The notes under the pieces are model-generated. The model did no database searches, was not told where the DNA came from, and was given only the letters and a program-made list of their open reading frames with translations. Below are positions 1 through 64,000 of a DNA stretch of 64,000 bases, one piece after another. A program made the position numbers and the translations under genes. Source of the stretch: Clostridia bacterium (GTDB lineage Bacteria > Bacillota > Clostridia > Oscillospirales > CAG-382); the NCBI GenBank assembly GCA_017397955.1, contig JAFQHL010000031.1, positions 1-64,000 of the forward strand, read 5' to 3'. The stretch's first letter is position 1. Each line of letters opens with the position of its first letter.

Positions 1-80
1 CCGGTTGGTATTACGATGCACCTGTAGCCATATTAACGATGGATAAGCTGTATGGCAGTGATGCCCAATACCAAAACTAA
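1..80 (+). CDS. C-terminal end of a truncated protein
   Basis: The window opens inside a reading frame (codons starting at base 3) that ends at the TAA at 78-80. Only about 25 residues are visible, beginning GWYYDAPVAILTM and ending GSDAQYQN. The WYYDA run is reminiscent of S-layer-homology repeats, but too little is present to name the family. It is followed 18 bases later by an intrinsic terminator, which supports it being a real gene end. Confidence 0.55.
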   Translation, partial: GWYYDAPVAILTMDKLYGSDAQYQN

Positions 81-98
81 AAACAAAATAGATAATCA

Positions 99-130
99 AA
101 GCAACTTACAAAAAGTAGGTTGCTTTTTTT
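99..130 (+). terminator. Intrinsic terminator after the truncated gene
   Basis: An 11-bp stem (AAGCAACTTAC at 99-109 with GTAGGTTGCTT at 115-125, one G-T pair) has a five-A loop and is followed by a T run at 126-130. It terminates plus-strand transcription from the gene ending at 80. Confidence 0.8.
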
Positions 131-313
131 ATACCCAAAAATATTTTATGAAAGGAGTTTTTCTTATGAGGAAAAACACAACACGCGCCTCAAGCATATT
201 GCTTGTGCTGCTATTGCTGTTCGGGTCCTTACCGCTTTCTGCATTAAGTGCAACGGCAAAAACATTGGAGACGATTACGGCAGGGGGCTCAGAGCGAAAG
301 TCTATACGAAAAA

Positions 314-331
314 TGTGCTCACGTGAGCACA
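314..331. promoter_or_regulatory. 18-bp perfect palindrome, copy 1
   Basis: TGTGCTCACGTGAGCACA is a perfect palindrome ending 12 bases upstream of the sense -35 box. It recurs at 643-660, 971-988 and 1009-1026. The TCACGTGA core is shared with ParB parS sites but the flanks differ. It is most likely an operator for a dimeric regulator, or a recognition site used when the unit was duplicated or moved. Confidence 0.65.
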
Positions 332-343
332 AAAGGGAAAAGC

Positions 344-371
344 TTGACAAAAAAGGTCAAGCGGATATAAT
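344..371 (+). promoter_or_regulatory. Sense promoter, unit 1
   Basis: TTGACA (344-349) and TATAAT (366-371) are both consensus, with a 16-base spacer; start is expected near 378. TTGAC and GTCAA form a small inverted repeat (344-348 with 356-360) over the -35 side and could be an operator. Confidence 0.85.
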
Positions 372-413
372 GGTAGTTAGGGTGTTACCTAAACGGTAGG
401 CGGTTTAATCCTG

Positions 414-427
414 CCCCCGAAAGGGGG
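414..427 (+). promoter_or_regulatory. Shine-Dalgarno-sequestering hairpin, unit 1
   Basis: CCCCC (414-418), GAAA (419-422) and GGGGG (423-427) form a five-GC-pair hairpin with a GNRA loop. Its 3' arm is the core of the ribosome site for the ORF at 436, so translation should be low until the leader is refolded or processed. This is a usual trait of type I toxin mRNAs. The same hairpin is at 743-756 in unit 2. Confidence 0.7.
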
Positions 428-435
428 AGTTGCTT

Positions 436-504
436 ATGGATTACTTAATAGCACTGATAATTATATTGGTTTTATTAAACGAGTTTCAAGGCAAAAAGAA
501 ATAA
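436..504 (+). CDS. Small hydrophobic peptide, putative type I toxin, copy 1
   Basis: A 22-codon ORF preceded by AAGGGGGAG (six-base spacer). The peptide starts MDYLIALI, continues as an almost unbroken Ile/Leu/Val helix and ends GKKK. That is one short membrane-spanning or amphipathic helix with a basic tail, as in type I toxins such as TxpA, BsrG or Fst. A consensus promoter on the opposite strand fires back into its 3' end. The ORF is exactly conserved in unit 2 while surrounding noncoding bases differ. Toxicity is inferred from architecture; no family match was checked. It is too short for routine gene callers. Confidence 0.65.
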   Translation: MDYLIALIIILVLLNEFQGKKK

Positions 505-585
505 CCGCCCGACGTCCAATCTAAGCGGTTATCTCTTTTAACTTCTTAACATTGGGGCAAACCGTCTATCGGTAACACCCTTTCT
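492..585 (-). ncRNA. Putative antisense antitoxin RNA, unit 1
   Basis: Its minus-strand promoter is perfect consensus with 17-base spacing, giving an expected start near 585. Transcription converges on the toxin gene and should stop at the two-way terminator near 492, giving an RNA of roughly 90-95 nt that overlaps the toxin mRNA 3' region. The layout is that of TxpA/RatA and BsrG/SR4 pairs, where the antisense RNA promotes degradation of the toxin mRNA. The exact ends are estimates. Confidence 0.6.
501..532. terminator. Two-way terminator shared by sense and antisense RNAs, unit 1
   Basis: ATAACCGC (501-508) pairs with GCGGTTAT (525-532). On the minus strand the stem is followed by TTCTTTTT, a good terminator for the antisense RNA. 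On the plus strand the tail is CTCTTTT, which is weaker, so some sense read-through is plausible. Confidence 0.7.
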
Positions 586-591
586 ATATAC

Positions 592-620
592 ATTATAGCC
601 CCACAGAGGGGCAATGTCAA
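592..620 (-). promoter_or_regulatory. Antisense promoter, unit 1
   Basis: Read on the minus strand: TTGACA (620-615), a 17-base spacer, then TATAAT (597-592). The spacer contains GCCCC/GGGGC arms (598-602 and 608-612). Their five-base loop varies between the two units while the arms stay fixed. Confidence 0.85.
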
Positions 621-642
621 GAGTTTTTTGGGAAAAGCCAAA

Positions 643-660
643 TGTGCTCACGTGAGAACA
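643..660. promoter_or_regulatory. 18-bp palindrome, copy 2 (one mismatch)
   Basis: Same palindrome as at 314-331, with one C-to-A change in the right half. It lies 329 bases downstream of copy 1 and in the same position relative to the second sense promoter. Confidence 0.6.
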
Positions 661-672
661 AAAGGGAAAAGC

Positions 673-700
673 TTGACAAAAAAGGTCAAGCGGATATAAT
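673..700 (+). promoter_or_regulatory. Sense promoter, unit 2
   Basis: Consensus TTGACA (673-678) and TATAAT (695-700) with a 16-base spacer, identical to unit 1 and offset by 329 bases. Confidence 0.85.
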
Positions 701-764
701 GGAAGTTAGGGTGTTACCTAAACGGTAGGCGGTTTAATCCTGCCCCCGAAAGGGGGAGCTGCTT

Positions 765-833
765 ATGGATTACTTAATAGCACTGATAATTATATTGGTT
801 TTATTAAACGAGTTTCAAGGCAAAAAGAAATAA
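765..833 (+). CDS. Small hydrophobic peptide, putative type I toxin, copy 2
   Basis: Nucleotide-identical 22-codon copy of the ORF at 436-504. It has the same CCCCC-GAAA-GGGGG leader hairpin (743-756) over its ribosome site. Exact conservation of a short ORF next to diverged noncoding sequence suggests either recent duplication or selection on the peptide. See copy 1 for the functional reasoning. Confidence 0.65.
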   Translation: MDYLIALIIILVLLNEFQGKKK

Positions 834-912
834 CCGCCCAGTCTCCAAACTAAGTGCGGTTATTCTTTAACTGTTCTTTTGGGGCAAACCGTCTATCGGT
901 AGCACCCTTTCT
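820..912 (-). ncRNA. Putative antisense antitoxin RNA, unit 2
   Basis: Expected to start near 912 from the consensus promoter at 919-947 and to end after the stem AATAACCGC (829-837) / GCGGTTATT (856-864). The terminator loop differs from unit 1, so the two antisense RNAs are not the same molecule. They may differ in how well they act on each other's toxin mRNA. Confidence 0.6.
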
Positions 913-918
913 ATATAC

Positions 919-947
919 ATTATAGCCCCGTATAGGGGCAATGTCAA
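919..947 (-). promoter_or_regulatory. Antisense promoter, unit 2
   Basis: On the minus strand TTGACA (947-942), 17-base spacer, TATAAT (924-919). The GCCCC/GGGGC arms in the spacer are conserved, with the loop changed from ACAGA to GTATA. Confidence 0.85.
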
Positions 948-970
948 GTGTTTTTTATGAAAAAGCCAAA

Positions 971-1026
971 TGTGCTCACGTGAGCACAAAAAACGGCAAA
1001 ACAAAAAATGTGCTCACGTGAGCACA
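971..1026. promoter_or_regulatory. Two perfect 18-bp palindromes, copies 3 and 4
   Basis: Perfect copies of TGTGCTCACGTGAGCACA lie at 971-988 and 1009-1026, with starts 38 bases apart. Copy 3 sits where a third unit would begin, but no third toxin unit follows. The pair may be the edge of a lost unit or a doubled binding site. Confidence 0.6.
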
Positions 1027-1103
1027 TTTAGGGTTGATTTGGTAAATATGCAATGTTTTCAACACACAAATTTGTAATATTTACTAAATTTCCAAAATTT
1101 TTC

Positions 1104-1132
1104 TTGACAAACTAAAAAAACGATGCTATTCT
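1104..1132 (+). promoter_or_regulatory. Promoter of the structured RNA candidate
   Basis: TTGACA (1104-1109), 17-base spacer, TATTCT (1127-1132); transcription start expected near 1139. No plausible ORF with a ribosome site follows. Confidence 0.75.
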
Positions 1133-1138
1133 AAGAAC

Positions 1139-1344
1139 GAAAATACAATATAAAACAACTTGTCCCTTAAAAGTTTGGCGACTTCTAAGGGACAACGAGA
1201 GCAAACAATGACGGTGTTTGCCTGTCTTTTAAGTTGTTGTTTTTTCTGTTGATTTACGTATCGTATTTTAACAGATTACATACTAAAAGTCAAGCCTTTA
1301 CTGCGTATTTTGTTTGCGACAAGTACAGTAAGCTTGGCTTTTTT
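1139..1344 (+). ncRNA. Unassigned structured noncoding RNA candidate
   Basis: Downstream of a good promoter lies a three-way junction. P1 is AACAACTT (1154-1161) with AAGTTGTT (1231-1238). P2 is GTCCCTTA (1162-1169) with TAAGGGAC (1186-1193), extended by AAGT/ACTT and capped by TTGGCG. P3 is GCAAACA (1201-1207) with TGTTTGC (1215-1221). A T run at 1240-1245 could end a ~105-nt RNA. Two more hairpins follow: TCTGTT/AACAGA with inner TACG/CGTA (1245-1275), and a terminator pairing 1287-1303 with 1326-1340 before T4. A ~205-nt read-through form is therefore also possible. I do not recognise the family; raiA-type and other clostridial sRNAs would be the first comparisons. Confidence 0.6.
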
Positions 1345-1376
1345 ATTTGCCGAACTGCATTGTTATAACCGATACC

Positions 1377-1429
1377 GAAAAAAAGACAAACTTACCAATA
1401 ACACCCAAAGGTGCTATCGGTAAGTGTCT
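1377..1429 (-). terminator. Terminator of tRNA-Gln
   Basis: A long stem of about 20 pairs lies directly after the tRNA on the minus strand, followed by a seven-T run (plus-strand A run 1377-1383). Its first stem base is the terminal A of the encoded CCA. Confidence 0.8.
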
Positions 1430-1502
1430 GGCAGCGGGTGAAGGATTCGAACCCTCACAAACAGAGTCAGAGTCTGTCGTGCTACCTTTACACAAACCCG
1501 CT
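1429..1502 (-). tRNA. tRNA-Gln (anticodon CUG)
   Basis: Read on the minus strand, the acceptor arms AGCGGGT and ACCCGCT pair fully. The D arm is GTGT/GCAC. The anticodon stem is ACAGA/TCTGT around the loop CTCTGAC, giving anticodon CTG (reads CAG, Gln). The T arm GAGGG/CCTTC encloses TTCGAAT. The discriminator is G and CCA is encoded. The cloverleaf is complete and the gene is 74 bases with CCA. Confidence 0.93.
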
Positions 1503-1546
1503 ATTTATAGGGCGCATTTTGGGGCATCCCCCTCCGCGCAAGATGT

Positions 1547-1575
1547 ATTCTAACACAGTTTTGCGCCCTTGTCAA
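1547..1575 (-). promoter_or_regulatory. Promoter of tRNA-Gln
   Basis: On the minus strand TTGACA (1575-1570), 17-base spacer, TAGAAT (1552-1547), ending 45 bases before the mature tRNA 5' end. Confidence 0.8.
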
Positions 1576-1610
1576 TAGTTTTTTATTCTTTTTTTAACTT
1601 TTTAAGCCGG

Positions 1611-2432
1611 CTATTCCGTACCTGTAAGCGTAGTCCTCATATTAAGCAGATCTGCGGTACTGACAACTCCGTCACAGTTAAAGTCCGTAGCTGCCGCGTA
1701 TGCTTTGGAAAGGGATATGGCACCGCACAAATAAGCACGCAGGCTTAGATAGTCTACGGTATTTACAAGAGAATCACCGTTTGTGTCGCCCCTGACCACC
1801 GTGTAATATTTGTTGCCGTTACAGCTTACGGTGCATCCGCTGCCGATATATCCGTAGTTTTCCTTTATGCTTGCGTGCTTGCCCAAGCGTTGGGCAAATT
1901 CCGCCGCCGCGTAACGTCTGTTTAGGTATATCAGCTGCCCGTTAATTTCTATATCCCCTTTAAGAATTTGGGGCAGTATATAGGCTGTTCCCCCTTGCAC
2001 GCCGTATTCCATTTCAATATAGTAATTGTCAAACATACCGTATTCCGTAACCAGCGGTGTTATTTCTGTGGTTCCGTTAGTGCCGGATTTTACTTTAAAG
2101 GTTATATGGGCAAGAGTTACACTGCCCAAAAAGTTGTTGCGGCTGTCGGTAAAGCTAAGGCGCAGTATTCCGTTGCTTACGGGACTTACCGTGCAGTATT
2201 CTGTGTTAAAGCCATCACCCTTGCGATATGAAAGAAAGCTTAGCTTTGTGCTGTCATAGCTTATCTCAAATCCGCCGGCAGAAACAAGCCGGTCGCTGTT
2301 AAGACACACGGCAACGGTAAGCGTATCACCCTCAATACCCAAGGCGGGTGCAATGTATACTGTGCTTGCCGCGGCGGTTACTGTGCCGCAAAGTAAAAAA
2401 AGGGCGGTTAGTGTTGCAATAAGCTTTTTCAT
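1611..2432 (-). CDS. Secreted cohesin-dockerin protein
   Basis: 273 residues. Residues 1-22 are a signal peptide (MKKLIATL, hydrophobic core, TAAAS). Residues ~25-150 have the pattern of a cohesin fold (GDTLTVAVCLN, GGFEISYD, LRLSFTDS, VTLAHITFKV). A short YIGSGC/VVRGD linker module follows at ~160-214. Residues ~215-273 are a type I dockerin with two calcium-loop repeats (GDTNGDSLVNTVDYLSL and TDFNCDGVVSTADLLNM). It would bridge dockerin partners and another cohesin on the cell surface. Its ATG overlaps the uvrC stop as ATGA, so it may be translationally coupled; GGGAG precedes the start. The same linker-dockerin end occurs in the gene at 13891. The cohesin call rests on pattern, not on a profile search. 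Confidence 0.78.
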   Translation of the reverse strand: MKKLIATLTALFLLCGTVTAAASTVYIAPALGIEGDTLTVAVCLNSDRLVSAGGFEISYDSTKLSFLSYRKGDGFNTEYCTVSPVSNGILRLSFTDSRNNFLGSVTLAHITFKVKSGTNGTTEITPLVTEYGMFDNYYIEMEYGVQGGTAYILPQILKGDIEINGQLIYLNRRYAAAEFAQRLGKHASIKENYGYIGSGCTVSCNGNKYYTVVRGDTNGDSLVNTVDYLSLRAYLCGAISLSKAYAAATDFNCDGVVSTADLLNMRTTLTGTE

Positions 2433-4231
2433 TTTATATTCTCCCGCAGAAAATCGCATATCCGCTGTGCGGTTTCTTCATTTATCCCCTTAACGGCGGC
2501 AATTTCTGTTGCTGTGGCTTTTCTAAGTTCCGAAAGACCGCCAAACGCTCTTAGCAGCTCTTCTGCTTTGGCACTGCCAACCCCTTTTATTTGAGTGAGT
2601 ATGCTTTTTTTTGCAACATTTCTGCGCCGTTTGTCCATACGCGACAAAGCAAAACGGTGCACTTCCTCTTGCAGTTTGTAAATGAAAACAAATATGTCCT
2701 GCCGCTTGTTTAAAGAAAGCTCGTTTTCCCCGTCGGTAAGGGTGCGGGTCTTGTGATGCTCATCCTTTACCATACCGAAAACAGGAATGTCAAGCCCGTA
2801 TTCATCAAGCGCCTGCCGTATGGCGTTTATCTGTCCCGCGCCGCCGTCTGCCAGTATAAGGTCGGGCAAGGTCCAGGACTCCCCCTCGTCTGCGTGAGCA
2901 AGTCTACGGCGCAATACTTCGGTAGTGGCGGCAAAATCATCTTGTCCTTCCAACTCTTTAAGGTTGAAAGACTTGTAGTGCTTTTTGCAGAATTTCCCGT
3001 TTTCCAGTACCACCATCCCTGCGGTAATGAACTCGTCACCGCTGTTAGATATATCATAGCTCTCAATGCGCTCCGGCACGACCTCAAGCCCCAAAAATGC
3101 CGCAAATGAGGCAAGGAACCCTGTTTGCCTTTGGTTTTCCGCGCGCCTGTGTAAAAGCTGTTCCTTGGCGTTGCTTTCTGCAAGCTCGGTCAGTGCCCTT
3201 TTGTCGCCGCGCTTGGGCAAAACAAGGCGGCTTTTGCTTAGCGCTTCTCTAAGTAGCTCCTCCTCTTCACCCAGCTCAAATCCGCACCATACTTCCTTTG
3301 GTATAAAGCCCTTGTTGCGATAATAACTGCTTATAAGGGAAACCATTGCCGCAGGGCTTATTATCTCGTCACTGCCAAAAAAGAAGTTCTCGCGGTCGCA
3401 TATAGCACCGCCGCGGATTATAAGCACGGTTACGGCACTGCCGGCGTCGTCTGCATATATACCAAACACATCTGCTTCCACCTGCGGTGCGGCAACAATA
3501 TGCTGTTTGTCCCGTATCTTTGCCACGGCACGCATACTGTCACGGTATACTGCTGCTTGTTCGTATTCCATAGCTTCACAGGCGGTGTTCATCTTAGCTT
3601 CTAAATCTTTAATAAGTGCACTGCAATCACCGCCCAGCAAACGCTTTGCGGCTGCAATCCTCTCGCCGTATTCATCCTTGCTTAGCTTGCCCGCACACAA
3701 TCCGCCGCAACGTCCTATATGGAAGTTAAGGCAGGGGCGTCCTTTGCCGATATCTGCGGGAAAGCGTTTGTTGCAGGAGGGTAGGGCAAAGGCGTTTTTT
3801 ACCGTGGATACAATATTCTTTGCGGTGGTGTGGGATGCGTAGGGACCATAATAGCTACCATCGCCGTCTCGCTTGTTTGTAATGCTTATACGGGGGTATG
3901 CTTCGGCAGATACCTTTATATAAGGGTATGTGCTGCTGTCCTTAAGCTTTATATTGTAACGGGGCATAAATTGTTTAATAAAGCGGTCTTCCAGCACAAG
4001 TGCCTCCAGCTCTGTAGCGGTATGATACACCTCAAAGCGGGCAACGGAGTTTACCATGTGCACCGTTTTGCCCCTGTGGTTTGCATAGGGGGCAAAATAA
4101 CTGCTCACCCTGTTTCTAAGGGCTTTGGATTTGCCTACATATATAACTTTATCGGCAGCGTTACGCATAATGTATACGCCGGGTGTTGCGGGCAAATCCC
4201 GCGCCGCCAAAAAAAGCTCATCCTTTGTCAA
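2429..4231 (-). CDS. uvrC: UvrABC system protein C (nucleotide excision repair)
   Basis: 600 residues from a TTG start at 4231, chosen because AAGGAGG lies just upstream. The frame extends upstream to 4312 but without a ribosome site, through the ptsH terminator. UvrC makes both incisions around lesions marked by UvrAB. The N-terminal GIY-YIG nuclease is clear (PGVYIM, then VIYVGKSKALRNRV). A UVR coiled motif lies mid-protein (LEAKMNTACEAMEYEQAAVYRD), followed by the RNase H-like C-terminal endonuclease (ESYDISNSGDEFITAGMVV) and helix-hairpin-helix repeats (QIKGVGSAKAEELLRAFGGL). Its last codon overlaps the cohesin gene, an unusual partner for a repair gene. Confidence 0.95.
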   Translation of the reverse strand: MTKDELFLAARDLPATPGVYIMRNAADKVIYVGKSKALRNRVSSYFAPYANHRGKTVHMVNSVARFEVYHTATELEALVLEDRFIKQFMPRYNIKLKDSSTYPYIKVSAEAYPRISITNKRDGDGSYYGPYASHTTAKNIVSTVKNAFALPSCNKRFPADIGKGRPCLNFHIGRCGGLCAGKLSKDEYGERIAAAKRLLGGDCSALIKDLEAKMNTACEAMEYEQAAVYRDSMRAVAKIRDKQHIVAAPQVEADVFGIYADDAGSAVTVLIIRGGAICDRENFFFGSDEIISPAAMVSLISSYYRNKGFIPKEVWCGFELGEEEELLREALSKSRLVLPKRGDKRALTELAESNAKEQLLHRRAENQRQTGFLASFAAFLGLEVVPERIESYDISNSGDEFITAGMVVLENGKFCKKHYKSFNLKELEGQDDFAATTEVLRRRLAHADEGESWTLPDLILADGGAGQINAIRQALDEYGLDIPVFGMVKDEHHKTRTLTDGENELSLNKRQDIFVFIYKLQEEVHRFALSRMDKRRRNVAKKSILTQIKGVGSAKAEELLRAFGGLSELRKATATEIAAVKGINEETAQRICDFLRENIK

Positions 4232-4270
4232 TTCCGCCGCCTCCTTACTGTGGTTAATATATCCAAAACT

Positions 4271-4308
4271 CAAAAAACAAAAAGCGGTGCTTGTATAAAA
4301 GCACCGCT
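4271..4308 (-). terminator. Terminator of ptsH
   Basis: AGCGGTGCTT (4283-4292) pairs with AAGCACCGCT (4299-4308). The minus-strand T-rich tail covers 4282-4271. Confidence 0.85.
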
Positions 4309-4322
4309 GCAAAAAGACACAA

Positions 4323-4586
4323 TTAGTCGTTAAAGCCGTTCAAAAGCAAATCGGCAAGACCTTCTACTGCCTCTGCCTCGTCAATACCCTCGGCACGTAT
4401 GGTAATATCGTGACCCTTTTCTATACCCAAAGAAAGCACACCTAAAAGGCTTTTTGCATTAGCGCGTCTGGTGCCTTTTTCTATCATAATGGTGCTCTTA
4501 TAGAAGTTAGCTTTCTGAATAAAGAACGTTGCAGGTCTTGCGTGCAGACCAACGGTATTCTGTATGGTAACTGTTTTTGTTGTCAT
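4323..4586 (-). CDS. ptsH: Phosphocarrier protein HPr
   Basis: 87 residues from the ATG after GGAGGAAGTATACCT. HPr passes phosphate from enzyme I to sugar-specific PTS enzymes. The active-site histidine is in GLHARPA (~residues 14-20), so this is HPr rather than Crh. The regulatory serine segment AKSLLGVLSLG (~45-55) is present, implying HPr kinase and CcpA control. It is a single gene with its own promoter (4623-4652) and terminator. No other PTS component is in the window, although the GH4 enzyme at 21862 would act on PTS-imported sugars. Confidence 0.94.
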   Translation of the reverse strand: MTTKTVTIQNTVGLHARPATFFIQKANFYKSTIMIEKGTRRANAKSLLGVLSLGIEKGHDITIRAEGIDEAEAVEGLADLLLNGFND

Positions 4587-4622
4587 AGGTATACTTCCTC
4601 CAACACTATCCATCTTACAACT

Positions 4623-4652
4623 ATTATATCAATTTTACAGGTAAAATGTCAA
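4623..4652 (-). promoter_or_regulatory. Promoter of ptsH
   Basis: Minus strand TTGACA (4652-4647), 18-base spacer, TATAAT (4628-4623), about 36 bases before the start codon. Confidence 0.8.
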
Positions 4653-4735
4653 GAACAATGTTATAGTCAATTCTTTCAAACCTTACACCCTGTTGCCTGC
4701 GGTTTTTGAAAGGTATGCACAACTGTTGTAACTTT

Positions 4736-5176
4736 TTAGTCAAAAATCTGCTCTATCCGCACCGTAAACTCATAAAGGTCTGTGTAAAAGGTATACACTT
4801 CACCCTGCAGAATTTTTGTGCCGTTTATATAATAGCCGCTGTCTTCCTCCACAGCCGAAAAGCTTATGGCAACGGTGCGTGTTCCTGCCGCTTTGTCCTC
4901 CTCCGATTCTTCATCAGTGACTACAGAGGGGACAATAACCCCAACCTTTTCGCCGTCATAGTATATATCGGTTATCTCGCTTGGCATTTGAAGCTTGGTG
5001 CCGTCATCAAAGTCTACCACTGTACAAGTGCAGGATACAGAAACAGTATTTTCCTTTGCGTGCTGTTCAACCAATGCGGTAAGCTCTTCTCTCCAAAAGA
5101 TGCCTGCTATAAGACAAAGGACAGCCAAAACAATAAGCACATCCAGCAAATTAAAGCTCTTCTTTGTTTTTGCCAC
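4736..5176 (-). CDS. DUF4330-like membrane-anchored protein, copy 2
   Basis: 146 residues. A short basic N-terminus (MAKTKKSF) precedes one membrane helix at ~10-28 (LLDVLIVLAVLCLIAGIF). The remaining ~115 residues are mainly extracytoplasmic beta structure. It resembles the DUF4330 family, whose function is unknown. It lies three bases after a second protein of the same build (5180-5596) and downstream of an O-antigen-ligase-like protein, so a role in envelope glycan export or assembly is a fair guess from context only. It is the last gene of the long minus-strand operon. Confidence 0.7.
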   Translation of the reverse strand: MAKTKKSFNLLDVLIVLAVLCLIAGIFWREELTALVEQHAKENTVSVSCTCTVVDFDDGTKLQMPSEITDIYYDGEKVGVIVPSVVTDEESEEDKAAGTRTVAISFSAVEEDSGYYINGTKILQGEVYTFYTDLYEFTVRIEQIFD

Positions 5177-5179
5177 GGC

Positions 5180-5596
5180 TTAGCCCTCCTTCTGTATGTC
5201 TACTATACGCCCGCATATTTTATCAAGCTTTGTTTCCAGCACAAAACTGCCGTTTATCCTCAGCGGAGCACCGTTATAATAATATATGCCGTCCTCGTAC
5301 ACAAGGCTCATATCCGCATACACAGTCAAATTGTCGGGGGTTCTTCTTACCATGGTGCCTATTTCTTCGTCGCCGCTAAAAACGGGAATATTGTCGTTAA
5401 GAGAGGCAATTTTTCCCTGATATTCCTGCTCAAAATTTATTTGCAACGTAACCTTTACTTTGTTGGTTTCGTTCTTTTCCAAATTGGGCATCAAAAACAA
5501 CAGTGCCGCACCTACCAGTAAAAGCAGAGCTACTACTATTATAAGCGCATCCGCTACGGTAAACCAACGCGACCTTTTATTTTCTGTAAAATTCAT
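5180..5596 (-). CDS. DUF4330-like membrane-anchored protein, copy 1
   Basis: 138 residues. It has the same plan as its neighbour: a basic start (MNFTENKRSRW), one membrane helix at ~15-36 (ADALIIVVALLLLVGAALLF) and a soluble domain of about 100 residues. The two copies are diverged, sharing topology and a similar closing segment, so this is an old duplication. The start overlaps the end of the O-antigen-ligase-like gene by 20 bases, pointing to coupled translation. Function is unknown. Confidence 0.7.
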   Translation of the reverse strand: MNFTENKRSRWFTVADALIIVVALLLLVGAALLFLMPNLEKNETNKVKVTLQINFEQEYQGKIASLNDNIPVFSGDEEIGTMVRRTPDNLTVYADMSLVYEDGIYYYNGAPLRINGSFVLETKLDKICGRIVDIQKEG

Positions 5597-7397
5597 CGTT
5601 CATCTCCCTCTTTTCCGCCGTTCTTATGCGGCATGCCGCCGATGCAATCCCCAAGCTAAGCCACAGCACTGTGCAAACGCTGTCCTCTTGCCAAAGATTG
5701 TTGCCCGCCGCCAGCATTAAGCCTATTATCGCGCTTGCACCCGCCGCTGCCGCAACACGTCTTCCGTCGGTAACTACCTTGGGTAGGGTGGTGTAAAGTC
5801 GCTGTGTGGAAAACACCACCGCGAACACCAACAGTAAAAAGCCCGCTATGCCGCATTCCGCCAGTATTTGCAGGTACATACTGCAACTGTCCCCCAATGC
5901 TGAAACAGCCAACGTCTCGGCAGACATACCCAAACCAAGCACCGGCGCACCGGCGCTGACCTTAAGTGCGTTGACCCATCCGGAAATCATATTATATGCG
6001 CCCATATTGCCTAAATCTATGGATATGCCCGAAAAGTACAGTGCAAGCAAGGGCGCACCTACGCATAGAAGTAAGGGGGTAATAACCTGCCTTGTGCTTA
6101 CCGTAAGATACAGTGCAACCGCAATGGCGGTCGCCACGGCAAAAAATACGTGACCGGTATATACGGAATAGCACATAAGCCCCGCCGCCATAACATAGCA
6201 GATAAGTCGGCTGAAGGGGACGGAACGCATGGATTTACAAAATCTAAACGGTAAAAGCACTAAACAATATTTTATAAGCTGACCGCTGTTTTCAAAAACG
6301 GCAAAACTTTCATTTAAGGTTTTCGAAAGCGGTGCGTGGACATAAGCGGCAGTAAAAAGCTGAAAAATAAAGATAACTATAACGCCGCTAAAGCCCAAGC
6401 ACAAAGCCTGTATACATTTTTTAAGCAATGTTTCCGTAGCAAGCATATTAGCCGCCATAATGTATACCGCCGTGGCAGAAAAAGCAAACCAAGCATTAAG
6501 TCCGCCGCCCTTAATTGCGGTAAATCCAAAGCAGGCAAGCAAAAACAAAACAAATATACTGCTTGCATTTATGTGTATATTCCGCTTACCTCTAAGCACT
6601 TTTATAAGGTAGCAGCCAAAAGTGTAGCAAACTAACGTAACCAAATACTTGCGCCCTAAAAACGGCAAACATAACGCGGCGGTACACAGACCCAGCTCCG
6701 GCGCGTAAAACACTACTGCCGCAAGTATTATGACAAATATAAACAAAAGCACCCGTATCTCACTAAAGAAAAACGTAAGCACACCAAAGAAAGAACCGAT
6801 AATTACAGCGGTGCCCAAAGAGGAGGAGCCCTTTTTGTTGTCATAGGCGTTAAAGGCAATACATCCGCCCAACGCCGCCCTTATAAAGGCACTGCTTTCC
6901 AAATATTTTATAAGGCTTTTGCGGGAGAAGAGAAGGGGAAATGACACCAAAATTACAGTGCATCCGTTTATAAGACTGTAAAGCTCCAAGTTCTCATCAC
7001 CCAAAGCATACAGCTTAAGGCAATATATAAGCCCTATATACACGCCAAAGGTTACAAAAAACGCGCCAAAGGTGCTTACGGGTGTATGTATCATACAGTT
7101 TATAAGTCTTTTGTAGGCCTTTGTTACGGGACTGCTCTCTATGGCACGGGCACAAACACCCTTTACTTTTCGCAAATATTTCTTTTTAAAGTCTATCTGT
7201 TTAAGTCCTTGGTTTGCGGCACTTTCCTCCACCAGCCTGTCCGAACGGTCGCTTCCGCTGAATAAAAAGGATAAAATACTAAGCTTTAAAAAATAAATAA
7301 GCTTGGAGGACAAACCGCCAAGGCATAACAATATAAGGCTTCCGTTTTTAAGCCTTTCAAAATATCCTGTGTTGTTTTTACTGTTACCGTTTTTCAC
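5577..7397 (-). CDS. O-antigen ligase/polymerase-like membrane protein
   Basis: 606 residues from a GTG start after AAGGAA. About 90 polar N-terminal residues are followed by many hydrophobic helices (roughly 12) and a large loop near residues 430-500, as in the Wzy/WaaL O-antigen ligase superfamily (Wzy_C). Such proteins polymerise or ligate lipid-linked glycans outside the membrane. In Firmicutes, similar proteins are usually tied to teichuronic or capsular polysaccharide and are poorly assigned. It overlaps trmD by 14 bases upstream and the first DUF4330-like gene downstream, so it is carried at the end of the ribosomal-protein operon. Confidence 0.7.
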   Translation of the reverse strand: MKNGNSKNNTGYFERLKNGSLILLCLGGLSSKLIYFLKLSILSFLFSGSDRSDRLVEESAANQGLKQIDFKKKYLRKVKGVCARAIESSPVTKAYKRLINCMIHTPVSTFGAFFVTFGVYIGLIYCLKLYALGDENLELYSLINGCTVILVSFPLLFSRKSLIKYLESSAFIRAALGGCIAFNAYDNKKGSSSLGTAVIIGSFFGVLTFFFSEIRVLLFIFVIILAAVVFYAPELGLCTAALCLPFLGRKYLVTLVCYTFGCYLIKVLRGKRNIHINASSIFVLFLLACFGFTAIKGGGLNAWFAFSATAVYIMAANMLATETLLKKCIQALCLGFSGVIVIFIFQLFTAAYVHAPLSKTLNESFAVFENSGQLIKYCLVLLPFRFCKSMRSVPFSRLICYVMAAGLMCYSVYTGHVFFAVATAIAVALYLTVSTRQVITPLLLCVGAPLLALYFSGISIDLGNMGAYNMISGWVNALKVSAGAPVLGLGMSAETLAVSALGDSCSMYLQILAECGIAGFLLLVFAVVFSTQRLYTTLPKVVTDGRRVAAAAGASAIIGLMLAAGNNLWQEDSVCTVLWLSLGIASAACRIRTAEKREMNDEFYRK

Positions 7398-8091
7398 TGT
7401 TTTGTTCCTTGTTTAACAGCTCCGGACGCTTTCTCAACGTGCGCTCGTAGGACTGCGCCCTGCGCCACTTTTCAATCTCGGCGTGGTTCCCGTTAAGCAA
7501 CACCTCAGGCACGGCAAGCCCCTCAAACTCACGAGGGCGCGTGTACTGGGGATACTCCAAAAGCCCGCCCTCCAAGCTCTCGTCCTCAGAGCACTCGGCG
7601 GCAGGCAAAACACCTTCCAAACGGCGGGAAACCGCATCAACCACTATGGCGGCAGGCAACTCGCCCCCCGTAAGCACATAGTTGCCCACAGAAAGCTCCT
7701 CATCTACCTCAAGCTCTATAATTCGCTCGTCTATTCCTTCATAGTGACCGCAAAGAAGTATAAGGTTATCGTAGGCGGCATATTCCTTTGCCACCTCGTT
7801 ATTAAAAAGCCGCCCTTGCGGCGACATATATACCACACGCACGCTGCCTTTCGTACGGGACTTAACATCCCTTATGCAGTCAATAACCGGTTGGCATTGC
7901 ATAACCATACCGTAGCCGCCGCCGTAGGGCGTATCGTCCACACGGCGGTGCTTATCCTTGGTATAGCTTCGTATGTCGGTACAGGTAACGCTTATAAGGC
8001 CCGCCTGTGCGGCGCGCCCAATAATGCTGGCATCAAATACAGGGCGCAACATATCGGGGAATAGGGTAAGCACCTCAAAATGCATACTCAT
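7384..8091 (-). CDS. trmD: tRNA (guanine37-N1)-methyltransferase
   Basis: 235 residues. TrmD methylates G37 next to the anticodon, preventing frameshifts. The knotted SPOUT signature is clear: LTLFPDM at the N-terminus, DDTPYGGGYGMVM, CGHYEGIDERI and SVGNYVLTGGELPA. Two starts are possible after GGAGG: the ATG at 8091 (spacing 4) and the ATG at 8085 (MHFEVLTL, spacing 10), which is the usual family start. It overlaps rimM by 4 bases. Confidence 0.96.
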   Translation of the reverse strand: MSMHFEVLTLFPDMLRPVFDASIIGRAAQAGLISVTCTDIRSYTKDKHRRVDDTPYGGGYGMVMQCQPVIDCIRDVKSRTKGSVRVVYMSPQGRLFNNEVAKEYAAYDNLILLCGHYEGIDERIIELEVDEELSVGNYVLTGGELPAAIVVDAVSRRLEGVLPAAECSEDESLEGGLLEYPQYTRPREFEGLAVPEVLLNGNHAEIEKWRRAQSYERTLRKRPELLNKEQNSEKR

Positions 8092-8582
8092 CCAACCTCC
8101 AGACCCTCTATAAGACTAACAGCTATCCCTTTTTTCGGGTCAACGGACTTAACAAACGCATCTACTGCCGGCACAAGATACTCCTTATCGCCCTTAATGC
8201 GATACAAAAAGTTACGGCTGCCCTCTTCAATAGCGGAAAGCACACCTATAACTTCGCCGCTTTCCGCATCATATACCGCAAGGCCTATAAGATCGTCGTT
8301 AAAATAAACGCCGTCCGGTAAGCTAACGTCATCTCTGTCAAACCAAAGCTTGCGCCCTGTAAGCAGGGCGGCGGTCTGCCTATCCTCTTTGCCCTCAAAA
8401 ACAATAGAGGGAATAGAGGGGTGATAACGCTTTACTGCCAAGGATTTTGTTCCCTCGGCATCAAAATACAAGCGGTCTACGCCACGCAAAAAGTCCGGAC
8501 TGTCGCACCAACAGTCAAAGCGCAATTCGCCCTTAACCCCGCGAGGGGCACCAAGTACCCCTGCTTCCAAAAACTTTTTCAT
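8088..8582 (-). CDS. rimM: 16S rRNA processing protein RimM
   Basis: 164 residues. RimM helps mature the 3' domain of 16S rRNA and binds the S19 region. The N-terminal RimM barrel starts LGAPRGVKGELRFDCW. A PRC-barrel follows from ~95 (LIGLAVYDAESGEVIGVLSAIEEG). It sits between khpA (3-base gap) and trmD (4-base overlap), the standard Firmicutes order. Confidence 0.94.
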   Translation of the reverse strand: MKKFLEAGVLGAPRGVKGELRFDCWCDSPDFLRGVDRLYFDAEGTKSLAVKRYHPSIPSIVFEGKEDRQTAALLTGRKLWFDRDDVSLPDGVYFNDDLIGLAVYDAESGEVIGVLSAIEEGSRNFLYRIKGDKEYLVPAVDAFVKSVDPKKGIAVSLIEGLEVG

Positions 8583-8585
8583 AAG

Positions 8586-8828
8586 TTACTGCACTATGTC
8601 TACTATAACGCGCTTGTTTTGCTTTGCCGCGGCGGCACGCATAACCACGCGTATGCACTTGGCTATTTTGCCTTGTCTGCCTATAACCTTGCCCATATCG
8701 TCCTTGGCAACAGTAAGCTCAAGCACGCAGGTATCGCCGCTTACCTTTTCAGATACGCTGACTTCATCGGGGTTATCAACAATAGCCTTGGCAATATCCA
8801 ATAAAACTTGCTTCATAATATTCGGCAC
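8586..8828 (-). CDS. khpA: KH-domain RNA-binding protein KhpA
   Basis: 80 residues, a single KH domain with the GxxG loop in GKVIGRQGKIAKCIR (~49-63). KhpA works with KhpB in RNA binding and affects cell elongation and division in Firmicutes. Its place between rpsP (6-base gap) and rimM (3-base gap) is conserved. Confidence 0.93.
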   Translation of the reverse strand: MPNIMKQVLLDIAKAIVDNPDEVSVSEKVSGDTCVLELTVAKDDMGKVIGRQGKIAKCIRVVMRAAAAKQNKRVIVDIVQ

Positions 8829-8834
8829 CTCTGA

Positions 8835-9077
8835 TTATATAGCGCCGTTCTTCTTAAGCAAAGTCTTAACAGTGTCGGTAGGCTGTGCGCCGTTAGCAAT
8901 CCACTTCTTAGCCTTTTCGTTGTCAATAACGATTTCAGAGGGCTCCTTCATGGGATTGTAGTAACCGATTTCTTCAATAAATCTGCCGTCTCTGGGGAAA
9001 CGGGAATCAGCAACAACTACTCTGTAAAAAGGTGCCTTTTTTGCGCCCATTCTCTTAAGTCTAATCTTAACTGCCAT
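8835..9077 (-). CDS. rpsP: 30S ribosomal protein S16
   Basis: 80 residues, standard length. The N-terminus [19 protein letters not shown] and the internal [10 protein letters not shown] are diagnostic. S16 is a primary assembly protein of the small subunit. It follows ffh by 28 bases, with GGAGGAAAAAG before the start. Confidence 0.97.
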
Positions 9078-9105
9078 TTTCTTTTTCCTCCGAAAAAATA
9101 TAATA

Positions 9106-10434
9106 TTATTTTATGCCAAAAGGCAGTCTCATTCTGCCCTTTTTGCCTTTTTTGGTGAACTTCTTCATAATTTCCTTGGTCTGCTCAAACTGCTTAAGAA
9201 GTCTGTTAACTTCTTCCACAGACCTGCCGCTGCCTGCGGCAATACGCTTCTTGCGCGAAGAGTTCAAAACTTCGGGATGTACCCTTTCGTACTTGGTCAT
9301 CGAAAGTATTATAGCTTCCAGATGGTCCATAGCCTTTTCATCAATCTTAGCATCTTTCAGCTTAGAGGCGTTAACGCCGGGTATCATCCCCATAAGCTGC
9401 TCCAAAGAGCCCATATTTCTAAGCTGACCAAACTGCTCCAGATAATCCTCCAGAGTAAAGCTGGATTCCCTGAATTTACGCTCCAGCTCTTCCGCCTGCT
9501 TGTCGTCATAAGCGTTTTGCGCCTTTTCTATAAGCGAAAGCACATCACCCATACCAAGTATACGGGATGCCATACGGTCGGGGTAAAATGCTTCAAGATT
9601 GTCAAGCTTTTCGCCCGTACCGATGAACTTGATGGGTTTTCCGGTTATGTGGCGTACGGAAAGTGCCGCGCCGCCGCGGGTATCGCCATCCATTTTTGTA
9701 AGGATAACGCCCGTTATGTCAAGCAGATCATTAAAGCTTTGGGCAACGTTAACTGCGTCCTGACCTGTCATTGCGTCAACAACCAATAAGGTTTCGGTGG
9801 GCTGTGCCGCTTCTTTAACTCTGCGTAGCTCCTCCATAAGAGCCTCGTCTATATGCAAACGACCCGCGGTATCCACAATAACCAAATCGTGGCCGTATTC
9901 CTTGGCATATCTAAGCGCTTCGTCAACGGTTTTTACGGGGTCCTGTGTGCCCTTTTCAAAAACCTTAACACCCGCTTTTTCACCTACCACCTGCAACTGC
10001 TTTATTGCGGCGGGACGGTATATGTCACAGGCAACCAAAAGTGGGCTTTTGCCCTGCTTTTTGTACATAAGTGCCAGCTTGCCCGTATGGGTGGTTTTAC
10101 CGCTGCCCTGCAAACCGCACATCAGCACCACCGTGGGGGGCTTGGGGGCGATCACCAGCTTGGAATTGGCTGTGCCCATAAGGGTTATAAGCTCTTCGTG
10201 TACAATTTTTACTATTTGCTGTGCGGGCACAAGACTTTCAAGCACGTCACTGCCCACAGCGCGCTCGCTAACCTTGGCAATAAAATCCTTTACTACCTTA
10301 AAGTTAACATCTGCCTCCAAAAGAGCCAGCTTTATCTCACGCATACCCGCCTTAACGTCGGCTTCCGTAAGCTTGCCGCTGTTTCTTAACTTTTTAAAGG
10401 CACCCGATATTTTATCTACAAGACCTTCAAACAT
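9106..10434 (-). CDS. ffh: Signal recognition particle protein Ffh
   Basis: 442 residues. Ffh binds SRP RNA and nascent signal sequences and docks with FtsY through paired GTPases. It has the helical N domain (1-90), the NG GTPase with G1 [13 protein letters not shown] (~108-120), DTAGRLH (~190), [10 protein letters not shown] (~246) and GTGEKL, and a C-terminal M domain ending in the basic [13 protein letters not shown]. It follows ylxM by 13 bases. Confidence 0.97.
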
Positions 10435-10447
10435 TATTTGTCCTCCG

Positions 10448-10774
10448 TTAAAGCTCCGCCGTTAAGTCTGCGGCAAGGGCGCAAAGCCTTTCATTACCGG
10501 CTTGCCTTGCCTGCTCTGCCACTTCCTCCAAACCGCTGCGCAGTTTTTGGGATTTTTTATAAAAGCACAGCTTTTCTTCAAACTCCAAAAGCTTGGCTTC
10601 CCCCTTCTTTAAAGCATCCCGCACGCCCTGGCGGGTAATGCCCGTGTCCTCACCAATTTCGGACAAAGAAAGGTCGCCGTTGTAGTACAAATCCAATACA
10701 TCGCGCTGACCGTCTTTAAGCAGTGCTCCGTATATGTCCAGCAGGGAAGATATAAGCACCCTTTTGCTATCCAT
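10448..10774 (-). CDS. ylxM: YlxM/p13-family SRP operon HTH protein
   Basis: 108 residues from the ATG after GGAGGTG. The frame extends upstream to 10909 but that part has no ribosome site and runs over the promoter. The protein has a sigma-70 region 4-like HTH (GQRDVLDLYYNGDLSLSEIGEDTGITRQGVRDALKK split over ~22-58) and a helical tail. YlxM partners with the SRP in Firmicutes and may tune ffh expression or SRP GTPase activity. It leads the ylxM-to-DUF4330 operon. Confidence 0.9.
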   Translation of the reverse strand: MDSKRVLISSLLDIYGALLKDGQRDVLDLYYNGDLSLSEIGEDTGITRQGVRDALKKGEAKLLEFEEKLCFYKKSQKLRSGLEEVAEQARQAGNERLCALAADLTAEL

Positions 10775-10844
10775 ATTAACGTACACCTCCGAAAAAGACT
10801 TCCCGCTACAGCATCTTAATAAGCGATTTTCTATGCTGTTAACG

Positions 10845-10879
10845 AGAAAAAACAGCTGTAAAGCAAAACACTTTACAGC
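10845..10879 (-). terminator. Terminator of the ClpC-like gene
   Basis: On the minus strand GCTGTAAAG (10879-10871), a seven-base loop, CTTTACAGC (10863-10855), then TGTTTTTTC. The ylxM promoter starts transcription inside the upstream arm (near 10874), so ylxM transcripts lack a complete stem and should escape termination. Confidence 0.75.
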
Positions 10880-10880
10880 C

Positions 10881-10909
10881 ATTATATACGAAGTGTGTCC
10901 GTTTGTCAA
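10881..10909 (-). promoter_or_regulatory. Promoter of the ylxM-ffh-rpsP-trmD operon
   Basis: Minus strand TTGACA (10909-10904), 17-base spacer, TATAAT (10886-10881). The -35 box overlaps the stop codon of the ClpC-like gene. No better promoter is seen before rpsP or trmD. Confidence 0.85.
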
Positions 10910-13035
10910 CAGTTTTTTGCGGTAATTTTAAAATTTTCTTTGTCTTCTTCGCCCCAAAAGGCAAAAGCCTTGGTTAAGCCTTCGTCTTTACTCGCCAATC
11001 TTGCGGCGTTGCGTTTCAGCATACGGCAAAGACTGCCGTGGCTTAGCCCTTTGGCACGCCAGCGGGCGGCGACAGCGGGCAAAGCCTCAGCATCGCCTTC
11101 GATACGCACGCCTTTTTGCAACAGCTCTTGCTTCAAATCCTTAAAACAGCCCTCTGCCACCGCCGCAAGCTCCTTTTCTCCTGCCGCCGCAAACATCACC
11201 GTTTCGTCTGCTGTCGCGGAAAGCTCCTTTATAACGGGGTCTGCCGCTTTTTCTGCTTTGGAGAAACCTGCCGTGCCTTCAGCACCTTTGCAAGCGGAAA
11301 GCACCAGCAAACAGCCCTTGAAGCTTATTTTCAGCCCGTTTCCGTCGCAAATCACCCCGTCCTCGCATATTTGGCGTATAAGGGATAACAGCTCACCTTC
11401 GGCTTTGTTTATATTGTCAAAAAACAACAGACAGCGCGGCTTTCTGCGTACCTTTTCCGTAAGAATGCCGCCTTCACCTCCTGCTGTGCCTATAAGTCGG
11501 GATACACCGTAGCTTCCTTTATAGTCTTCGGCGTCGAAACAGAAAAAACTGTCCTCGTTTCCAAAAGTAAGTGCCGCACATTCCCTTGCCAAACTGCGTT
11601 TTCCAACCCCTCTGTTGCCTATGAATAACAGCAAAAGCGGTAGTTTTAAAATCCCCGTACCGTATTCTTCAAGCAACTTCGCAACCTTATATACGGCTTC
11701 GTCTTGCCCGCGTATTTTTTCTTTAAGCAGTGCGGCGGTGTCCTCCCTTGTTCTTGCCTTTGCGGGTGCAATTCCCGTGTTTGCCTCCAACGCCGCCTCT
11801 ACATCGGTGCTTTCTACCGTGGGTACGGCTCTTTTTCCTGACCACATCATACGCCTTCGTGCCGCACTCTCGTCCATAAGGTCAATAGCTTTGTCGGGCA
11901 AGGACCGCTCTCCTACATATTTCATTGATAAATCCACAGCGGCCTCCAAAGCTTCATCGCTTATTATTACCCCGTGGTGCTCCTCATAGCGACGGCGCAA
12001 GCCCTTTAGTATACGCAGGCAGGCGTCGCGGTCAGGCTCTGTAAGCAACACGCATTGAAAACGCCGTTCCAAGGCTCCGTCCTTTTCTATATATTTTTTG
12101 TATTCCTTAAGGGTGGTTGCTCCCATAAGCCTTATTTCGCCCCGTGCCAGATAGGGCTTAAGGATATTAGATGCATCTATTGCGCCTTCCGCTGCGCCTG
12201 CACCCACAATAGAGTGTATCTCGTCGGCAAACAGAATAATGTCCTCTGCGCCTTTGGTTTCTTCTATGATGTTTTTCAGCTTTTCTTCAAACTCCCCCCT
12301 GTATTTGGTTCCGGCTACCAGCGCGGGGATGTCAAGTACTATAAGACGCACTCCGCACAACGCTTCGGGTACCCGCCCTTCCGCTATGCGTAAAGCCAGG
12401 GACTCTGCCACCGCGGTTTTTCCTACTCCCGGCTCGCCTATAAGGCAAGGGTTGTTTTTGGTTCGTCTAAGCAGAATTTGTATAACCCTTTCTTCCTCTT
12501 TTTCTCTGCCTATCACAGGGTCAATCAGTCCTTTTGCCGCTTTTTCAGTCAGATCGTACCCGTGTTTGTCAAGCAGTGGAGTAGGTTTCTTTGGCTGCTT
12601 CGTAGCTTTGTACACGTATTCATCCTCCTTTGCAAGCTTTTGCGCCCTCTCATATATTCGAGGGGCGGAAACAAAGCTGTCTGCCAGCCGTTTTGCCGCA
12701 CATTCCTCAGATATCAACACCAAAAGCAGGTCTCCGCAATCTGCTTTGCCGCCCTGCGCCTCTCGCGCGGCTTTCAGCAACAGCTTTTTCAGCTTAGGGG
12801 TCATATCCGTACTTTCTTTTGTTTCCCCCTGAAATTTTGGCTGTGCCTTAAGCTGCTTTCTTAAATATTGCGGTTTAAGCCCCAAATCGCAAAGCATATT
12901 GCCGCAGGGACTGTCACTTAGGGACAATGCCAGTAACAAATGCTCGGTCCCTACGTAAAAATCACCCAGCGCGGCGGCTTCTATAAATGCCGTATTTACT
13001 GCAATATGTGCCAAATTTGTAAACTTTTCGTTCAT
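10906..13035 (-). CDS. ClpC-like HSP100 protein with degenerate second ATPase domain
   Basis: 709 residues. The N domain (1-145) matches the Clp double repeat ([21 protein letters not shown]). D1 is intact: Walker [13 protein letters not shown] (~200-211), pore loop [10 protein letters not shown], Walker [10 protein letters not shown] and arginine pair ERRF (~323-326). D2 has lost its catalytic set. Walker A is GNRGVGKR (473-480, Thr/Ser replaced by Arg), Walker B is FFDNINK (Glu replaced by Asn541), the GYVG pore loop is replaced by GTAGGEGG, and no FxPEFLNR arginine finger is visible. The coiled M domain is absent. It probably unfolds or remodels proteins with D1 only, or is regulatory. GGAGGGAAAAT precedes the ATG. 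A normal two-ring ClpE is encoded at 39217. Confidence 0.85.
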
Positions 13036-13165
13036 ATTTTCCCTCCAAATGCTGTAAAAACATCTGTTTTCACAAGGATTTTGCCCTAAAATAGAGGATT
13101 ATATTTCCATTTTATTATCTTTTTGTAAAAAAGTTAACGGCGCTCTTCCATAAAAAGGTCTTTTG

Positions 13166-13174
13166 TGGTATAAT
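13166..13174 (+). promoter_or_regulatory. Extended -10 promoter for the 13194 gene
   Basis: TGGTATAAT is an extended -10 element (TGnTATAAT), with the -10 hexamer at 13169-13174. No good -35 lies 17 bases upstream. The start would fall near 13181, giving a very short leader. Confidence 0.45.
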
Positions 13175-13193
13175 CACGGTGAGGTGTTATGCA

Positions 13194-13880
13194 ATGGGCT
13201 CGCAAAATAATATAAATAGGGGTTACTCCCCAAAAAAAACACATAATATTGCCCATGCAGGCGCACCTAAAAGGGTAAGAAGGCTTACTCCTGAGGAAAT
13301 TGAGGAGCGTAGGCTTAAAGCCGCAGAGCAAAGGCGCGAGAAGCGTGAGACTTTTTTTGTTCGCTTTATCTTTGGCGTAGCGGTATATATGCTGTGTTGC
13401 CTTATTATCTTCGGTTTTGCCGCATCCGTTTATCTCCGTACCACGGATATTGAGCTGGCAGAGCTGAATATTGTAGATGCAAAGGGTAAAATTTTATACA
13501 CGGCAGAGGATGAGGCGTTTATAATAAATAATGTGCCCTATGTTTCTGCAACAGGTCTTGCGGTGCTTTACGATTTTACTTTAGCGGGTGACAAAACCAG
13601 GGTTTCCATGCACTTCCATAATGTTGACGAAAGTATATCTTTTACGAAGGATTCTACCGGTGTGTACATAAACGGTCAGCCCGTAAGGCTTACTGCACCT
13701 ATTATTTTTACAGATGACTATTATATTCCGTTGGAATTGATTAGAAACTATTTTTTAGGCGTAACAATTATATACGACAGTGAAAAAGGGCTTGCAACAC
13801 TTTCTGCGGATAAAGAAGCGTTTTCCCTTAAGCTTCATTCTCCCGTAGAAACAGAGCTGCCCAACAAACCGAAAGGATGA
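13194..13880 (+). CDS. Membrane-anchored protein with copper-amine-oxidase-N-like domain
   Basis: 228 residues from the ATG after GAGGTG (an upstream GTG at 13179 is also in frame). A basic cytoplasmic stretch (KRVRRLTPEEIEERRLKAA) precedes one membrane helix at ~62-85. The outer C-terminal half contains VYINGQPVRLTAP and DDYYIPLELIRNYFLGV, which resemble the stalk-type copper amine oxidase N-terminal domain used as a wall-binding or structural module. It ends 10 bases before the glucosaminidase gene and is probably co-transcribed, suggesting a role in cell-wall turnover. Function is inferred from context. Confidence 0.6.
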   Translation: MGSQNNINRGYSPKKTHNIAHAGAPKRVRRLTPEEIEERRLKAAEQRREKRETFFVRFIFGVAVYMLCCLIIFGFAASVYLRTTDIELAELNIVDAKGKILYTAEDEAFIINNVPYVSATGLAVLYDFTLAGDKTRVSMHFHNVDESISFTKDSTGVYINGQPVRLTAPIIFTDDYYIPLELIRNYFLGVTIIYDSEKGLATLSADKEAFSLKLHSPVETELPNKPKG

Positions 13881-13890
13881 AATTGTTTTT

Positions 13891-15417
13891 ATGAAACCGA
13901 GAAAGACAGCAATGCTTCTTGCGGCGGCAATGATTATAGTTACCGTTATTGCGGTAGTGCCTTCCGTAAAAGTACAGGCTTCTTATGTGGATGACTTTTT
14001 GGCAACCGTAGGTCCTATGTGTACCAACGATATGAGGGATAACCATATTTTGGCATCCTTTACCTTGGCACAGGCTATTTGGGAAAGCGGTTGGGGTCGC
14101 AGTACCTTGGCAACACAGGCAAATAACCTGTTTGGTATCCGCGCCTACAGCACTTGGGATGGCAAGGTTTTTGACAGAAACGAGTGCGTGCTTTACAACA
14201 GCTGGTCACATCTTGTTGCTACAAAGGGTGATGCGTATGTCAAAAACTACTCTTTGTCATTCTGGCGCGCATACGATAGCTGGCAGGACAGCGTTAATGA
14301 CCACAGCGGCTTGTTCAACCGTATGTCCATATACGAAAACCTAAGGGGTAATTACGATTATAAATCCTGTGCTACCCTTATCGTTTTGGATGGGTATTGC
14401 AGTGAGACGGAGTATACCGATTGTCTTATTACTCTTATCGAAAGCTATGACCTGGAGCAGTATAATTACGATTTTGGCGATAACGGTGGCAACACCACTC
14501 AGCCCGAAGACGGCAATAACGAGGTTTCCGGCAACGGCAGCAGCGTAAGCCTTCAGCCCGCAAAGCTTTATATGGAAACAGGCACCGCTTATCCTCTCAG
14601 TTTTACCGTTACTCCCAAGGGTGCGGAATGTACAGTTACCAGCAGTAACCCCGCAGTTGCTTCTGTAAACGGCAATATACTTACCGCTGTTTCAGCCGGT
14701 AGTACTACTGTTACCCTCGCTTCCGGCTCTCTTTCCGTAAGCTGTGATGTAACTGTTGCCGATAACTACGGCGGCATAGTTGCCGACGGCGTGTATGTTT
14801 TGTGCACGGTTGCAACCGGCACCGTTACCATTCCCGCTGAGGCAACAAGCATCGGTAAGGATGCTTTTCGCGGTAGCGGCGTAACTAAGGTTATCGTGGG
14901 CAACGGCATTACCTCTGTGGAAGACGGCGCATTCAGCGGTATGGGCGGCGGCTTTACTCTTTGCTCTTACGGCAACAGCATTGTTTCTGATTACGCGCTG
15001 ATGAACGCAATCGCCCACATCAATATGAGCACCGGTTGGGTTTTGGATTCCGCAGGCGCACTTATAACGGGCATATCTCTCTACACAACGGCAGAACTCA
15101 TAAGTACCTATTACAATGCCGAAGGTGTGGATGTTGATTTAAGTAACAGCACAGGCGAAGCTCTTGGCAATACCGAATATGTAGGCACAGGATGTGTTGT
15201 TACCGTTGGCGGCGTTAGCTACAGCGCGGTAGTTAAGGGTGATACTGACGGTGACGGCATAACCTCCACCTCCGACCTGCTTAACCTTAAAGGCTACCTC
15301 GGCGGAGATAACGGTTATTTGCCTGCCCGCACTTTCCGCAAAGCGGCAGACTTTAACGGCGACGAAAGAATTACTACCGCAGACTATCTTGCAATCTTCC
15401 GTTCCTTCACCGCATAA
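13891..15417 (+). CDS. Secreted glucosaminidase with Big2, LRR and dockerin modules
   Basis: 508 residues. The signal peptide ends near VQASY (~30). Residues ~31-190 are a mannosyl-glycoprotein endo-beta-N-acetylglucosaminidase/FlgJ-type domain (HILASFTLAQAIWESGWG with the catalytic Glu, NNLFGIRA, YDSWQDSVNDHSGLF), which cuts peptidoglycan glycan strands. An acidic linker is followed by a bacterial Ig-like Big2 domain (~222-295), a short BspA-type LRR (~300-370), a YVGTGC/VVKGD linker, and a type I dockerin (450-508: GDTDGDGITSTSDLLNLK and ADFNGDERITTADYLAIF). The end matches the cohesin-dockerin protein at 1611. It is probably a wall hydrolase held on a cohesin scaffold. Confidence 0.85.
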   Translation: MKPRKTAMLLAAAMIIVTVIAVVPSVKVQASYVDDFLATVGPMCTNDMRDNHILASFTLAQAIWESGWGRSTLATQANNLFGIRAYSTWDGKVFDRNECVLYNSWSHLVATKGDAYVKNYSLSFWRAYDSWQDSVNDHSGLFNRMSIYENLRGNYDYKSCATLIVLDGYCSETEYTDCLITLIESYDLEQYNYDFGDNGGNTTQPEDGNNEVSGNGSSVSLQPAKLYMETGTAYPLSFTVTPKGAECTVTSSNPAVASVNGNILTAVSAGSTTVTLASGSLSVSCDVTVADNYGGIVADGVYVLCTVATGTVTIPAEATSIGKDAFRGSGVTKVIVGNGITSVEDGAFSGMGGGFTLCSYGNSIVSDYALMNAIAHINMSTGWVLDSAGALITGISLYTTAELISTYYNAEGVDVDLSNSTGEALGNTEYVGTGCVVTVGGVSYSAVVKGDTDGDGITSTSDLLNLKGYLGGDNGYLPARTFRKAADFNGDERITTADYLAIFRSFTA

Positions 15418-15432
15418 TTTAAACAAAATTGA

Positions 15433-15464
15433 ACACCGCAGACCTTATGGTTTGCGGTGTTTTT
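15433..15464 (+). terminator. Terminator after the glucosaminidase gene
   Basis: ACACCGCAGACC pairs with GGTTTGCGGTGT around a short loop, followed by TTTTT. Confidence 0.85.
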
Positions 15465-15475
15465 GTGTGTTTGCT

Positions 15476-15658
15476 TTATTCTATCTCAATATTATCTACC
15501 CCGTGCTCCAATATTATGTTTATCAGCTCATTGCGGGAATAGTTACTTTCTGCCGCAATGCTGTCCAGCTTTGCAAGGGTGCTTTCTTTAATTCGTACCG
15601 TGATGGTTCTGTGCCCATCCTCCCCACGGCGCTTGATTTTTAATGTCTCGTTTTTCAT
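15476..15658 (-). CDS. Ribbon-helix-helix DNA-binding protein
   Basis: 60 residues. The N-terminus is basic; the strand HRTITVRIKEST is followed by helices LAKLDSIAAE and SRNELINIILEHG, the Arc/CopG-type RHH plan with a NYSRNELIN turn. It would bind DNA as a dimer of dimers. No toxin gene adjoins it, so it is more likely a solo regulator than an antitoxin. It is divergent from the large LRR/dockerin gene at 15796. The AT-rich space between them holds a 13-bp direct repeat that is a candidate operator for both promoters. Confidence 0.8.
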   Translation of the reverse strand: MKNETLKIKRRGEDGHRTITVRIKESTLAKLDSIAAESNYSRNELINIILEHGVDNIEIE

Positions 15659-15670
15659 ATTACACGCCCT

Positions 15671-15738
15671 TATATATTATAATACAATTATTTATAATAT
15701 AATTATACCTTGACAAAAATATAGTTATATATTATAAT
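15671..15738. promoter_or_regulatory. AT-rich divergent control region with 13-bp direct repeats
   Basis: TATATATTATAAT occurs at 15671-15683 and again at 15726-15738, with related AT palindromes between. The second copy covers the -10 box of the plus-strand promoter. The first contains a possible -10 (TATAAT on the minus strand) for the RHH gene. Binding by the RHH protein is inferred. Confidence 0.5.
15710..15738 (+). promoter_or_regulatory. Promoter of the 15796 gene
   Basis: TTGACA (15710-15715), 17-base spacer, TATAAT (15733-15738), about 58 bases before the start codon. Confidence 0.85.
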
Positions 15739-15795
15739 TTAATATAATAAGTGATATTGTTTATGATATCAAGTGTGAAAGAGAGGGTATTTTTC

Positions 15796-18522
15796 ATGAA
15801 AAAACTAACAGCACTTTTTCTTGCCCTAGCCCTGTGCTTAGGGCTGTGTTCGTTTACCGCTTCGGGTGTGAATTCTGCAGGGGATTTAACGCCTGCGGCA
15901 AGTATTATACCGGTTGTCGAACCTAAAGTATACAATGGCACTTGCGGTGATGTTCTCAACTGGAGTCTTGATGCTGAAACCGGTGTTCTTAATATAACAG
16001 GAACCGGCATGATGCTAGATTACTCAGCTTCAGATTTTTTTCCTGAACTTAACGCTCCTTGGTATAGCTATAAAAGTTATATTAAAACCGTAAATGTTGA
16101 CGACGGCGTTACTACTATTGGGAGTGGTGCGTTCTACAACTGCTCCTCCCTTACAAGCGTAACCATTCCCGATAGTGTCACTGATATTGGGTTCGAAGCG
16201 TTTTACAACTGCTCCTCCCTTACAAGCGTAACCATTGGGGACAGCGTTACTTCTATTGGGGAATATGCGTTCCGCGGCTGCTCTTCCCTTACAAGCATAA
16301 CCATTGGGGACAGCGTTGCTTCTATTGGTGAAGATGCGTTCTACGACTGCTCTTCCCTTACAAGCGTACATATAAGCGATATAGCTGCGTGGTGTGGAAT
16401 TTACTATGGTAGTTATTATTCTACCCCCTTATGTATGGGTGCAAATCTGTACTTAAACGGCGATTTGATAACAGCGCTTGTTATCCCCGATGGCGTAACA
16501 ACGATTGGGAACTATGCGTTCTATAAATGCGATTCTCTTACAAGCATAACCATTCCCGATAGTGTCACTGATATTGGGATCGAAGCGTTCTACAACTGCT
16601 CCTCCCTTACAAGCGTAACCATTGGGGACAGCGTTGCTTCTTTTGGTGGCGGTACGTTTTATGATTGTTCTTCTCTTACAAGCATAACCATCCCCGACAG
16701 CGTTACTTATATTGCGCAAGGTGCGTTTTACGGTTGTACTGCCCTTCGAACTGTATATTATACAGGAAATGCCGAGGAATGGGCAGATATTAGCATAGGT
16801 GCAGATAACACTTCTTTGAAAAGCGCAAATATAATATTTAACTATTGCGTAGAAGACGAATCTTCTGAAGAGAGCGTTGCGGACGTCTCTTCTGATGACG
16901 AGCGTCTTGAAGATTCATCATCTGAGTTGTGGGAAACTTCAGATGAACCTGTTGAAGAGACTTTCGAAGAACAAAGCGAAGACGACAGCTTTGTTGCAAC
17001 GGTAGATGTACTTTACGGTGACGTAAACGGCGATGGGAATATCAACAGCCTTGATGCTGCGCAGGTCCTTAAGCACGATGCACAGCTTATAATCCTTGAT
17101 GGTGACGGGATTGTGGCTGCGGACGTTAATGCCGACGGCGAGGTTAACAGCCTTGATGCGGCGCAGATACTTAAGTACGACGCACAGCTTATCGAAAGCT
17201 TTCCGGCGGGCGACTGTTTTGCAGGAAGTGATGAAACGAGCCAACCCTCCAACAACAGCGAAAATGAAAACGTAGAGGTGTTGCCGTCCATAGAGGCAGA
17301 AATAGGCGAATATATCACCTTTGGCAGCTATGAGCAGGATAATAATACAGCTAACGGTAAGGAAGCCATAGAATGGCTTGTTCTTGATAAAAAAGATGGC
17401 AGTATGCTTGTGATAAGCAAGTACGGTTTGGATGGCGGAGCGTATTTTTCTGTTTATGATGATGGCAATTGGAAAAACAGCAATGTCAGAGCCCGTCTTA
17501 ATAACTCATTTATACAAGATGCTTTTTCAGAAACAGAGCAATACAGGCTTATTACGGTAACAACAAATCCCGACGCCAATCCTGAATATGATAGTGATCA
17601 AGGCTCTTCGACGCAGGATAGAGTGTTTTTATTGAGCTCCGTAGAAGCAAATCGATATTTTGACTCTGATGCATCAAGGGCGTGCTTACCTACTGCGTAT
17701 GCGTTAAGCAAAGGCGTATATGAATGTTATAGCGGCGATTATAAAGGTTACTGCTTTTGGTGGTTGCGTACTGTTGGCAGTGACGAGTGGGATGCTGCAT
17801 GCGTTGATGCGGACGGTACCATAGACAATCATGGCGATTCCCAAAGGTCTTACCAGTATGCAATCCGTCCAGCTATGTGGATTTCTACAGGTGAAATAGA
17901 AATAGAGATAGTTCCGGAAGATAGCAGCGAAAGCGAAGGTTATTCTGGCGGTGCAGAAATAGGCGAATATATCACTTTTGGCAGTTACGAGCAGGATAAT
18001 AATACAGCTAACGGTAAGGAAGCCATAGAGTGGTTAGTTCTTGATAAAAAAGATGGCAGAATGCTTGTTACAAGTAAATACCTGCTTGATGTACAGCCCT
18101 TCCATTCTTCTTATAGCGAAACAACTTGGGAGCACAGTGCATTGCGTCAGTGGATGAACAACGATTTCTATAACATCGCTTTTAATTCGGCAGAAAAAGC
18201 AAAAATACCTACGGTAACGGCAATAGCAGATGTAAACGAGTTTGTTTTTACCGTCACATCGGGTAATGACACGCAGGATAAACTGTTCTGCTTGAACAAG
18301 ACGGAATTTATACAATATTTCCCTGACCGTAATTCCAGCGCCTGTTCCCCTACTCCGTATGCGGAAGCCTTGGGAACAAGGTCATTCTGGTGGTTACGCA
18401 CTTCCGGCGGCACCCGCAGAATGGCGGTTTATGTAGAGACGGACGGCGATATCAATCCCGGCGGCACTATAGTAAGTAATGATTGTTATATTCGCCCGGC
18501 TATGTGGATAGAAATCGATTGA
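15796..18522 (+). CDS. Large secreted BspA-LRR / dockerin / double DUF6273-like protein
   Basis: 908 residues from the ATG after GAGAGGG. The signal peptide ends near CSFTASG (~23). Residues ~95-355 are BspA/LRR_5 repeats of about 23 residues (AFYNCSSLTSVTIPDSVT type). An acidic Ser/Glu linker leads to a type I dockerin at ~406-470 (YGDVNGDGNINSLDAAQVLK, VNADGEVNSLDAAQILK). Two DUF6273-like domains follow, from ~501 and ~720, each opening EIGEYITFGSYEQDNN and closing FWWLRT then IRPAMWI. A dockerin in mid-protein rather than at the end is unusual. LRR_5 proteins bind host or matrix ligands; the DUF6273 role is unknown. Confidence 0.85.
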   Translation: MKKLTALFLALALCLGLCSFTASGVNSAGDLTPAASIIPVVEPKVYNGTCGDVLNWSLDAETGVLNITGTGMMLDYSASDFFPELNAPWYSYKSYIKTVNVDDGVTTIGSGAFYNCSSLTSVTIPDSVTDIGFEAFYNCSSLTSVTIGDSVTSIGEYAFRGCSSLTSITIGDSVASIGEDAFYDCSSLTSVHISDIAAWCGIYYGSYYSTPLCMGANLYLNGDLITALVIPDGVTTIGNYAFYKCDSLTSITIPDSVTDIGIEAFYNCSSLTSVTIGDSVASFGGGTFYDCSSLTSITIPDSVTYIAQGAFYGCTALRTVYYTGNAEEWADISIGADNTSLKSANIIFNYCVEDESSEESVADVSSDDERLEDSSSELWETSDEPVEETFEEQSEDDSFVATVDVLYGDVNGDGNINSLDAAQVLKHDAQLIILDGDGIVAADVNADGEVNSLDAAQILKYDAQLIESFPAGDCFAGSDETSQPSNNSENENVEVLPSIEAEIGEYITFGSYEQDNNTANGKEAIEWLVLDKKDGSMLVISKYGLDGGAYFSVYDDGNWKNSNVRARLNNSFIQDAFSETEQYRLITVTTNPDANPEYDSDQGSSTQDRVFLLSSVEANRYFDSDASRACLPTAYALSKGVYECYSGDYKGYCFWWLRTVGSDEWDAACVDADGTIDNHGDSQRSYQYAIRPAMWISTGEIEIEIVPEDSSESEGYSGGAEIGEYITFGSYEQDNNTANGKEAIEWLVLDKKDGRMLVTSKYLLDVQPFHSSYSETTWEHSALRQWMNNDFYNIAFNSAEKAKIPTVTAIADVNEFVFTVTSGNDTQDKLFCLNKTEFIQYFPDRNSSACSPTPYAEALGTRSFWWLRTSGGTRRMAVYVETDGDINPGGTIVSNDCYIRPAMWIEID
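17296..17411 (+). repeat. Intragenic duplicated segment, copy A
   Basis: The start of the first DUF6273-like domain. The same 116 bases recur at 17953-18068 (offset 657 = 219 codons) with fewer than ten mismatches by eye, whereas the remainder of the two domains is strongly diverged. Confidence 0.75.
17953..18068 (+). repeat. Intragenic duplicated segment, copy B
   Basis: The start of the second DUF6273-like domain; see copy A. High nucleotide identity limited to the domain start suggests recent gene conversion or a misaligned exchange. Confidence 0.75.
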
Positions 18523-18594
18523 TCTGTTTTGTAAAGGCAAAACACGTCGTTGGTGTATGTTATTATAAAAATATAATGAAAACGGGGGACAAAT

Positions 18595-20424
18595 ATGAAA
18601 AGACTAACAGCATTTGTTCTTGTATTTTGTCTTTGCCTGAGTGGTGGATTTACTTATGCTGCGGCGCAGCATGACTATCAACATCTCCCTAAGGCGCTTA
18701 AAATAATATCAAACAACAGCGATACAAGCCTTCAGACTGTTGTAGATCACACTGATATTGCAAGCCCTCAAGCTGTTACCGGTGGTGTGGAAGACATAAA
18801 TCCTAAAACCATTTATAGCGGCACTTGTGGCGACAATTTAATGTGGACATTTGATACAGATACAGGTGTCCTTAATATTGAGGGTACGGGCGATATGGCA
18901 AATTATTCATATTATAATAGCTTACGCTCACCTTGGTATGGATATCATGGAGAGATCGAAACCGTAAATATTGCAAATGGCGTAACAACTATTGGGAACT
19001 ATGCGTTTTATGATTGCACTGCTCTTACAAGTATAACCATCCCCTACAGCGTTACCTCTATGGGTGAAAGTGCGTTCTATAATTGCGCCTTCCTAACAGG
19101 CGTAACCATCCCCGACAGCGTTACTTTTATTGGGGACGAGGTGTTTCGAGGATGCCTTTCACTTGAGAACATAACCATTCCCGATAGTATTACCTCTATT
19201 GGTATCCGTGCGTTCTATAATTGCGACTCTCTCACAAGTGTAACCATCGGAGATAGCGTAACAATTATTGGGGCCGATGCGTTCTACGGTTGTATTGCTC
19301 TTACAAGTATAACCATTCCCAACGGCGTTACCGTTATTGGTAACGAGGTGTTTGCTCGATGCTCTTCCCTTGATAGTATAACCCTTCCCGATAGTATTAC
19401 TTATATTGGTAATGAAGCTTTTGATGATACGGCATATTACAACAATGAAGATAATTGGGAAAACGGCGAATTGTACATTGGCAAGCATTTAATAAAAGCT
19501 TCTTCTGATATAAGCGGTGAATATATCATTAAAAGCGGCACGCTTGCAATTGCTGACGAAGCTTTTTGGGATTGTTATACCCTCACAAGTGTAATTATTC
19601 CTGACGGCGTAACTGCTATTGGGTGCTATGCGTTTGCTTGGTGCTCTTCCCTTAAAAGCATAACTCTTCCTAACAGCGTTACTTCTATTGGTAGTAGTGC
19701 GTTTGCTTGGTGTTCTTCCATTGAGTATATATCCCTTCCCGATAGTATTACTTATATTGGTAATGGAGCTTTTGATGATACGGCATATTACAACAACGAA
19801 GATAATTGGAAAGACGGCGTGTTGTATATAGGCAATCATTTAATAAGAGCTTCTAATGAAGTGAGCGGTGAATATACCATTAAAAGCGGCACGCTTACAA
19901 TTGCTTCCAGAGCTTTTTTTAGCCGTATTAACCCCACAAGTGTAATTATTCCTGACAGCGTTGCTTATATTGGTGTCTCTGCATTTTATGATTGTAATAT
20001 TCTAACCGTTAAATATGCAGGCAGTCAAGCTGAATGGGATGCTATGTCCATAGGTGAATGTAACGAAAAATTAACATCTGCTAACATTATGTTCGGTTTT
20101 AAGGGCGAAGAAGACGGCTCTTCTGAGGGCGAAATAACAGAAGAAGTATCTTCTGAAGAAACTACCAATGAAGAGATCTTTGAAGATGAAACCACTGAGG
20201 ATGAATCGTCTGACGATGAAGGGGATATCCTTTACGGCGACGTAAACGGCGACGGCGCTATCAACAGCATTGACGCGGCGCAGGTGCTCAGACACGATGC
20301 TACCCTTATCTTGCTTGATGACACTGCACTTGCCGCGGCAGATGTAAACGGCGACGGTGCGGTTAACAGCCTTGACGCGGCGATGATTCTTCGCTTTGAT
20401 GCAGGGCTTATAACCGAGTTTTAA
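18595..20424 (+). CDS. Secreted BspA-type LRR protein with C-terminal dockerin
   Basis: 609 residues, ATG after GGGGGAC. Signal peptide MKRLTAFVLVFCLCLSGGF, ending near YAAA. Residues ~120-500 are LRR_5 repeats of the BspA kind, including two long islands (FDDTAYYNNEDNW, then LYIG.HLI.AS and SGEY.IKSGTL) that belong to one duplicated 117-residue block (19387 and 19738). An acidic linker rich in Ser, Glu and Thr precedes a type I dockerin at ~543-607 (YGDVNGDGAINSIDAAQVLR, VNGDGAVNSLDAAMILR). It is the second member of the locus after 15796 and is probably displayed by a cohesin scaffold. Confidence 0.85.
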   Translation: MKRLTAFVLVFCLCLSGGFTYAAAQHDYQHLPKALKIISNNSDTSLQTVVDHTDIASPQAVTGGVEDINPKTIYSGTCGDNLMWTFDTDTGVLNIEGTGDMANYSYYNSLRSPWYGYHGEIETVNIANGVTTIGNYAFYDCTALTSITIPYSVTSMGESAFYNCAFLTGVTIPDSVTFIGDEVFRGCLSLENITIPDSITSIGIRAFYNCDSLTSVTIGDSVTIIGADAFYGCIALTSITIPNGVTVIGNEVFARCSSLDSITLPDSITYIGNEAFDDTAYYNNEDNWENGELYIGKHLIKASSDISGEYIIKSGTLAIADEAFWDCYTLTSVIIPDGVTAIGCYAFAWCSSLKSITLPNSVTSIGSSAFAWCSSIEYISLPDSITYIGNGAFDDTAYYNNEDNWKDGVLYIGNHLIRASNEVSGEYTIKSGTLTIASRAFFSRINPTSVIIPDSVAYIGVSAFYDCNILTVKYAGSQAEWDAMSIGECNEKLTSANIMFGFKGEEDGSSEGEITEEVSSEETTNEEIFEDETTEDESSDDEGDILYGDVNGDGAINSIDAAQVLRHDATLILLDDTALAAADVNGDGAVNSLDAAMILRFDAGLITEF

Positions 20425-20475
20425 GCTTTAAACAAAATGCAATTTCCATTGGGTTAAAGTTTAATAAACAGACAA

Positions 20476-20516
20476 GGGGCGATGTGCTGCAGAGCGGGCG
20501 GCACATCGCCTCTTTT
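20476..20516 (+). terminator. Terminator after the LRR/dockerin locus
   Basis: GGCGATGTGC (20478-20487) pairs with GCACATCGCC (20501-20510), followed by TCTTTT. Confidence 0.85.
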
Positions 20517-20559
20517 GCATTACGGCACCGCGGTGTGACAAAAGGGATTGCGGATAACA

Positions 20560-20592
20560 AAAAGGCTTTTCGGTGTTGCCGAAAAGCCTTTT
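20560..20592. terminator. Two-way terminator, mainly for ahcY
   Basis: AAAAGGCTTTTCGG (20560-20573) pairs with CCGAAAAGCCTTTT (20579-20592) around a five-base loop. The A/T ends give a T tail on both strands. ahcY ends at 20622 on the minus strand. Confidence 0.8.
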
Positions 20593-20621
20593 AATGTTAT
20601 GTTTGTTCTGTACGGAAACGG

Positions 20622-21869
20622 TTATTCCAGATTCCAGCTGTTGAGGTACTTTTCCTGTTCGGGGGTGAGGGTATCAATTTCCACGCCCCATGCGGCAAGC
20701 TTCATACCTGCAACACGGCGGTCGGTCTCTGCGGGTACATCTACGGTGCCTGCCTTGAGGTTCTTGCCGTTCTCAGCAATATAACGGGCGCTGAGCGCTT
20801 GGATGGCAAAGCTCATATCCATAATCTCTGCGGGGTGGCCGTCGCCTGCCGCAAGGTTTACAAGTCTGCCCTCAGCAATAACATTAAGTGTGTTGCCGTT
20901 TTCGAGAGTATAGCCGTTGATGTTGTTTCTGCGTTCCTTAACGGAAACCGCCATTTTCTCAAGACACGCCATATCAACCTCAACATTGAAATGACCTGCG
21001 TTGCAGAGGATTGCGCCGTCCTTCATATTAAGGAAGTCCTTTTCGGAAATAACGCCGCTGCAGCCCGTAACGGTAACGAAGAAATCGCCTATCTTTGCGG
21101 CGTCTTCCATCTTCATAACCTTAAAGCCGTCCATAACCGCTTCAATCGCCTTGATGGGGTCTATCTCCGTAACGATAACGGAAGCGCCAAGGCCTGCGGC
21201 GCGTTTTGCAACGCCTTTGCCGCACCAGCCGTAGCCCGCAACGACCACATTCTTGCCCGCAACAATAAGGTTGGTGGTACGGTTAATACCGTCCCAAACG
21301 GACTGCCCCGTGCCGTAGCGGTTATCAAACAGATACTTGCAGTTGGCGTTGTTAACAAGCACCATGGGGAACTTGAGTGCGCCGTCCCGCTCCATAGACT
21401 TAAGGCGGATAATGCCTGTAGTGGTTTCCTCACAGCCGCCCAGCACATCTGCGGCAAGGTGGGGATACTCGTTGTGGATAAGGCTTACAAGGTCGCCGCC
21501 GTCGTCAATAATGATGTTGGGGCCTACCTCTATAACCTTGCTGATGTGGCGCTTGTACTCCTCTTCGGTAGCGGCGTGCCAAGCATACACATTAAGCCCG
21601 CCCTTAACCAAAGCGGCGGCAATATCATCCTGTGTGGAAAGAGGGTTACTGCCTGTAACATACATCTCTGCGCCGCCTGCTGCAAGCACGCGGCAAAGAT
21701 AAGCAGTCTTTGCTTCCAGATGGATGGAAAGGGCAACCTTCAAGCCTTTAAAGGGCTTGTCTTTTTCAAATTCCTCTTCAATAGCGCGGAGCAAGGGCAT
21801 ATTGCTCTTAACCCAGCCTATTTTCATCTCACCCTGTTCCCACAGGTTTATATCTCTAATCTCACTCAT
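20622..21869 (-). CDS. ahcY: Adenosylhomocysteinase
   Basis: 415 residues from the ATG after AGGAGAACACCG (the frame continues upstream without a ribosome site). It hydrolyses S-adenosylhomocysteine to homocysteine and adenosine, using NAD. Visible motifs are SIHLEAKTAYLCRVLAAGGA, GSNPLSTQDD, the substrate region NNANCKYLFDNRYGTGQS and the NAD loop VVAGYGWCGKGVAKRA. It lacks the C-terminal KPDHYRY tail of eukaryotic-type enzymes, as in shorter bacterial and archaeal forms. It overlaps the GH4 gene by 8 bases and is last in the minus-strand operon. With cysE in the same operon, it hints at sulfur amino acid supply. Confidence 0.94.
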   Translation of the reverse strand: MSEIRDINLWEQGEMKIGWVKSNMPLLRAIEEEFEKDKPFKGLKVALSIHLEAKTAYLCRVLAAGGAEMYVTGSNPLSTQDDIAAALVKGGLNVYAWHAATEEEYKRHISKVIEVGPNIIIDDGGDLVSLIHNEYPHLAADVLGGCEETTTGIIRLKSMERDGALKFPMVLVNNANCKYLFDNRYGTGQSVWDGINRTTNLIVAGKNVVVAGYGWCGKGVAKRAAGLGASVIVTEIDPIKAIEAVMDGFKVMKMEDAAKIGDFFVTVTGCSGVISEKDFLNMKDGAILCNAGHFNVEVDMACLEKMAVSVKERRNNINGYTLENGNTLNVIAEGRLVNLAAGDGHPAEIMDMSFAIQALSARYIAENGKNLKAGTVDVPAETDRRVAGMKLAAWGVEIDTLTPEQEKYLNSWNLE

Positions 21870-23208
21870 CGGTGTTCTCCTGCTTTTCTGCATCCTTCTT
21901 TGCAAACCAATCTGCAAACTGGGGCAGATACTTTCTGTGCGCCATAAGCAATTCGTCAAGTACGGGGATAGCGTACTTCTGGCTTGCAACCAAGGGGTTA
22001 ATCATCATAGCAAGGAGCGCTTTGTTGTAGTCACCGCTTACAGCCGCTTCAACGGAGGCTATTTCAAAGGACTTTATTTCCTGTATAAGACCGTTGGTAG
22101 CTTTGGGGAGCTTGCCAATCTTAACGGGGATAGGACCGTCCTTGGTTATACGGCAGCTAACTTCAACAACTTCGTCTTCGTCAAAGTTTTCTATAGCCTT
22201 GCCCTTATTAAGGGTGTTAACAACTTGAATATCGCCCTTGTCGGTGTAGATGGAGCAGATAAGGTTACAAGCGGCATCGCTGTAAAGTGCACCGCCGCGC
22301 TTGGAAAGCAGCTCGGGCTTTTCGTTCAAATCGGGGTTCTTGTAAAGCTCAAATAGGTCGGTTTCTACCTGCTTAACCATCTCTGCACGGGTACCGTTGT
22401 GCTCAAACTTTTCAATAGCCTCTTCAAGGTATTCCTTAGCCATATAGAAGTATCTGTGGTAAGGGCAGGGGATAACACCCAGTGCATCAACGAAGCCCTT
22501 GTTCCAGCTGATGCCGGTGATGTTGTTCATACTCATAGTGCCCCATTTGTCAAGCACTTCCGCAGTTCTGTCTTCACCGTCAACGGAAACGCTTGTAGCG
22601 AACACCATGTGGTTAAGACCGCCGAACAGTACCTCTACGTCCTCTACAGGCTTGTCAACAATCTTTGCTATGCCGCTGTGCATATTGATGGGAACATTAC
22701 AAAGACCGATAGCCTTTTTATGTACGCCGTAGCGGTTGATAGCTTCAGTAACCATACCTGCGGGGTTGGTAAAGTTTATAAGCCATGCATCAGGGCAAAG
22801 CTCTTTAATGTCCTTACAAATATCAAGTATTACGGGGATAGTGCGGAGCCCTTTGAACAAGCCGCCTGCACCGTTGGTTTCCTGCCCTAAAATACCGTGG
22901 CTTAATGGGATGCGCTCGTCCTTGATTCTTGCATCAAGCAAGCCAACACGCATCTGTGTGGTAACAAAATCCGCACCGGGAAGCGCTTCTCTGCGGTCAA
23001 GGGTGGTGTAAAGCTTAATGGGAAGCCCTGCTTTTTCTATCTGTCTTCTTGCAAGCGCGGAGACTATCTCCAACTTTTCCTTGCCTTCGTCAATATCAAC
23101 AAGCCAAAGCTCGTCTACAGGTAAACGGTCATATCTCTTAATAAAGCCCTCTACCAATTCAGGTGTATAAGAGGAACCGCCGCCTATTGTTACTATTTTT
23201 ACGCCCAT
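21862..23208 (-). CDS. GH4 6-phospho-beta-glucosidase-like enzyme
   Basis: 448 residues. GH4 enzymes use NAD and a divalent metal and cleave 6-phosphoglycosides by redox-elimination. The N-terminal nucleotide fold begins VKIVTIGGGSSYTPELVEGF. FTNPAGMVTEA and the metal-ligand segment IGLCNVPINMH are present, with GLNHMVF further on. The beta assignment (LicH/CelF/BglT-like rather than melibiase or MalH) follows the overall pattern and the adjoining ROK kinase, which could supply 6-phosphoglucosides in a PTS-independent way. It lies 22 bases after the ROK gene. Confidence 0.88.
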   Translation of the reverse strand: MGVKIVTIGGGSSYTPELVEGFIKRYDRLPVDELWLVDIDEGKEKLEIVSALARRQIEKAGLPIKLYTTLDRREALPGADFVTTQMRVGLLDARIKDERIPLSHGILGQETNGAGGLFKGLRTIPVILDICKDIKELCPDAWLINFTNPAGMVTEAINRYGVHKKAIGLCNVPINMHSGIAKIVDKPVEDVEVLFGGLNHMVFATSVSVDGEDRTAEVLDKWGTMSMNNITGISWNKGFVDALGVIPCPYHRYFYMAKEYLEEAIEKFEHNGTRAEMVKQVETDLFELYKNPDLNEKPELLSKRGGALYSDAACNLICSIYTDKGDIQVVNTLNKGKAIENFDEDEVVEVSCRITKDGPIPVKIGKLPKATNGLIQEIKSFEIASVEAAVSGDYNKALLAMMINPLVASQKYAIPVLDELLMAHRKYLPQFADWFAKKDAEKQENTDE

Positions 23209-23230
23209 ATCTATTTATCCTCCTAAATAA

Positions 23231-24103
23231 TTATTTACCGTAGTTTTCAAAGAATATTATAAGTGCACCGGCTTTACCTGCGTTGTTACCCAAGGAGCAG
23301 GGAAGTATCTCGGTGTATTCATCAAGTTTTTCAAAAAGTCCGTAGGTGCGCGCTTTAAGGTCTGCCATAAAGCGGGCAGAGCCGCTGATGCCGCCGCCTA
23401 CAAGGAACACCTCGGGGTCAAGAGCTACGCATACATTGCCTATGCAGAAGGCGATATCGCTGAGCCAAGCCTCATAGATTTCTTTAACTGTTTCGTTGCT
23501 GTCGATAAGCTCCATAACCTGCTTGCCGTTAACTGTTCTGCCAAGCGCTTCACTGCAACGCTTTGCAAGCACGGAGGTAGCCTTTGCATAACGGGGAACG
23601 GTGTTGCCGTCCTCGTCCTTTTCAAAGCCCACAACAGCAAAGCCGTATTCGCCTGCCTTAAAGCTTTTGCCGCGGAACAGCTTGCCGTCGGTGATAATAG
23701 CACCGCCGATACCTGTGCCAACGGTCATAGCACATATAGTGCTCCTGCCCTTACCCGCACCAAGCACGCTTTCTGCCAACGCCGCACAGTTGCTGTCGTT
23801 TTCTATAGAGATGCGGTAGCCCGTCTGCTTCGCCAGCTCCTCTTTAAGATTGTAACGGGTAAAGCGTTCACTGCAGCCGTAGTCGGTATTTTCACCGCTT
23901 ACGGGGTTTATAAAACCTGCCATGGATATAGCAACGCCGCCGTAGCCGTCACCGTAACTCTTTATAACCGAAACCAGCTGAGCTAAGAATTTCTCCGGCT
24001 CGAACTCGGTTGGGGTTTCGCCCATCAGCTCCTCGTTAAAGTTCTCATCCATCACGGCATGCTTTATAAAGGTACCGCCGATGTCCATTACTATGTACTT
24101 CAT
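23231..24103 (-). CDS. ROK-family sugar kinase, possibly beta-glucoside kinase
   Basis: 290 residues. The ATP site is MDIGGTFIKHAVMDE at the N-terminus; MTVGTGIGGAII (~125) is the second phosphate motif. The region holding the usual zinc cysteines of ROK proteins (CxCGxxGC) is not seen, and the HExGH-like segment reads KAGEYGF, so it fits the BglK-like branch more than glucokinases or NagC-type regulators. Next to a GH4 6-phospho-glucosidase, it may phosphorylate disaccharides at O6 for cleavage. It overlaps cysE by 4 bases. Confidence 0.82.
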   Translation of the reverse strand: MKYIVMDIGGTFIKHAVMDENFNEELMGETPTEFEPEKFLAQLVSVIKSYGDGYGGVAISMAGFINPVSGENTDYGCSERFTRYNLKEELAKQTGYRISIENDSNCAALAESVLGAGKGRSTICAMTVGTGIGGAIITDGKLFRGKSFKAGEYGFAVVGFEKDEDGNTVPRYAKATSVLAKRCSEALGRTVNGKQVMELIDSNETVKEIYEAWLSDIAFCIGNVCVALDPEVFLVGGGISGSARFMADLKARTYGLFEKLDEYTEILPCSLGNNAGKAGALIIFFENYGK

Positions 24104-24837
24104 TTATCGTCCTCCTCTTTTGTTAAGGCTTTTTCAAGATTTGCAAGCCGCTCCTCCAAGCTCTTTATCATCTGGCTTACAGGGTCGGGTATATGTATGT
24201 GGTCAAGCTCGCTTCTGTTGTTTTTATCACGGTTTACGGGCTTTGCGGGTATGCCCACCGCTGTAGTGCATTGAGGCACCTCGCACAGTACCACTGCACC
24301 TGCGGCAATTTTTGCATCGTCACCTACTTTAAAGGGGCCAAGCACTTTTGCGCCTGCGCCAACCATTACCCTGTCGCCAAGTGTGGGGTGTCGCTTCCCC
24401 GTGTCTTTGCCCGTACCGCCAAGGGTTACTCCTTGGTAGATGGTGCAGTAGTCACCAATCTCGGCGGTTTCACCTATAACAACGCCCATGCCGTGGTCAA
24501 TAAACAGGCATTTGCCTATGGTTGCGCCGGGGTGAATCTCTATCCCCGTAACGGTTTTTGCAATCTGGCTTATGGCCCTTGCCGCAAAAAAGTGTTTGTT
24601 TTTGTATAGCTTGTTGGCAATCCTGTGCGCGGCAACAGCGTGCACGCCGGAGTACAAAAGTACTATCTCCGCCGTGCTTGTTGCGGCAGGGTCGTGTTTC
24701 TTAACATTCTCTATGTAGTCATCAAACGCAGCTTTTTGCTCTTTTGCAAAATCGGCATACTTCAAAACCGCGTCCACGGTTTTTGCGGCAACACCTGCCG
24801 CCTTGCCGTTAAAGGCAATGTTTATATTAAGCCTCAT
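24100..24837 (-). CDS. cysE: Serine O-acetyltransferase
   Basis: 245 residues. It makes O-acetylserine from serine and acetyl-CoA, the entry step to cysteine. The C-terminal left-handed beta helix shows hexapeptide turns and the catalytic segments GIEIHPGATIGKCLFIDHG, VIGETAEIG and GTGKDTGKRHPTLGD. The N-terminus is shorter than in E. coli CysE, as in the EpsC-type enzymes. About 40 polar residues follow the helix, including a predicted coiled tail. It is 3 bases downstream of the TSCPD gene. Confidence 0.93.
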   Translation of the reverse strand: MRLNINIAFNGKAAGVAAKTVDAVLKYADFAKEQKAAFDDYIENVKKHDPAATSTAEIVLLYSGVHAVAAHRIANKLYKNKHFFAARAISQIAKTVTGIEIHPGATIGKCLFIDHGMGVVIGETAEIGDYCTIYQGVTLGGTGKDTGKRHPTLGDRVMVGAGAKVLGPFKVGDDAKIAAGAVVLCEVPQCTTAVGIPAKPVNRDKNNRSELDHIHIPDPVSQMIKSLEERLANLEKALTKEEDDK

Positions 24838-24840
24838 ATA

Positions 24841-25101
24841 TCAAAGTCCTTCCTTAACTGCGGCAGCCTTTAGCGCTTTTGCAAGCTGGTCGGCGCAGGA
24901 GGTAGGCTTAAAGCCGCAGGTATTCCCCTCGGTGCGCTCGATTATATCCTTGTAGTTCCAGCCCTCAAGTATTTTTCCTATAGCCTTCAGGTTACCGTTA
25001 CAGCCGCCGCGGAACGCTATGTTCCGCACCGTACCGTCCTTTTCCATATCAAAAGATACCTCTGCGGCGCAAATGCCCTTGGTTCTAAAGCTGTATTTCA
25101 T
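24841..25101 (-). CDS. TSCPD-domain protein (TIGR03905-like)
   Basis: 86 residues. Cysteine-rich motifs GGCNGN (~32-37) and CGFKPTSCADQLAKAL (~62-77) match the small TSCPD family, related to a C-terminal piece of some ribonucleotide reductases. Its role is unknown; metal or redox binding through the cysteines is plausible. It overlaps the TetR-family gene by 4 bases and precedes cysE, suggesting a thiol-linked function. Confidence 0.82.
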   Translation of the reverse strand: MKYSFRTKGICAAEVSFDMEKDGTVRNIAFRGGCNGNLKAIGKILEGWNYKDIIERTEGNTCGFKPTSCADQLAKALKAAAVKEGL

Positions 25102-25721
25102 TGTTGCTTCTCGCTTTCCTGTATTATCTTTTCCATTTTCGTCTGTGCATCCCCAATTATTCTGTCAAGCACGGAATCAAACAGCGCTACCGTTTCCTCA
25201 ACACTCTCCACCTCTTTGTTGCGTATCATACAGGCGGTACCGTAAATATACGCTCTTATGGAATAGGCACAGAGGGAGCGCAAAGCCGCAAATCTGGGCT
25301 CGCTGGGGATAATCTCCTCTATAATCCTTGCTATGGGCTCGGATATCTTGACACGCAAGCCGTTGTCAAGGTTGGTTTCCGAGGGGTACATTGTCAAAAT
25401 GGTTATGTATGACGGGGTTGCCAGCAAAAACCGCAGGTAGGCAACACATACGGCGGTAAGCCGTTTTTGCGGCGTGCTGTCCTTGTAACACTCAATAACT
25501 CTGTCTCTAAGGATGTACCAGCGGGAGGAGATGTAATCCATAAGGGCAAAAAGCAGTTCTTCCTTGTTTTTAAAGTGCTTGTAGGGTGCGGCGCAGGAAA
25601 CGTTGCAAAGGTTAGCTACGCGTCTAAGGGAAAAGTCATTAAACCCGTGATTTTCCAATTCTTTAATTCCGGCAACCAGCAGACGCTCTCTAATACTTTC
25701 CTCTGCCTTGTTATACTTCAC
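25098..25721 (-). CDS. TetR-family transcriptional regulator
   Basis: 207 residues. The N-terminal HTH reads GFNDFSLRRVANLCNVSC followed by APYKHFKNKEELL (~25-58), typical of TetR. The C-terminal ligand domain is not assignable. It is first in the operon with TSCPD, cysE, ROK, GH4 and ahcY, and an inverted repeat overlaps its own -35 (25766-25788), which suggests autoregulation of the operon. It could also affect the divergent aromatic operon 190 bases away. Confidence 0.88.
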   Translation of the reverse strand: MKYNKAEESIRERLLVAGIKELENHGFNDFSLRRVANLCNVSCAAPYKHFKNKEELLFALMDYISSRWYILRDRVIECYKDSTPQKRLTAVCVAYLRFLLATPSYITILTMYPSETNLDNGLRVKISEPIARIIEEIIPSEPRFAALRSLCAYSIRAYIYGTACMIRNKEVESVEETVALFDSVLDRIIGDAQTKMEKIIQESEKQQ

Positions 25722-25753
25722 GGAAAAACCTCCCCCTAAAAATATACATAATC

Positions 25754-25788
25754 ATTATAATACCTTTTTACTTATTTTACAAGTAAAA
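25754..25788 (-). promoter_or_regulatory. tetR promoter with overlapping inverted repeat
   Basis: Minus strand TTGTAA (25782-25777), 17-base spacer, TATAAT (25759-25754). TTTTACTT (25766-25773) and AAGTAAAA (25781-25788) form an inverted repeat over the -35 box, a likely TetR operator. Confidence 0.6.
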
Positions 25789-25831
25789 CTTACAGCTATT
25801 TGAAAAAAACATAAAAATTTAATAAAAGCTA

Positions 25832-25860
25832 TTGACAACAGCCGATATAAGTACTATACT
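25832..25860 (+). promoter_or_regulatory. Promoter of the aromatic amino acid operon
   Basis: TTGACA (25832-25837), 17-base spacer, TATACT (25855-25860). Start expected near 25867. Confidence 0.85.
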
Positions 25861-25868
25861 TTTGTCAA

Positions 25869-25885
25869 GGTTAACGGTGTTAACC
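25869..25885 (+). promoter_or_regulatory. Inverted repeat at the aro operon transcription start
   Basis: GGTTAAC (25869-25875), GGT, GTTAACC (25879-25885). It is centred ~10 bases after the expected start, the position of a repressor operator. As RNA it would be a seven-pair hairpin at the very 5' end. No leader peptide rich in Phe, Tyr or Trp was seen. Confidence 0.5.
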
Positions 25886-25912
25886 AAGGCTTTATACTAT
25901 CGGAGGTGCACT

Positions 25913-27001
25913 ATGAGCAGGCTTGAAGAAGCAAGACGTGAGATTGATGTTATAGACCAACAAATGGCAGAGCTGTTTTGCAAGCGTATGGAGGCGGTAA
26001 AAACAGTAGCAATGCATAAAAAAGAGCACGGCTTACCCATCCACGACCCCATGCGTGAGGCGCAGGTTATTGCGCGCAACTCCGAGAATGTAGATGATGA
26101 CACTTTAAAAGAATACTATACAAGCTTTTTGCAGGATCTTATGGGAACTTCGCGGGCATATCAAACGAGGTTGTTGGAAGGGATGCGGGTAGCATTCAGC
26201 GGAACCTTGGGTGCTTTTGCACATATAGCTGTAAAAAAACTGTTTCCAACGGCTACGGCTGTGCCCTACGGTGACTTTACTGCCGCTTATCACGCCGTTG
26301 AAAACGGAGAGTGTGATGCTGTTGTACTCCCGATAGAAAACAGCTTTAACGGGGAGGTAGGGCAGGTGACAGACCTTATGTTTGCGGGCAACCTATACGT
26401 AAACCGTATTATTGAACTTGCTGTGGACCAAGACCTGCTTGTTTGTTCCGATGCTGTAGCGGAGGATATAAAAGAGGTTGTAAGCCATCCCCAAGCCTTA
26501 GGTCAATGTGCGGACTATATCCGTGCAAAGGGCTACACAAGTCGAGAATACGGCAATACCGCCCTTGCTGCCAAATATGTGGCAGAAAAAGGTGATAAAA
26601 GCCTTGCCGCCATAGCAAGTGCAGAGGCGGCAGAGCTGTTTGGACTTAAGGTGCTGGAGCGTAACATTAACACCGACCGCGGCAATACTACTCGTTTTGC
26701 GGTTATGACCCGTGCGGAAAATAGGGTGCGTAGCAACAGCGGTACTCTTTGCTCTATACTTCTTTTCACCGTAAAGCATCAAGCAGGTGCATTGGCAAAG
26801 GCATTGGATATAATAGGTCTGCATGGCTTTAATATGGGTGTACTTCGTTCCCGCCCCACAAAAGGAAAGATGTGGCAATATTATTTCTATGCGGAAGTGG
26901 AGGGTGATGTGCGTACCCCCGCCGGTGAGGATATGCTTAGGATGCTTGGCAGATTTTGTGATTGCTTAAAGCACGCAGGCACCTATGAAAAAGGAGAATA
27001 A
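25913..27001 (+). CDS. pheA: Bifunctional chorismate mutase / prephenate dehydratase (P-protein)
   Basis: 362 residues, ATG after CGGAGGTGCACT. The AroQ-type chorismate mutase is at ~1-85 (ARREIDVIDQQMAELFCKRM). The prephenate dehydratase at ~100-280 has VLPIENSFNGEVG and the catalytic TRF in GNTTRFAVM. A C-terminal ACT domain has GALAKAL, but the usual Phe-binding ESRP reads RSRP (312-315), so feedback inhibition may be altered. It converts chorismate to phenylpyruvate. First gene of the operon; aroB follows after one base. Confidence 0.94.
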   Translation: MSRLEEARREIDVIDQQMAELFCKRMEAVKTVAMHKKEHGLPIHDPMREAQVIARNSENVDDDTLKEYYTSFLQDLMGTSRAYQTRLLEGMRVAFSGTLGAFAHIAVKKLFPTATAVPYGDFTAAYHAVENGECDAVVLPIENSFNGEVGQVTDLMFAGNLYVNRIIELAVDQDLLVCSDAVAEDIKEVVSHPQALGQCADYIRAKGYTSREYGNTALAAKYVAEKGDKSLAAIASAEAAELFGLKVLERNINTDRGNTTRFAVMTRAENRVRSNSGTLCSILLFTVKHQAGALAKALDIIGLHGFNMGVLRSRPTKGKMWQYYFYAEVEGDVRTPAGEDMLRMLGRFCDCLKHAGTYEKGE

Positions 27002-27002
27002 T

Positions 27003-28022
27003 ATGGTACTTACCGTTAATTTACCTACAGAGTCATACGATATAGTAATAGAAGAGGGCGCGCTTGCAAGGGCGGACGATATGCTTGATCTTAACCGCCG
27101 TTGCCTTGTGGTTACCGACGAGGGTGTACCGAAGGAATATGCAGAGACTATAGTAAAAAAATGCGCCGCACCAACGCTTATAACCATTCCCCAAGGAGAA
27201 GGAAGCAAAAGCCTGCAGCTTTTTCAGTCGCTGTGCAGTGCTATGTTAGCGGAAGGCTTTACACGTAGTGACTGCGTTGTTGCCGTAGGCGGCGGTGTGG
27301 TAGGCGACTTGGCAGGCTTTGCGGCGGCGTGCTATATGCGGGGTATTGATTTTTATAATATCCCAACAACCCTCCTTTCTCAGGTGGATTCCTCGGTTGG
27401 TGGCAAAACCGCCGTTAATTTTGGCGGCACAAAGAATATAATAGGTTCATTCCATCAGCCCAAGAAGGTGCTTATAGACCCGTTGGTGCTTAAAACCTTA
27501 AATCCTCGCCATATATCCGCAGGACTTGCGGAAGCTTTAAAAATGGCGCTTACCTCCGACAGAGAGTTTTACGGCATATTCAAAGCGGGCAAGGCAAAAG
27601 AAAGTCTTGCAGAGGTGATAAAGCGTGCATTGCTTATAAAAATATCCGTGGTAGAGCAGGACGAAAAGGAGGGCGGACTTCGCAGAATACTCAATTTCGG
27701 TCACACGCTGGGGCACGGGATAGAAGCCTTGCAGGGAGATGACGGGTTGTACCACGGTGAGTGCGTGGCATTGGGGATGTTGCCTATGTGCGGCGACGGT
27801 ATAAGAGCAGAGGTGACAGAAATCCTTAAAAGCCTTGAGCTTCCTACGGTATTACCTGTGGATTTAGAAGAAGCACTTGCCTTTGCCGACCACGACAAGA
27901 AATGTGTTACCGACGGCGTTAATATTGTTAGAGTAGACGTGGCGGGTGAATATGTAATGGAAAAGATGCCTCTTGAAGAGTGGAAACAACTGATAAGAGA
28001 CAGGGTAGGAGGAATGATATGA
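27003..28022 (+). CDS. aroB: 3-dehydroquinate synthase
   Basis: 339 residues, ATG after AAGGAGAATAAT. It cyclises DAHP to 3-dehydroquinate with NAD and zinc. Conserved segments: VVAVGGGVVGDLAGFAA, PTTLLSQVDSSVGGKTAVN, and metal ligands in AGLAEALKMAL and LNFGHTLGHGIEA. Its stop overlaps the aroC start (ATGA). Confidence 0.95.
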   Translation: MVLTVNLPTESYDIVIEEGALARADDMLDLNRRCLVVTDEGVPKEYAETIVKKCAAPTLITIPQGEGSKSLQLFQSLCSAMLAEGFTRSDCVVAVGGGVVGDLAGFAAACYMRGIDFYNIPTTLLSQVDSSVGGKTAVNFGGTKNIIGSFHQPKKVLIDPLVLKTLNPRHISAGLAEALKMALTSDREFYGIFKAGKAKESLAEVIKRALLIKISVVEQDEKEGGLRRILNFGHTLGHGIEALQGDDGLYHGECVALGMLPMCGDGIRAEVTEILKSLELPTVLPVDLEEALAFADHDKKCVTDGVNIVRVDVAGEYVMEKMPLEEWKQLIRDRVGGMI

Positions 28023-29122
28023 GTAACCGAATAGGCTCTTATATAAGCTTTACCCTGTTTGGTGAAAGCCACGGGGCAGAGATAGGCGTGCTGGCGGACG
28101 GACTGCCTGCGGGGATTCCCGTAGACGAAGACTTTATAAAAAAACAGCTTAGCAGGCGCAGACCTGTGGGTGCAATCTCCACCGCCCGTGTGGAGTCAGA
28201 TGAATACCGAATAGTAAGCGGCGTATTCGGCGGCTATACCACAGGAGCACCCCTTTGTTTACTTATACCCAACAGTAACACAGACAGCAAGAGCTATGAG
28301 GGACTTACCCATCACCCAAGACCCGGTCACGCAGATTACACGGCGCTTGTTAAATACGGTGGCTACAGCGACTACCGCGGCGGCGGCCATTTTTCCGGCA
28401 GGCTTACCGCGGCACTTACGGCAATGGGTGCGTTGATGCAGTCTGCACTGAAGGCAAAGGGCGTAGAAATAGGCGCACATATAAGCACGATTGGTGATAT
28501 AAAGGACAAAAGCTTTACCCCCTCGGCAGAGGAATTTGCCCTGTCAGCACAGGATTTTCCCGTCATTGATAAAGCCGTGGGTGAAAAGATGAAGGCGTAT
28601 ATAGCAGAAGCGGCGGCAGAGGGCGACAGCGTAGGCGGAATTGTAGAGCTTGCCGTCACGGGTGTACCTGCAGGTGTTGGTGAGCCGTGGTTTGACGGCG
28701 TGGAAAACGCACTTGCCCGTGCAATGTTCGGCATACCTGCAGTTAAAGGAATAGAGTTTGGCGCAGGCTTTGACTTTGCCCGCCTTAAAGGCAGTACAGC
28801 CAACGATTTACTGCAAAAGGAACAGGGCAGGGTTGTAACAAAAACTAATAACAACGGGGGCATAAACGGCGGTATAAGTAACGGAATGCCTGTTATATAC
28901 CGTTTGGCAATAAAACCAACTCCTTCCATATACAAGGAACAGAACACATTAAATTTAAAGGCAGATACAGTAGCACCTCTACAGATACATGGTAGGCACG
29001 ACCCCGCTATAATCCACAGAGCAGTGCCCGTAACAGAGGCGGTTAGCGCCTTAGTGTTTGCAGACTTGTTGGCACAGCAATATGGCAGGGCTTGGCTTGT
29101 ACCCGTAAAGGAGGAAAAGTAA
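28019..29122 (+). CDS. aroC: Chorismate synthase
   Basis: 367 residues, ATG after GTAGGAGGAATGAT, overlapping the aroB stop. It turns EPSP into chorismate with reduced FMN. Signatures: FGESHGAEIGVLADGLPAG, RPGHADYTALVKYG with YSDYRGGGHFSGRLTA, and GRHDPAIIHRAVPV near the end. The last base of its stop codon is the first base of the aroE-aroK start (TAATG). Confidence 0.96.
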   Translation: MSNRIGSYISFTLFGESHGAEIGVLADGLPAGIPVDEDFIKKQLSRRRPVGAISTARVESDEYRIVSGVFGGYTTGAPLCLLIPNSNTDSKSYEGLTHHPRPGHADYTALVKYGGYSDYRGGGHFSGRLTAALTAMGALMQSALKAKGVEIGAHISTIGDIKDKSFTPSAEEFALSAQDFPVIDKAVGEKMKAYIAEAAAEGDSVGGIVELAVTGVPAGVGEPWFDGVENALARAMFGIPAVKGIEFGAGFDFARLKGSTANDLLQKEQGRVVTKTNNNGGINGGISNGMPVIYRLAIKPTPSIYKEQNTLNLKADTVAPLQIHGRHDPAIIHRAVPVTEAVSALVFADLLAQQYGRAWLVPVKEEK

Positions 29123-30366
29123 TGAACTACGGACTTATAGGCGAAAAACTTGGTCACTCCTTCTCTGCAGATATACACGCGCTCCTCGGCGACTACGATT
29201 ATGAGCTTAAAGAGATACCCTGTGACGGACTTGAGCAGTTTATAAAAACGGCAGATTTTAAGGGCATAAACGTAACTATTCCTTACAAGCAGGCGGTTAT
29301 CCCGTATCTGGATTATCTGGATGCGGGCGCAAAGGCTATAGGCGCGGTTAATACAGTGGTTAACAAAAACGGCAAGCTGTACGGCTATAATACGGATTTT
29401 TACGGTATGCACTGCCTGCTTCGCCGCATAGGCGCTGTACCCCGTGGCAAAAAGACTATTATTCTGGGCACGGGCGGCACCTCCAAAACTGCCCTTGCGG
29501 TGGTAAAGGCAATGGGCGGCACAGAGGTTTACCGCGTAAGCCGTAATCCGTCGGATGATACCGTAAGCTATGAAGAAGCGGCTAGAAACCACAGCGACGC
29601 GGCAATAATAATAAATACCACCCCTGTGGGAATGTACCCCAATACGGATGCCTGCCCCATAGATATAAACGCTTTCCCCGCACTAACGGCGGTGGCGGAC
29701 GCGGTGTATAATCCCTTGCGCTCCCGACTGGTGCAAGCGGCAACGGAAAAGGGTATTTCCGCCGAGGGCGGGCTGTTTATGCTGGTGGCACAGGCGGTAA
29801 GAGCGTCGGAATATTTTCTTGGCACCGTATACGCACCTGAAACGGTAAATACCGTCTACAAAACAATGCTTCGCAAAAAAGAAAACATAGTGCTTATCGG
29901 TATGCCATCCTGCGGTAAAAGCACCGTTGGGAATATTTTGGCGGCACGCTTTGGCAGAGCATGTGTGGATACGGACAGAGTTATAGAGGCCAACGAGGGC
30001 GTAAAGATTTCTCAGATATTTGCGGAAAAAGGGGAAAGCGCCTTCAGAGATATAGAATCGGCAACGGTAGCCGAAGTCAGTCTGAGCGGCGGCGTGGTAA
30101 TCGCCACGGGCGGCGGTGCGGTGCTTAGGGAAGAAAATCTGCGTGCCCTAAGGCAAAACGGCAGAATTTATTTTCTTGACCGTCCTCTTGAAAAGCTTAT
30201 CCCTACCGAGGACAGACCTCTTGCAAACAGCATAGAGGCCATAAAGGAAAAATATAACGAGCGCTGCGGTATATATATCGAAGCGGCAGATGTGATAATA
30301 AAAGTAAACGACGGCTCTGCCATGGACGCGGCAGAGTGTATAATAGAGGAGTTTTTTGCAGAATGA
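29122..30366 (+). CDS. aroE-aroK: Fused shikimate dehydrogenase / shikimate kinase
   Basis: 414 residues. The N-terminal AroE (1-~250): KLGHSFSADIH, the catalytic lysine in NVTIPYKQA, GAVNTVV, NTDFYG and the NADP loop LGTGGTSKTAL. The C-terminal AroK (~256-414): P-loop IGMPSCGKSTVG, the shikimate-binding DTDR and FRDIE, GGGAVLRE and the lid DRPLANS. The fusion joins two successive steps, 3-dehydroshikimate to shikimate-3-phosphate. AAGGAGGAAAAG precedes the start. It overlaps aroQ by ATGA. Confidence 0.95.
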   Translation: MNYGLIGEKLGHSFSADIHALLGDYDYELKEIPCDGLEQFIKTADFKGINVTIPYKQAVIPYLDYLDAGAKAIGAVNTVVNKNGKLYGYNTDFYGMHCLLRRIGAVPRGKKTIILGTGGTSKTALAVVKAMGGTEVYRVSRNPSDDTVSYEEAARNHSDAAIIINTTPVGMYPNTDACPIDINAFPALTAVADAVYNPLRSRLVQAATEKGISAEGGLFMLVAQAVRASEYFLGTVYAPETVNTVYKTMLRKKENIVLIGMPSCGKSTVGNILAARFGRACVDTDRVIEANEGVKISQIFAEKGESAFRDIESATVAEVSLSGGVVIATGGGAVLREENLRALRQNGRIYFLDRPLEKLIPTEDRPLANSIEAIKEKYNERCGIYIEAADVIIKVNDGSAMDAAECIIEEFFAE

Positions 30367-30800
30367 AAATATTTGTGCTTAACGGTCCCAACCTTAATAT
30401 GCTGGGCATAAGAGAGCCCGATGTGTACGGTAAGGGCACTTACGAGGAGCTTTGTGCCGAAATCCGCGCTTATGCGGAGGCACAGGGCATAGAGCTTGAA
30501 ATATATCAGAGCAACTACGAGGGCGAGCTGGTAGAGATTATCCATAAGGCGTATTACGGCAAGGCAGACGGTATAGTAATAAACCCCGCTGCTTATACCC
30601 ATACAAGCATTGCGTTGCTTGATGCGGTAAAAAGCGTAAATATCCCCACGGTGGAGGTACATATCTCCGACGTATCTGCCAGAGAAGCCTTCAGACAGCA
30701 AAGCTATATACGCGCCGCCTGCGTTGCAACAGTGGCCGGCAAGGGCTTTGACGGTTATATAGAAGCTATGCAGATACTTGAAAATAAAGCTAAGGAGTAA
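30363..30800 (+). CDS. aroQ: 3-dehydroquinate dehydratase, type II
   Basis: 145 residues. Dodecameric type II enzyme that forms 3-dehydroshikimate. Diagnostic: FVLNGPNLNMLGIREPDVYG at the N-terminus (with catalytic Tyr), QSNYEGELVEIIH, NPAAYTHTS and VEVHISDVSAREAFR. GAGGAG lies upstream inside aroK. Confidence 0.95.
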   Translation: MKIFVLNGPNLNMLGIREPDVYGKGTYEELCAEIRAYAEAQGIELEIYQSNYEGELVEIIHKAYYGKADGIVINPAAYTHTSIALLDAVKSVNIPTVEVHISDVSAREAFRQQSYIRAACVATVAGKGFDGYIEAMQILENKAKE

Positions 30801-30806
30801 GCTGTT

Positions 30807-32027
30807 ATGACAGTAACAATAAAGCCTGCCAAGGCGGTAGGTGCGGCGGTTGCGCCGCCCTCCAAGAGTATGGCGCATCGTCTTCTGATATGCGCGGGTA
30901 TGTGTCAGGGCGAAAGCCTTATTCACGGTGTCTCTTACAGTGAGGACGTTTCCGCAACTATAGACTGCCTTAGGAATTTCGGCGCTTTGGTAGAACGTGT
31001 GGGCGATGGCAGGACGGTGCGTGTTTGCGGCGTGGATATGACAAAGGCATATCCAAAATCTGTACTGAGATGCAGAGAAAGCGGAAGCACTTTAAGGTTT
31101 TTCTTGCCCTTGGCATTGCTTTCCGGCAAAGAGGCTACGCTTACGGGTGCGCCCTCCTTACTTAAACGCCCTATGACCGTATATAAAGAGCTGTGCGAGT
31201 TTAAGGATTTAAAGTACCTGCAAAAGGACGACAGTATTACCGTAAAGGGTAAACTGCCCTCCGGCAGATATACGGTTTCGGGTAACATAAGCAGCCAGTT
31301 TATAAGCGGTATGCTTTTTGCTTTACCTTTTGCGGAAGGTAACAGCTACATCAATATTATCCCGCCTGTGGAAAGCCGCCCGTATCTGGACCTTACACTG
31401 TCCGCGCTCAATATATTCGGCATAGAGGCAGGCTGGAAGGATGACCATACTCTATATATCCCCGGCGCACAAACCGCAAAACCCTGCGAATGCAGCGTAG
31501 AAGGTGACTTCTCCAACAGTGCATTTTTGGATGCACTGAGCGTTTTGGGCGGCGATGTTACGGTAGAAGGTCTTTCCGACGAAAGCCTGCAAGGCGACCG
31601 AGAATACAAAAAGATGTTTGAGTTGCTGAAAACAGGCGCACCTGCCCTGCATATCGGCGATTGTCCCGACCTTGGCCCCATACTTTTTGCCTTGGCGGCG
31701 GCGTGTCACGGGGGCATATTCAGTGGCACAAGGCGTTTAAGACTTAAAGAAAGCGATCGTTCTTTTGCCATGGCAGAGGAACTGAAAAAATTCGGCGTAT
31801 CCTCCACTGTAGAGGAGGACAGCGTGGTTATATATCCTATGGAGTTCCATGCGCCCACGGAGCCTCTTTTCGGTCACAACGACCACCGTGTTGTAATGTC
31901 ACTTGCGGTGTTACTCACCAAAGTGGGCGGAACAATAGTCGGTGCAGAGGCTGTCAATAAAAGTTATCCTGAGTTTTTTGATGTGCTGAGAAGCTTGGGG
32001 ATAGAGGTGATTGAAAGTGAATCTTGA
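30807..32027 (+). CDS. aroA: 3-phosphoshikimate 1-carboxyvinyltransferase (EPSP synthase)
   Basis: 406 residues. It adds enolpyruvate from PEP to shikimate-3-phosphate. Conserved PPSKSMAHRLLICAGM at the N-terminus, ESGSTLRFFLPLA, SSQFISGMLFALP, RLRLKESDRSFAMAEEL and DHRVVMSLAVL. AAGGAGTAAGCTGTT precedes the ATG. The tyrA frame begins inside its last codons (11-base overlap). Confidence 0.95.
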   Translation: MTVTIKPAKAVGAAVAPPSKSMAHRLLICAGMCQGESLIHGVSYSEDVSATIDCLRNFGALVERVGDGRTVRVCGVDMTKAYPKSVLRCRESGSTLRFFLPLALLSGKEATLTGAPSLLKRPMTVYKELCEFKDLKYLQKDDSITVKGKLPSGRYTVSGNISSQFISGMLFALPFAEGNSYINIIPPVESRPYLDLTLSALNIFGIEAGWKDDHTLYIPGAQTAKPCECSVEGDFSNSAFLDALSVLGGDVTVEGLSDESLQGDREYKKMFELLKTGAPALHIGDCPDLGPILFALAAACHGGIFSGTRRLRLKESDRSFAMAEELKKFGVSSTVEEDSVVIYPMEFHAPTEPLFGHNDHRVVMSLAVLLTKVGGTIVGAEAVNKSYPEFFDVLRSLGIEVIESES

Positions 32028-33942
32028 TAAAAACACTAGAATACTGATTGTAGGTCTTGGCGTAATGGGCGGCGGCTACGCAAAAGCACTTACGGATAAA
32101 GGCTACAATGTAGCAGCGATAACCCGCAGCCAAAAGACCTTGGACTATGCGCTTGCCCACGGAATCGTAGGCGGAGGTGCGGCATTTCCCGACTCCGAAC
32201 TTATCTCTGCGGCAGAGCTTATAGTAATAGCTTTGTATCCGCAAGCGGCAATAGATTGGGTAGCAGAGCATGGCAAGCATATTCGCAAGGGCGCAGTGGT
32301 AACCGATGTTACGGGTGTAAAGTGCGGCGTTGTGGAACAGATGCAGGCGCTAATGCCGGATGGCGTTGAATATATTTCCGCCCACCCCATGGCGGGTAGG
32401 GAAAGCAGTGGCATAGAGTACAGTGACCCTCGCGTATTCCTTGGAGCAAACTATATCGTTACCCCCACGGAAAAGAACAGCGAGGCGGCAATAGAGCTGT
32501 GTGCCGACCTTGGGCGTGTGTTGGGCTTTGGGCGCATTTCCGTATTACCGCCCGGAAAGCACGACTCTATGATAGCTTTTCTATCCCAGCTTACCCATTG
32601 TATAGCGGTAACCCTTATGACTTGCAATCAAAGTGAAGGAATGGAGCGTTTTTCGGGTGACTCCTTCCGCGACCTTACCCGTATAGCAAAAATAAACGAC
32701 CGTATGTGGTCAGAGCTGTTCTTGGCAAACAAAATGCCCCTGCTTAAGGAGATGGACGGCTTTATAGAAGAGTTTAAGCGACTGCGTACTATGATAGCTG
32801 AGGACAACGCCGAGGATATGCGCGCCATGATGCGGCTTTCCACGGAACGTCGAACAAAATTTGATAAACCCAAATCACATATAATACCTGAAGAGAAGGA
32901 GGACACTAATATGAGTATGAATTTCAACCGTAAACTGCCTATCCCTATGGAGATAAAAGAGCAGTACCCCTTGACTCTCGAACTGGAAAAGAGACGTGAC
33001 GAACAGATAAGCGAGCTTAAGAAAATATTTACGGGAGAGTCCGATAAATTTGCACTTATTATAGGGCCTTGCTCTGCCGACCATGAGGATACGGTTATAA
33101 AATATATCCACAATCTCCGTGAGGTGCAGGAAAAGGTTAAGGACAAAATCCTTATCGTGCCCCGCATTTACACCAACAAGCCCCGCACCACAGGCGCGGG
33201 CTATAAAGGAATGTTGCATCAGCCCAACCCCAATGCCGACCCTGATATGCTTAAGGGGATTATTGCAATCCGTGACCTGCATATAAGGGCAATGCGTGAG
33301 ACGGGATTCGCCTGTGCTGACGAGATGCTTTACCCCGAAAACCACCGCTATCTTTCCGACCTGCTTGCATACGTGGCGGTAGGTGCCAGAAGCGTGGAAA
33401 ACCAACAGCACCGTCTTACTGCCAGCGGTATGGACATCCCCGTAGGCATGAAGAACCCCACCGGCGGTGACCTTTCCGTAATGATGAACTCTATCACCGC
33501 CGCACAGGGCTCCCACACCTTCCTGTACCGCGGCTGGGAGGTAAAAAGCGACGGCAACCCCTTTGCCCATGCAATCCTGCGCGGATATGTAGATAAGCGC
33601 GGTGTTTCCCACCCCAATTATCATTACGAAGACCTTATAACACTCCACGACCTTTATGCCGCAGGCGGGCAAAGCAACCCCGCGGTAATTGTGGATACAA
33701 ACCACGCAAACTCCGGCAAAAAGTATCTGGAGCAACCCCGTATAGCCAAGGATGTACTCCACAGTTGCAACTGCAGTGCGGATATCAGGAAGCTGGTAAA
33801 GGGGCTTATGATAGAAAGCTATATCTACGACGGTTGCCAAAAGATAAGCGAGGACGAAATACTCGGTAAGTCTATTACCGACCCCTGCCTTGGCTGGGAA
33901 AAGACGGAAAGACTTATCTACGATATAGCAGAAATGCTTTAA
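32017..33942 (+). CDS. In-frame fusion: prephenate dehydrogenase (TyrA) and DAHP synthase (AroF/G/H type)
   Basis: 641 residues from GTG at 32017 (AGGTGA six bases upstream; a TTG at 32011 is also possible). Residues 1-~285 are TyrA (NAD loop GLGVMGGGYA, SAHPMAGRESSG, LSQLTHCIAV), making 4-hydroxyphenylpyruvate. From ~299 the protein is a class I DAHP synthase of the AroG kind (IIGPCSADHEDT, PRIYTNKPRTTGAGYKG, KNPTGGDLSV, DTNHANSGKK, GKSITDPCLGWE), the first step of the shikimate pathway. No stop separates them, yet AAGGAGG stands nine bases before an ATG at 32911, so a free 343-residue DAHP synthase could also be made. The linker is short (KSHIIPEEKEDTN). Possible tyrosine feedback across the fusion is inference. 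Confidence 0.88.
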   Translation: MNLDKNTRILIVGLGVMGGGYAKALTDKGYNVAAITRSQKTLDYALAHGIVGGGAAFPDSELISAAELIVIALYPQAAIDWVAEHGKHIRKGAVVTDVTGVKCGVVEQMQALMPDGVEYISAHPMAGRESSGIEYSDPRVFLGANYIVTPTEKNSEAAIELCADLGRVLGFGRISVLPPGKHDSMIAFLSQLTHCIAVTLMTCNQSEGMERFSGDSFRDLTRIAKINDRMWSELFLANKMPLLKEMDGFIEEFKRLRTMIAEDNAEDMRAMMRLSTERRTKFDKPKSHIIPEEKEDTNMSMNFNRKLPIPMEIKEQYPLTLELEKRRDEQISELKKIFTGESDKFALIIGPCSADHEDTVIKYIHNLREVQEKVKDKILIVPRIYTNKPRTTGAGYKGMLHQPNPNADPDMLKGIIAIRDLHIRAMRETGFACADEMLYPENHRYLSDLLAYVAVGARSVENQQHRLTASGMDIPVGMKNPTGGDLSVMMNSITAAQGSHTFLYRGWEVKSDGNPFAHAILRGYVDKRGVSHPNYHYEDLITLHDLYAAGGQSNPAVIVDTNHANSGKKYLEQPRIAKDVLHSCNCSADIRKLVKGLMIESYIYDGCQKISEDEILGKSITDPCLGWEKTERLIYDIAEML

Positions 33943-34027
33943 AGTCGCAGAAAGCGGCATTATGTGCTAAAACATAACACATCGCCGTAAGGCGGTGGCA
34001 CTCCCTCCGAAGACTAACATCAAAAAT

Positions 34028-34063
34028 AAACGGTAGGAAGAGCAATTGCTCTTCCTACCGTTT
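34028..34063. terminator. Perfect palindromic terminator after the aro operon
   Basis: An 18+18 perfect palindrome with no extra loop bases: AAACGGTAGGAAGAGCAA and its complement, ending CCGTTTT. The sequence is symmetric, so it acts on both strands. It serves the aro operon and possibly the pyridoxal kinase gene. Confidence 0.75.
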
Positions 34064-34079
34064 TGTCTATGCTGTTTTT

Positions 34080-34112
34080 TAGGGGCAGTCGAGGACGAGA
34101 AGTCCCTACGAC
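34080..34112. repeat. Possible REP-like remnant
   Basis: AGGGGCAGTCGAGGACGAG followed by AAGTCCCTACGAC resembles short GTAGGG-ended palindromic repeats common in gut Clostridia, and its GTAGGG end matches the inverted-repeat element at 53983. Weak evidence from one copy. Confidence 0.3.
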
Positions 34113-34133
34113 AAAAAATTATTGTTTTTGCGC

Positions 34134-34964
34134 TTATTTAAGCATCTCAATAAGCTTGCCCAGCACTACCTCAAAGGCGGCGCCGTACCAATGGTTGTCA
34201 AGCCCCGCGGTGGCTTTAATGCACTCTACCGTGTAGTCGGCGGCTATCTGTGCGCTTTCGTAAGGGGTTTTGCCGCGGAGCAAAGAGCCCGTAAACGCAC
34301 TTGCGTAAATATCGCCGGTGCCGTGGCAACTGTTCGGCAAAAAGTCATGCTTGTAATAGCTGTACTCGCCGTTTTCAAACACCACAACGCCGGTCTTGCC
34401 TTCCTCGTAGGAAACACCCGTAAGCACCACATTCTTTGCGCCCAGCGCGGCAAGCTTTGTAATCAAGCCGTCTATGTACGCTCTGTCGTACTCGGTCTTG
34501 TATTCGGTATCCGTAAGGAAGCAAGCCTCGGTAATGTTAGGCAAAACATAGTCAGCCTTGCCGCACAGCTTTTTCATAGCGTTTACATATTCGCCGTCAA
34601 AGGCGGGGTAGAGCTTGCCGTTGTCTGCCATAGCAGGGTCAACAATAATTGCCGCACCCTCTTTTGCACAGTTGTCAAACAACGCCGCTACAAGGTCAAT
34701 CTGCTCGGTACTGCCCAGATATCCTGTATAGATACCGTCAAACATTATCCCTTCCTTTTGCCAGTGCGCCATAATAGCGGGTATATCCTCTGTAAGGTCG
34801 CGGAAGGTAAAGCCTGTAAAGCCCGCCGTGTGGGTAGACAAAACAGCAGAGGGTAATACGGCGGTTTCAATACCGCAGGCGGAAATTATAGGCAACGCCA
34901 CGGTAAGTGAGCATTGTCCAACGCAGGATATATCCTGCACTGTTAAAACTCTTTTGTAGGACAT
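34134..34964 (-). CDS. pdxK: Pyridoxal/pyridoxine kinase (ribokinase-like)
   Basis: 276 residues. It phosphorylates B6 vitamers for PLP salvage. VQDISCVGQCSLTVALPI at the N-terminus (substrate loop), DPAMADNGKLY, and the catalytic loop NSCHGTGDIYASAF with the base Asp are those of the PdxK/PdxY group. The exact vitamer preference cannot be read. It ends the long minus-strand series, after mscL (gap ~40 bases). Confidence 0.9.
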   Translation of the reverse strand: MSYKRVLTVQDISCVGQCSLTVALPIISACGIETAVLPSAVLSTHTAGFTGFTFRDLTEDIPAIMAHWQKEGIMFDGIYTGYLGSTEQIDLVAALFDNCAKEGAAIIVDPAMADNGKLYPAFDGEYVNAMKKLCGKADYVLPNITEACFLTDTEYKTEYDRAYIDGLITKLAALGAKNVVLTGVSYEEGKTGVVVFENGEYSYYKHDFLPNSCHGTGDIYASAFTGSLLRGKTPYESAQIAADYTVECIKATAGLDNHWYGAAFEVVLGKLIEMLK

Positions 34965-35004
34965 CTGAATTTCAAGCCTCCTTGCTTAAACTATGTACAG
35001 TTTA

Positions 35005-35520
35005 TTATTTTTTAATGTTCTGTGCCAAAAGGTCACGTATTTCCTTAAGAACTTCTGCGTTCTTTTCTTCAATCGTGGGTTCAGCGGGAGCAGGAGCTTC
35101 CTCAACAACCTCTTCTTCTTTGCGAAGCTTCTTCATAAGCTCTTCACGCTTCTGCTGGAATACCATTGCGGACTTGATGATAACAAAAAGAACAATAGCA
35201 ACCAACAGGAAGTCGATTATGCTTTGAAGAAACTCGCCCCAGTAAATAGCGTTTTCTGCTACCGCTTCGGTAACAACGTTGCCTTCTGCATCAAGCACAG
35301 CATCCTTTGCGGGGGAGAGAACGGTCTTAATGTCGCCAACTCCACCGTCGCCGATAACTGCCGTAACCAAAGGCATAATAACCTTGTCCGTAAGCGCGGT
35401 AACAATTGCCTTGAAGGAATTACCTATGATAACACCGATAGCCATATCAAGTATGTTACCCTTGGTTATAAACTCCTTAAACTCTGTGATAAATCCTTTT
35501 TTCCCGTTTTTCTTAGACAT
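35005..35520 (-). CDS. mscL: Large-conductance mechanosensitive channel
   Basis: 171 residues. The N-terminus FKEFITKGNILDMAIGVIIG and first helix, a second helix QSIIDFLLVAIVLFVIIKS, and a cytoplasmic helix are typical of MscL. The periplasmic loop and the charged C-terminal tail (EEEVVEEAPAPAEP) are longer than in E. coli MscL (136 residues). It releases solutes upon hypo-osmotic shock. Confidence 0.95.
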   Translation of the reverse strand: MSKKNGKKGFITEFKEFITKGNILDMAIGVIIGNSFKAIVTALTDKVIMPLVTAVIGDGGVGDIKTVLSPAKDAVLDAEGNVVTEAVAENAIYWGEFLQSIIDFLLVAIVLFVIIKSAMVFQQKREELMKKLRKEEEVVEEAPAPAEPTIEEKNAEVLKEIRDLLAQNIKK

Positions 35521-35522
35521 CC

Positions 35523-36266
35523 TTAAAACCTCCTAAGTATTTTTGTTCTTATGTCAATCGCCCTGTCGGGGTAATTGGTAATAACAGCATCTACACCTGC
35601 CTCCATCAGCGCTTTAAGGTCTTCCTTGCTGTTGGGGGTGTATGGATGTACTCTAAGCCCTGCGGCGTGGCAGTTTGCCACATAGTTGGGGTCAGCAAGG
35701 ACCGGTGCAAATGCGGGGTGTAAGGCAGAGGCGGAAAGGTTTTTGCCCAACCTTAAATATTCGGGGTCGTCACCGTAAAGCGGAGCAACAAAGCTTTCAG
35801 GGGATTTCTCCTTCAGCTCCTCAAGGTATTCAATAACAAAGGAGGAGTAAAGCACACGGCTTCTTGCATTGTACTTAGCCTCCAGCTCAAGCACTTTGTC
35901 TACAATACCGGGGTTTGTGCGCTTAAGCTCCACATTTATAACAAGGTCGGTGGGCAATATTGCCTCATAAACCTCGGCAAGAGTAGCTATTTTTTCGTCA
36001 TAAAAACGTTTGCCGAATGCGGCGGAGTAGCCAAAGCTATACTGCTTAAGCTCTGCCAAGGTCATCTCCTCAATAACGCCGTCGCCGTCACTTGTTCTGT
36101 TAATGCTGGCATCGTGGCAAACCACTATTTCGCCGTCTTTGGTAAGGTGTACGTCCAGCTCTATCCCGTCAGCACCAAGACGTGCAGAAAGGATAAAAGC
36201 CGACAAAGTGTTTTCGGGCGCGTAGGCAGAGGCACCTCTGTGCGCCCAAACGGCTGTATATTTCAT
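35523..36266 (-). CDS. Glycerophosphodiester phosphodiesterase
   Basis: 247 residues. The GDPD barrel opens with AHRGASAYAPENT and ELDVHLTKDGEIVVCHDA, which carry the catalytic histidines and metal ligands; the VNVELK segment and the closing VDAVITNYPDRA also match. There is no signal peptide, so it is cytosolic, UgpQ-like, releasing glycerol-3-phosphate. It is directly upstream of mscL, 2 bases apart. Confidence 0.93.
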   Translation of the reverse strand: MKYTAVWAHRGASAYAPENTLSAFILSARLGADGIELDVHLTKDGEIVVCHDASINRTSDGDGVIEEMTLAELKQYSFGYSAAFGKRFYDEKIATLAEVYEAILPTDLVINVELKRTNPGIVDKVLELEAKYNARSRVLYSSFVIEYLEELKEKSPESFVAPLYGDDPEYLRLGKNLSASALHPAFAPVLADPNYVANCHAAGLRVHPYTPNSKEDLKALMEAGVDAVITNYPDRAIDIRTKILRRF

Positions 36267-36284
36267 AAACTGTCAACCTCCCTC

Positions 36285-36476
36285 CTACGCTTCTCCGTTA
36301 AGCTTTGCAAGTAAGGCGTCAGCATCCGCACCGTGTGCGGCACAAGCCTGTGCTATGGTTTCACTTCTGCTGCAGGGGCAACCAAGGCAATGCATACCTA
36401 TGGCAAAGAAATGCTCTGCACATTCGGGATTCTGGTCAAGAATATCGCCAACAATAGAGTCTTTAGTGAATTTCAT
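36285..36476 (-). CDS. DUF1858 small cysteine protein
   Basis: 63 residues from the ATG after AAGGAAAAG. It starts MKFTKDSIVGDIL and has the Cys-rich motif GMHCLGCPCSRSETI, matching DUF1858 (hybrid-cluster-protein-associated disulfide domain). A redox or metal role is suspected. The start lies inside the end of the P-type ATPase homologue (14-base overlap), so the two are coupled. Confidence 0.85.
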   Translation of the reverse strand: MKFTKDSIVGDILDQNPECAEHFFAIGMHCLGCPCSRSETIAQACAAHGADADALLAKLNGEA

Positions 36477-39180
36477 CGTACTTTTCCTTTCTGTTTTTGG
36501 TTTTATAAATTTTAATAAGCTCAATTATCATAAGTGTTCCTTGAAACAGCGCAAAGACCGCCGCAGGTATTATAACCGAGTAAAGCGTTTGGATATAATT
36601 CGGGCGGGAATACATTAGATTTTGCGCTATCGAAGGGAGCACAAAACACAGGGCACAGGCGCCTATTGCCACAGCCGCACCTGCAAAAATTTGCCATGTT
36701 TTAAAGGCAGAGGAGTGCAAAACGTGTTGCTGTTCCGCACCAAAAAGAAGCCCCAACGCCATAAATACGGTAAACGCCAATAGAGTAGCGGTATAACGGC
36801 TTTCTTCCGTGCCGCCAAGGGATTTAAGTAACAGGCTAAGCCCTATAATACCTAAACCGGCTACGGTACCGTATATAAGAGTAAACAGTTTCCCGCGTAT
36901 ACCGCCGCGGTAATCGGTCTTGTCTTCCAAAAGTCGCCTGTGGTCGGAGGTGAACACGGCAGAGAACGCCAAAATTAAGTTAAGGCAAACGCCGCCTATT
37001 AAAACGTCCTGCAATCTAAGCGGTGCTTCAATGGGCGCAAACAGTCCTGCAAGCATACACACAAAGCTTGTAATCCCCGCCAATGCCAGCTGACGGGCAG
37101 AGCTTACAATTCGCTTGTAAATCATTTTTGAATAGCGCAGTACCGCTTCCACCGTTTTAAGCCCCCGCTTATACAGCAGTACGTCTGCCGCGTATTTAAC
37201 CGTCTCAGGTGAATCTGCTGCGGGAACAAAGCTGGCGTCTGCCGCCTTCATAAGCGCAAGTCTGTCGGTACTATGAGCTGTAACCGCCACGGTTTTTCCG
37301 CTGTCCTTGCGTAGCTCAAGCACATCCTGCCATTGCAGGTCGTTAAGGTTAAGATACAGCTTGTATTTGTGGTTATCCGCTATGTAAAGCCCGCGGTCAA
37401 GGAACCTTAGCTCTTCAGCGGAAAGCACCTGCTTTTCATTTTCTATTATTCCCGCGTTGCGTGCCATATTAACTGCCGTAACATAGGCATCGTCAGAAAG
37501 CATAACCGTTTCTATACCGCCTGCGGCACATTTATACACCGCACTGGCAGAATCAAGCTCCAAGGAGGTGTAAAGCCCTATAAATCCGTTAAGCACCAAG
37601 CGGCGTTCCGCCATTACCGTGTTGCGTAAGCTGTCACAGTCGCAAACGGCAGAGGCAACGGCTATTACGTGTTGGGATGCCTCACCCATATCGCGGGCAG
37701 CTTCCTCCATACGACGGCGTGAATAATCATCAAACCTGTTGTTTGTGCCTTGTGCATCGTAGCCCGCACAAAGCGGCAATATCTCCTCAGGCTTACCGCG
37801 TATTATAAGCAAATTGCTGTCGTTGTGAAGATACAGTGCGCGGCGCACTACGCCGTCCTTATCGTGTTCAGCCTCTATTCTAAAAAAGCTTTCTTTAAAA
37901 CTATCAATATTTATACCTATTTCATCACAGGCACGTGCAAGGCAAACATCGGCAGGCATACCGTAAAATTTCTCACCCAAACGCCCCTTACTGCCACTTC
38001 TGCGTACATCAGAGCACAGCAAGGCATAGGTCATTACTTTTCTTATATCCTCGCGGCTTTCCGGCGTTACGGCATAGTAGCTGCGGTTGATGAATACACG
38101 CTTCGGTTCCAGCTCACTTAGCGGAAAAGCAACCTCTTTGTCGCACATAACCGTGTCTGTAAGACACAGTGTATCCACTGCCGCCGCCTTGCGTAGAACC
38201 GCCGAGTTCTTGTACATATTCCGTACACCCAGCGCAAAGCCCGTAAGCATAAGCGCGCGCCCGCTGCTTTGCATACAACAAATGGTACACGCCAAGGCGT
38301 TAAGATACATACTAACCAACGGCTTGCCCATAAAGAAGCCCGTAAGCACCAAAGCAAAACACAGTACGGCAGTGCCTATTGTTAAGACATCCAGCGACCT
38401 TTTTGTTCTGTGGTATACCTTGGGAAGCTGTTCTTCCGGCTCTGCCCCTTGCTTAAACAAGCGGCAATTACTGCCGGTGCGGCATACTATGGCGGTAGCT
38501 TTGCCGGATGTTACTATTGTTCCGGCATAAACCATATTGTAGCTGCCGTTTTTTTCGTCATCGCCTAAATATTCCGCATCCTTTTCCGTAGAAACCTTAA
38601 CTCCTGTTACCGGTGTTTCCAGTACGCAAAGTCTGTTAGACTCTGAAAGTCTTGCATCGGCGGGTACAATGCTGCCGCTGCCCAGCTCTATAATATCGCC
38701 GGGGACAAGGGCAACCGTCCCTACAGAAAGCATCTTGCCCTCCCTCAGCACAACGCTTCTAAGGGCGGTGTTGTTTATGCTTTTGTTAAGTGATGAGGCG
38801 GCGCGTTGCTCCAAAAAAGCGTTAATCAGCATTATTGCCAGCAGTATTGCCGCCAAGGGAGTAAATATCTCCGCCCCATTCGTAAATATGGCGCATACCA
38901 AAAGGCTTGCTATCATAAGAGGAGTACATATACCCAACAGCTGTTTTTTTACGCAGTTGCCAAGGGATTCGTCATAAACCTTTTCACGGTTATTAAGCCC
39001 GTGCTCCATACGCGCCTTGCGTACCTGCTGTTTTGTAAGCCCTCTGCTCATATCTGTGCCGAAATGGGCGGCAACCTCAAACGCCTCCATCTCCGCAGGG
39101 TTAAAGCCGCTTTTGGCTTTACCTGTGCCGGGGGCTATTTGGTATGTGTCTGTGGGTCTTGCCAGCTCTTGTTTTTTCAT
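36463..39180 (-). CDS. P-type ATPase homologue lacking catalytic motifs (pseudoenzyme candidate)
   Basis: 905 residues with the whole P2-type layout: N-terminal cation-ATPase domain (~35-65), M1-M2 (~83-125), actuator domain (VALVPGDIIELGSGSIVPADARL), M3-M4 (~265-320), a P/N region and six C-terminal helices. Key motifs are lost. TGES reads TGVK (192-195). The M4 PEGLP region reads QSSGRAL (~304-310). DKTGT reads DKEVA (347-351), keeping only the Asp-Lys. TGD reads LSD (561-563). No GDGxND hinge is found; the region reads VTAHSTDRLALMKAAD. The frame is intact over 900 codons, so this is not simple decay. ATP-driven transport is unlikely; a regulatory or lipid/ion-binding role is open. Confidence 0.88.
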   Translation of the reverse strand: MKKQELARPTDTYQIAPGTGKAKSGFNPAEMEAFEVAAHFGTDMSRGLTKQQVRKARMEHGLNNREKVYDESLGNCVKKQLLGICTPLMIASLLVCAIFTNGAEIFTPLAAILLAIMLINAFLEQRAASSLNKSINNTALRSVVLREGKMLSVGTVALVPGDIIELGSGSIVPADARLSESNRLCVLETPVTGVKVSTEKDAEYLGDDEKNGSYNMVYAGTIVTSGKATAIVCRTGSNCRLFKQGAEPEEQLPKVYHRTKRSLDVLTIGTAVLCFALVLTGFFMGKPLVSMYLNALACTICCMQSSGRALMLTGFALGVRNMYKNSAVLRKAAAVDTLCLTDTVMCDKEVAFPLSELEPKRVFINRSYYAVTPESREDIRKVMTYALLCSDVRRSGSKGRLGEKFYGMPADVCLARACDEIGINIDSFKESFFRIEAEHDKDGVVRRALYLHNDSNLLIIRGKPEEILPLCAGYDAQGTNNRFDDYSRRRMEEAARDMGEASQHVIAVASAVCDCDSLRNTVMAERRLVLNGFIGLYTSLELDSASAVYKCAAGGIETVMLSDDAYVTAVNMARNAGIIENEKQVLSAEELRFLDRGLYIADNHKYKLYLNLNDLQWQDVLELRKDSGKTVAVTAHSTDRLALMKAADASFVPAADSPETVKYAADVLLYKRGLKTVEAVLRYSKMIYKRIVSSARQLALAGITSFVCMLAGLFAPIEAPLRLQDVLIGGVCLNLILAFSAVFTSDHRRLLEDKTDYRGGIRGKLFTLIYGTVAGLGIIGLSLLLKSLGGTEESRYTATLLAFTVFMALGLLFGAEQQHVLHSSAFKTWQIFAGAAVAIGACALCFVLPSIAQNLMYSRPNYIQTLYSVIIPAAVFALFQGTLMIIELIKIYKTKNRKEKYDEIH

Positions 39181-39216
39181 ATATCCTTATTCCCCGACAA
39201 AATCTGTCTGCGTGCC

Positions 39217-41487
39217 TTAAATACAAGCAACGCAAAGCTCTCCGTTTTCGGCGGTAATGCTTACCGCGCTAACGGGTGTTCTGTAGTTTTCTATTATCTT
39301 TGCGGCAACCGCATCCTCTACCTGTGTTTGTATAAGCCTACGCAGGTTCCTTGCACCGTACTTGTCGGAATATCCCTTTTCGGTAAGTGCCTCTACAGCC
39401 GCATCGTCCCATACAAGCTGTATGTCCTTTTCCTCCAGTACTTCCTTAAGGTCACCAAGCATTATGCCGCATATTTTCTTAATGTTTTCTTTGGAAAGGC
39501 GGTTAAACACCACTATCTCGTCAACGCGGTTAATAAATTCGGGGCGCAAAAACTTTTCCAGCGCCTTCATTGTACGGTCGCGGTCGTTGGTGGCGGCATC
39601 TGCACTAAAGCCCGCTGTGGGACTGGTGTTTGCAGAGCCTGCGTTGGTGGTCATTATTATAACCGTGCTTTCAAAATTTATCTCTTTGCCGTGGCTGTCG
39701 GTTATTCTGCCGTCATCCAGTATTTGAAGCAGAATATTCATCACATCGGGATGCGCCTTTTCTATTTCGTCAAACAGCACTACGCTGTAGGGCTTGCGGC
39801 GTATCTTTTCCGTAAGCTGACCTGCATCGTCATAGCCCACATAGCCGGGAGGAGAGCCGATAATACGAGATACGGAGTATTTTTCCATAAACTCAGACAT
39901 ATCAAGGCGTATAAGGCTTTCGGGGCTGTCAAACAAATAGTTGGCAAGCACCTTAACAAGCTCTGTTTTACCCACACCCGTACTGCCCGCAAAAATAAAG
40001 GAAACTGGCTTTTTTTTGTAGGATATCCCTGCACGACTGCGTTTTATGGCCTTTGCCACCTTGTTTATGGCTTCATCTTGACCGATAATGCGGCTTTGCA
40101 GTTCTTTTTCCAAACGGTCTATTTTTGCAAACTCGTTTTCTGTAATACTGCTGGCGGGTATCCCCGTCCAAATTTCTATAACGCGGGCGATATCGTCATC
40201 GGTAAGATACAGCTTGTCGCGCTTTTTTGAAAGCTTTTTGAATTCCTCCTGCTTTTGCGCTTCCTCTGTGCGGAGGTCAGCAAGCAGGCGGTAGCTTTCT
40301 TCATTCTGCTCGCCCGCTTCAAGCTCTTCTCTGCGTGCCGCCAAAGATTCAAGCTCCTTGTCCAGCTCCGCAAGCTTGTTCACCACGGGGGAATCCATAG
40401 CAAGGCGGGATGCCGCTTCGTCCATAAGGTCTATAGCCTTATCGGGCAGGTAACGGTCTGTAATATAACGCTCGGAAAGCATTACCATACGGCGGATAAG
40501 TCCTTCGGTAATCTTAATGCCGTGATAATCCTCGTAGTATTGCTTTATACCCTTGAGGATCTTGACTGTATCTTCAATATTGGGCTCGTCAATCATAACG
40601 GGCTGGAATCTGCGCTCAAGGGCAGAGTCCTTTTCTATATACTTTCTGTATTCCGTAAGTGTGGTTGCGCCAATCATTTGTATTTCCCCGCGGGAAAGAG
40701 CAGGTTTAAGGATGTTTGCGGCGTTCATACCACCCTCTGCCGCACCGGCAGAAACCATGGAGTGTACCTCGTCAAGCACCAAAATGATGTTGCCCAACTT
40801 CTTAACTTCGTCAATAAGCCCCTTGATGCGGTTTTCAAACTGACCTCTGAACTGGGTGCCCGCAACAATAGCGGTCATATCCATAAGGTGAACTTCCTTG
40901 TCCTTTAGCTTATAGGGCACTCTGCCCTCTGCTATTGCGCTTGCCAAAGCCTCTGCAACGGCGGTTTTACCAACACCCGGCTCGCCTATAAGACAGGGGT
41001 TGTTCTTTTGGCGGCGACAAAGTATCTGCATAACTCTGCCCAGCTCTTTATCTCTGCCAACAATCTTGTCCAGCTTGCCTTCTCTTGCCTTTGCGGTAAG
41101 GTCCTGACAAAATTGGCTAAGATGCTTCCTTTCGGATTTCTTCTTATCCTCTGCCTTTTTTTCGCCGTTTTGTGTCTGCTTTGCGCCCTGCCCGCCCTGC
41201 ATACGGGGGAATATGGAGCCAAAGTTTATGGCAGGTGCTCTGCCGCTGTCGTCATCGTCAGCGTTTTCTTCGTCATCCGTAGGCATAAGGGCAGAAACCT
41301 CGTCCATCATAGCGTCAAGGTCTTCCTCATTTATACCCATTTTTTCAATTATGTCCGTAACAGGCTTAACGCCCAGTTCTTTGGCACATTTAAGGCAAAG
41401 CCCTTCGTTTATTGTTTTATTTCCCTCTATTCGGGTTACAAACACAACTGCAACCCTCTCTTTGCAACGGGAGCACATTTTTGTCAT
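39217..41487 (-). CDS. clpE: ATP-dependent Clp protease ATP-binding subunit ClpE
   Basis: 756 residues. The N-terminal zinc finger (CSRCKE ... CLKCAKE) in place of a Clp N domain marks ClpE. D1: [20 protein letters not shown] coiled middle segment lies at ~400-460. D2: GSTGVGKTELVK, pore GSPPGYVGYDD, VVLFDEIEKAH and the arginine finger FLRPEFINRVDEI; all catalytic residues are present. It feeds ClpP and disaggregates. No strong Shine-Dalgarno lies just before the ATG; a hairpin with a T run and a GGAGG further up are noted separately. Confidence 0.93.
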   Translation of the reverse strand: MTKMCSRCKERVAVVFVTRIEGNKTINEGLCLKCAKELGVKPVTDIIEKMGINEEDLDAMMDEVSALMPTDDEENADDDDSGRAPAINFGSIFPRMQGGQGAKQTQNGEKKAEDKKKSERKHLSQFCQDLTAKAREGKLDKIVGRDKELGRVMQILCRRQKNNPCLIGEPGVGKTAVAEALASAIAEGRVPYKLKDKEVHLMDMTAIVAGTQFRGQFENRIKGLIDEVKKLGNIILVLDEVHSMVSAGAAEGGMNAANILKPALSRGEIQMIGATTLTEYRKYIEKDSALERRFQPVMIDEPNIEDTVKILKGIKQYYEDYHGIKITEGLIRRMVMLSERYITDRYLPDKAIDLMDEAASRLAMDSPVVNKLAELDKELESLAARREELEAGEQNEESYRLLADLRTEEAQKQEEFKKLSKKRDKLYLTDDDIARVIEIWTGIPASSITENEFAKIDRLEKELQSRIIGQDEAINKVAKAIKRSRAGISYKKKPVSFIFAGSTGVGKTELVKVLANYLFDSPESLIRLDMSEFMEKYSVSRIIGSPPGYVGYDDAGQLTEKIRRKPYSVVLFDEIEKAHPDVMNILLQILDDGRITDSHGKEINFESTVIIMTTNAGSANTSPTAGFSADAATNDRDRTMKALEKFLRPEFINRVDEIVVFNRLSKENIKKICGIMLGDLKEVLEEKDIQLVWDDAAVEALTEKGYSDKYGARNLRRLIQTQVEDAVAAKIIENYRTPVSAVSITAENGELCVACI

Positions 41488-41495
41488 AGTCTGCT

Positions 41496-41527
41496 AAAAA
41501 CGCCCGCCTTTTGGGGCGTATACCTCC
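41496..41527 (-). terminator. Hairpin between cvpA and clpE, terminator or leader switch
   Basis: On the minus strand GGAGG (41527-41523), then CGCCC (41518-41514) pairing with GGGCG (41505-41501), then TTTTT (41500-41496), and clpE ATG at 41487. It could end the cvpA transcript or act as an attenuator for clpE. The only good GGAGG is 35 bases from the ATG unless the hairpin brings it close. Confidence 0.5.
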
Positions 41528-41537
41528 AAATTTATTG

Positions 41538-42269
41538 TTAAAGAATATTTGCTAAAAAGTTTCCGTTTTCAAAAAATCTGTACAGTACGGAATTTGCGGG
41601 GTCTATGCTTGCTATCCAGTCAAGCCCCGCACTGCTTGCCAAGGGCAGTACAAGCTTCAAGGTAAAGCACAGCAAGAACACTCTGAAAACTGCAAGGATA
41701 ATACCTGCAACGGCACCCAGCATTTTGTTTGCCTGTCTAAGAACGGGTAACGCTACAACCTTATCCAAAATTATTTCTATAATCTTTATAAGAATTCTTG
41801 CGCCAATAAACAACACAAGGTAGGCAAGTGCGTTACAGCAAAGTCTTACACCGGGCTTTGTAAGCGTGTTTTTTAGGTTGGTTCTAACCTTTTCCAGTCC
41901 GTGTTCACGCCAGTCTGCATAGCTGCTTTGTATGCTTTCAAATTTATCCTCTGCACCAAACAGATTAAACACACGCTCCAGGGAGCTTTCTGCATCCTCA
42001 TCTTCCTTCACTTTGTCGCTGAATATCTTTTCATAATTAGCTTCGGTAACGGTGCTGTCAATGGCACTGTGCACCACCTCTGCCATTTTGTCACCTATTA
42101 CGCTGTTTTGCATTGCCGTAGAAACAGGAGAGCGGAAGGCAAGCGCTACCACCAACGCCAGCGCAAAGCCCAAGGTGCCCAAAATTGTGCGTACAAAGCC
42201 TCTTTGCATCGCCATAATAATGGTAATTGCTATTATGCCAACAATAATTATATCAATTAAAGCGGTCAT
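41538..42269 (-). CDS. CvpA-family membrane protein
   Basis: 243 residues. N-terminal helices (IDIIIVGIIAITIIMAMQRGFVRTILG and the next) with the CvpA start pattern, an acidic middle loop (~75-130), then two or three more helices. CvpA proteins are linked to colicin V export and envelope maintenance; their mechanism is unknown. It overlaps the DUF5711-like gene by 4 bases. Confidence 0.82.
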   Translation of the reverse strand: MTALIDIIIVGIIAITIIMAMQRGFVRTILGTLGFALALVVALAFRSPVSTAMQNSVIGDKMAEVVHSAIDSTVTEANYEKIFSDKVKEDEDAESSLERVFNLFGAEDKFESIQSSYADWREHGLEKVRTNLKNTLTKPGVRLCCNALAYLVLFIGARILIKIIEIILDKVVALPVLRQANKMLGAVAGIILAVFRVFLLCFTLKLVLPLASSAGLDWIASIDPANSVLYRFFENGNFLANIL

Positions 42270-43510
42270 TCTGCCGATTCCTCCTTGCTGTCATTAAATA
42301 ACTCAGCAATGTTGTAAACATCGCCGGTGCCTTCGGTAAGCACCAAAAGCCTATCCTTTTCCACGGTCAAAAGCTCAAGTACGTCCGGCTCTACCGTGGT
42401 GCTTCTTATTTCGCCGTCACTAAGTCGCACCGCGTAAAGCAGGCTGTCGCTTACCACGTAAAGATAATCCCCGTGGCAACGGGCAAGCCTTACTCCTTTT
42501 TCGTAGCTGTCTGCGTATAAAAGGCTTCCGTCCGCTCCGCTGTACAGCTCTATGGTTTCTTCCGCGCTCATTGTTGCCGAAGAATACATACGTATAAATC
42601 CGTGCTCGTCAATCTCAAAATCGTCAATGCCCGTAATACCAAACTCCGTGAAGGATAAAAGTGCACCGTCTTTATCAAAGAATCTGCAGCCCTTGTCGGT
42701 CAACATCATAAAGCCGTTGTCTTTGTTAAAGCATACCCTGTAGGGATATTCGCCTTCAAAGCTGATGCTTGCAAGGGTGCTTTCGTCGGTGAGGGGATGC
42801 AGCCCCAGCTCTGTTACAAAATTACCGCCCACCGCGGCAACAGATGCGGTAAGCAACCTGTCTGCGCTGTCGTTTATATCCACCGCAAGGGTGTATTGAG
42901 AACCAAAACTGCGTTTGTAAACCTCTCTGTACTTATCGTCGTATACAAAAACAGAGCTACGTGTGGTCTTTTCGTTGCTTGCTACGGCAAAATAGCCGCT
43001 GTCCGTTACCGCCGCCCCGCGGATTGCATAGTTAAAGCTTAAGGTTTTTACGGTATCCAAGGAGTTTTTTATAACAAACTCCTTGCCGCCCAAATCGTAT
43101 ATATACATATACTTTGCGCTCCACAGTACTTGCGGGTCGTCGGTTTTCAAAGCTACGTCTGCCGATTTGCGCTCGCCGTTAAGGCTGTACACTGTGCTGC
43201 CGTTGCTGTTAACCACTGCCAAATCGCCGCGCACAAAGGCAAAACGGTTATCCTCACTTTTATCGTAGTACAGGGTGTTGTACTTGGTAACCTGTACGTT
43301 GTCACCGCTTAACGAATTAACAAGGTACTTAAAGTTATCCATATTTATTTCGTCGGTGTGGAAAGAAAATCCCCACAGCACCATAATAAGCGTAAGCAGT
43401 AAAACGGAGAACTTGCTTATCATGGTAACGGTACTTAAACGGCGGTAATGTGTACTGCTGTCTGTATCTTTTTTCTTTTTTTTGCCGCTGAAAACAGAAA
43501 ACGCGCCCAA
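42266..43510 (-). CDS. DUF5711-like membrane-anchored beta-propeller protein
   Basis: 414 residues. A basic cytoplasmic tail (GKKKKKDTDSS) and one membrane helix at ~30-50 (SKFSVLLLTLIMVLWGF) precede a large outer domain with repeating strand patterns (VYSLNGERKS, LSFNYAIRG, VFVYDDKYREV, LLYADSYEKG) that looks like a beta-propeller, as described for DUF5711. Function unknown. It lies between truA and cvpA. Confidence 0.75.
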   Translation of the reverse strand: MGAFSVFSGKKKKKDTDSSTHYRRLSTVTMISKFSVLLLTLIMVLWGFSFHTDEINMDNFKYLVNSLSGDNVQVTKYNTLYYDKSEDNRFAFVRGDLAVVNSNGSTVYSLNGERKSADVALKTDDPQVLWSAKYMYIYDLGGKEFVIKNSLDTVKTLSFNYAIRGAAVTDSGYFAVASNEKTTRSSVFVYDDKYREVYKRSFGSQYTLAVDINDSADRLLTASVAAVGGNFVTELGLHPLTDESTLASISFEGEYPYRVCFNKDNGFMMLTDKGCRFFDKDGALLSFTEFGITGIDDFEIDEHGFIRMYSSATMSAEETIELYSGADGSLLYADSYEKGVRLARCHGDYLYVVSDSLLYAVRLSDGEIRSTTVEPDVLELLTVEKDRLLVLTEGTGDVYNIAELFNDSKEESAE

Positions 43511-43537
43511 AACTACCGCCCCTTTCTTTAATACATT

Positions 43538-44320
43538 TTAATATCCGCTTTTAAACTCAATATTATCCGCGGTCATTTCTTTTATTCGTTCTTCAAGCTC
43601 TTCTTTGTTGTAAAAAACACGGTTAAGATACAATCCTTCCGCAGGTGCTGTAGGCCCCGCATCCTTCCTGTTACAGCTTTCAAGAGCTGTTTTTATATTG
43701 GTCTTTTTTAATAAAGTGCCTACCATAATCCGCACCATGTTATAAAGAAACCCGTCAGCCGCCGTGTAAATACAAATGTAATCGCCGCGGCGCACTACTC
43801 TAAAATAATACAAAGTTCGCACCGTGTCTTTGATTTTACTGCCCGCCGACATAAAGGCACCGAAATCGTGCTTGCCTTCAAAGGCGCGCCCTCTGGCATC
43901 TGCCTCTTTTTCGTCAATAGGGAAGGGGTACAGATGCACAAGCCCCCTTGTAAACGGATCCTTTATTCTGCTGTTCCGTATAACGTAAAGATATTCCTTA
44001 CCAAGTGCGCTGTATCTGGCGTGGAAATCGCTTTTTTCTATCCGTGCCGTGGTAACGCTAATGTCCTCCGGCAGGTGCATATTAAGTGCCAGCGGCAGTT
44101 TTTCCACAGCAATCTCTTTGGGGCTGTCTATGTGGCACACATAAGCCAGCGCGTGTACGCCGCCGTCGGTACGGCTGCAACCCGTAACATCGGGACGGTA
44201 GCCAAACACCCGCTCTGCCGCATTTTGTATCAGCTCTTGCACGGCGGTAGCGTTTTTTTGCACCTGCCAGCCGCTGTAGCTGGTGCCTCTGTATGCCAAG
44301 GTCAATGCATATACAGGCAT
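43538..44320 (-). CDS. truA: tRNA pseudouridine synthase A
   Basis: 260 residues. It forms pseudouridine at 38-40 of tRNA. Catalytic Asp in GCSRTDGGVHALAYV, plus SGWQVQKNATAVQ, FHARYSALGKEYLYVI and LYNMVRIMVGTLL. It shares a base with the ecfT stop, and its place after ecfA-ecfT is the usual Firmicutes order. Confidence 0.95.
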   Translation of the reverse strand: MPVYALTLAYRGTSYSGWQVQKNATAVQELIQNAAERVFGYRPDVTGCSRTDGGVHALAYVCHIDSPKEIAVEKLPLALNMHLPEDISVTTARIEKSDFHARYSALGKEYLYVIRNSRIKDPFTRGLVHLYPFPIDEKEADARGRAFEGKHDFGAFMSAGSKIKDTVRTLYYFRVVRRGDYICIYTAADGFLYNMVRIMVGTLLKKTNIKTALESCNRKDAGPTAPAEGLYLNRVFYNKEELEERIKEMTADNIEFKSGY

Positions 44321-45135
44321 TATACCGTCACCCCGTATCCGTTAATAAAGAATACGCCAATGCACACCCCAAGCATTACCGTAAAAAACACGTAGTCTCT
44401 AAAACAGCTTTCCATCTGCTTCATACGGGTTCTGCCCTCTCCGCCGTGGTAACAGCGACACTCCATTGCCTCCGCCAGCTCATCCGCGCGGCGGAAGGAG
44501 GACACAAACAGAGGTATAAGTATGGGTATAAGCGCCTTTGCACGCTTAATCAGTCCGCCGGATTCCATATCCGCACCTCTTGCCTTCTGTGCTGACATAA
44601 TCTTGTCGGTTTCTTCAATAAGCGTGGGGATAAACCTAAGCGCTATGGTCATCATCATAGCAAACTCGTGCACGGGCACTTTCAGCTTTTTAAGAGGAGA
44701 AAGCAGTCTTTCGATAGCGTCCGTCAAATCAAGCGGGGAAGTGGTGTAGGTCAGAATAACAAAACTGCCGCATACCAAGCAAATAAGGCGAATCATCATA
44801 AAGCCGGCGTAAATCAGCCCCTCCTTGTAGATTTGGATAAAATACCAATCCACAAGCAAAGTTTCCCCGCTGTAAAAGAATATGTTCAGCACAGCGGTAA
44901 ATATAAGAATAAATATTATCGCTTTAAGGTTTTTAAGCACTATCTTTACGGGTATGCGGGACAAAACCACAAGCACTGCCGTTACAGTCCCGATAAGCAA
45001 AAAGGAAAAGGCACTGTTTGCGGCTATAACGCCCACAATATACACAAGCAGTATAAGTATTTTAAACCGTGCATCGGTTTTGTGCAGTAAGGATTCTCCG
45101 GGGAAAAACTGCCCCAGCGTTACATCTCTAAGCAT
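44320..45135 (-). CDS. ecfT: ECF transporter transmembrane component EcfT
   Basis: 271 residues with 5-6 helices. FFPGESLLHKTDARFKIL at the start and the coupling-helix motif AQKARGADMESG (Ala-Arg-Gly) define EcfT; it links both ATPases to vitamin-specific S components encoded elsewhere. None is in the window, as normal for group II ECF systems. Confidence 0.93.
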   Translation of the reverse strand: MLRDVTLGQFFPGESLLHKTDARFKILILLVYIVGVIAANSAFSFLLIGTVTAVLVVLSRIPVKIVLKNLKAIIFILIFTAVLNIFFYSGETLLVDWYFIQIYKEGLIYAGFMMIRLICLVCGSFVILTYTTSPLDLTDAIERLLSPLKKLKVPVHEFAMMMTIALRFIPTLIEETDKIMSAQKARGADMESGGLIKRAKALIPILIPLFVSSFRRADELAEAMECRCYHGGEGRTRMKQMESCFRDYVFFTVMLGVCIGVFFINGYGVTV

Positions 45136-45148
45136 CTATAACTCCAAT

Positions 45149-46009
45149 TTATCTTGCTTTGTTTTCAAGTGTTTTCTTTAAGCGCTTAACACCCGCTTCT
45201 ACCGTGTAAACATCGGTGTTATCAGCAAGTGCGCGTTTTGTAAGCTCTACAAACAGCTTTGTTACCTGCGGTAGGTCAAGGGATGCCTCAAATAGCTTTT
45301 CAGCATTGCTAAACACCTCGGCGGGTGTTCCTTGTAGGTGTACCTTCCCCTTGTCCAGCACCACTATATAGTCGCTGTACTTGGCAATATCTTCCATACT
45401 GTGGGAGATTATTATCATAGTGCTTTTCTGTTTTCTTCTAAGCTCTAAAAGTCCGCCGATTATCTCCTCACGCCCTGCGGGGTCAAGGCCTGCTGCAGGC
45501 TCGTCAAGCACAAGCACTTCAGGGGTCATTGCCGCAACACCTGCTATGGCAACACGCCGTCTCTGACCGCCGGAAAGCTCAAAGGGTGATTTGTTCAGCA
45601 CCTTGCCGTCAACACCACAAAACTCAGCGGCTTCCCTTACTGCTTTGTCAAGAGCTTCACCCTCCATACCCATGTTTTTCGGACCAAAGGAAATGTCCTT
45701 GTAAACGCTGTCCTCAAAAAGCTGATATTCGGGGTATTGGAATACAAGCCCTACACGAAAACGCACCTTGTTTATTTCTTTGGGGTTTTCCCATATATCC
45801 TTGCCGCCCAGCAGAACAGTGCCCTCTGTGGGCTTGTTCAATCCGTTAAGTAGCATTGCAAGCGTGCTCTTGCCGCTACCCGTGTGACCTATAATTCCCA
45901 CAACACGGTCGTTGCCGAAATCTATACTTACATTGTCAAGTGCCTTTTTTTCAAAAGGCGTGCCGCTTCCGTATATTACAGAAACGTTTTTTACCTCTAT
46001 AGAAGACAT
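45149..46009 (-). CDS. ecfA2: ECF transporter ATPase EcfA2
   Basis: 286 residues. Walker A GHTGSGKSTLAM (~37-48), signature LSGGQRRRVAIAG, Walker B VLVLDEPAAGLDP, with the FQYPEYQLFE Q-loop typical of EcfA2. It pairs with EcfA1 (7-base gap) to drive the ECF module. Confidence 0.94.
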   Translation of the reverse strand: MSSIEVKNVSVIYGSGTPFEKKALDNVSIDFGNDRVVGIIGHTGSGKSTLAMLLNGLNKPTEGTVLLGGKDIWENPKEINKVRFRVGLVFQYPEYQLFEDSVYKDISFGPKNMGMEGEALDKAVREAAEFCGVDGKVLNKSPFELSGGQRRRVAIAGVAAMTPEVLVLDEPAAGLDPAGREEIIGGLLELRRKQKSTMIIISHSMEDIAKYSDYIVVLDKGKVHLQGTPAEVFSNAEKLFEASLDLPQVTKLFVELTKRALADNTDVYTVEAGVKRLKKTLENKAR

Positions 46010-46016
46010 CTGTCAA

Positions 46017-46853
46017 TTATCCCTTTACAAGTTTCTCTATGGCGTCAGCCGCCTCCATAGTGTGCAGAATACCCTTCGGTAGTTTGTAGCCTAAGGCTAT
46101 CAGCTCGTCACACAGCTCTGTTATCTGCGGGGTTGCAAGGTTTGCCGCCCTAAGCTTGTCGCCCTCGGCAAAAACCTCCTTAGGTGTGCCGTCCATCAGT
46201 ACCCGTCCGTTATCCAGCACTATAACGCGGTCAGCCTCCGCCGCCTCGTTCATATAGTGGGTTATGTTTATAACCGTCATGCCCTTCTCTTTATTGAGCC
46301 CTTTCATCCGCGCGGTGATATCCCGCCTGCCCAAAGGGTCAAGCATAGCCGTCGCCTCGTCAAATATTATACATTCGGGCATCATTGCCAACACACCGGC
46401 AATGGCAACACGCTGTTTTTGACCGCCTGAAAGCTTATAAGTGGCGTGTTTTGCGTATTCGGTCATATCCACCGCCGCAAGACAATCGTCAACGGTCTTC
46501 CTTATCAGTGCGCTCTCCATCCCCAAGTTTTCAGGTGCAAAGGCAACGTCTTCTTCCACTACGCTGGCAACAAGCTGGTTATCGGGATTTTGAAAAATCA
46601 TTCCACATTTCCTGCGTAGCTTAAAAAGCTCATCCTCATCTTTGGTGGAAAGCCCACCAACGGTAATATTGCCCGCATCCGGCATAAGCACACCGCATAT
46701 AAGCTTTGCAAGTGTGCTCTTTCCGCTGCCGTTTCTGCCAAGCACTGCGGTGTAACTGCCTTTTTCAAAGCTTAAATCCAAATTGTCAAAAATTTTAGTG
46801 CCGCCTTCCTCGTCATAAGAGAAGGAAAGTCCTTTTATCTCAATATAAGACAT
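46017..46853 (-). CDS. ecfA1: ECF transporter ATPase EcfA1
   Basis: 278 residues from the ATG after GAGG, beginning MSYIEIKGLSFSY (the frame extends upstream across the methyltransferase end). Walker A GRNGSGKSTLAK (~39-50), Q-loop FQNPDNQLVA, signature LSGGQKQRVAIAG, Walker B CIIFDEATAMLDP, where the second acidic residue follows the Asp as expected. It is 7 bases after the methyltransferase stop. Confidence 0.94.
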   Translation of the reverse strand: MSYIEIKGLSFSYDEEGGTKIFDNLDLSFEKGSYTAVLGRNGSGKSTLAKLICGVLMPDAGNITVGGLSTKDEDELFKLRRKCGMIFQNPDNQLVASVVEEDVAFAPENLGMESALIRKTVDDCLAAVDMTEYAKHATYKLSGGQKQRVAIAGVLAMMPECIIFDEATAMLDPLGRRDITARMKGLNKEKGMTVINITHYMNEAAEADRVIVLDNGRVLMDGTPKEVFAEGDKLRAANLATPQITELCDELIALGYKLPKGILHTMEAADAIEKLVKG

Positions 46854-46860
46854 ATCAACC

Positions 46861-47718
46861 TCAAACCGTCCAACGGCTGGAAGCACCGCAAGGCAGACAA
46901 AGTCCGCTTTTAACAACGGGCAACCCCAGCTCGTCGCTTTCAACCTTGCCGCCGAATTTGCGGGTAAGAGCATCACCCAATATATAACCGCAGGTAGAGG
47001 GAGAAAGCCCCGCCGTGTAGGAGTTTAACAAAACAAACAACGGGTCGTCGGAAAGCAGGGGGACCAAGTCGGCTACCAAACCGCACAAATCTTTCTCAAG
47101 TGACCACTTTTCGCCGTTGGGGCCTCTCCCGTAGGAGGGCGGGTCAAGTATAATCGCATCATATTTGTTGCCCCTGCGTATTTCACGGTGCACAAACTTA
47201 AAGCAGTCATCAACAATGTATCTTATGCCGTCGGGACGCACGCCGCTGAGTGCCGCGTTGGTCTTTGCGCGGGCAACCATCCCCTTGGAGGCATCAACAT
47301 GGCAGACAAAAGCACCTGCCAACGCCGCAGCAACGGAGGCTCCACCTGTGTAGGCAAACAGGTTAAGCAACTTTATGGGTCTGCCGCTTTTTCTTATGAG
47401 GGAGCTGAACCAATCCCAATTTGCCGCCTGTTCGGGGAACACACCCGTGTGCTTAAAGCCCATGGGAGATACGGAAAACCTAATGTCACCATAGCTTATC
47501 TCCCATTCCTCGGGCATATTCTTTTTAACCCAACTGCCGCCGCCACCGGAAGAACGGCTGTAGATGCCGTGGGCTTTGGTCCATTCCGCACCTTCGCCGC
47601 CGCCCCATATCACCTGTGGGTCGGGACGTACAAGCACATAGTCGCCCCATTTCTCAAGGCGTTTTCCGCCGCCGGCGTCTATCAAGGTATAGTCTTTCCA
47701 TTCAAAGGCTATAAACAT
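46861..47718 (-). CDS. Class I SAM-dependent methyltransferase (RlmI-like)
   Basis: 285 residues. Central SAM site KLLNLFAYTGGASVAAALAG and catalytic-type LDPPSYGRGPNGEKW are those of rRNA cytosine-C5 or related RlmI/RlmK methyltransferases. The N-terminal PUA domain of E. coli RlmI is absent and replaced by a short barrel (WGDYVLVRPDPQVIW). The likely substrate is rRNA, not proven. It is between ruvB and ecfA1. Confidence 0.85.
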   Translation of the reverse strand: MFIAFEWKDYTLIDAGGGKRLEKWGDYVLVRPDPQVIWGGGEGAEWTKAHGIYSRSSGGGGSWVKKNMPEEWEISYGDIRFSVSPMGFKHTGVFPEQAANWDWFSSLIRKSGRPIKLLNLFAYTGGASVAAALAGAFVCHVDASKGMVARAKTNAALSGVRPDGIRYIVDDCFKFVHREIRRGNKYDAIILDPPSYGRGPNGEKWSLEKDLCGLVADLVPLLSDDPLFVLLNSYTAGLSPSTCGYILGDALTRKFGGKVESDELGLPVVKSGLCLPCGASSRWTV

Positions 47719-47736
47719 AAGGTATCCCCTTTATAA

Positions 47737-48804
47737 TCAATCGTCAAAAAATTTAGTCTGCTCAGCAGTGCCCTTGGGTGCAACAAGCCCCAAATGGCGG
47801 TATGCACCCGCCGTGGCACAGCGCCCTCTGGGTGTGCGGTTTATAAACCCAAGCTGAAGCAGGTACGGCTCGTAAACGTCCTCAAGGGTAACAGCTTCTT
47901 CGCCCGTTACCGCCGCCAGCGTTTCCAACCCCACAGGCCCGCCGCCGAAATGCTTTATTATGGCGGTAAGCATCCGCCTGTCCGTGCTGTCAAGGCCTAG
48001 TTCATCAATATCAAGACTGCCCAGTGCTCTGTCCGCTATGGCGCGGTCTATAATCCCGTCGCCAATAATCTGTGCAAAGTCACGGACACGCTTCAGCAAT
48101 CGGTTGGCTATACGGGGTGTCCCGCGGGAGCGGCTCGCTATCTCCAGCGCGCCGTCGCGGGATATCTCTATCCCCAAAATCCCCGCACTGCGGGTAACTA
48201 TTTGCCCTAGCTCCTCGGGTGTATACATTTCCAAACGGAACAGCATACCGAACCTGTCACGGAGAGGGGAGGAAAGCTGTCCCGCCCGCGTGGTCGCACC
48301 GATAAGCGTAAAAGGCTTAAGCGGTATGCGTATGCTCCTTGCCGCCGGCCCCTTGCCCATCATCAGGTCAAGGGCATAATCCTCCATTGCGGAGTAAAGT
48401 ACCTCTTCCACCTGACGGGGCAGGCGGTGTATTTCGTCTATAAACAGTATGTCGTTTTTACCAAGAGTGGTAAGCAGTGCCGCCAAATCGCGGCTTTTTT
48501 CTATTGCAGGACCGGAGGTAACCTTAAGGTTTACCCCAAGCTCCTCGGCAATAATCATGGAAAGTGTGGTTTTACCCAAGCCGGGCGGGCCGTGCAACAG
48601 CACATGGTCAAGGCTGTCCCCACGCTCCTTTGCCGCGGCTATAAATACCGACAAATTCTCTTTTACCTTTTCCTGCCCCACATAGTCTTCAATACACTTG
48701 GGGCGCAGGGAATTTTCGTTTTCCGCATCCTCAGCGGAATATCCGCTGTCCATTATACGGCTTTCATAGTCAAATTCATACTCACTGCCTGTGTTAAGCG
48801 GCAT
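47737..48804 (-). CDS. ruvB: Holliday junction branch migration helicase RuvB
   Basis: 355 residues. AAA+ motor with [21 protein letters not shown], the beta-hairpin [16 protein letters not shown], the sensor [16 protein letters not shown], and the winged helix RTPRGR near the end. It pumps junctions with RuvA. About 20 extra acidic residues (EYDFESR-type) precede the usual [12 protein letters not shown] start. Confidence 0.96.
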
Positions 48805-48831
48805 ACCCGCACCTCCTTTCGCAGTGCATCA

Positions 48832-49416
48832 CTATATCCTGTTAAGGCGTTTAAGCGCCTCACCTATCTTTTCTTCCAAGCTGAGATTTGCAGGCAGTCC
48901 CTTTAGGGCGTTTGTTGCCTCGTCCCTGCGGAATCCCAATACCGTAAGCGCATCCAGCGCGTCGGAATCCACATTCCCCGCTACGGGCGCGGATGCCTCG
49001 TCGCCTTCTATGGCGGTCAACTTACCCGAAAGCTCCAATATTATCTTTTGCGCCGTTTTCAATCCTACGCCCTGTGCGCGGCTTATGGCCTTTGCATCAC
49101 CCGCGTTAACGGCGGCGGTAAGGCTTTGCACCGTCAGCCCCGTAAGTATTGCACCTGCCGCTTTGGGTCCCACGCCGGAAACACCTATAAGCAGTTTGAA
49201 AAGCCCCAGTTCTTCCTCTGTGGAAAACCCGTAAAGCTCCATAACGTCCTCACGTACGTTAAGGTAGGTGTAAAGCAACACCTCTTTACCATAGTTTGAA
49301 GCAAGGTCACCGTAGGTGCTGCCGCTGACCCAGAGCTTGTAGCACACTCCATTGCAATCCACAGCGGCAAAATCCGTTGCAAGCTTTACCAGCTTACCCT
49401 TTATATAGTAAAACAT
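48832..49416 (-). CDS. ruvA: Holliday junction DNA helicase subunit RuvA
   Basis: 194 residues. N-terminal OB barrel beginning MFYYIKGKLV, helix-hairpin-helix repeats (LIGVSGVGPKAAGAIL, AQGVGLKTAQKIILEL), and the C-terminal RuvB-binding domain (~145-194). It tetramerises on four-way junctions. Three bases separate it from ruvC. Confidence 0.96.
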   Translation of the reverse strand: MFYYIKGKLVKLATDFAAVDCNGVCYKLWVSGSTYGDLASNYGKEVLLYTYLNVREDVMELYGFSTEEELGLFKLLIGVSGVGPKAAGAILTGLTVQSLTAAVNAGDAKAISRAQGVGLKTAQKIILELSGKLTAIEGDEASAPVAGNVDSDALDALTVLGFRRDEATNALKGLPANLSLEEKIGEALKRLNRI

Positions 49417-49419
49417 ATT

Positions 49420-49908
49420 CTATCTCCATCCGTAGTTATGGCTGACAAAGTTAGCGTGACAAATAGCTATTGCCAAGGCATCGGCAGTATCGTCGGGCTT
49501 GGGCACCTCATCAAGATGCAAAAGCAACTTGGTCATATACATAATCTGCCCCTTTTCTGCCCTGCCGTAGCCCACCAAATTTTGTTTGATCTGCAAGGGT
49601 GTATACTCATAGATATCCACACCGCACTGCTCTGCCGCCAACAGTATTGCGCCGCGGCACTGGGCAACGTCAATGGCGGTCTTTGCGTTTTTGTTAAAAA
49701 ACAGCTCCTCTATCGCCACAACATCCGGCTTGTGCCGTTTCAGTATGGCAAGCACATCGTCATAAATCTGCCTTATGCGTTTCTCAAGAAGGGCATGTGG
49801 CTTGGTGATAACGGCACCGTATTCCAAAGCTCTAAAGCTTCCGCCCTCGGCGGCAATAATGCCGTAGCCTACCGTGGCAAGTCCGGGGTCTATACCCAAA
49901 ATAACCAT
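49420..49908 (-). CDS. ruvC: Crossover junction endodeoxyribonuclease RuvC
   Basis: 162 residues. Catalytic acids in GIDPGLATVGYG, AIEELFFNKN and KPDDTADALAIAICH are all present. It resolves Holliday junctions by paired nicks. First gene of the ruvCAB-ecf-truA-cvpA run, with its own promoter. Confidence 0.96.
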   Translation of the reverse strand: MVILGIDPGLATVGYGIIAAEGGSFRALEYGAVITKPHALLEKRIRQIYDDVLAILKRHKPDVVAIEELFFNKNAKTAIDVAQCRGAILLAAEQCGVDIYEYTPLQIKQNLVGYGRAEKGQIMYMTKLLLHLDEVPKPDDTADALAIAICHANFVSHNYGWR

Positions 49909-49959
49909 AAGAAATCACAGCACCCCACATTTCTCCGCATAATTATCCATATTCAGCTT

Positions 49960-49988
49960 ATTCTAGCACAATATTAAAATATAGTCAA
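49960..49988 (-). promoter_or_regulatory. Promoter of the ruvCAB operon
   Basis: Minus strand TTGACT (49988-49983), 17-base spacer, TAGAAT (49965-49960). No SOS box (Gram-positive GAAC-N4-GTTC type) was noticed nearby. Confidence 0.7.
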
Positions 49989-50037
49989 CATTAAAAAGCC
50001 ATGCCGCGGTAAAAAAATTAAATTTGTAAAAAAGGTA

Positions 50038-50066
50038 TTGCCAAAACAGCTTTTTTATATTATTAT
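50038..50066 (+). promoter_or_regulatory. Promoter of acpP
   Basis: TTGCCA (50038-50043), 17-base spacer, TATTAT (50061-50066). The leader of ~50 bases ends with TTTGGAGG before the start. Confidence 0.7.
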
Positions 50067-50123
50067 ATTGTCGGTAGTTTAGGACTACGTTCTCAAATAT
50101 CAGAAATTTGGAGGTTTTTAAAC

Positions 50124-50357
50124 ATGAAAGAAAGAATAATTGAAGTGCTTGCAAAACAGCTTAGAATAGACCCTTCCGAGATCAATGAAAGCAGTAACAT
50201 AATGGAAGATTTGGGTGCGGATTCTCTTGACCTTGTAGAAATACTTATGACTCTTGAGAGTGAAATGGGTATAGTTATTTCCGATGAAGATGCGCTTACG
50301 CTTAAGACCGTTGGTGACGTTGCCGTTTATCTTGAAAGAGTAACGGGCGACAAATAA
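50124..50357 (+). CDS. acpP: Acyl carrier protein
   Basis: 77 residues, the usual ACP length. The phosphopantetheine serine is in GADSLDLVEILMTLE (~37); the protein is acidic and helical. It carries acyl chains in fatty acid synthesis. It stands apart from fab genes, next to a HAD phosphatase one base downstream, which is not a classic pairing. Confidence 0.96.
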   Translation: MKERIIEVLAKQLRIDPSEINESSNIMEDLGADSLDLVEILMTLESEMGIVISDEDALTLKTVGDVAVYLERVTGDK

Positions 50358-50358
50358 A

Positions 50359-51006
50359 ATGAGCTACAAAGGCGTTATTTTTGACCTTGACGGCACATTG
50401 CTTGACACGCTGGGGGATATCTCCGGCGCTGTAAGCTATGCGCTTTCAAGGTTTTCTTTTCCTCCCATTGACAGGGAAGGTGTTCGCGCCCGTATCGGTG
50501 ACGGTGCGTATAAGCTTATGGAGCGTTGTTATCCCGCAGGCACAAGCGAGGAGGTTATTAACGATTCTCTTAAGTACTTTAGGGACTATTACAGAGAGCA
50601 TCCCATTGTTACCACCTGCCCTTATGAGGGTATAGAAGCCGCCCTTGCCACCCTTAAACAGGCAGGCGTAAAAATGGCGGTTGCAAGCAACAAGGACGAT
50701 GTGTTGGTTAAGTATGTAATAGAGACCTTCTTCAAGGACACCTTCGTTGCCGCCTGCGGCGTTTCCGAAACCCGCCGCCGCAAGCCTTCTCCCGATATTC
50801 CCGATGCCGCTCTTGAAGCCTTGGGGCTTAGCAAGGAAGAGGTGCTGTTTGTGGGGGATTCACTTACGGATAAGCAGACCGCACTATCCTGCGGCTTTGA
50901 CTTTTTATTTGTACCGTGGGGCTACGGATATCCCGAAAAGATACTTCCTGCCACCACCGCAAAAAAAGCTGAGGATATAGTTAAAATTATCCTTGGTAAC
51001 CCTTGA
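50359..51006 (+). CDS. HAD-family phosphatase (phosphoglycolate phosphatase-like)
   Basis: 215 residues. HAD motif I FDLDGTLLDTL with both Asp, motif II VASNKDD, Lys in RRKPSPD, and motif IV FVGDSLTDKQTA. The helical cap between ~15 and 80 is of the Gph/PpaX kind. The substrate is uncertain: phosphoglycolate, pyrophosphate or sugar phosphate. Overlap or spacing to acpP is one base, so they are co-transcribed. Confidence 0.9.
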   Translation: MSYKGVIFDLDGTLLDTLGDISGAVSYALSRFSFPPIDREGVRARIGDGAYKLMERCYPAGTSEEVINDSLKYFRDYYREHPIVTTCPYEGIEAALATLKQAGVKMAVASNKDDVLVKYVIETFFKDTFVAACGVSETRRRKPSPDIPDAALEALGLSKEEVLFVGDSLTDKQTALSCGFDFLFVPWGYGYPEKILPATTAKKAEDIVKIILGNP

Positions 51007-51031
51007 TTTTTCGGTAAATATAAAGTATAAT
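51003..51031 (+). promoter_or_regulatory. Promoter of nagA
   Basis: TTGATT (51003-51008), 17-base spacer, TATAAT (51026-51031), immediately after the HAD gene. Confidence 0.7.
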
Positions 51032-51062
51032 GTTATATAATGGATTTATGTAAGGAGGATAT

Positions 51063-52208
51063 TTGGCTTTGAAGTTTATTAAAAACGCAAAAATAATACT
51101 TAAAGACCGTATTGTAGAAGGCAAGGCGCTGGCTTATGACGAAAAAATAAGCGGCGTTGTTTCCGTAGATTCTATACCTGCCGATGCAGAGGTTATAGAC
51201 GCAAAGGGCGCGTATGTTGCTCCCGGCTTTATTGATATACATATCCACGGCTATCTGGGTGAGGATGCTTCCGACGGTAAGGCAGAAGGTATCCGTAAGA
51301 TGGCAGAGGGTATTGTTAAAAACGGCGTTACAGGCTGGCTTCCCACTACCATGACCGTTTCCGTGGCAGAGCTTACCAAGGCTTTTGATACCATCGGCGC
51401 ACTCAAAGAGGAAAGCAAGAGCTGGAACGGAGCTGCCATCCTCGGCGTTAACGCTGAAGGTCCTTATATAAACGCATCTAAAAAAGGCGCACAGGCAGAA
51501 GAACATATACTTACACCCACTGCAGACTTCTTTAAGAAGTACGGGGACCTTATAAAGATAGCCACAATGGCTCCCGAACAGGACACCGACTTTGCGGCAA
51601 TAAGAGAGCTTAAGGCAGAGACAGGCATACTCATCTCTATGGGTCATACAGGCGCTACCTTTGAGCAGGCTATGGAAGCTATCGCCAACGGCGTAGGCCA
51701 TGTTACCCATTTGTTTAATGCTCAGACTCCTCTTACCCACCGTGCACCCGGCGTTGTGGGCGCGGCTCTTACCGCTGATGTTTCCGTAGAGCTTATCTGT
51801 GATACCTTCCATATCCACAGCGGTTTATTCTCCCTTATCGCAAAGGTTAAGGGCGATAAGCTTTGTCTTATAACCGACTGTACCCGTGCAGGCGGCATGC
51901 CTGACGGTGAGTACGATCTCGGCGGTCAGAAGTTCTATCTTAATGGCATCAAGTGTCTCCTTGAGGACGGCACTATTGCAGGCAGTGTGCTCAAGCTCAA
52001 CGATGCCGTACGCAATGTGCTTGCCAATACCGACCTTCCTCTTTACGAGGTGGTTAACGCCGCATCCCTTAACCCCGCTACCGCTATCGGCGTGGCCGAT
52101 AAGAAGGGCTCTATCGAAATCGGCAAGGATGCAGACCTTGTTATATTTGATGAAAACATAAATATACATAAAACAATTATAGGAGGCACAGTACGCTATG
52201 AAGCTTAA
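51063..52208 (+). CDS. nagA: N-acetylglucosamine-6-phosphate deacetylase
   Basis: 381 residues from TTG at 51063 (a second TTG at 51069 is equally possible after AAGGAGG). It removes acetate from GlcNAc-6-P. Amidohydrolase motifs: FIDIHIHGYLGED, the metal Glu in NAEGPYINASKKGA, HTGATFEQAM, GHVTHLFNAQTPLTHR, DTFHIH and the catalytic Asp in LITDCTRAGG. It overlaps the next kinase gene by 11 bases. Codons favour GTT, AAG and CTT/CTC more than the neighbours, as in strongly expressed genes. Confidence 0.94.
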   Translation: MALKFIKNAKIILKDRIVEGKALAYDEKISGVVSVDSIPADAEVIDAKGAYVAPGFIDIHIHGYLGEDASDGKAEGIRKMAEGIVKNGVTGWLPTTMTVSVAELTKAFDTIGALKEESKSWNGAAILGVNAEGPYINASKKGAQAEEHILTPTADFFKKYGDLIKIATMAPEQDTDFAAIRELKAETGILISMGHTGATFEQAMEAIANGVGHVTHLFNAQTPLTHRAPGVVGAALTADVSVELICDTFHIHSGLFSLIAKVKGDKLCLITDCTRAGGMPDGEYDLGGQKFYLNGIKCLLEDGTIAGSVLKLNDAVRNVLANTDLPLYEVVNAASLNPATAIGVADKKGSIEIGKDADLVIFDENINIHKTIIGGTVRYEA

Positions 52209-53571
52209 AGTTACCCCTGTTTTGGATCCCCAGTTTGCACCTATGTCCGTTGTATGCAGAGATTTTGAGGAAGCCGTTAAGGCCGACGGTCAGGATGTTG
52301 TTATAGGCGTTGTTCGTAACAACGATTATACCTCTGTTTACAAGACCCGTATCTACAAAGAAGGTACAGGTAAGGACGAAGAGAACTACAGATATATTGA
52401 ACGCCTTGTTAAGACCATGCTTTGGGTTTACGGCGGCTATAAGATTATACTTGCAGGCGCGCCCGTTCTCGGTGAACGCATCGTTGCCGCTTACAAGGAC
52501 GGCGGTGAGCGTGAGTTTGACTATAAGTTTATGGAACGCGTTTACGAAAAGCCTTTTGAGGTTGTTCTTACCGACCTTGCTAACGCGCCCGAAAGATACG
52601 AAACCGCAAGCCCCATCGGCAGACACCTTGACGGTTGCCGCATAGGCTTTGATGCAGGCGGAAGCGACAGAAAGGTTTCTGCCGTAATCAACGGTGAATC
52701 CGTTTATTCCGAAGAAGTTGTTTGGTTCCCCAAGACCAACACCGACCCTAAGTATCACTACGAAGGCATACTTAATGCAATGAAGACCGCGGCTTCCAAG
52801 ATGCCCCGTGTTGACGCTATCGGCGTTTCCAGCGCAGGTATCTATGTTGATAACCGCATAATGGTTGCTTCTCTCTTCCTCAAGGTTTCCGACGAGGACT
52901 TTGATAAGCACGTTAAGAATATGTATATTGACGTTGCCAAGGAAATCGGCGATGTTCCCCTTGTTGTTGCAAACGACGGCGATGTTACCGCACTTGCAGG
53001 TGCAATGTCCCTTGGTGATAACAATGTTGTAGGTATCGCTATGGGTACCTCCGAGGCGGCAGGTTACGTTGACGGCGCAGGCAATATCACGGGCTGGCTT
53101 AACGAGCTTGCTTTTGTTCCCTGCGATTTCTGCCCCGACGCAATGGTTGACGAATGGTCCGGCGACTACGGCTGCGGCGTTAAGTATTTCTCTCAGGACG
53201 GCGTTATTAAGTACGCTCCCGCCGCAGGTATTGAGCTTGACGAAAACCTTTCTCCCGCTGAAAAGCTGAAGGTTGTTCAGAAGCTTATGGAAGAAGGCGA
53301 CGAACGCGCCGCTAAGGTTTACAGCACCATCGGCGTTTGCTTCGGCTACGCACTCGCTTACTACGCACGCTTCTATGATATCAAGCACATCCTTATTATG
53401 GGTCGTGTTACCTCCGGTGAAGGCGGCACAATCCTCCTCGGCAAAGCTAAGGAAGTTCTTGAAACAGAGTTCCCCGAACTCGCCGCTAAGATGCAGCTTC
53501 ACATCCCCGATGAAAAGAGCCGCCGCGTAGGTCAGTCCGTTGCAGCAGCTTCTCTTCCCGAAATAGGCTAA
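52198..53571 (+). CDS. ROK-like sugar kinase-fold protein, likely amino-sugar linked
   Basis: 457 residues, ATG after AGGAGGCACAGTACGCT. An N-terminal ~140-residue extension precedes an actin-like (ASKHA) kinase fold: phosphate-1 motif GFDAGGSDRKVSAVI, NDGDVTALAGAMSLG, phosphate-2 GIAMGTSEAAGYVD, and the adenosine-side IMGRVTSGEGG. It is longer and less canonical than ordinary ROK kinases (~300). Coupling with nagA suggests phosphorylation or sensing of GlcNAc or ManNAc. Codon use (GTT, AAG, CTT, TCC) is like nagA and unlike genes around, so high expression is likely. Confidence 0.75.
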   Translation: MKLKVTPVLDPQFAPMSVVCRDFEEAVKADGQDVVIGVVRNNDYTSVYKTRIYKEGTGKDEENYRYIERLVKTMLWVYGGYKIILAGAPVLGERIVAAYKDGGEREFDYKFMERVYEKPFEVVLTDLANAPERYETASPIGRHLDGCRIGFDAGGSDRKVSAVINGESVYSEEVVWFPKTNTDPKYHYEGILNAMKTAASKMPRVDAIGVSSAGIYVDNRIMVASLFLKVSDEDFDKHVKNMYIDVAKEIGDVPLVVANDGDVTALAGAMSLGDNNVVGIAMGTSEAAGYVDGAGNITGWLNELAFVPCDFCPDAMVDEWSGDYGCGVKYFSQDGVIKYAPAAGIELDENLSPAEKLKVVQKLMEEGDERAAKVYSTIGVCFGYALAYYARFYDIKHILIMGRVTSGEGGTILLGKAKEVLETEFPELAAKMQLHIPDEKSRRVGQSVAAASLPEIG

Positions 53572-53587
53572 AATTTAATACATAAAC

Positions 53588-53617
53588 AAAAAACGCCCGC
53601 AAAAGCGGGCGTTTTTT
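53588..53617 (+). terminator. Terminator of the nagA operon
   Basis: AAAAAACGCCCGC (53588-53600) pairs with GCGGGCGTTTTTT (53605-53617) around AAAA. Confidence 0.9.
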
Positions 53618-53681
53618 GTATTTAAGTCCGTTTTATTGCTCTGTGTTTTTGCTAAAATTCGGTTGAAAGGAGGCAGGATAT

Positions 53682-53882
53682 ATGAAACAATGCCTTTACA
53701 AAAGCTATGAAGAGCTGCCTATTGTGCTTTCCGCAAAAGAACTTGCCGCCGCCTTGTGCATATCACGTTCGGGGGCATACGGACTTTTAAAAAGTGAGGG
53801 CTTCCCTTCGGTGAAAGTGGGCAACCGAGTGATGGTAGGGAGAGCCGCCTTTATCAAATGGCTGGAAAAAGAGGGGCAATAA
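53682..53882 (+). CDS. Small excisionase/MerR-type helix-turn-helix protein
   Basis: 66 residues, ATG after AAAGGAGGCAGGATAT. LSAKELAAALCISRSGAYGLL is cut as HTH plus the wing SVKVGNRVMVGRAAFIKWLE, the winged HTH_17 excisionase-like fold. No integrase lies beside it, so it is either an orphan of a lost element or a stand-alone regulator. The next ~450 bases contain no gene and an inverted-repeat element. Confidence 0.85.
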   Translation: MKQCLYKSYEELPIVLSAKELAAALCISRSGAYGLLKSEGFPSVKVGNRVMVGRAAFIKWLEKEGQ

Positions 53883-53982
53883 GTTACTGTTTTGCATTTG
53901 CGTCGGGCAAACTGTTCCATATTGTCTTCGGCGTAACAGATGCATGAGGCGTTGTGTTTTGCATGATGCTTGCGGTATGCTC

Positions 53983-54134
53983 GTAGGGCGGGGGTTTATC
54001 TCCCGCCGCCGCCAAACAAATAAATCAAACATTTCCTTTTGTCAATCAAACATACCTGCCTGTGTTTCCTTATACACGGACATTTGGTTCTGCAGCCCTG
54101 CCTTGCGGCGGCGGGAGATAAACCCCCGCCCTAC
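53983..54134. mobile_element. MITE/REP-like element with 30-bp perfect terminal inverted repeats
   Basis: The left arm 53983-54012 starts GTAGGGCGGGGGTTTATC and is exactly complementary to the right arm 54105-54134. The 92-base centre is AT-rich with no ORF of note. Total length is 152 bases. No target duplication is evident. Such GTAGGG-ended palindromes resemble nonautonomous elements frequent in gut Clostridia. The stretch 53883-54288 holds nothing else I can identify. Confidence 0.65.
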
Positions 54135-54288
54135 ATCATTATTGATGTGTTTTGTGTATAATTTTTTGCTTTTCGTGTGCGCCGCGCATCGTTGTGTCGA
54201 GCACATCGGCACCTACAAACTTATCGTTGATTTTGACGGTATGTGGCTTCGTCGTTAGATATAATTGCCTGAAGACAAATTCTATGAC

Positions 54289-54319
54289 AAAAATTCCTCT
54301 CGTTCAGAGAGGAATTTTT
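54289..54319. terminator. Two-way terminator after dapF
   Basis: AAAAATTCCTCTC (54289-54301) pairs with GAGAGGAATTTTT (54307-54319) around GTTCA. Confidence 0.85.
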
Positions 54320-54329
54320 ATCGATAATC

Positions 54330-55169
54330 TTATATTTCGATTATGCCGTCGCAAACCTTAACAGCGGGACCTGTCATAAGTACTCGCTCTTCGGTAACAT
54401 TTATCACAAGCTTGCCGCCTTTGAGGCATACGGTAATGTCCTCGCCTGCGGGGCAATATCCCAATGCTACCGATACCGCCGCAGAGGCGCAGGCACCCGT
54501 GCCGCAAGCCCATGTTTCGCCGCTTCCGCGTTCCCACACACGCATCTCAATAGTGTGGGGGTCAAGTACTTTTATAAACTCCGCATTAACCCGTTCGGGG
54601 AAGGCGGGGTGTACCTCCATAGCCTTGCCGTAAACTTCCAAGGGGAAGCCTTGCACATCGTCCACATAGCACACGCAATGAGCACTGCCCATGGATACGG
54701 CGTTACATAAAAACTCCTTGCCTTCTACCGTAAGGGGTACGGACAAACAGTCGTCGCTGTCCCAAACCACGGGAACAGCGCTTTTTTCAAATACGGCTTT
54801 GCCAAGGTCGGCTTTTACCGCCACGGCAACACCGTTTTCCACCTGCATATACAGGGTTTTTATGCCGCTTAGAGTCTCCACGGTAATAACATCCTTTTTT
54901 GCTATCCCGTTGTCGTACAGGTATTTGCCCACGCAACGGATAGCGTTGCCGCACATCCTGCCCTCACTGCCGTCGGCGTTGAACATACGCATTTTTGCAT
55001 CGGCAACCGAGGAGGGGCAAATCATTATAAGCCCGTCGCCGCCTACGGAAAAATGGCGGTCGGAGAGTTTTGCCGCAACCGCGTTGGGGTCGGCAAGCTC
55101 CGTTTCAAAGCAGTTGATGTATATGTAGTCGTTGCCGCAACCGTGCATTTTTGTGAACTTTAAAAGCAT
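54330..55169 (-). CDS. dapF: Diaminopimelate epimerase
   Basis: 279 residues. It converts LL- to meso-diaminopimelate for lysine and peptidoglycan. Both catalytic cysteines are seen: CGNAIRCVGKYLYD (~74) and WACGTGACASAAV (~217). MHGCGNDYIYIN opens the protein. It is 3 bases after ung, probably one operon with it. Confidence 0.95.
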   Translation of the reverse strand: MLLKFTKMHGCGNDYIYINCFETELADPNAVAAKLSDRHFSVGGDGLIMICPSSVADAKMRMFNADGSEGRMCGNAIRCVGKYLYDNGIAKKDVITVETLSGIKTLYMQVENGVAVAVKADLGKAVFEKSAVPVVWDSDDCLSVPLTVEGKEFLCNAVSMGSAHCVCYVDDVQGFPLEVYGKAMEVHPAFPERVNAEFIKVLDPHTIEMRVWERGSGETWACGTGACASAAVSVALGYCPAGEDITVCLKGGKLVINVTEERVLMTGPAVKVCDGIIEI

Positions 55170-55172
55170 GTA

Positions 55173-55841
55173 CTATTCTCCTATTCTCCAATCCACCGCA
55201 TCCGCACCCAAAAAAGCGTTGGCGGCAGAAAAATGTCTGCACCCGAAGAAGCCGTTCCACGCGGAAAGCGGGCTGGGGTGTGCGGCGGTAAGTATCTTGT
55301 GTCGGCTGCCGTCAATAAGGCTTGCCTTAGCCTTGGCATAATTGCCCCAAAGCATAAACACCATGGGCTTTTCGCGCTTGTTAAGCAGTTCTATAACCTT
55401 ATCTGTAAACTGCTCCCAACCCATACCGCGGTGACTGCCCGCCTGTCCTTCCCTGACTGTAAGGACGGCGTTGAGAAGAAGCACACCGTTCCTTGCCCAG
55501 TCCGTAAGACAACCGTGGCTTGGCGGCGTTATGCCTAAATCCGCTTGCAGTTCTTTGTATATGTTAACCAAAGATGGCGGCGGAACAACCCCCTTGCACA
55601 CGGAAAAACAAAGCCCGTGCGCCTGTCCGAAGCCGTGGTAGGGGTCCTGCCCGAGGATGACTACCTTTACATCGTTATAGTCAGTGGCTTTAAGGGCGGC
55701 AAATATATCGTTCATGGGCGGGAATATTCTGTGGGCGCCCCCAAGGTATTCCGCCTTTAAAAATTGCCTGAGCTTGAGATAGTAATCGGAAACGAATTCT
55801 TCTTTAAGAAGTCCGTCCCAAGTGTTGCCAAGATTAACCAA
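55173..55841 (-). CDS. ung: Uracil-DNA glycosylase
   Basis: 222 residues from TTG at 55841 (GGGAGG nine bases upstream); the frame runs further up but no ribosome site supports it. It excises uracil from DNA. Motifs GQDPYHGFGQAHGLCFSV (water-activating Asp) and HPSPLSAWNGFFGCRHFS (catalytic His) are complete, with PPSLVNIYKEL between. Confidence 0.93.
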   Translation of the reverse strand: MVNLGNTWDGLLKEEFVSDYYLKLRQFLKAEYLGGAHRIFPPMNDIFAALKATDYNDVKVVILGQDPYHGFGQAHGLCFSVCKGVVPPPSLVNIYKELQADLGITPPSHGCLTDWARNGVLLLNAVLTVREGQAGSHRGMGWEQFTDKVIELLNKREKPMVFMLWGNYAKAKASLIDGSRHKILTAAHPSPLSAWNGFFGCRHFSAANAFLGADAVDWRIGE

Positions 55842-55925
55842 AGCAAAAGCACCTCCCATAAAAAAATCATAGCACAAAAAAGACAATATTTCAAGGTAAA
55901 AAGGGCGCAAATGCTTAAATTGTAC

Positions 55926-55954
55926 TTGAAAAAATATAAATAATGTAGTATTAT
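55926..55954 (+). promoter_or_regulatory. Promoter of the 55995-63580 gene run
   Basis: TTGAAA (55926-55931), 17-base spacer, TATTAT (55949-55954), about 40 bases before the first start codon. Confidence 0.65.
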
Positions 55955-55994
55955 ATTAAGGTACATAAAATGTAAGAATGGGGGTGTTTTTGCT

Positions 55995-57503
55995 TTGCGT
56001 AGTTTTCTTTTCCTTTTTTTGTGTGTTTTGCTTGCGCTGTCTTTTGCGGTGCCCGCTTTTGCACTTGAGGAAAACGCGGCAAAAAACACCGTTTCTATAA
56101 GCCTTACCAACACTGTGGCGGAGTATTCTCCATACGGACACAGGCCTACGGCAGATGCGGGCACTTTTAGCTCTGAGCTTAGGTATGAAGTAACAGAAAA
56201 CGAAAGCGGCATGCCGGTTCCTTTGCCTATAATGGAGGTTGGCAGTTATACAGTAAGGGCGTATATCCAAGAAACCGCCACCCACGGCTCTGCCGAGGCG
56301 ATTGCCAACTTTACCGTAACGCCCGCTAAGGTTTATTTGTCCGTACCCAACCAAAGCGTTGCCCATACCGCTATGGCAAACCCTGTAAGATATTCCGTAT
56401 CCCCCGCATGGGCGGCAGGAATGTTGGATATAAAAATAAGTTACCGTGCAATAAACTCCCTTTCAGATAAAGGCACAGAAGTCGAAGTGCCCGTGGATAT
56501 GGGCAGTTATCTTGTGTATATGGATGCTACACCGCTTAACGAAAAGGTGGAGTGTGCGGGCAAGTACCTTATATACACCGTAGGCGAGGTGTACGGTGGT
56601 CCCGTAACGGAAGAAAAGGCTTTGCTTAGTGTACCCAAGGAGTTTAAAGCAACGGTAGAGACTTTGGATGTCGATTATACGGGAGAACCCGTTGTACCGC
56701 AGTGGAGTGCTAACGTATCGGCGGCGGAATGTACCCTTATGTTCAGCCGTATATATGCGGACGGTACAAGCAGTGCCTATACAAAAACTCCCCCCACGGA
56801 CCCAGGCGACTATATTGCGGCTTGCTTTGTTTTGGATACGGTAATAGGCAGCAGCAGGCTTGTTATAAACAAGATGGTTGCAAAGATAAATATGGAAGAC
56901 AGGGTGTATACCTATAATCCTCAGGGAATAGAGATAGAGGAGGCGGTAACGGAGCCTGCGGGTATACTGCTTAAGTACAGCGCATATAAGTATGTTAACG
57001 GTCAAATGGGTGCGGCGGTTGAATTTCCTTTGGTGGAGTGTGGTACCTATCTTATAAGTGCCGCACCGCAGGATACCTACCGTTACAGCTACACGGAAAG
57101 CGTAAGCTATTGCTACATTACAGTAGAAAAAGCAACACCCATAATAGAAGGCAACGATGTTTTGGCTGTGGAGGACGGCAAATTTAAGGGCGTAAGCGTA
57201 AGCGTGCAGCCCGATTATGCAGATTACAGCGTATCCTATTATAAAGTGCAGGACAACAGCGCAAGCCCTGTTACGGGTGTACCGTCCAAGGCGGGCACCT
57301 ATTATGCGGTTGTTACCGTCAAAGAGGATGCCCGTTTGAATTCAGCCACCGCGGTCTACGGGGTTGTTATACAATCCGCCGTGGACGAAAACAGCCTTTT
57401 TGCCCGTGAGATTATCAAGTGGCTTTGTTTCTTGTTTTGTACCTGCGGGGTAGGCGTGGCACTGTACCACATTATACTTGTAAAGCTTGTAAGAAGGAGA
57501 TAG
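55995..57503 (+). CDS. Secreted repeat protein anchored by a C-terminal helix
   Basis: 502 residues from TTG after GGGGGTG. Signal peptide RSFLFLFLCVLLALSFAVP ending near AFA. The middle holds four or five beta-rich repeats of about 85-95 residues with lines such as VGSYTVRAYIQ, PGDYIAACFVL, CGTYLISAAPQ and AGTYYAVVTVK, reminiscent of MBG/YDG-type bacterial Ig-like domains. A C-terminal helix (WLCFLFCTCGVGVALYHIILV) with RRR keeps it in the membrane. Function unknown; uppP follows 4 bases later. Confidence 0.65.
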   Translation: MRSFLFLFLCVLLALSFAVPAFALEENAAKNTVSISLTNTVAEYSPYGHRPTADAGTFSSELRYEVTENESGMPVPLPIMEVGSYTVRAYIQETATHGSAEAIANFTVTPAKVYLSVPNQSVAHTAMANPVRYSVSPAWAAGMLDIKISYRAINSLSDKGTEVEVPVDMGSYLVYMDATPLNEKVECAGKYLIYTVGEVYGGPVTEEKALLSVPKEFKATVETLDVDYTGEPVVPQWSANVSAAECTLMFSRIYADGTSSAYTKTPPTDPGDYIAACFVLDTVIGSSRLVINKMVAKINMEDRVYTYNPQGIEIEEAVTEPAGILLKYSAYKYVNGQMGAAVEFPLVECGTYLISAAPQDTYRYSYTESVSYCYITVEKATPIIEGNDVLAVEDGKFKGVSVSVQPDYADYSVSYYKVQDNSASPVTGVPSKAGTYYAVVTVKEDARLNSATAVYGVVIQSAVDENSLFAREIIKWLCFLFCTCGVGVALYHIILVKLVRRR

Positions 57504-57507
57504 TACT

Positions 57508-58341
57508 GTGAATATATTAGAAGCTGTAGTTTACGGCGTAGTACAGGGCGTTGCGGAGTTTTTGCCCATATCCAGCTCAGGACATTTGGCACTGGCGCAA
57601 AACTTTTTCGGCAGTCGCAGTATAGACGATTTATTTACGTTTAACATACTATTGCATTTCGGCACCCTTGTTGCGGTGTTTATTATGTACGCCGCGGATG
57701 TTTGGCAACTTATAAAAAGCGCGTTTTCCTTGCTTGCCCGTCCTTTCAATGGCAAACTGAAGCAACCTCTTAACAGCGGTGAAAAGCTGTTTGTTATGCT
57801 TTGCATAGGCACGCTGGTGCTTATCCCCGCCGCTTTGCTTTCCGATAAGGTGGAAGCGTTGTCATCCGTAAGCTGGGCAATAGGCGTTTTGCTTTTGATA
57901 AATGGCTGTATGCTGTTTGTTTCCGATCGCTTAAGCCGCGGTAACGAAGATTTGGAGCAAAGCAAACTGCGTCGCGCTCTGTATATAGGGCTGTTTCAGC
58001 TGGGTGGCGTTTTGCCGGGTATATCCAGATCCGGCAGTACCATAACGGGCGGTCTTTTTAATAACTTAAACCGTAAAGAAGCATTAAGATTTTCCTTCTT
58101 GCTTTCAATTCCCGCCATTTTGGGCGCAAATCTTTTGGAGCTTGTATCGCTTGACGGTGATTTGTTCGGCGCGGTTGGCATATCTGCCTGCCTTGCAGGT
58201 ATGGCGGCGGCGGCGTTATCGGGCATATTTGCTATAAAAATACTTAACTATTTTGCAAAAAAGAAAAACTTTACCGTTTTTGCCGTTTACTGCTTTGCGG
58301 TAGGTATGGCGGCTATAATAGGTGATTTGTTTATAAAATAA
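57508..58341 (+). CDS. uppP: Undecaprenyl-diphosphate phosphatase
   Basis: 277 residues from GTG after AAGAAGGAG. It recycles the undecaprenyl lipid carrier for wall synthesis and can give bacitracin resistance. Motifs GVVQGVAEFLPISSSGHL (catalytic Glu) and LPGISRSGSTI (Arg, Ser) with 7-8 helices are those of BacA/UppP. The link with wall and secreted genes around is natural. Confidence 0.94.
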   Translation: MNILEAVVYGVVQGVAEFLPISSSGHLALAQNFFGSRSIDDLFTFNILLHFGTLVAVFIMYAADVWQLIKSAFSLLARPFNGKLKQPLNSGEKLFVMLCIGTLVLIPAALLSDKVEALSSVSWAIGVLLLINGCMLFVSDRLSRGNEDLEQSKLRRALYIGLFQLGGVLPGISRSGSTITGGLFNNLNRKEALRFSFLLSIPAILGANLLELVSLDGDLFGAVGISACLAGMAAAALSGIFAIKILNYFAKKKNFTVFAVYCFAVGMAAIIGDLFIK

Positions 58342-58395
58342 GGGTGAGAGCTTTTGGGGCTTCTCTACGTCAAATAATAACAGAACGGGAATAAT

Positions 58396-60993
58396 ATGGC
58401 AGAAAAGAAAAAAACTAACAGTAACACTAAAAAAACACCCGCCCGCAAACCTGCGGGCAAAACCAACGGCGGTGCAAAGCGCACGGTAACTCCTCAAAAA
58501 AAGGATAGGTCTGCCTTGGGGCTTATCATCACCTTGGTAGTAAGCGCATTGCTTTTGCTTATGCTGTTCGTAAAGGATATGGCGGTTGTTGGCGAATACC
58601 TGCGTCCTGCCGTCATGGGCGTTATGGGCTTTTGGGGCATGGCTTTACTGCCCTTTTATTTGATAAATCTTATACGCACCTGGTATAAGGACAGAAAGAA
58701 CGATAAGGTTGCGGCAAAATGGTTTTTGTCTGCCCTAAGCTTCTTACTGTTTCTTGCAATATTGCACCGCTTTACCGCGGGCGGTGGCGAGCTTTTGACA
58801 TTAAAGGGAAATATGTTTGCCGCAGGCAAAGCAGGCAAAGGCGCGGGCGTTTTAGGCGGTTACCTTTATGTGTCGCTTTCTGCTCTTTTAGGCTCGGTTG
58901 CTACGGCAATAGTGTGTTGGACTTTGTTTTTGCTTACCTTGCCTTTGCTGTTTGACACAACGCCACTTAAGGTTTTGCGCTTTGTAGTAAACGGCATACG
59001 CACCGTTACCGTGCAGGTAAGTGATGATGTTTATGACGACGGGGAAGAGCTTAGTGCCGTTGTGGAAACTCCCACAAAGAAAAACGTGGGCAGGGCAGGG
59101 GCAGAGCTTAGGGAGCCTCCTCAACGCACTACCACCGAAAAGAAGAAAAAGGTACACCTTATCACCGAGGAGGATTTACCTTATAACGAGATTACTACTA
59201 TTCCCGAACAAATAGAAATCAACCGTACTCGCAAGGCAAAGAAGGTTGAAGAAAAGCCCTTGTATAAGGAGCTTCCTGTTGAGCCTGCTTTGCAAGAGTC
59301 TGATTTGGAAGAACCTGATGTTTCCGAGGAGCCTGTTGTTGAGGTACAGCCCGTGGAACAGCCCGCTTTTGAAAAAACTGTTTTGGAAGCTCCCATACAG
59401 GAAGACCCTGTTGTTACTGATACTCTTGAGGAAGAGCCTGAGGATAAGGGATCCCTTCCTCCCGTTACCGTAGATAAGGAAACGGTTAACAACGATGTAC
59501 CTTATATGTTTCCTCCGCTTAGTTTGCTTGCACCTAAGGAAAGAAGCACCCTTGGTATGTCTGCGGAGGAAAGCCGTCGTACAAGCGAGCTGCTTATAGA
59601 TACACTTTCCAATTTCGGCGTTGGCGCAAAGCTTATCAATACCAGCCACGGTCCTACCGTTACCCGTTTTGAACTTCAGCCCGATACGGGTGTAAGAGTA
59701 CGCAAAATCTCTAATTTAAGTGACGATATCGCTTTGCATCTTGCGGCAACCAGCGTAAGAATAGAAGCACCTATCCCCGGCAAATCCGCCGTGGGTATAG
59801 AAATTCCCAACAAGACAAAGAGCATTGTAAGGCTTAGAGAATTACTTGAGGATTACGGCTACAAAAACGCCAAAAGCAACCTGCTTTGTTGCTTAGGTAT
59901 GGACGTTGTAGGCAACCCCGTACATCTGGATATATCCAAAATGCCCCACCTGCTTATAGCGGGTGCTACGGGTATGGGTAAATCCGTTTGTATCAATTCC
60001 CTTATAGTATCTTTGCTTTACCGTGCCCGCCCCGACGAGGTTAAGCTTATACTTATCGACCCCAAAAAGGTAGAGTTTGCAGATTATAACGGTATCCCTC
60101 ATCTTCTTGTACCCGTAGTGACCGAGCCTAAAAAGGCGGCAGGTTCACTAAGCTGGGCGGTTATGGAAATGGAACGCCGTTTCTCCGAGATACAGGAGGT
60201 TGGCGCAAGAAATCTGGAAGAGTACAACGAGTTTACTGCAGACGACCCCGAAAAAGAATACATTCCTCAGGTGGTTATAGTTATCGACGAGCTGGCTGAC
60301 CTTATGATGACAGCTCCCTCTGAGGTGGAAAACTCCATTTGCCGTCTTGCACAGAAGGCAAGAGCGGCGGGTATGTACCTTATTATCGGTACTCAAAGAC
60401 CTTCCGTTGACGTTATTACAGGTCTTATTAAGGCAAATATCCCTTCCCGTATCGCCTGCAAGGTTGCATCTCAGGTGGACAGCCGTACCATACTTGATAT
60501 TACAGGTGCGGAAAAACTGCTTGGCAAGGGTGATATGCTTTATAACCCCGTTGGCGCAACAAAGCCTTTGCGTGTTCAGGGTGCCTTTGTAGAGGGCAGG
60601 GAGGTTATATCTGTCTGCACATATCTTAAGGAGGCGGCAGAAGCGCATTACAGCGAAGACGTAATGCAGATAATAGAAAAAGAAGCACAGCTTTGCGGTG
60701 AAAAAGGCTCTAAACGCGCCGCTGAGGCAGATGCAGAGGATGGCGGAAATATGGACCCCTTGGAGCTTGATGCACTTGAGGTGGGCTTGGATTGCGAATC
60801 AATTTCCACATCATTGCTACAGCGCAGACTTGCTATCGGTTACGCCCGCGCCGCAAGGATTATAGACAAGCTGGAAGCAAAAGGGCTCATCAGTCCCTAT
60901 GATTCTGCTACCAAAAAGCGCGTAGTGACTATTTCAAGGGAAGGCTTGGCGCAAATGAAGATGAATGCTGTTGACGGAGGACACGCAGAATGA
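58396..60993 (+). CDS. DNA translocase FtsK/SpoIIIE
   Basis: 865 residues. Basic start (MAEKKKTNSNTKKT), four membrane helices (~36-200), a long acidic linker rich in Glu, Pro and Val (~215-370), then the motor: Walker A GATGMGKSVCINS (~522-534), Walker B VVIVIDELADLMM, RPSVDVITGLIKANIPSR, and a C-terminal winged gamma domain (ALEVGLDCESISTSLLQRRL). It pumps chromosomal DNA through the septum during division or sporulation. Whether it is the SpoIIIE or FtsK/SftA type cannot be fixed. It overlaps the lipoprotein gene by 4 bases. Confidence 0.94.
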   Translation: MAEKKKTNSNTKKTPARKPAGKTNGGAKRTVTPQKKDRSALGLIITLVVSALLLLMLFVKDMAVVGEYLRPAVMGVMGFWGMALLPFYLINLIRTWYKDRKNDKVAAKWFLSALSFLLFLAILHRFTAGGGELLTLKGNMFAAGKAGKGAGVLGGYLYVSLSALLGSVATAIVCWTLFLLTLPLLFDTTPLKVLRFVVNGIRTVTVQVSDDVYDDGEELSAVVETPTKKNVGRAGAELREPPQRTTTEKKKKVHLITEEDLPYNEITTIPEQIEINRTRKAKKVEEKPLYKELPVEPALQESDLEEPDVSEEPVVEVQPVEQPAFEKTVLEAPIQEDPVVTDTLEEEPEDKGSLPPVTVDKETVNNDVPYMFPPLSLLAPKERSTLGMSAEESRRTSELLIDTLSNFGVGAKLINTSHGPTVTRFELQPDTGVRVRKISNLSDDIALHLAATSVRIEAPIPGKSAVGIEIPNKTKSIVRLRELLEDYGYKNAKSNLLCCLGMDVVGNPVHLDISKMPHLLIAGATGMGKSVCINSLIVSLLYRARPDEVKLILIDPKKVEFADYNGIPHLLVPVVTEPKKAAGSLSWAVMEMERRFSEIQEVGARNLEEYNEFTADDPEKEYIPQVVIVIDELADLMMTAPSEVENSICRLAQKARAAGMYLIIGTQRPSVDVITGLIKANIPSRIACKVASQVDSRTILDITGAEKLLGKGDMLYNPVGATKPLRVQGAFVEGREVISVCTYLKEAAEAHYSEDVMQIIEKEAQLCGEKGSKRAAEADAEDGGNMDPLELDALEVGLDCESISTSLLQRRLAIGYARAARIIDKLEAKGLISPYDSATKKRVVTISREGLAQMKMNAVDGGHAE

Positions 60994-61571
60994 TAAAGCA
61001 AAAGCTTATAATTCTTTCCGTGTTATTGCTTGTTGCCGTGGTATCAAGTGTAGTTGTGTTTACCGCTTGTGGCAATAAGGATGCGGTTAGCTTTGAGGGT
61101 ACGGATGACAAAAGCAGCCCCATAGAAACAGCAATAACCGCCATAGTTAACGGCGATGGAGAGGGCTACTATTCCGCATTTCCGCCGGAGCTTAAAGAGG
61201 CGTACGAGGATGGATATGTAATAAAAGGCACTTTTGCGCCCTGCAATACTATGTCAGAGTACCTTACAAACTATATGGTAAAGGTAAACAAGGCAAACTA
61301 TGGCGAGGATTATACCCTTGCGGTAGAGTTTTTTGGTGAAGAACAGATTACCGTTGCCGAGCTTGATGACATGAACAACGACCCTAATCTGGACTATTAC
61401 ACCTATAAAAGATTTGTTACAGAAGAAAACACCGAGGAGGTATGGCGCATAAAGCTTAAGCTAAGCTATGAAGGTAGCTACGGCAACGAGGAAAAGGAGC
61501 AAAGCGTTTATGTGGTAAAGCAGGATGGCTGTTGGTACCTGCACCCTCATTTTGTATTTTTTGGCTTTTAA
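60990..61571 (+). CDS. Lipoprotein of unknown function
   Basis: 193 residues. Signal peptide with lipobox VFTAC (Cys ~27). The remaining domain is acidic with a YYSAFPPELKEAYEDGY stretch and a closing strand pair (EQSVYVVKQDGCWYLHP) like a DUF4878/NTF2-style lipoprotein, but I do not assign a family. The ATGA overlap with ftsK/spoIIIE suggests coupled expression. Confidence 0.72.
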   Translation: MIKQKLIILSVLLLVAVVSSVVVFTACGNKDAVSFEGTDDKSSPIETAITAIVNGDGEGYYSAFPPELKEAYEDGYVIKGTFAPCNTMSEYLTNYMVKVNKANYGEDYTLAVEFFGEEQITVAELDDMNNDPNLDYYTYKRFVTEENTEEVWRIKLKLSYEGSYGNEEKEQSVYVVKQDGCWYLHPHFVFFGF

Positions 61572-61583
61572 AGGGTTTATAGG

Positions 61584-62024
61584 ATGAATGTAAAAAAATC
61601 GGATTTAATAAAAGAGTTTTTTCGTTACGCTTGTGTCGGCGGAATAGCTTTTTTGGTGGATTTTGGCATATTTGCTTTGCTTAGAGAGTTTATATTTACA
61701 GGGGAAGGAAAGACTGCACTTGTTGTTTCCACCGCCGCAGGCTTTTTAGCGGGGCTTACCGTAAACTACCTGTTGTCAATGGCTGTGGTTTTTCGCAGCG
61801 AAAATCAGCAAAAGCAAGGGAAAACCAAAAAGGCGTTCTTTGTGTTTGCCGCCGTCGGTGTGATAGGGCTTTTTCTAACGGAGCTGTTACAGCTGGCGGG
61901 AGAGGGCATTGTTGGTGACCGTTTGGGTGAGCTTGGCAAGTACGCCGTAAAGATTTGCGTAACGGGTATTGTTTTGTTATGGAATTACGCGGGCAGAAAA
62001 ATTTTTGTTTTTAAAGGAGAATAG
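61584..62024 (+). CDS. GtrA-family membrane protein
   Basis: 146 residues with four helices. [24 protein letters not shown] at the start (given in part) and [14 protein letters not shown] fit GtrA/DPMS-type proteins, thought to flip or hold lipid-linked sugars. Next to a UGM-like flavoprotein and uppP it points to glycan building at the membrane. Two bases separate it from the next gene. Confidence 0.85.
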
Positions 62025-62026
62025 GC

Positions 62027-63580
62027 ATGAAGAATAAAAAACACGCCGTTATTATAGGTGCAGGCCCCGCAGGGCTTACCGCCGCTTATGAGCTGCTTAC
62101 AAAAACCGATATTCTGCCTATTGTCATAGAAGAAAGTCCTTTTATGGGTGGTATATCCCGTACCGCAAACCACAAAGGAAACCGTATGGATTTGGGCGGT
62201 CACCGCTTTTTCTCCAAGGATAAGCGGGTAACAGATTTTTGGCAGATGTTGTTGCCCACCCAAGGCGCTCCGTCTTCCGACGATATAATAACGGGAAATG
62301 TTAAGCCCCTTGCAGAGGGTGGTCCCGACCCCGAAAAAGAGGATAAGGTTATGCTTGTGCGTACCCGTGTATCCCGCATATTTTATTTGCGTAAATTTTT
62401 TGATTATCCTATCTCCATGAAAGCTGAAACCTTTAAGAATATGGGCTTTGGCAGGACGGTTAAAAGCGGTTTTGGCTATCTTAAAAGCTGTGCTTTTAAA
62501 AAGCCGGAGACCAACCTTAAAAACTTTTATATAAACCGCTTTGGCAAACCCTTGTACGAGATGTTTTTTGAGGATTATACGGAAAAGCTTTGGGGCGTTA
62601 ATCCGGAGAATATCTCTGCCGACTGGGGCGCACAGCGGGTTAAGGGATTGTCGCTGAAAAAAGCCTTGCTTTCTATGCTTAAAAAAGATAAAAGCCAAAC
62701 GGAAACCTCACTTATAGAGCAGTTTATATATCCCAAAAAGGGCCCCGGTCAGCTGTGGGAGACCTTGGCAGACAAGGTGGCAGAGCTTGGCGGAATAATA
62801 CTTACGGAAACAAAAGCTTTGGGCGTAATAAGCGAGGGGAACAAAATAACAGGTGTGCGCGTGCTTAGGGAAGGTAAGGAAAGCGTGTTGGACTGTGACT
62901 ATGCGCTGTCTTCCATGCCCGTAAAGGACTTGATAGCAGGCTTTGACAGCGCACCCGACGATGTGCGTAGGATAGCTGAGGAATTGCCTTATCGTGATTT
63001 TATAACCGTAGGTTTGCTTGTGGACAAGCTGCTGCTTGAGAACAAAACCAATATGAAGACCGTTGGTAACATAGTCCCCGACTGTTGGATATATATACAG
63101 GAGCGGGATGTAAAGCTTGGCAGACTTCAAATATTCAACAACTGGTCGCCCTATATGGTTGCCGACCCGAAAAACACCGTGTTTATGGGCTTGGAGTATT
63201 TTTGTAACGAAGGCGACGATATGTGGAATATGACGGAGGAGGAGTTTATAAACTTCGCCATAGACGAAGTGGAAAAGATAGATATCCTCCGCCGTGCCGA
63301 TGTTAAGGACAGCGTGTGCTTGAAGGTTAAGAAGGCATACCCCGCCTATTTCGGTGCCTACGGGCAGTTTGACAGGGTAAGGGGATTCTTGGACGGCTTT
63401 GAAAACCTGTTCTGTATCGGCAGAAACGGTCAGCACCGTTACAACAATATGGACCACTCTATGCTTACCGCTATGGAGGCGGTGGATGCAATATCTAAGG
63501 GTAGTACGGATAAACAGGCGGTTTGGGAGGTCAACACAGAAAAAGAGTACCACGAAACCGCTAAAAATGAGGAGAACTGA
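62027..63580 (+). CDS. FAD-dependent oxidoreductase, UDP-galactopyranose mutase-like
   Basis: 517 residues. Dinucleotide fold [17 protein letters not shown], the next Glu region [10 protein letters not shown], then [34 protein letters not shown], and a C-terminal flavin loop [17 protein letters not shown]. It belongs to the amine-oxidase/UGM-like superfamily frequently placed beside GtrA and glycan genes. It is longer than true UGM (~370), so the substrate may be another nucleotide or lipid-linked sugar. Confidence 0.8.
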
Positions 63581-63582
63581 CC

Positions 63583-64000
63583 GTGGATAACCAAGCTTTT
63601 ACTCTTACGGAAAAACAGCCTTGGTACAAAAGCCTGTTCTACGGCAGTACCTTGTTTGATTTCTGCATGGCACATCCTTATATAACCACGGCTTTTTTCA
63701 GCCTGTGCTGTCTGTTCATAGGTCAACAGCATCAGATACTTAAGGGAAATGCCTGTTATATGCTGGGTACAAACGGTAGCTTTATAGTCTTGCCGCGGCT
63801 TTGCCTTGTCATTGCGGTATTGTTTCTTGCGGTACAGCTGGGTTTTGGCATAAAATCGCGCTTAAATCCCGCGGCAGAGGATAACGGCACTCCAAGGCTT
63901 ATTGCTACGGCGGCGGTATTACTCTCCGTTTTTAGCTTTGGCTTTTTCGGCTTTAATGTTATCAGCCTGTATACGGTTGCCGTGCTTGCTGCACTTTGCC
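63583..64000 (+). CDS. Membrane protein, N-terminal part (runs off the window)
   Basis: The frame starts with GTG at 63583 after GAGGAG and is open to the end (139 codons seen). The first residues read MDNQAFTLTEKQPWYKS. Hydrophobic helices occur at ~30-50 (AHPYITTAFFSLCCLFIG), ~70-95 and ~110-135. The context (GtrA and UGM-like genes upstream) suggests a polytopic glycan-related protein such as a glycosyltransferase or YfhO-like protein, but no motif shows it. Confidence 0.7.
   Translation, partial: MDNQAFTLTEKQPWYKSLFYGSTLFDFCMAHPYITTAFFSLCCLFIGQQHQILKGNACYMLGTNGSFIVLPRLCLVIAVLFLAVQLGFGIKSRLNPAAEDNGTPRLIATAAVLLSVFSFGFFGFNVISLYTVAVLAALC

Follow-up and report, generated by a model that had tools for sequence, protein, structure and literature searches.

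A putative antisense RNA pair at the tRNA-Gln end of an IME in a Clostridia bacterium

The window analysed here, a 64,000-nucleotide stretch of a Clostridia bacterium genome of the Oscillospirales (assembly GCA_017397955.1, contig JAFQHL010000031.1, positions 1 to 64,000; below, contig C15 of genome G000), starts at base 1 of its contig. Close to that start, at the 3' end of a tRNA-Gln gene into which an integrative mobilizable element (IME) has integrated, lies a structured RNA locus with a promoter on each strand. Judging from the sequence, we tentatively read the locus as an antisense RNA module of the IME, probably one of plasmid-type self-control. A homologous locus with the same layout of promoters and the same three-way junction is present at the same tRNA gene in a second species of the genus, G005, where it belongs to a different IME.

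The RNA locus lies at the tRNA end of an IME

The RNA does lie between a toxin array and tRNA-Gln, as the original prediction had it, but this stretch is not host sequence; an IME has integrated at the tRNA, and the stretch is its end. In six other genomes of the genus, synteny from the uvrC side reaches the 3' end of tRNA-Gln (window position 1429) and then stops. The 44-bp 3' end of the tRNA gene is attL (1429 to 1472, minus strand), and an identical repeat, attR, is found at G000:C47:6751-6794. A tyrosine integrase gene (PF00589; C47:5802-6698) adjoins attR. Beyond attR, C47 matches the native tRNA-Gln flank of an element-free relative, G003, at 85% identity over 324 bp. Because of the repeat, the integrase, the synteny break and the element-free flank in G003, we assign the RNA locus to the IME and not to the host. 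C47 also carries genes for a MobC/NikA-like protein, a relaxase (PF03432), a Toprim primase, ParA, a Noc-like ParB and an SSB. The hallmarks of an IME are all present: an integrase (PF00589), a relaxase (PF03432, with MobC) and, at a tRNA, attachment sites in direct repeat (the 44-bp repeat). The tRNA-proximal part of the window, as far as 1428, is thus the end of this element that adjoins the tRNA, and it includes both the toxin array and the RNA. Its parts are read from two contigs, C15 and C47, with the contig break near repeated toxin units. In the circular form of the IME, the plus-strand RNA would have as its neighbour the integrase gene, with its 3' end nearest and on the opposite strand.

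Two tandem type I-like toxin units (344 to 947) are cargo of the IME; they feature a 22-aa hydrophobic peptide and facing antisense promoters. The 329-bp unit is present in at least three copies (window 311-960 and G000:C47:1-350, locus L067), the copy on C47 lying after the genes listed above, with the palindrome TGTGCTCACGTGAGCACA between units. It comprises the peptide MDYLIALIIILVLLNEFQGKKK, consensus promoters on the plus strand and, facing it, on the minus strand, and a start, AGGGTGTTACC, common to both RNAs. The unit resembles par/Fst type I toxin-antitoxin modules; the peptide has no match in Pfam or NCBIfam.

The palindrome TGTGCTCACGTGAGCACA, whose core TCACGTGA is as in canonical parS, occurs at eight sites with at most one mismatch (window 314, 643, 971 and 1009; G000:C47:326 and 1168; G000:C2:17720 and 23281); the rest of the genus, as far as its genomes were compared, lacks such sites. 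One site is inside the parB gene, and the sites separate the cargo units. From their sequence and setting, they are likely the parS sites of the Noc-like ParB. Two of them, with starts 38 bp apart (971 to 1026), stand upstream of the RNA, and at the same place G005 has two GTGCCAA..TTGGCAC sites with starts 39 bp apart. As a separate observation, window positions 1-310 contain the last part of a gene and an ORF with a signal peptide that breaks off at the first palindrome; this stretch is cargo, or else the assembly was joined at the repeat.

A plus-strand unit without a coding sequence

The plus-strand promoter, TTGACA-17-TATTCT (1104 to 1132; 10/12), has an extended -10 element (TGCTATTCT, with TG). 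In G005, a promoter with the same hexamers and spacing is found at L020:1415-1443. As placed by promoter and terminator, the predicted transcript would span about 205 nt (1139 to 1344). P1 consists of 8 pairs between AAAACAAC (1152-1159) and GTTGTTTT (1236-1243). It encloses the P2 hairpin (1160 to 1195; stem 1162-1169/1186-1193, upper stem 1171-1184) and the P3 hairpin (1201 to 1221; arms 1201-1207/1215-1221, 7 pairs, 7-nt loop). There follow a T6 run (1240-1245) and two more hairpins, the last of which is an intrinsic terminator (1285 to 1344) with a T run at 1339-1344. All of these parts had been predicted, and each is in the sequence as described. The fold of 1138-1345 (-63.5 kcal/mol, z -6.1) was better than those of all 200 dinucleotide shuffles; folded alone, 1138-1248 gave a z of -4.4 and 1249-1345 a z of -2.8. 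The statement that no ORF explains the locus also stands, as an ORF scan of the window found no ATG-started ORF of more than 14 aa within the plus transcript.

Two suggestions about the 3' end fared less well. The T6 run near 1245 had been offered as a second 3' end, but G005 reads GTTCTTT there, so that the run is not kept. Regulated read-through had been the other idea; there is no gene to regulate, since the only gene downstream is the convergent tRNA-Gln (minus strand, 1502-1429) and the co-directional gene that would mark an attenuator or riboswitch is absent.

Given the position at the end of the IME and terminators that face both ways, the locus might be an insulator, with hairpins that just stop transcription between the element and tRNA-Gln; terminator T1, near one end of Tn916, would be a precedent (PMC11658703). 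An insulator, however, needs neither promoters nor a conserved three-way junction, and a separate tRNA terminator (1425-1390) already parts the two units. We consider this explanation very unlikely.

A homolog in a second IME at the same tRNA gene

Among six other species of the genus, only G005 has the RNA, at about 55% identity. Its IME runs from a primase fragment through a DhiT-like/DUF2442/HTH toxin-antitoxin cargo and the element's own palindromes to the promoter and the structured region; in this incomplete genome, no second attachment site turned up. The cargo in G005 is flanked by a direct repeat with paired GTGCCAA..TTGGCAC-type palindromes (L020:239-294 and 1317-1371), which is the layout seen around the toxin units of the window.

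When the transcribed parts alone were aligned pairwise, none of 500 shuffles did as well, locally or globally. In the MAFFT alignment P2 is free of gaps, and all 12 of its window pairs are kept in G005, six of them by double changes. P1 has 7 pairs on the minus strand in G005, P3 has 6 with an unchanged loop length, and G005 has a similar GTCAAGyCTTTA stem for the plus-strand terminator. As a less circular test, we built a covariance model from the window alone, leaving out promoter and terminator. On the 6-kb G005 contig, the model scored best exactly where the counterpart of the RNA lies (22.2 bits, E 0.01, against 13.8 bits for the runner-up), and P1, P2 and P3 line up there in register. 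Over 751 kb of related loci, however, the E value of that match is just 1.3. The homology therefore rests on position, promoters, alignment and structure jointly, and not on the model score by itself. The three-way junction that had been predicted is backed by these compensatory changes, with P1 to P3 kept in the homolog. Between the window and G005 the letters of stems and loops differ while the form is the same, as is expected of self-specific antisense pairs.

The minus strand is the likelier owner of the fold

Besides the IME boundary, the original prediction had missed an opposite-strand promoter and a better fold on that strand. The antisense promoter, TTGACT-17-TAAAAT (1293->1265, minus strand), has an extended -10 with TG and lies within the 5' arm of the plus-strand terminator, which contains its -35. 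Its counterpart in G005, TTGACA-18-TAAAAT (L020 minus 1592->1563), also with TG before the -10, is at the equivalent place and likewise has its -35 in the plus-strand terminator. Because each strand has only about 1.5 matches to the search pattern in 10,000 bases, an opposite-strand promoter at the same place in two 200-bp stretches is unlikely to be due to chance. A hairpin P4, once considered as conserved, was dropped; the conserved ATTTTA there is the antisense -10. The predicted minus-strand RNA would be about 110 nt long (1145 to 1258), with an A-rich 5' tail, the three-way junction and a U-rich 3' end.

In the shared region, the minus strand folds with a z of -5.6 versus -4.7 for the plus strand in the window, and with -5.3 versus -2.5 in G005. 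On the minus strand every listed pair of P1, P2 and P3 forms in both species, whereas the plus strand has one A-C mismatch among these pairs in the window and three in G005; the P2 mismatch common to both species is a G-U pair on the minus strand. A minor exception is one loop-closing position in G005, where a U-G favours the plus strand. Moreover, the G005 minus RNA ends in a terminator hairpin with T8, while that of the window is weaker. Because of the better z values, the complete pairing, the conserved minus promoter and the T8 hairpin of G005, the structure, on these folding models, more likely belongs to the minus RNA. The plus RNA, which is complementary to it and has a conserved promoter and a terminator of its own, is likely its partner. 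What survives of the initial description is thus an RNA that is structured and non-coding and that has a promoter and a terminator to itself, but not the plus strand as the main structured RNA. More generally, a structure may be noticed on one strand and yet be that of the opposite strand; G-U pairs and promoters decide.

A second promoter on the opposite strand also recalls type I toxin-antitoxin systems, in which case the plus RNA would encode a very small peptide and the minus RNA would be the antitoxin. The adjoining toxin units have facing promoters as well, and a 14-aa hydrophobic ORF, MTVFACLLSCCFFC, begins in the P3 loop at 1208. However, G005 has only an unrelated, non-hydrophobic 15-aa ORF, MQSFELRSLCGYFST, neither start has a good ribosome-binding site, and longer frames cross the terminator; comparison of the window with G005 yielded no conserved small hydrophobic peptide with a ribosome-binding site on the plus RNA. 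We find this reading quite unlikely.

Searches for further members

The family had been called unknown, and at the curated cut-off Rfam matched only tRNA-Gln in the whole window; 6S, SRP, raiA, which had been proposed for checking, and the other families gave no match at the gathering score. Loose thresholds produced chance-level matches around the window RNA, none common to G005. Among the candidates rejected were ctRNA_pT181 (RF00242; 20.5 bits versus a cut-off of 56) and CopA (RF00042; 16.4 versus 60 bits), both on the minus strand of the window and absent in G005. With blastn, the window RNA against relatives, plasmids and phages and the G005 RNA against family genomes and plasmids gave only chance matches that were promoter- or A+T-rich. 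A model built from the window and G005 sequences with the promoter included (R1) found no third member in 63 family and 394 order genomes. Its best other matches, at 30-34 bits, were mostly promoter-driven, and those inspected were a different RNA. The two-promoter pattern matched nine other places in the 394 order genomes, without R1 support, and 77 in viral contigs, none with a convincing R1 match. The RNA was absent from 35 relaxase-related IME loci from public genomes, and plasmids, phages and viral contigs held no third member at the sensitivity used. Either the RNA family is rare or it evolves too rapidly to be picked up in this way. With its two members, the family is new; the kind of control would be a known one, met here in a setting that is new.

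That there are two examples only, the searches of family and order genomes having added none, would also fit a chance structure or a decayed remnant without present function. The compensatory changes, the two conserved promoters and the alignment unmatched by shuffles all argue against this, and we hold it to be highly improbable.

The searches turned up features in other elements. In a relaxase-related element of a Defluviitaleaceae MAG (L103:7339-7453), a promoter of the same style (TTCTTGACA...TGTGCTATACT) precedes AGCTT pentamer repeats, which lie at the end of the contig and may represent a repeat-type RNA. The L149 match (1614->1501, minus strand) is the leader of the excisionase/integrase genes of an element in G332. 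This leader has a promoter with an extended -10 and forms long hairpins, and a hairpin resembling a terminator stands ahead of the small HTH gene; it looks like a regulated leader RNA. In the compact related IMEs L092, L105 and L106, the stretch from the relaxase region to the tRNA has a common, conserved element end, AAGGTTG.GCCGAA.AT.ATAAACC.TGAA.AACGGC, beside the tRNA, a possible integrase-binding or transfer-origin site.

A nested antisense pair as the proposed mechanism

In the mechanism that we propose, the plus-strand promoter would make an untranslated RNA, and the promoter inside the plus terminator would make a minus RNA fully complementary to the 5' half of the plus RNA. In the minus RNA, a three-way junction whose P3 loop has 7 nt would be joined by a U-rich terminator. 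Through its loops and its 5' tail, the minus RNA would bind the plus RNA and block the action or the extension of the latter, like plasmid countertranscript RNAs. With ParA, ParB and dispersed parS-like sites, the element would thereby limit its own copy number or activity, and it may also exclude close relatives. In keeping with this scheme, the predicted promoters conserved in two loci would give an antisense RNA with a promoter to itself, lying opposite the 5' part of a longer sense RNA, and stable stem-loops and a terminator are present. The element, the homology, the structure and both promoters are results of computation; transcription, pairing and function are inferred. It is this nested pair, on an element with ParA, ParB and several parS-like sites, that suggests plasmid-type self-control, whether of copy number, excision or compatibility. 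Against the scheme, only two members are known and the Rfam countertranscript models are far below their cut-offs. Moreover, the usual target, a rep mRNA or primer, appears to be missing because the plus RNA terminates before the tRNA with no replication or transfer gene downstream. The plus RNA does not look like a rep leader either; ATG-started ORFs in 1139-1428 that end before the terminator are at most 14 aa long.

A stand-alone sRNA of the IME, from either strand, could instead act in trans on element or host mRNAs or bind an element protein, the opposite promoter being secondary. The well-defined promoter, fold and terminator and the strong minus-strand fold would suit such an sRNA, and SGI1, also an IME, has one in its mobilization module (PMC10954446). 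However, no long G+C-rich complementarity to the element genes was seen, the runs found being U/G-rich and up to 19 nt long; the two species differ in their loop letters, which argues against a shared host target, and two facing conserved promoters fit an antisense pair better. We judge such a stand-alone sRNA to be unlikely, and retain the antisense pair as our tentative reading.

If confirmed, the pair would extend plasmid-type RNA control to uncultured Clostridia-like bacteria and their small tRNA-integrated elements, the target RNA being one without a gene, and would offer a handle on the coexistence of such elements at one tRNA site. A broader claim, which we think unlikely, would be that the two loci represent a fast-evolving class of IME antisense pairs. 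In such a class, a three-way-junction antisense RNA with a non-coding target would lie between parS-like sites and the attachment site, and tRNA-integrated elements would control copy number, excision or compatibility without a rep-gene target.

Comparison with known systems

Antisense control is well known for plasmids. In ColE1 RNA I/RNA II, R1 CopA/CopT and pT181 RNAI, the antisense promoter lies in the target unit and directs a short hairpin RNA with a U-rich terminator; this short RNA complements a longer one in the 5' part of the latter, and its letters change fast while its form is fixed. pMV158 RNAII likewise has a hairpin, a 5' tail and a U-rich end (PMC4485353). The window pair shares with plasmid countertranscripts the nested antisense promoter, the short hairpin RNA, the U-rich end and the fast letters in a fixed form. 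It differs from them in that no rep gene or primer region lies downstream, in its three-way junction and in its place at the attachment end of an IME.

Other systems are less close. The sgm-sRNA of SGI1-family IMEs is also a small RNA encoded by an IME, but it is carried in the mobilization module with oriT (PMC10954446), whereas the window RNA is beside attL, away from the relaxase. T1 of Tn916 resembles the window terminators in lying near the end of an integrated element, but is described as a terminator only (PMC11658703). The neighbouring par/Fst-like units, too, have facing promoters and overlapping RNAs on an element; theirs enclose a 22-aa hydrophobic peptide, whereas the window RNA is a nested antisense without a conserved peptide. 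Because the rep-leader target is lacking and the Rfam models give no match, we do not file the window pair with ColE1, CopA, pT181 or pMV158. By analogy, however, it is these countertranscript systems that the pair would work most like.
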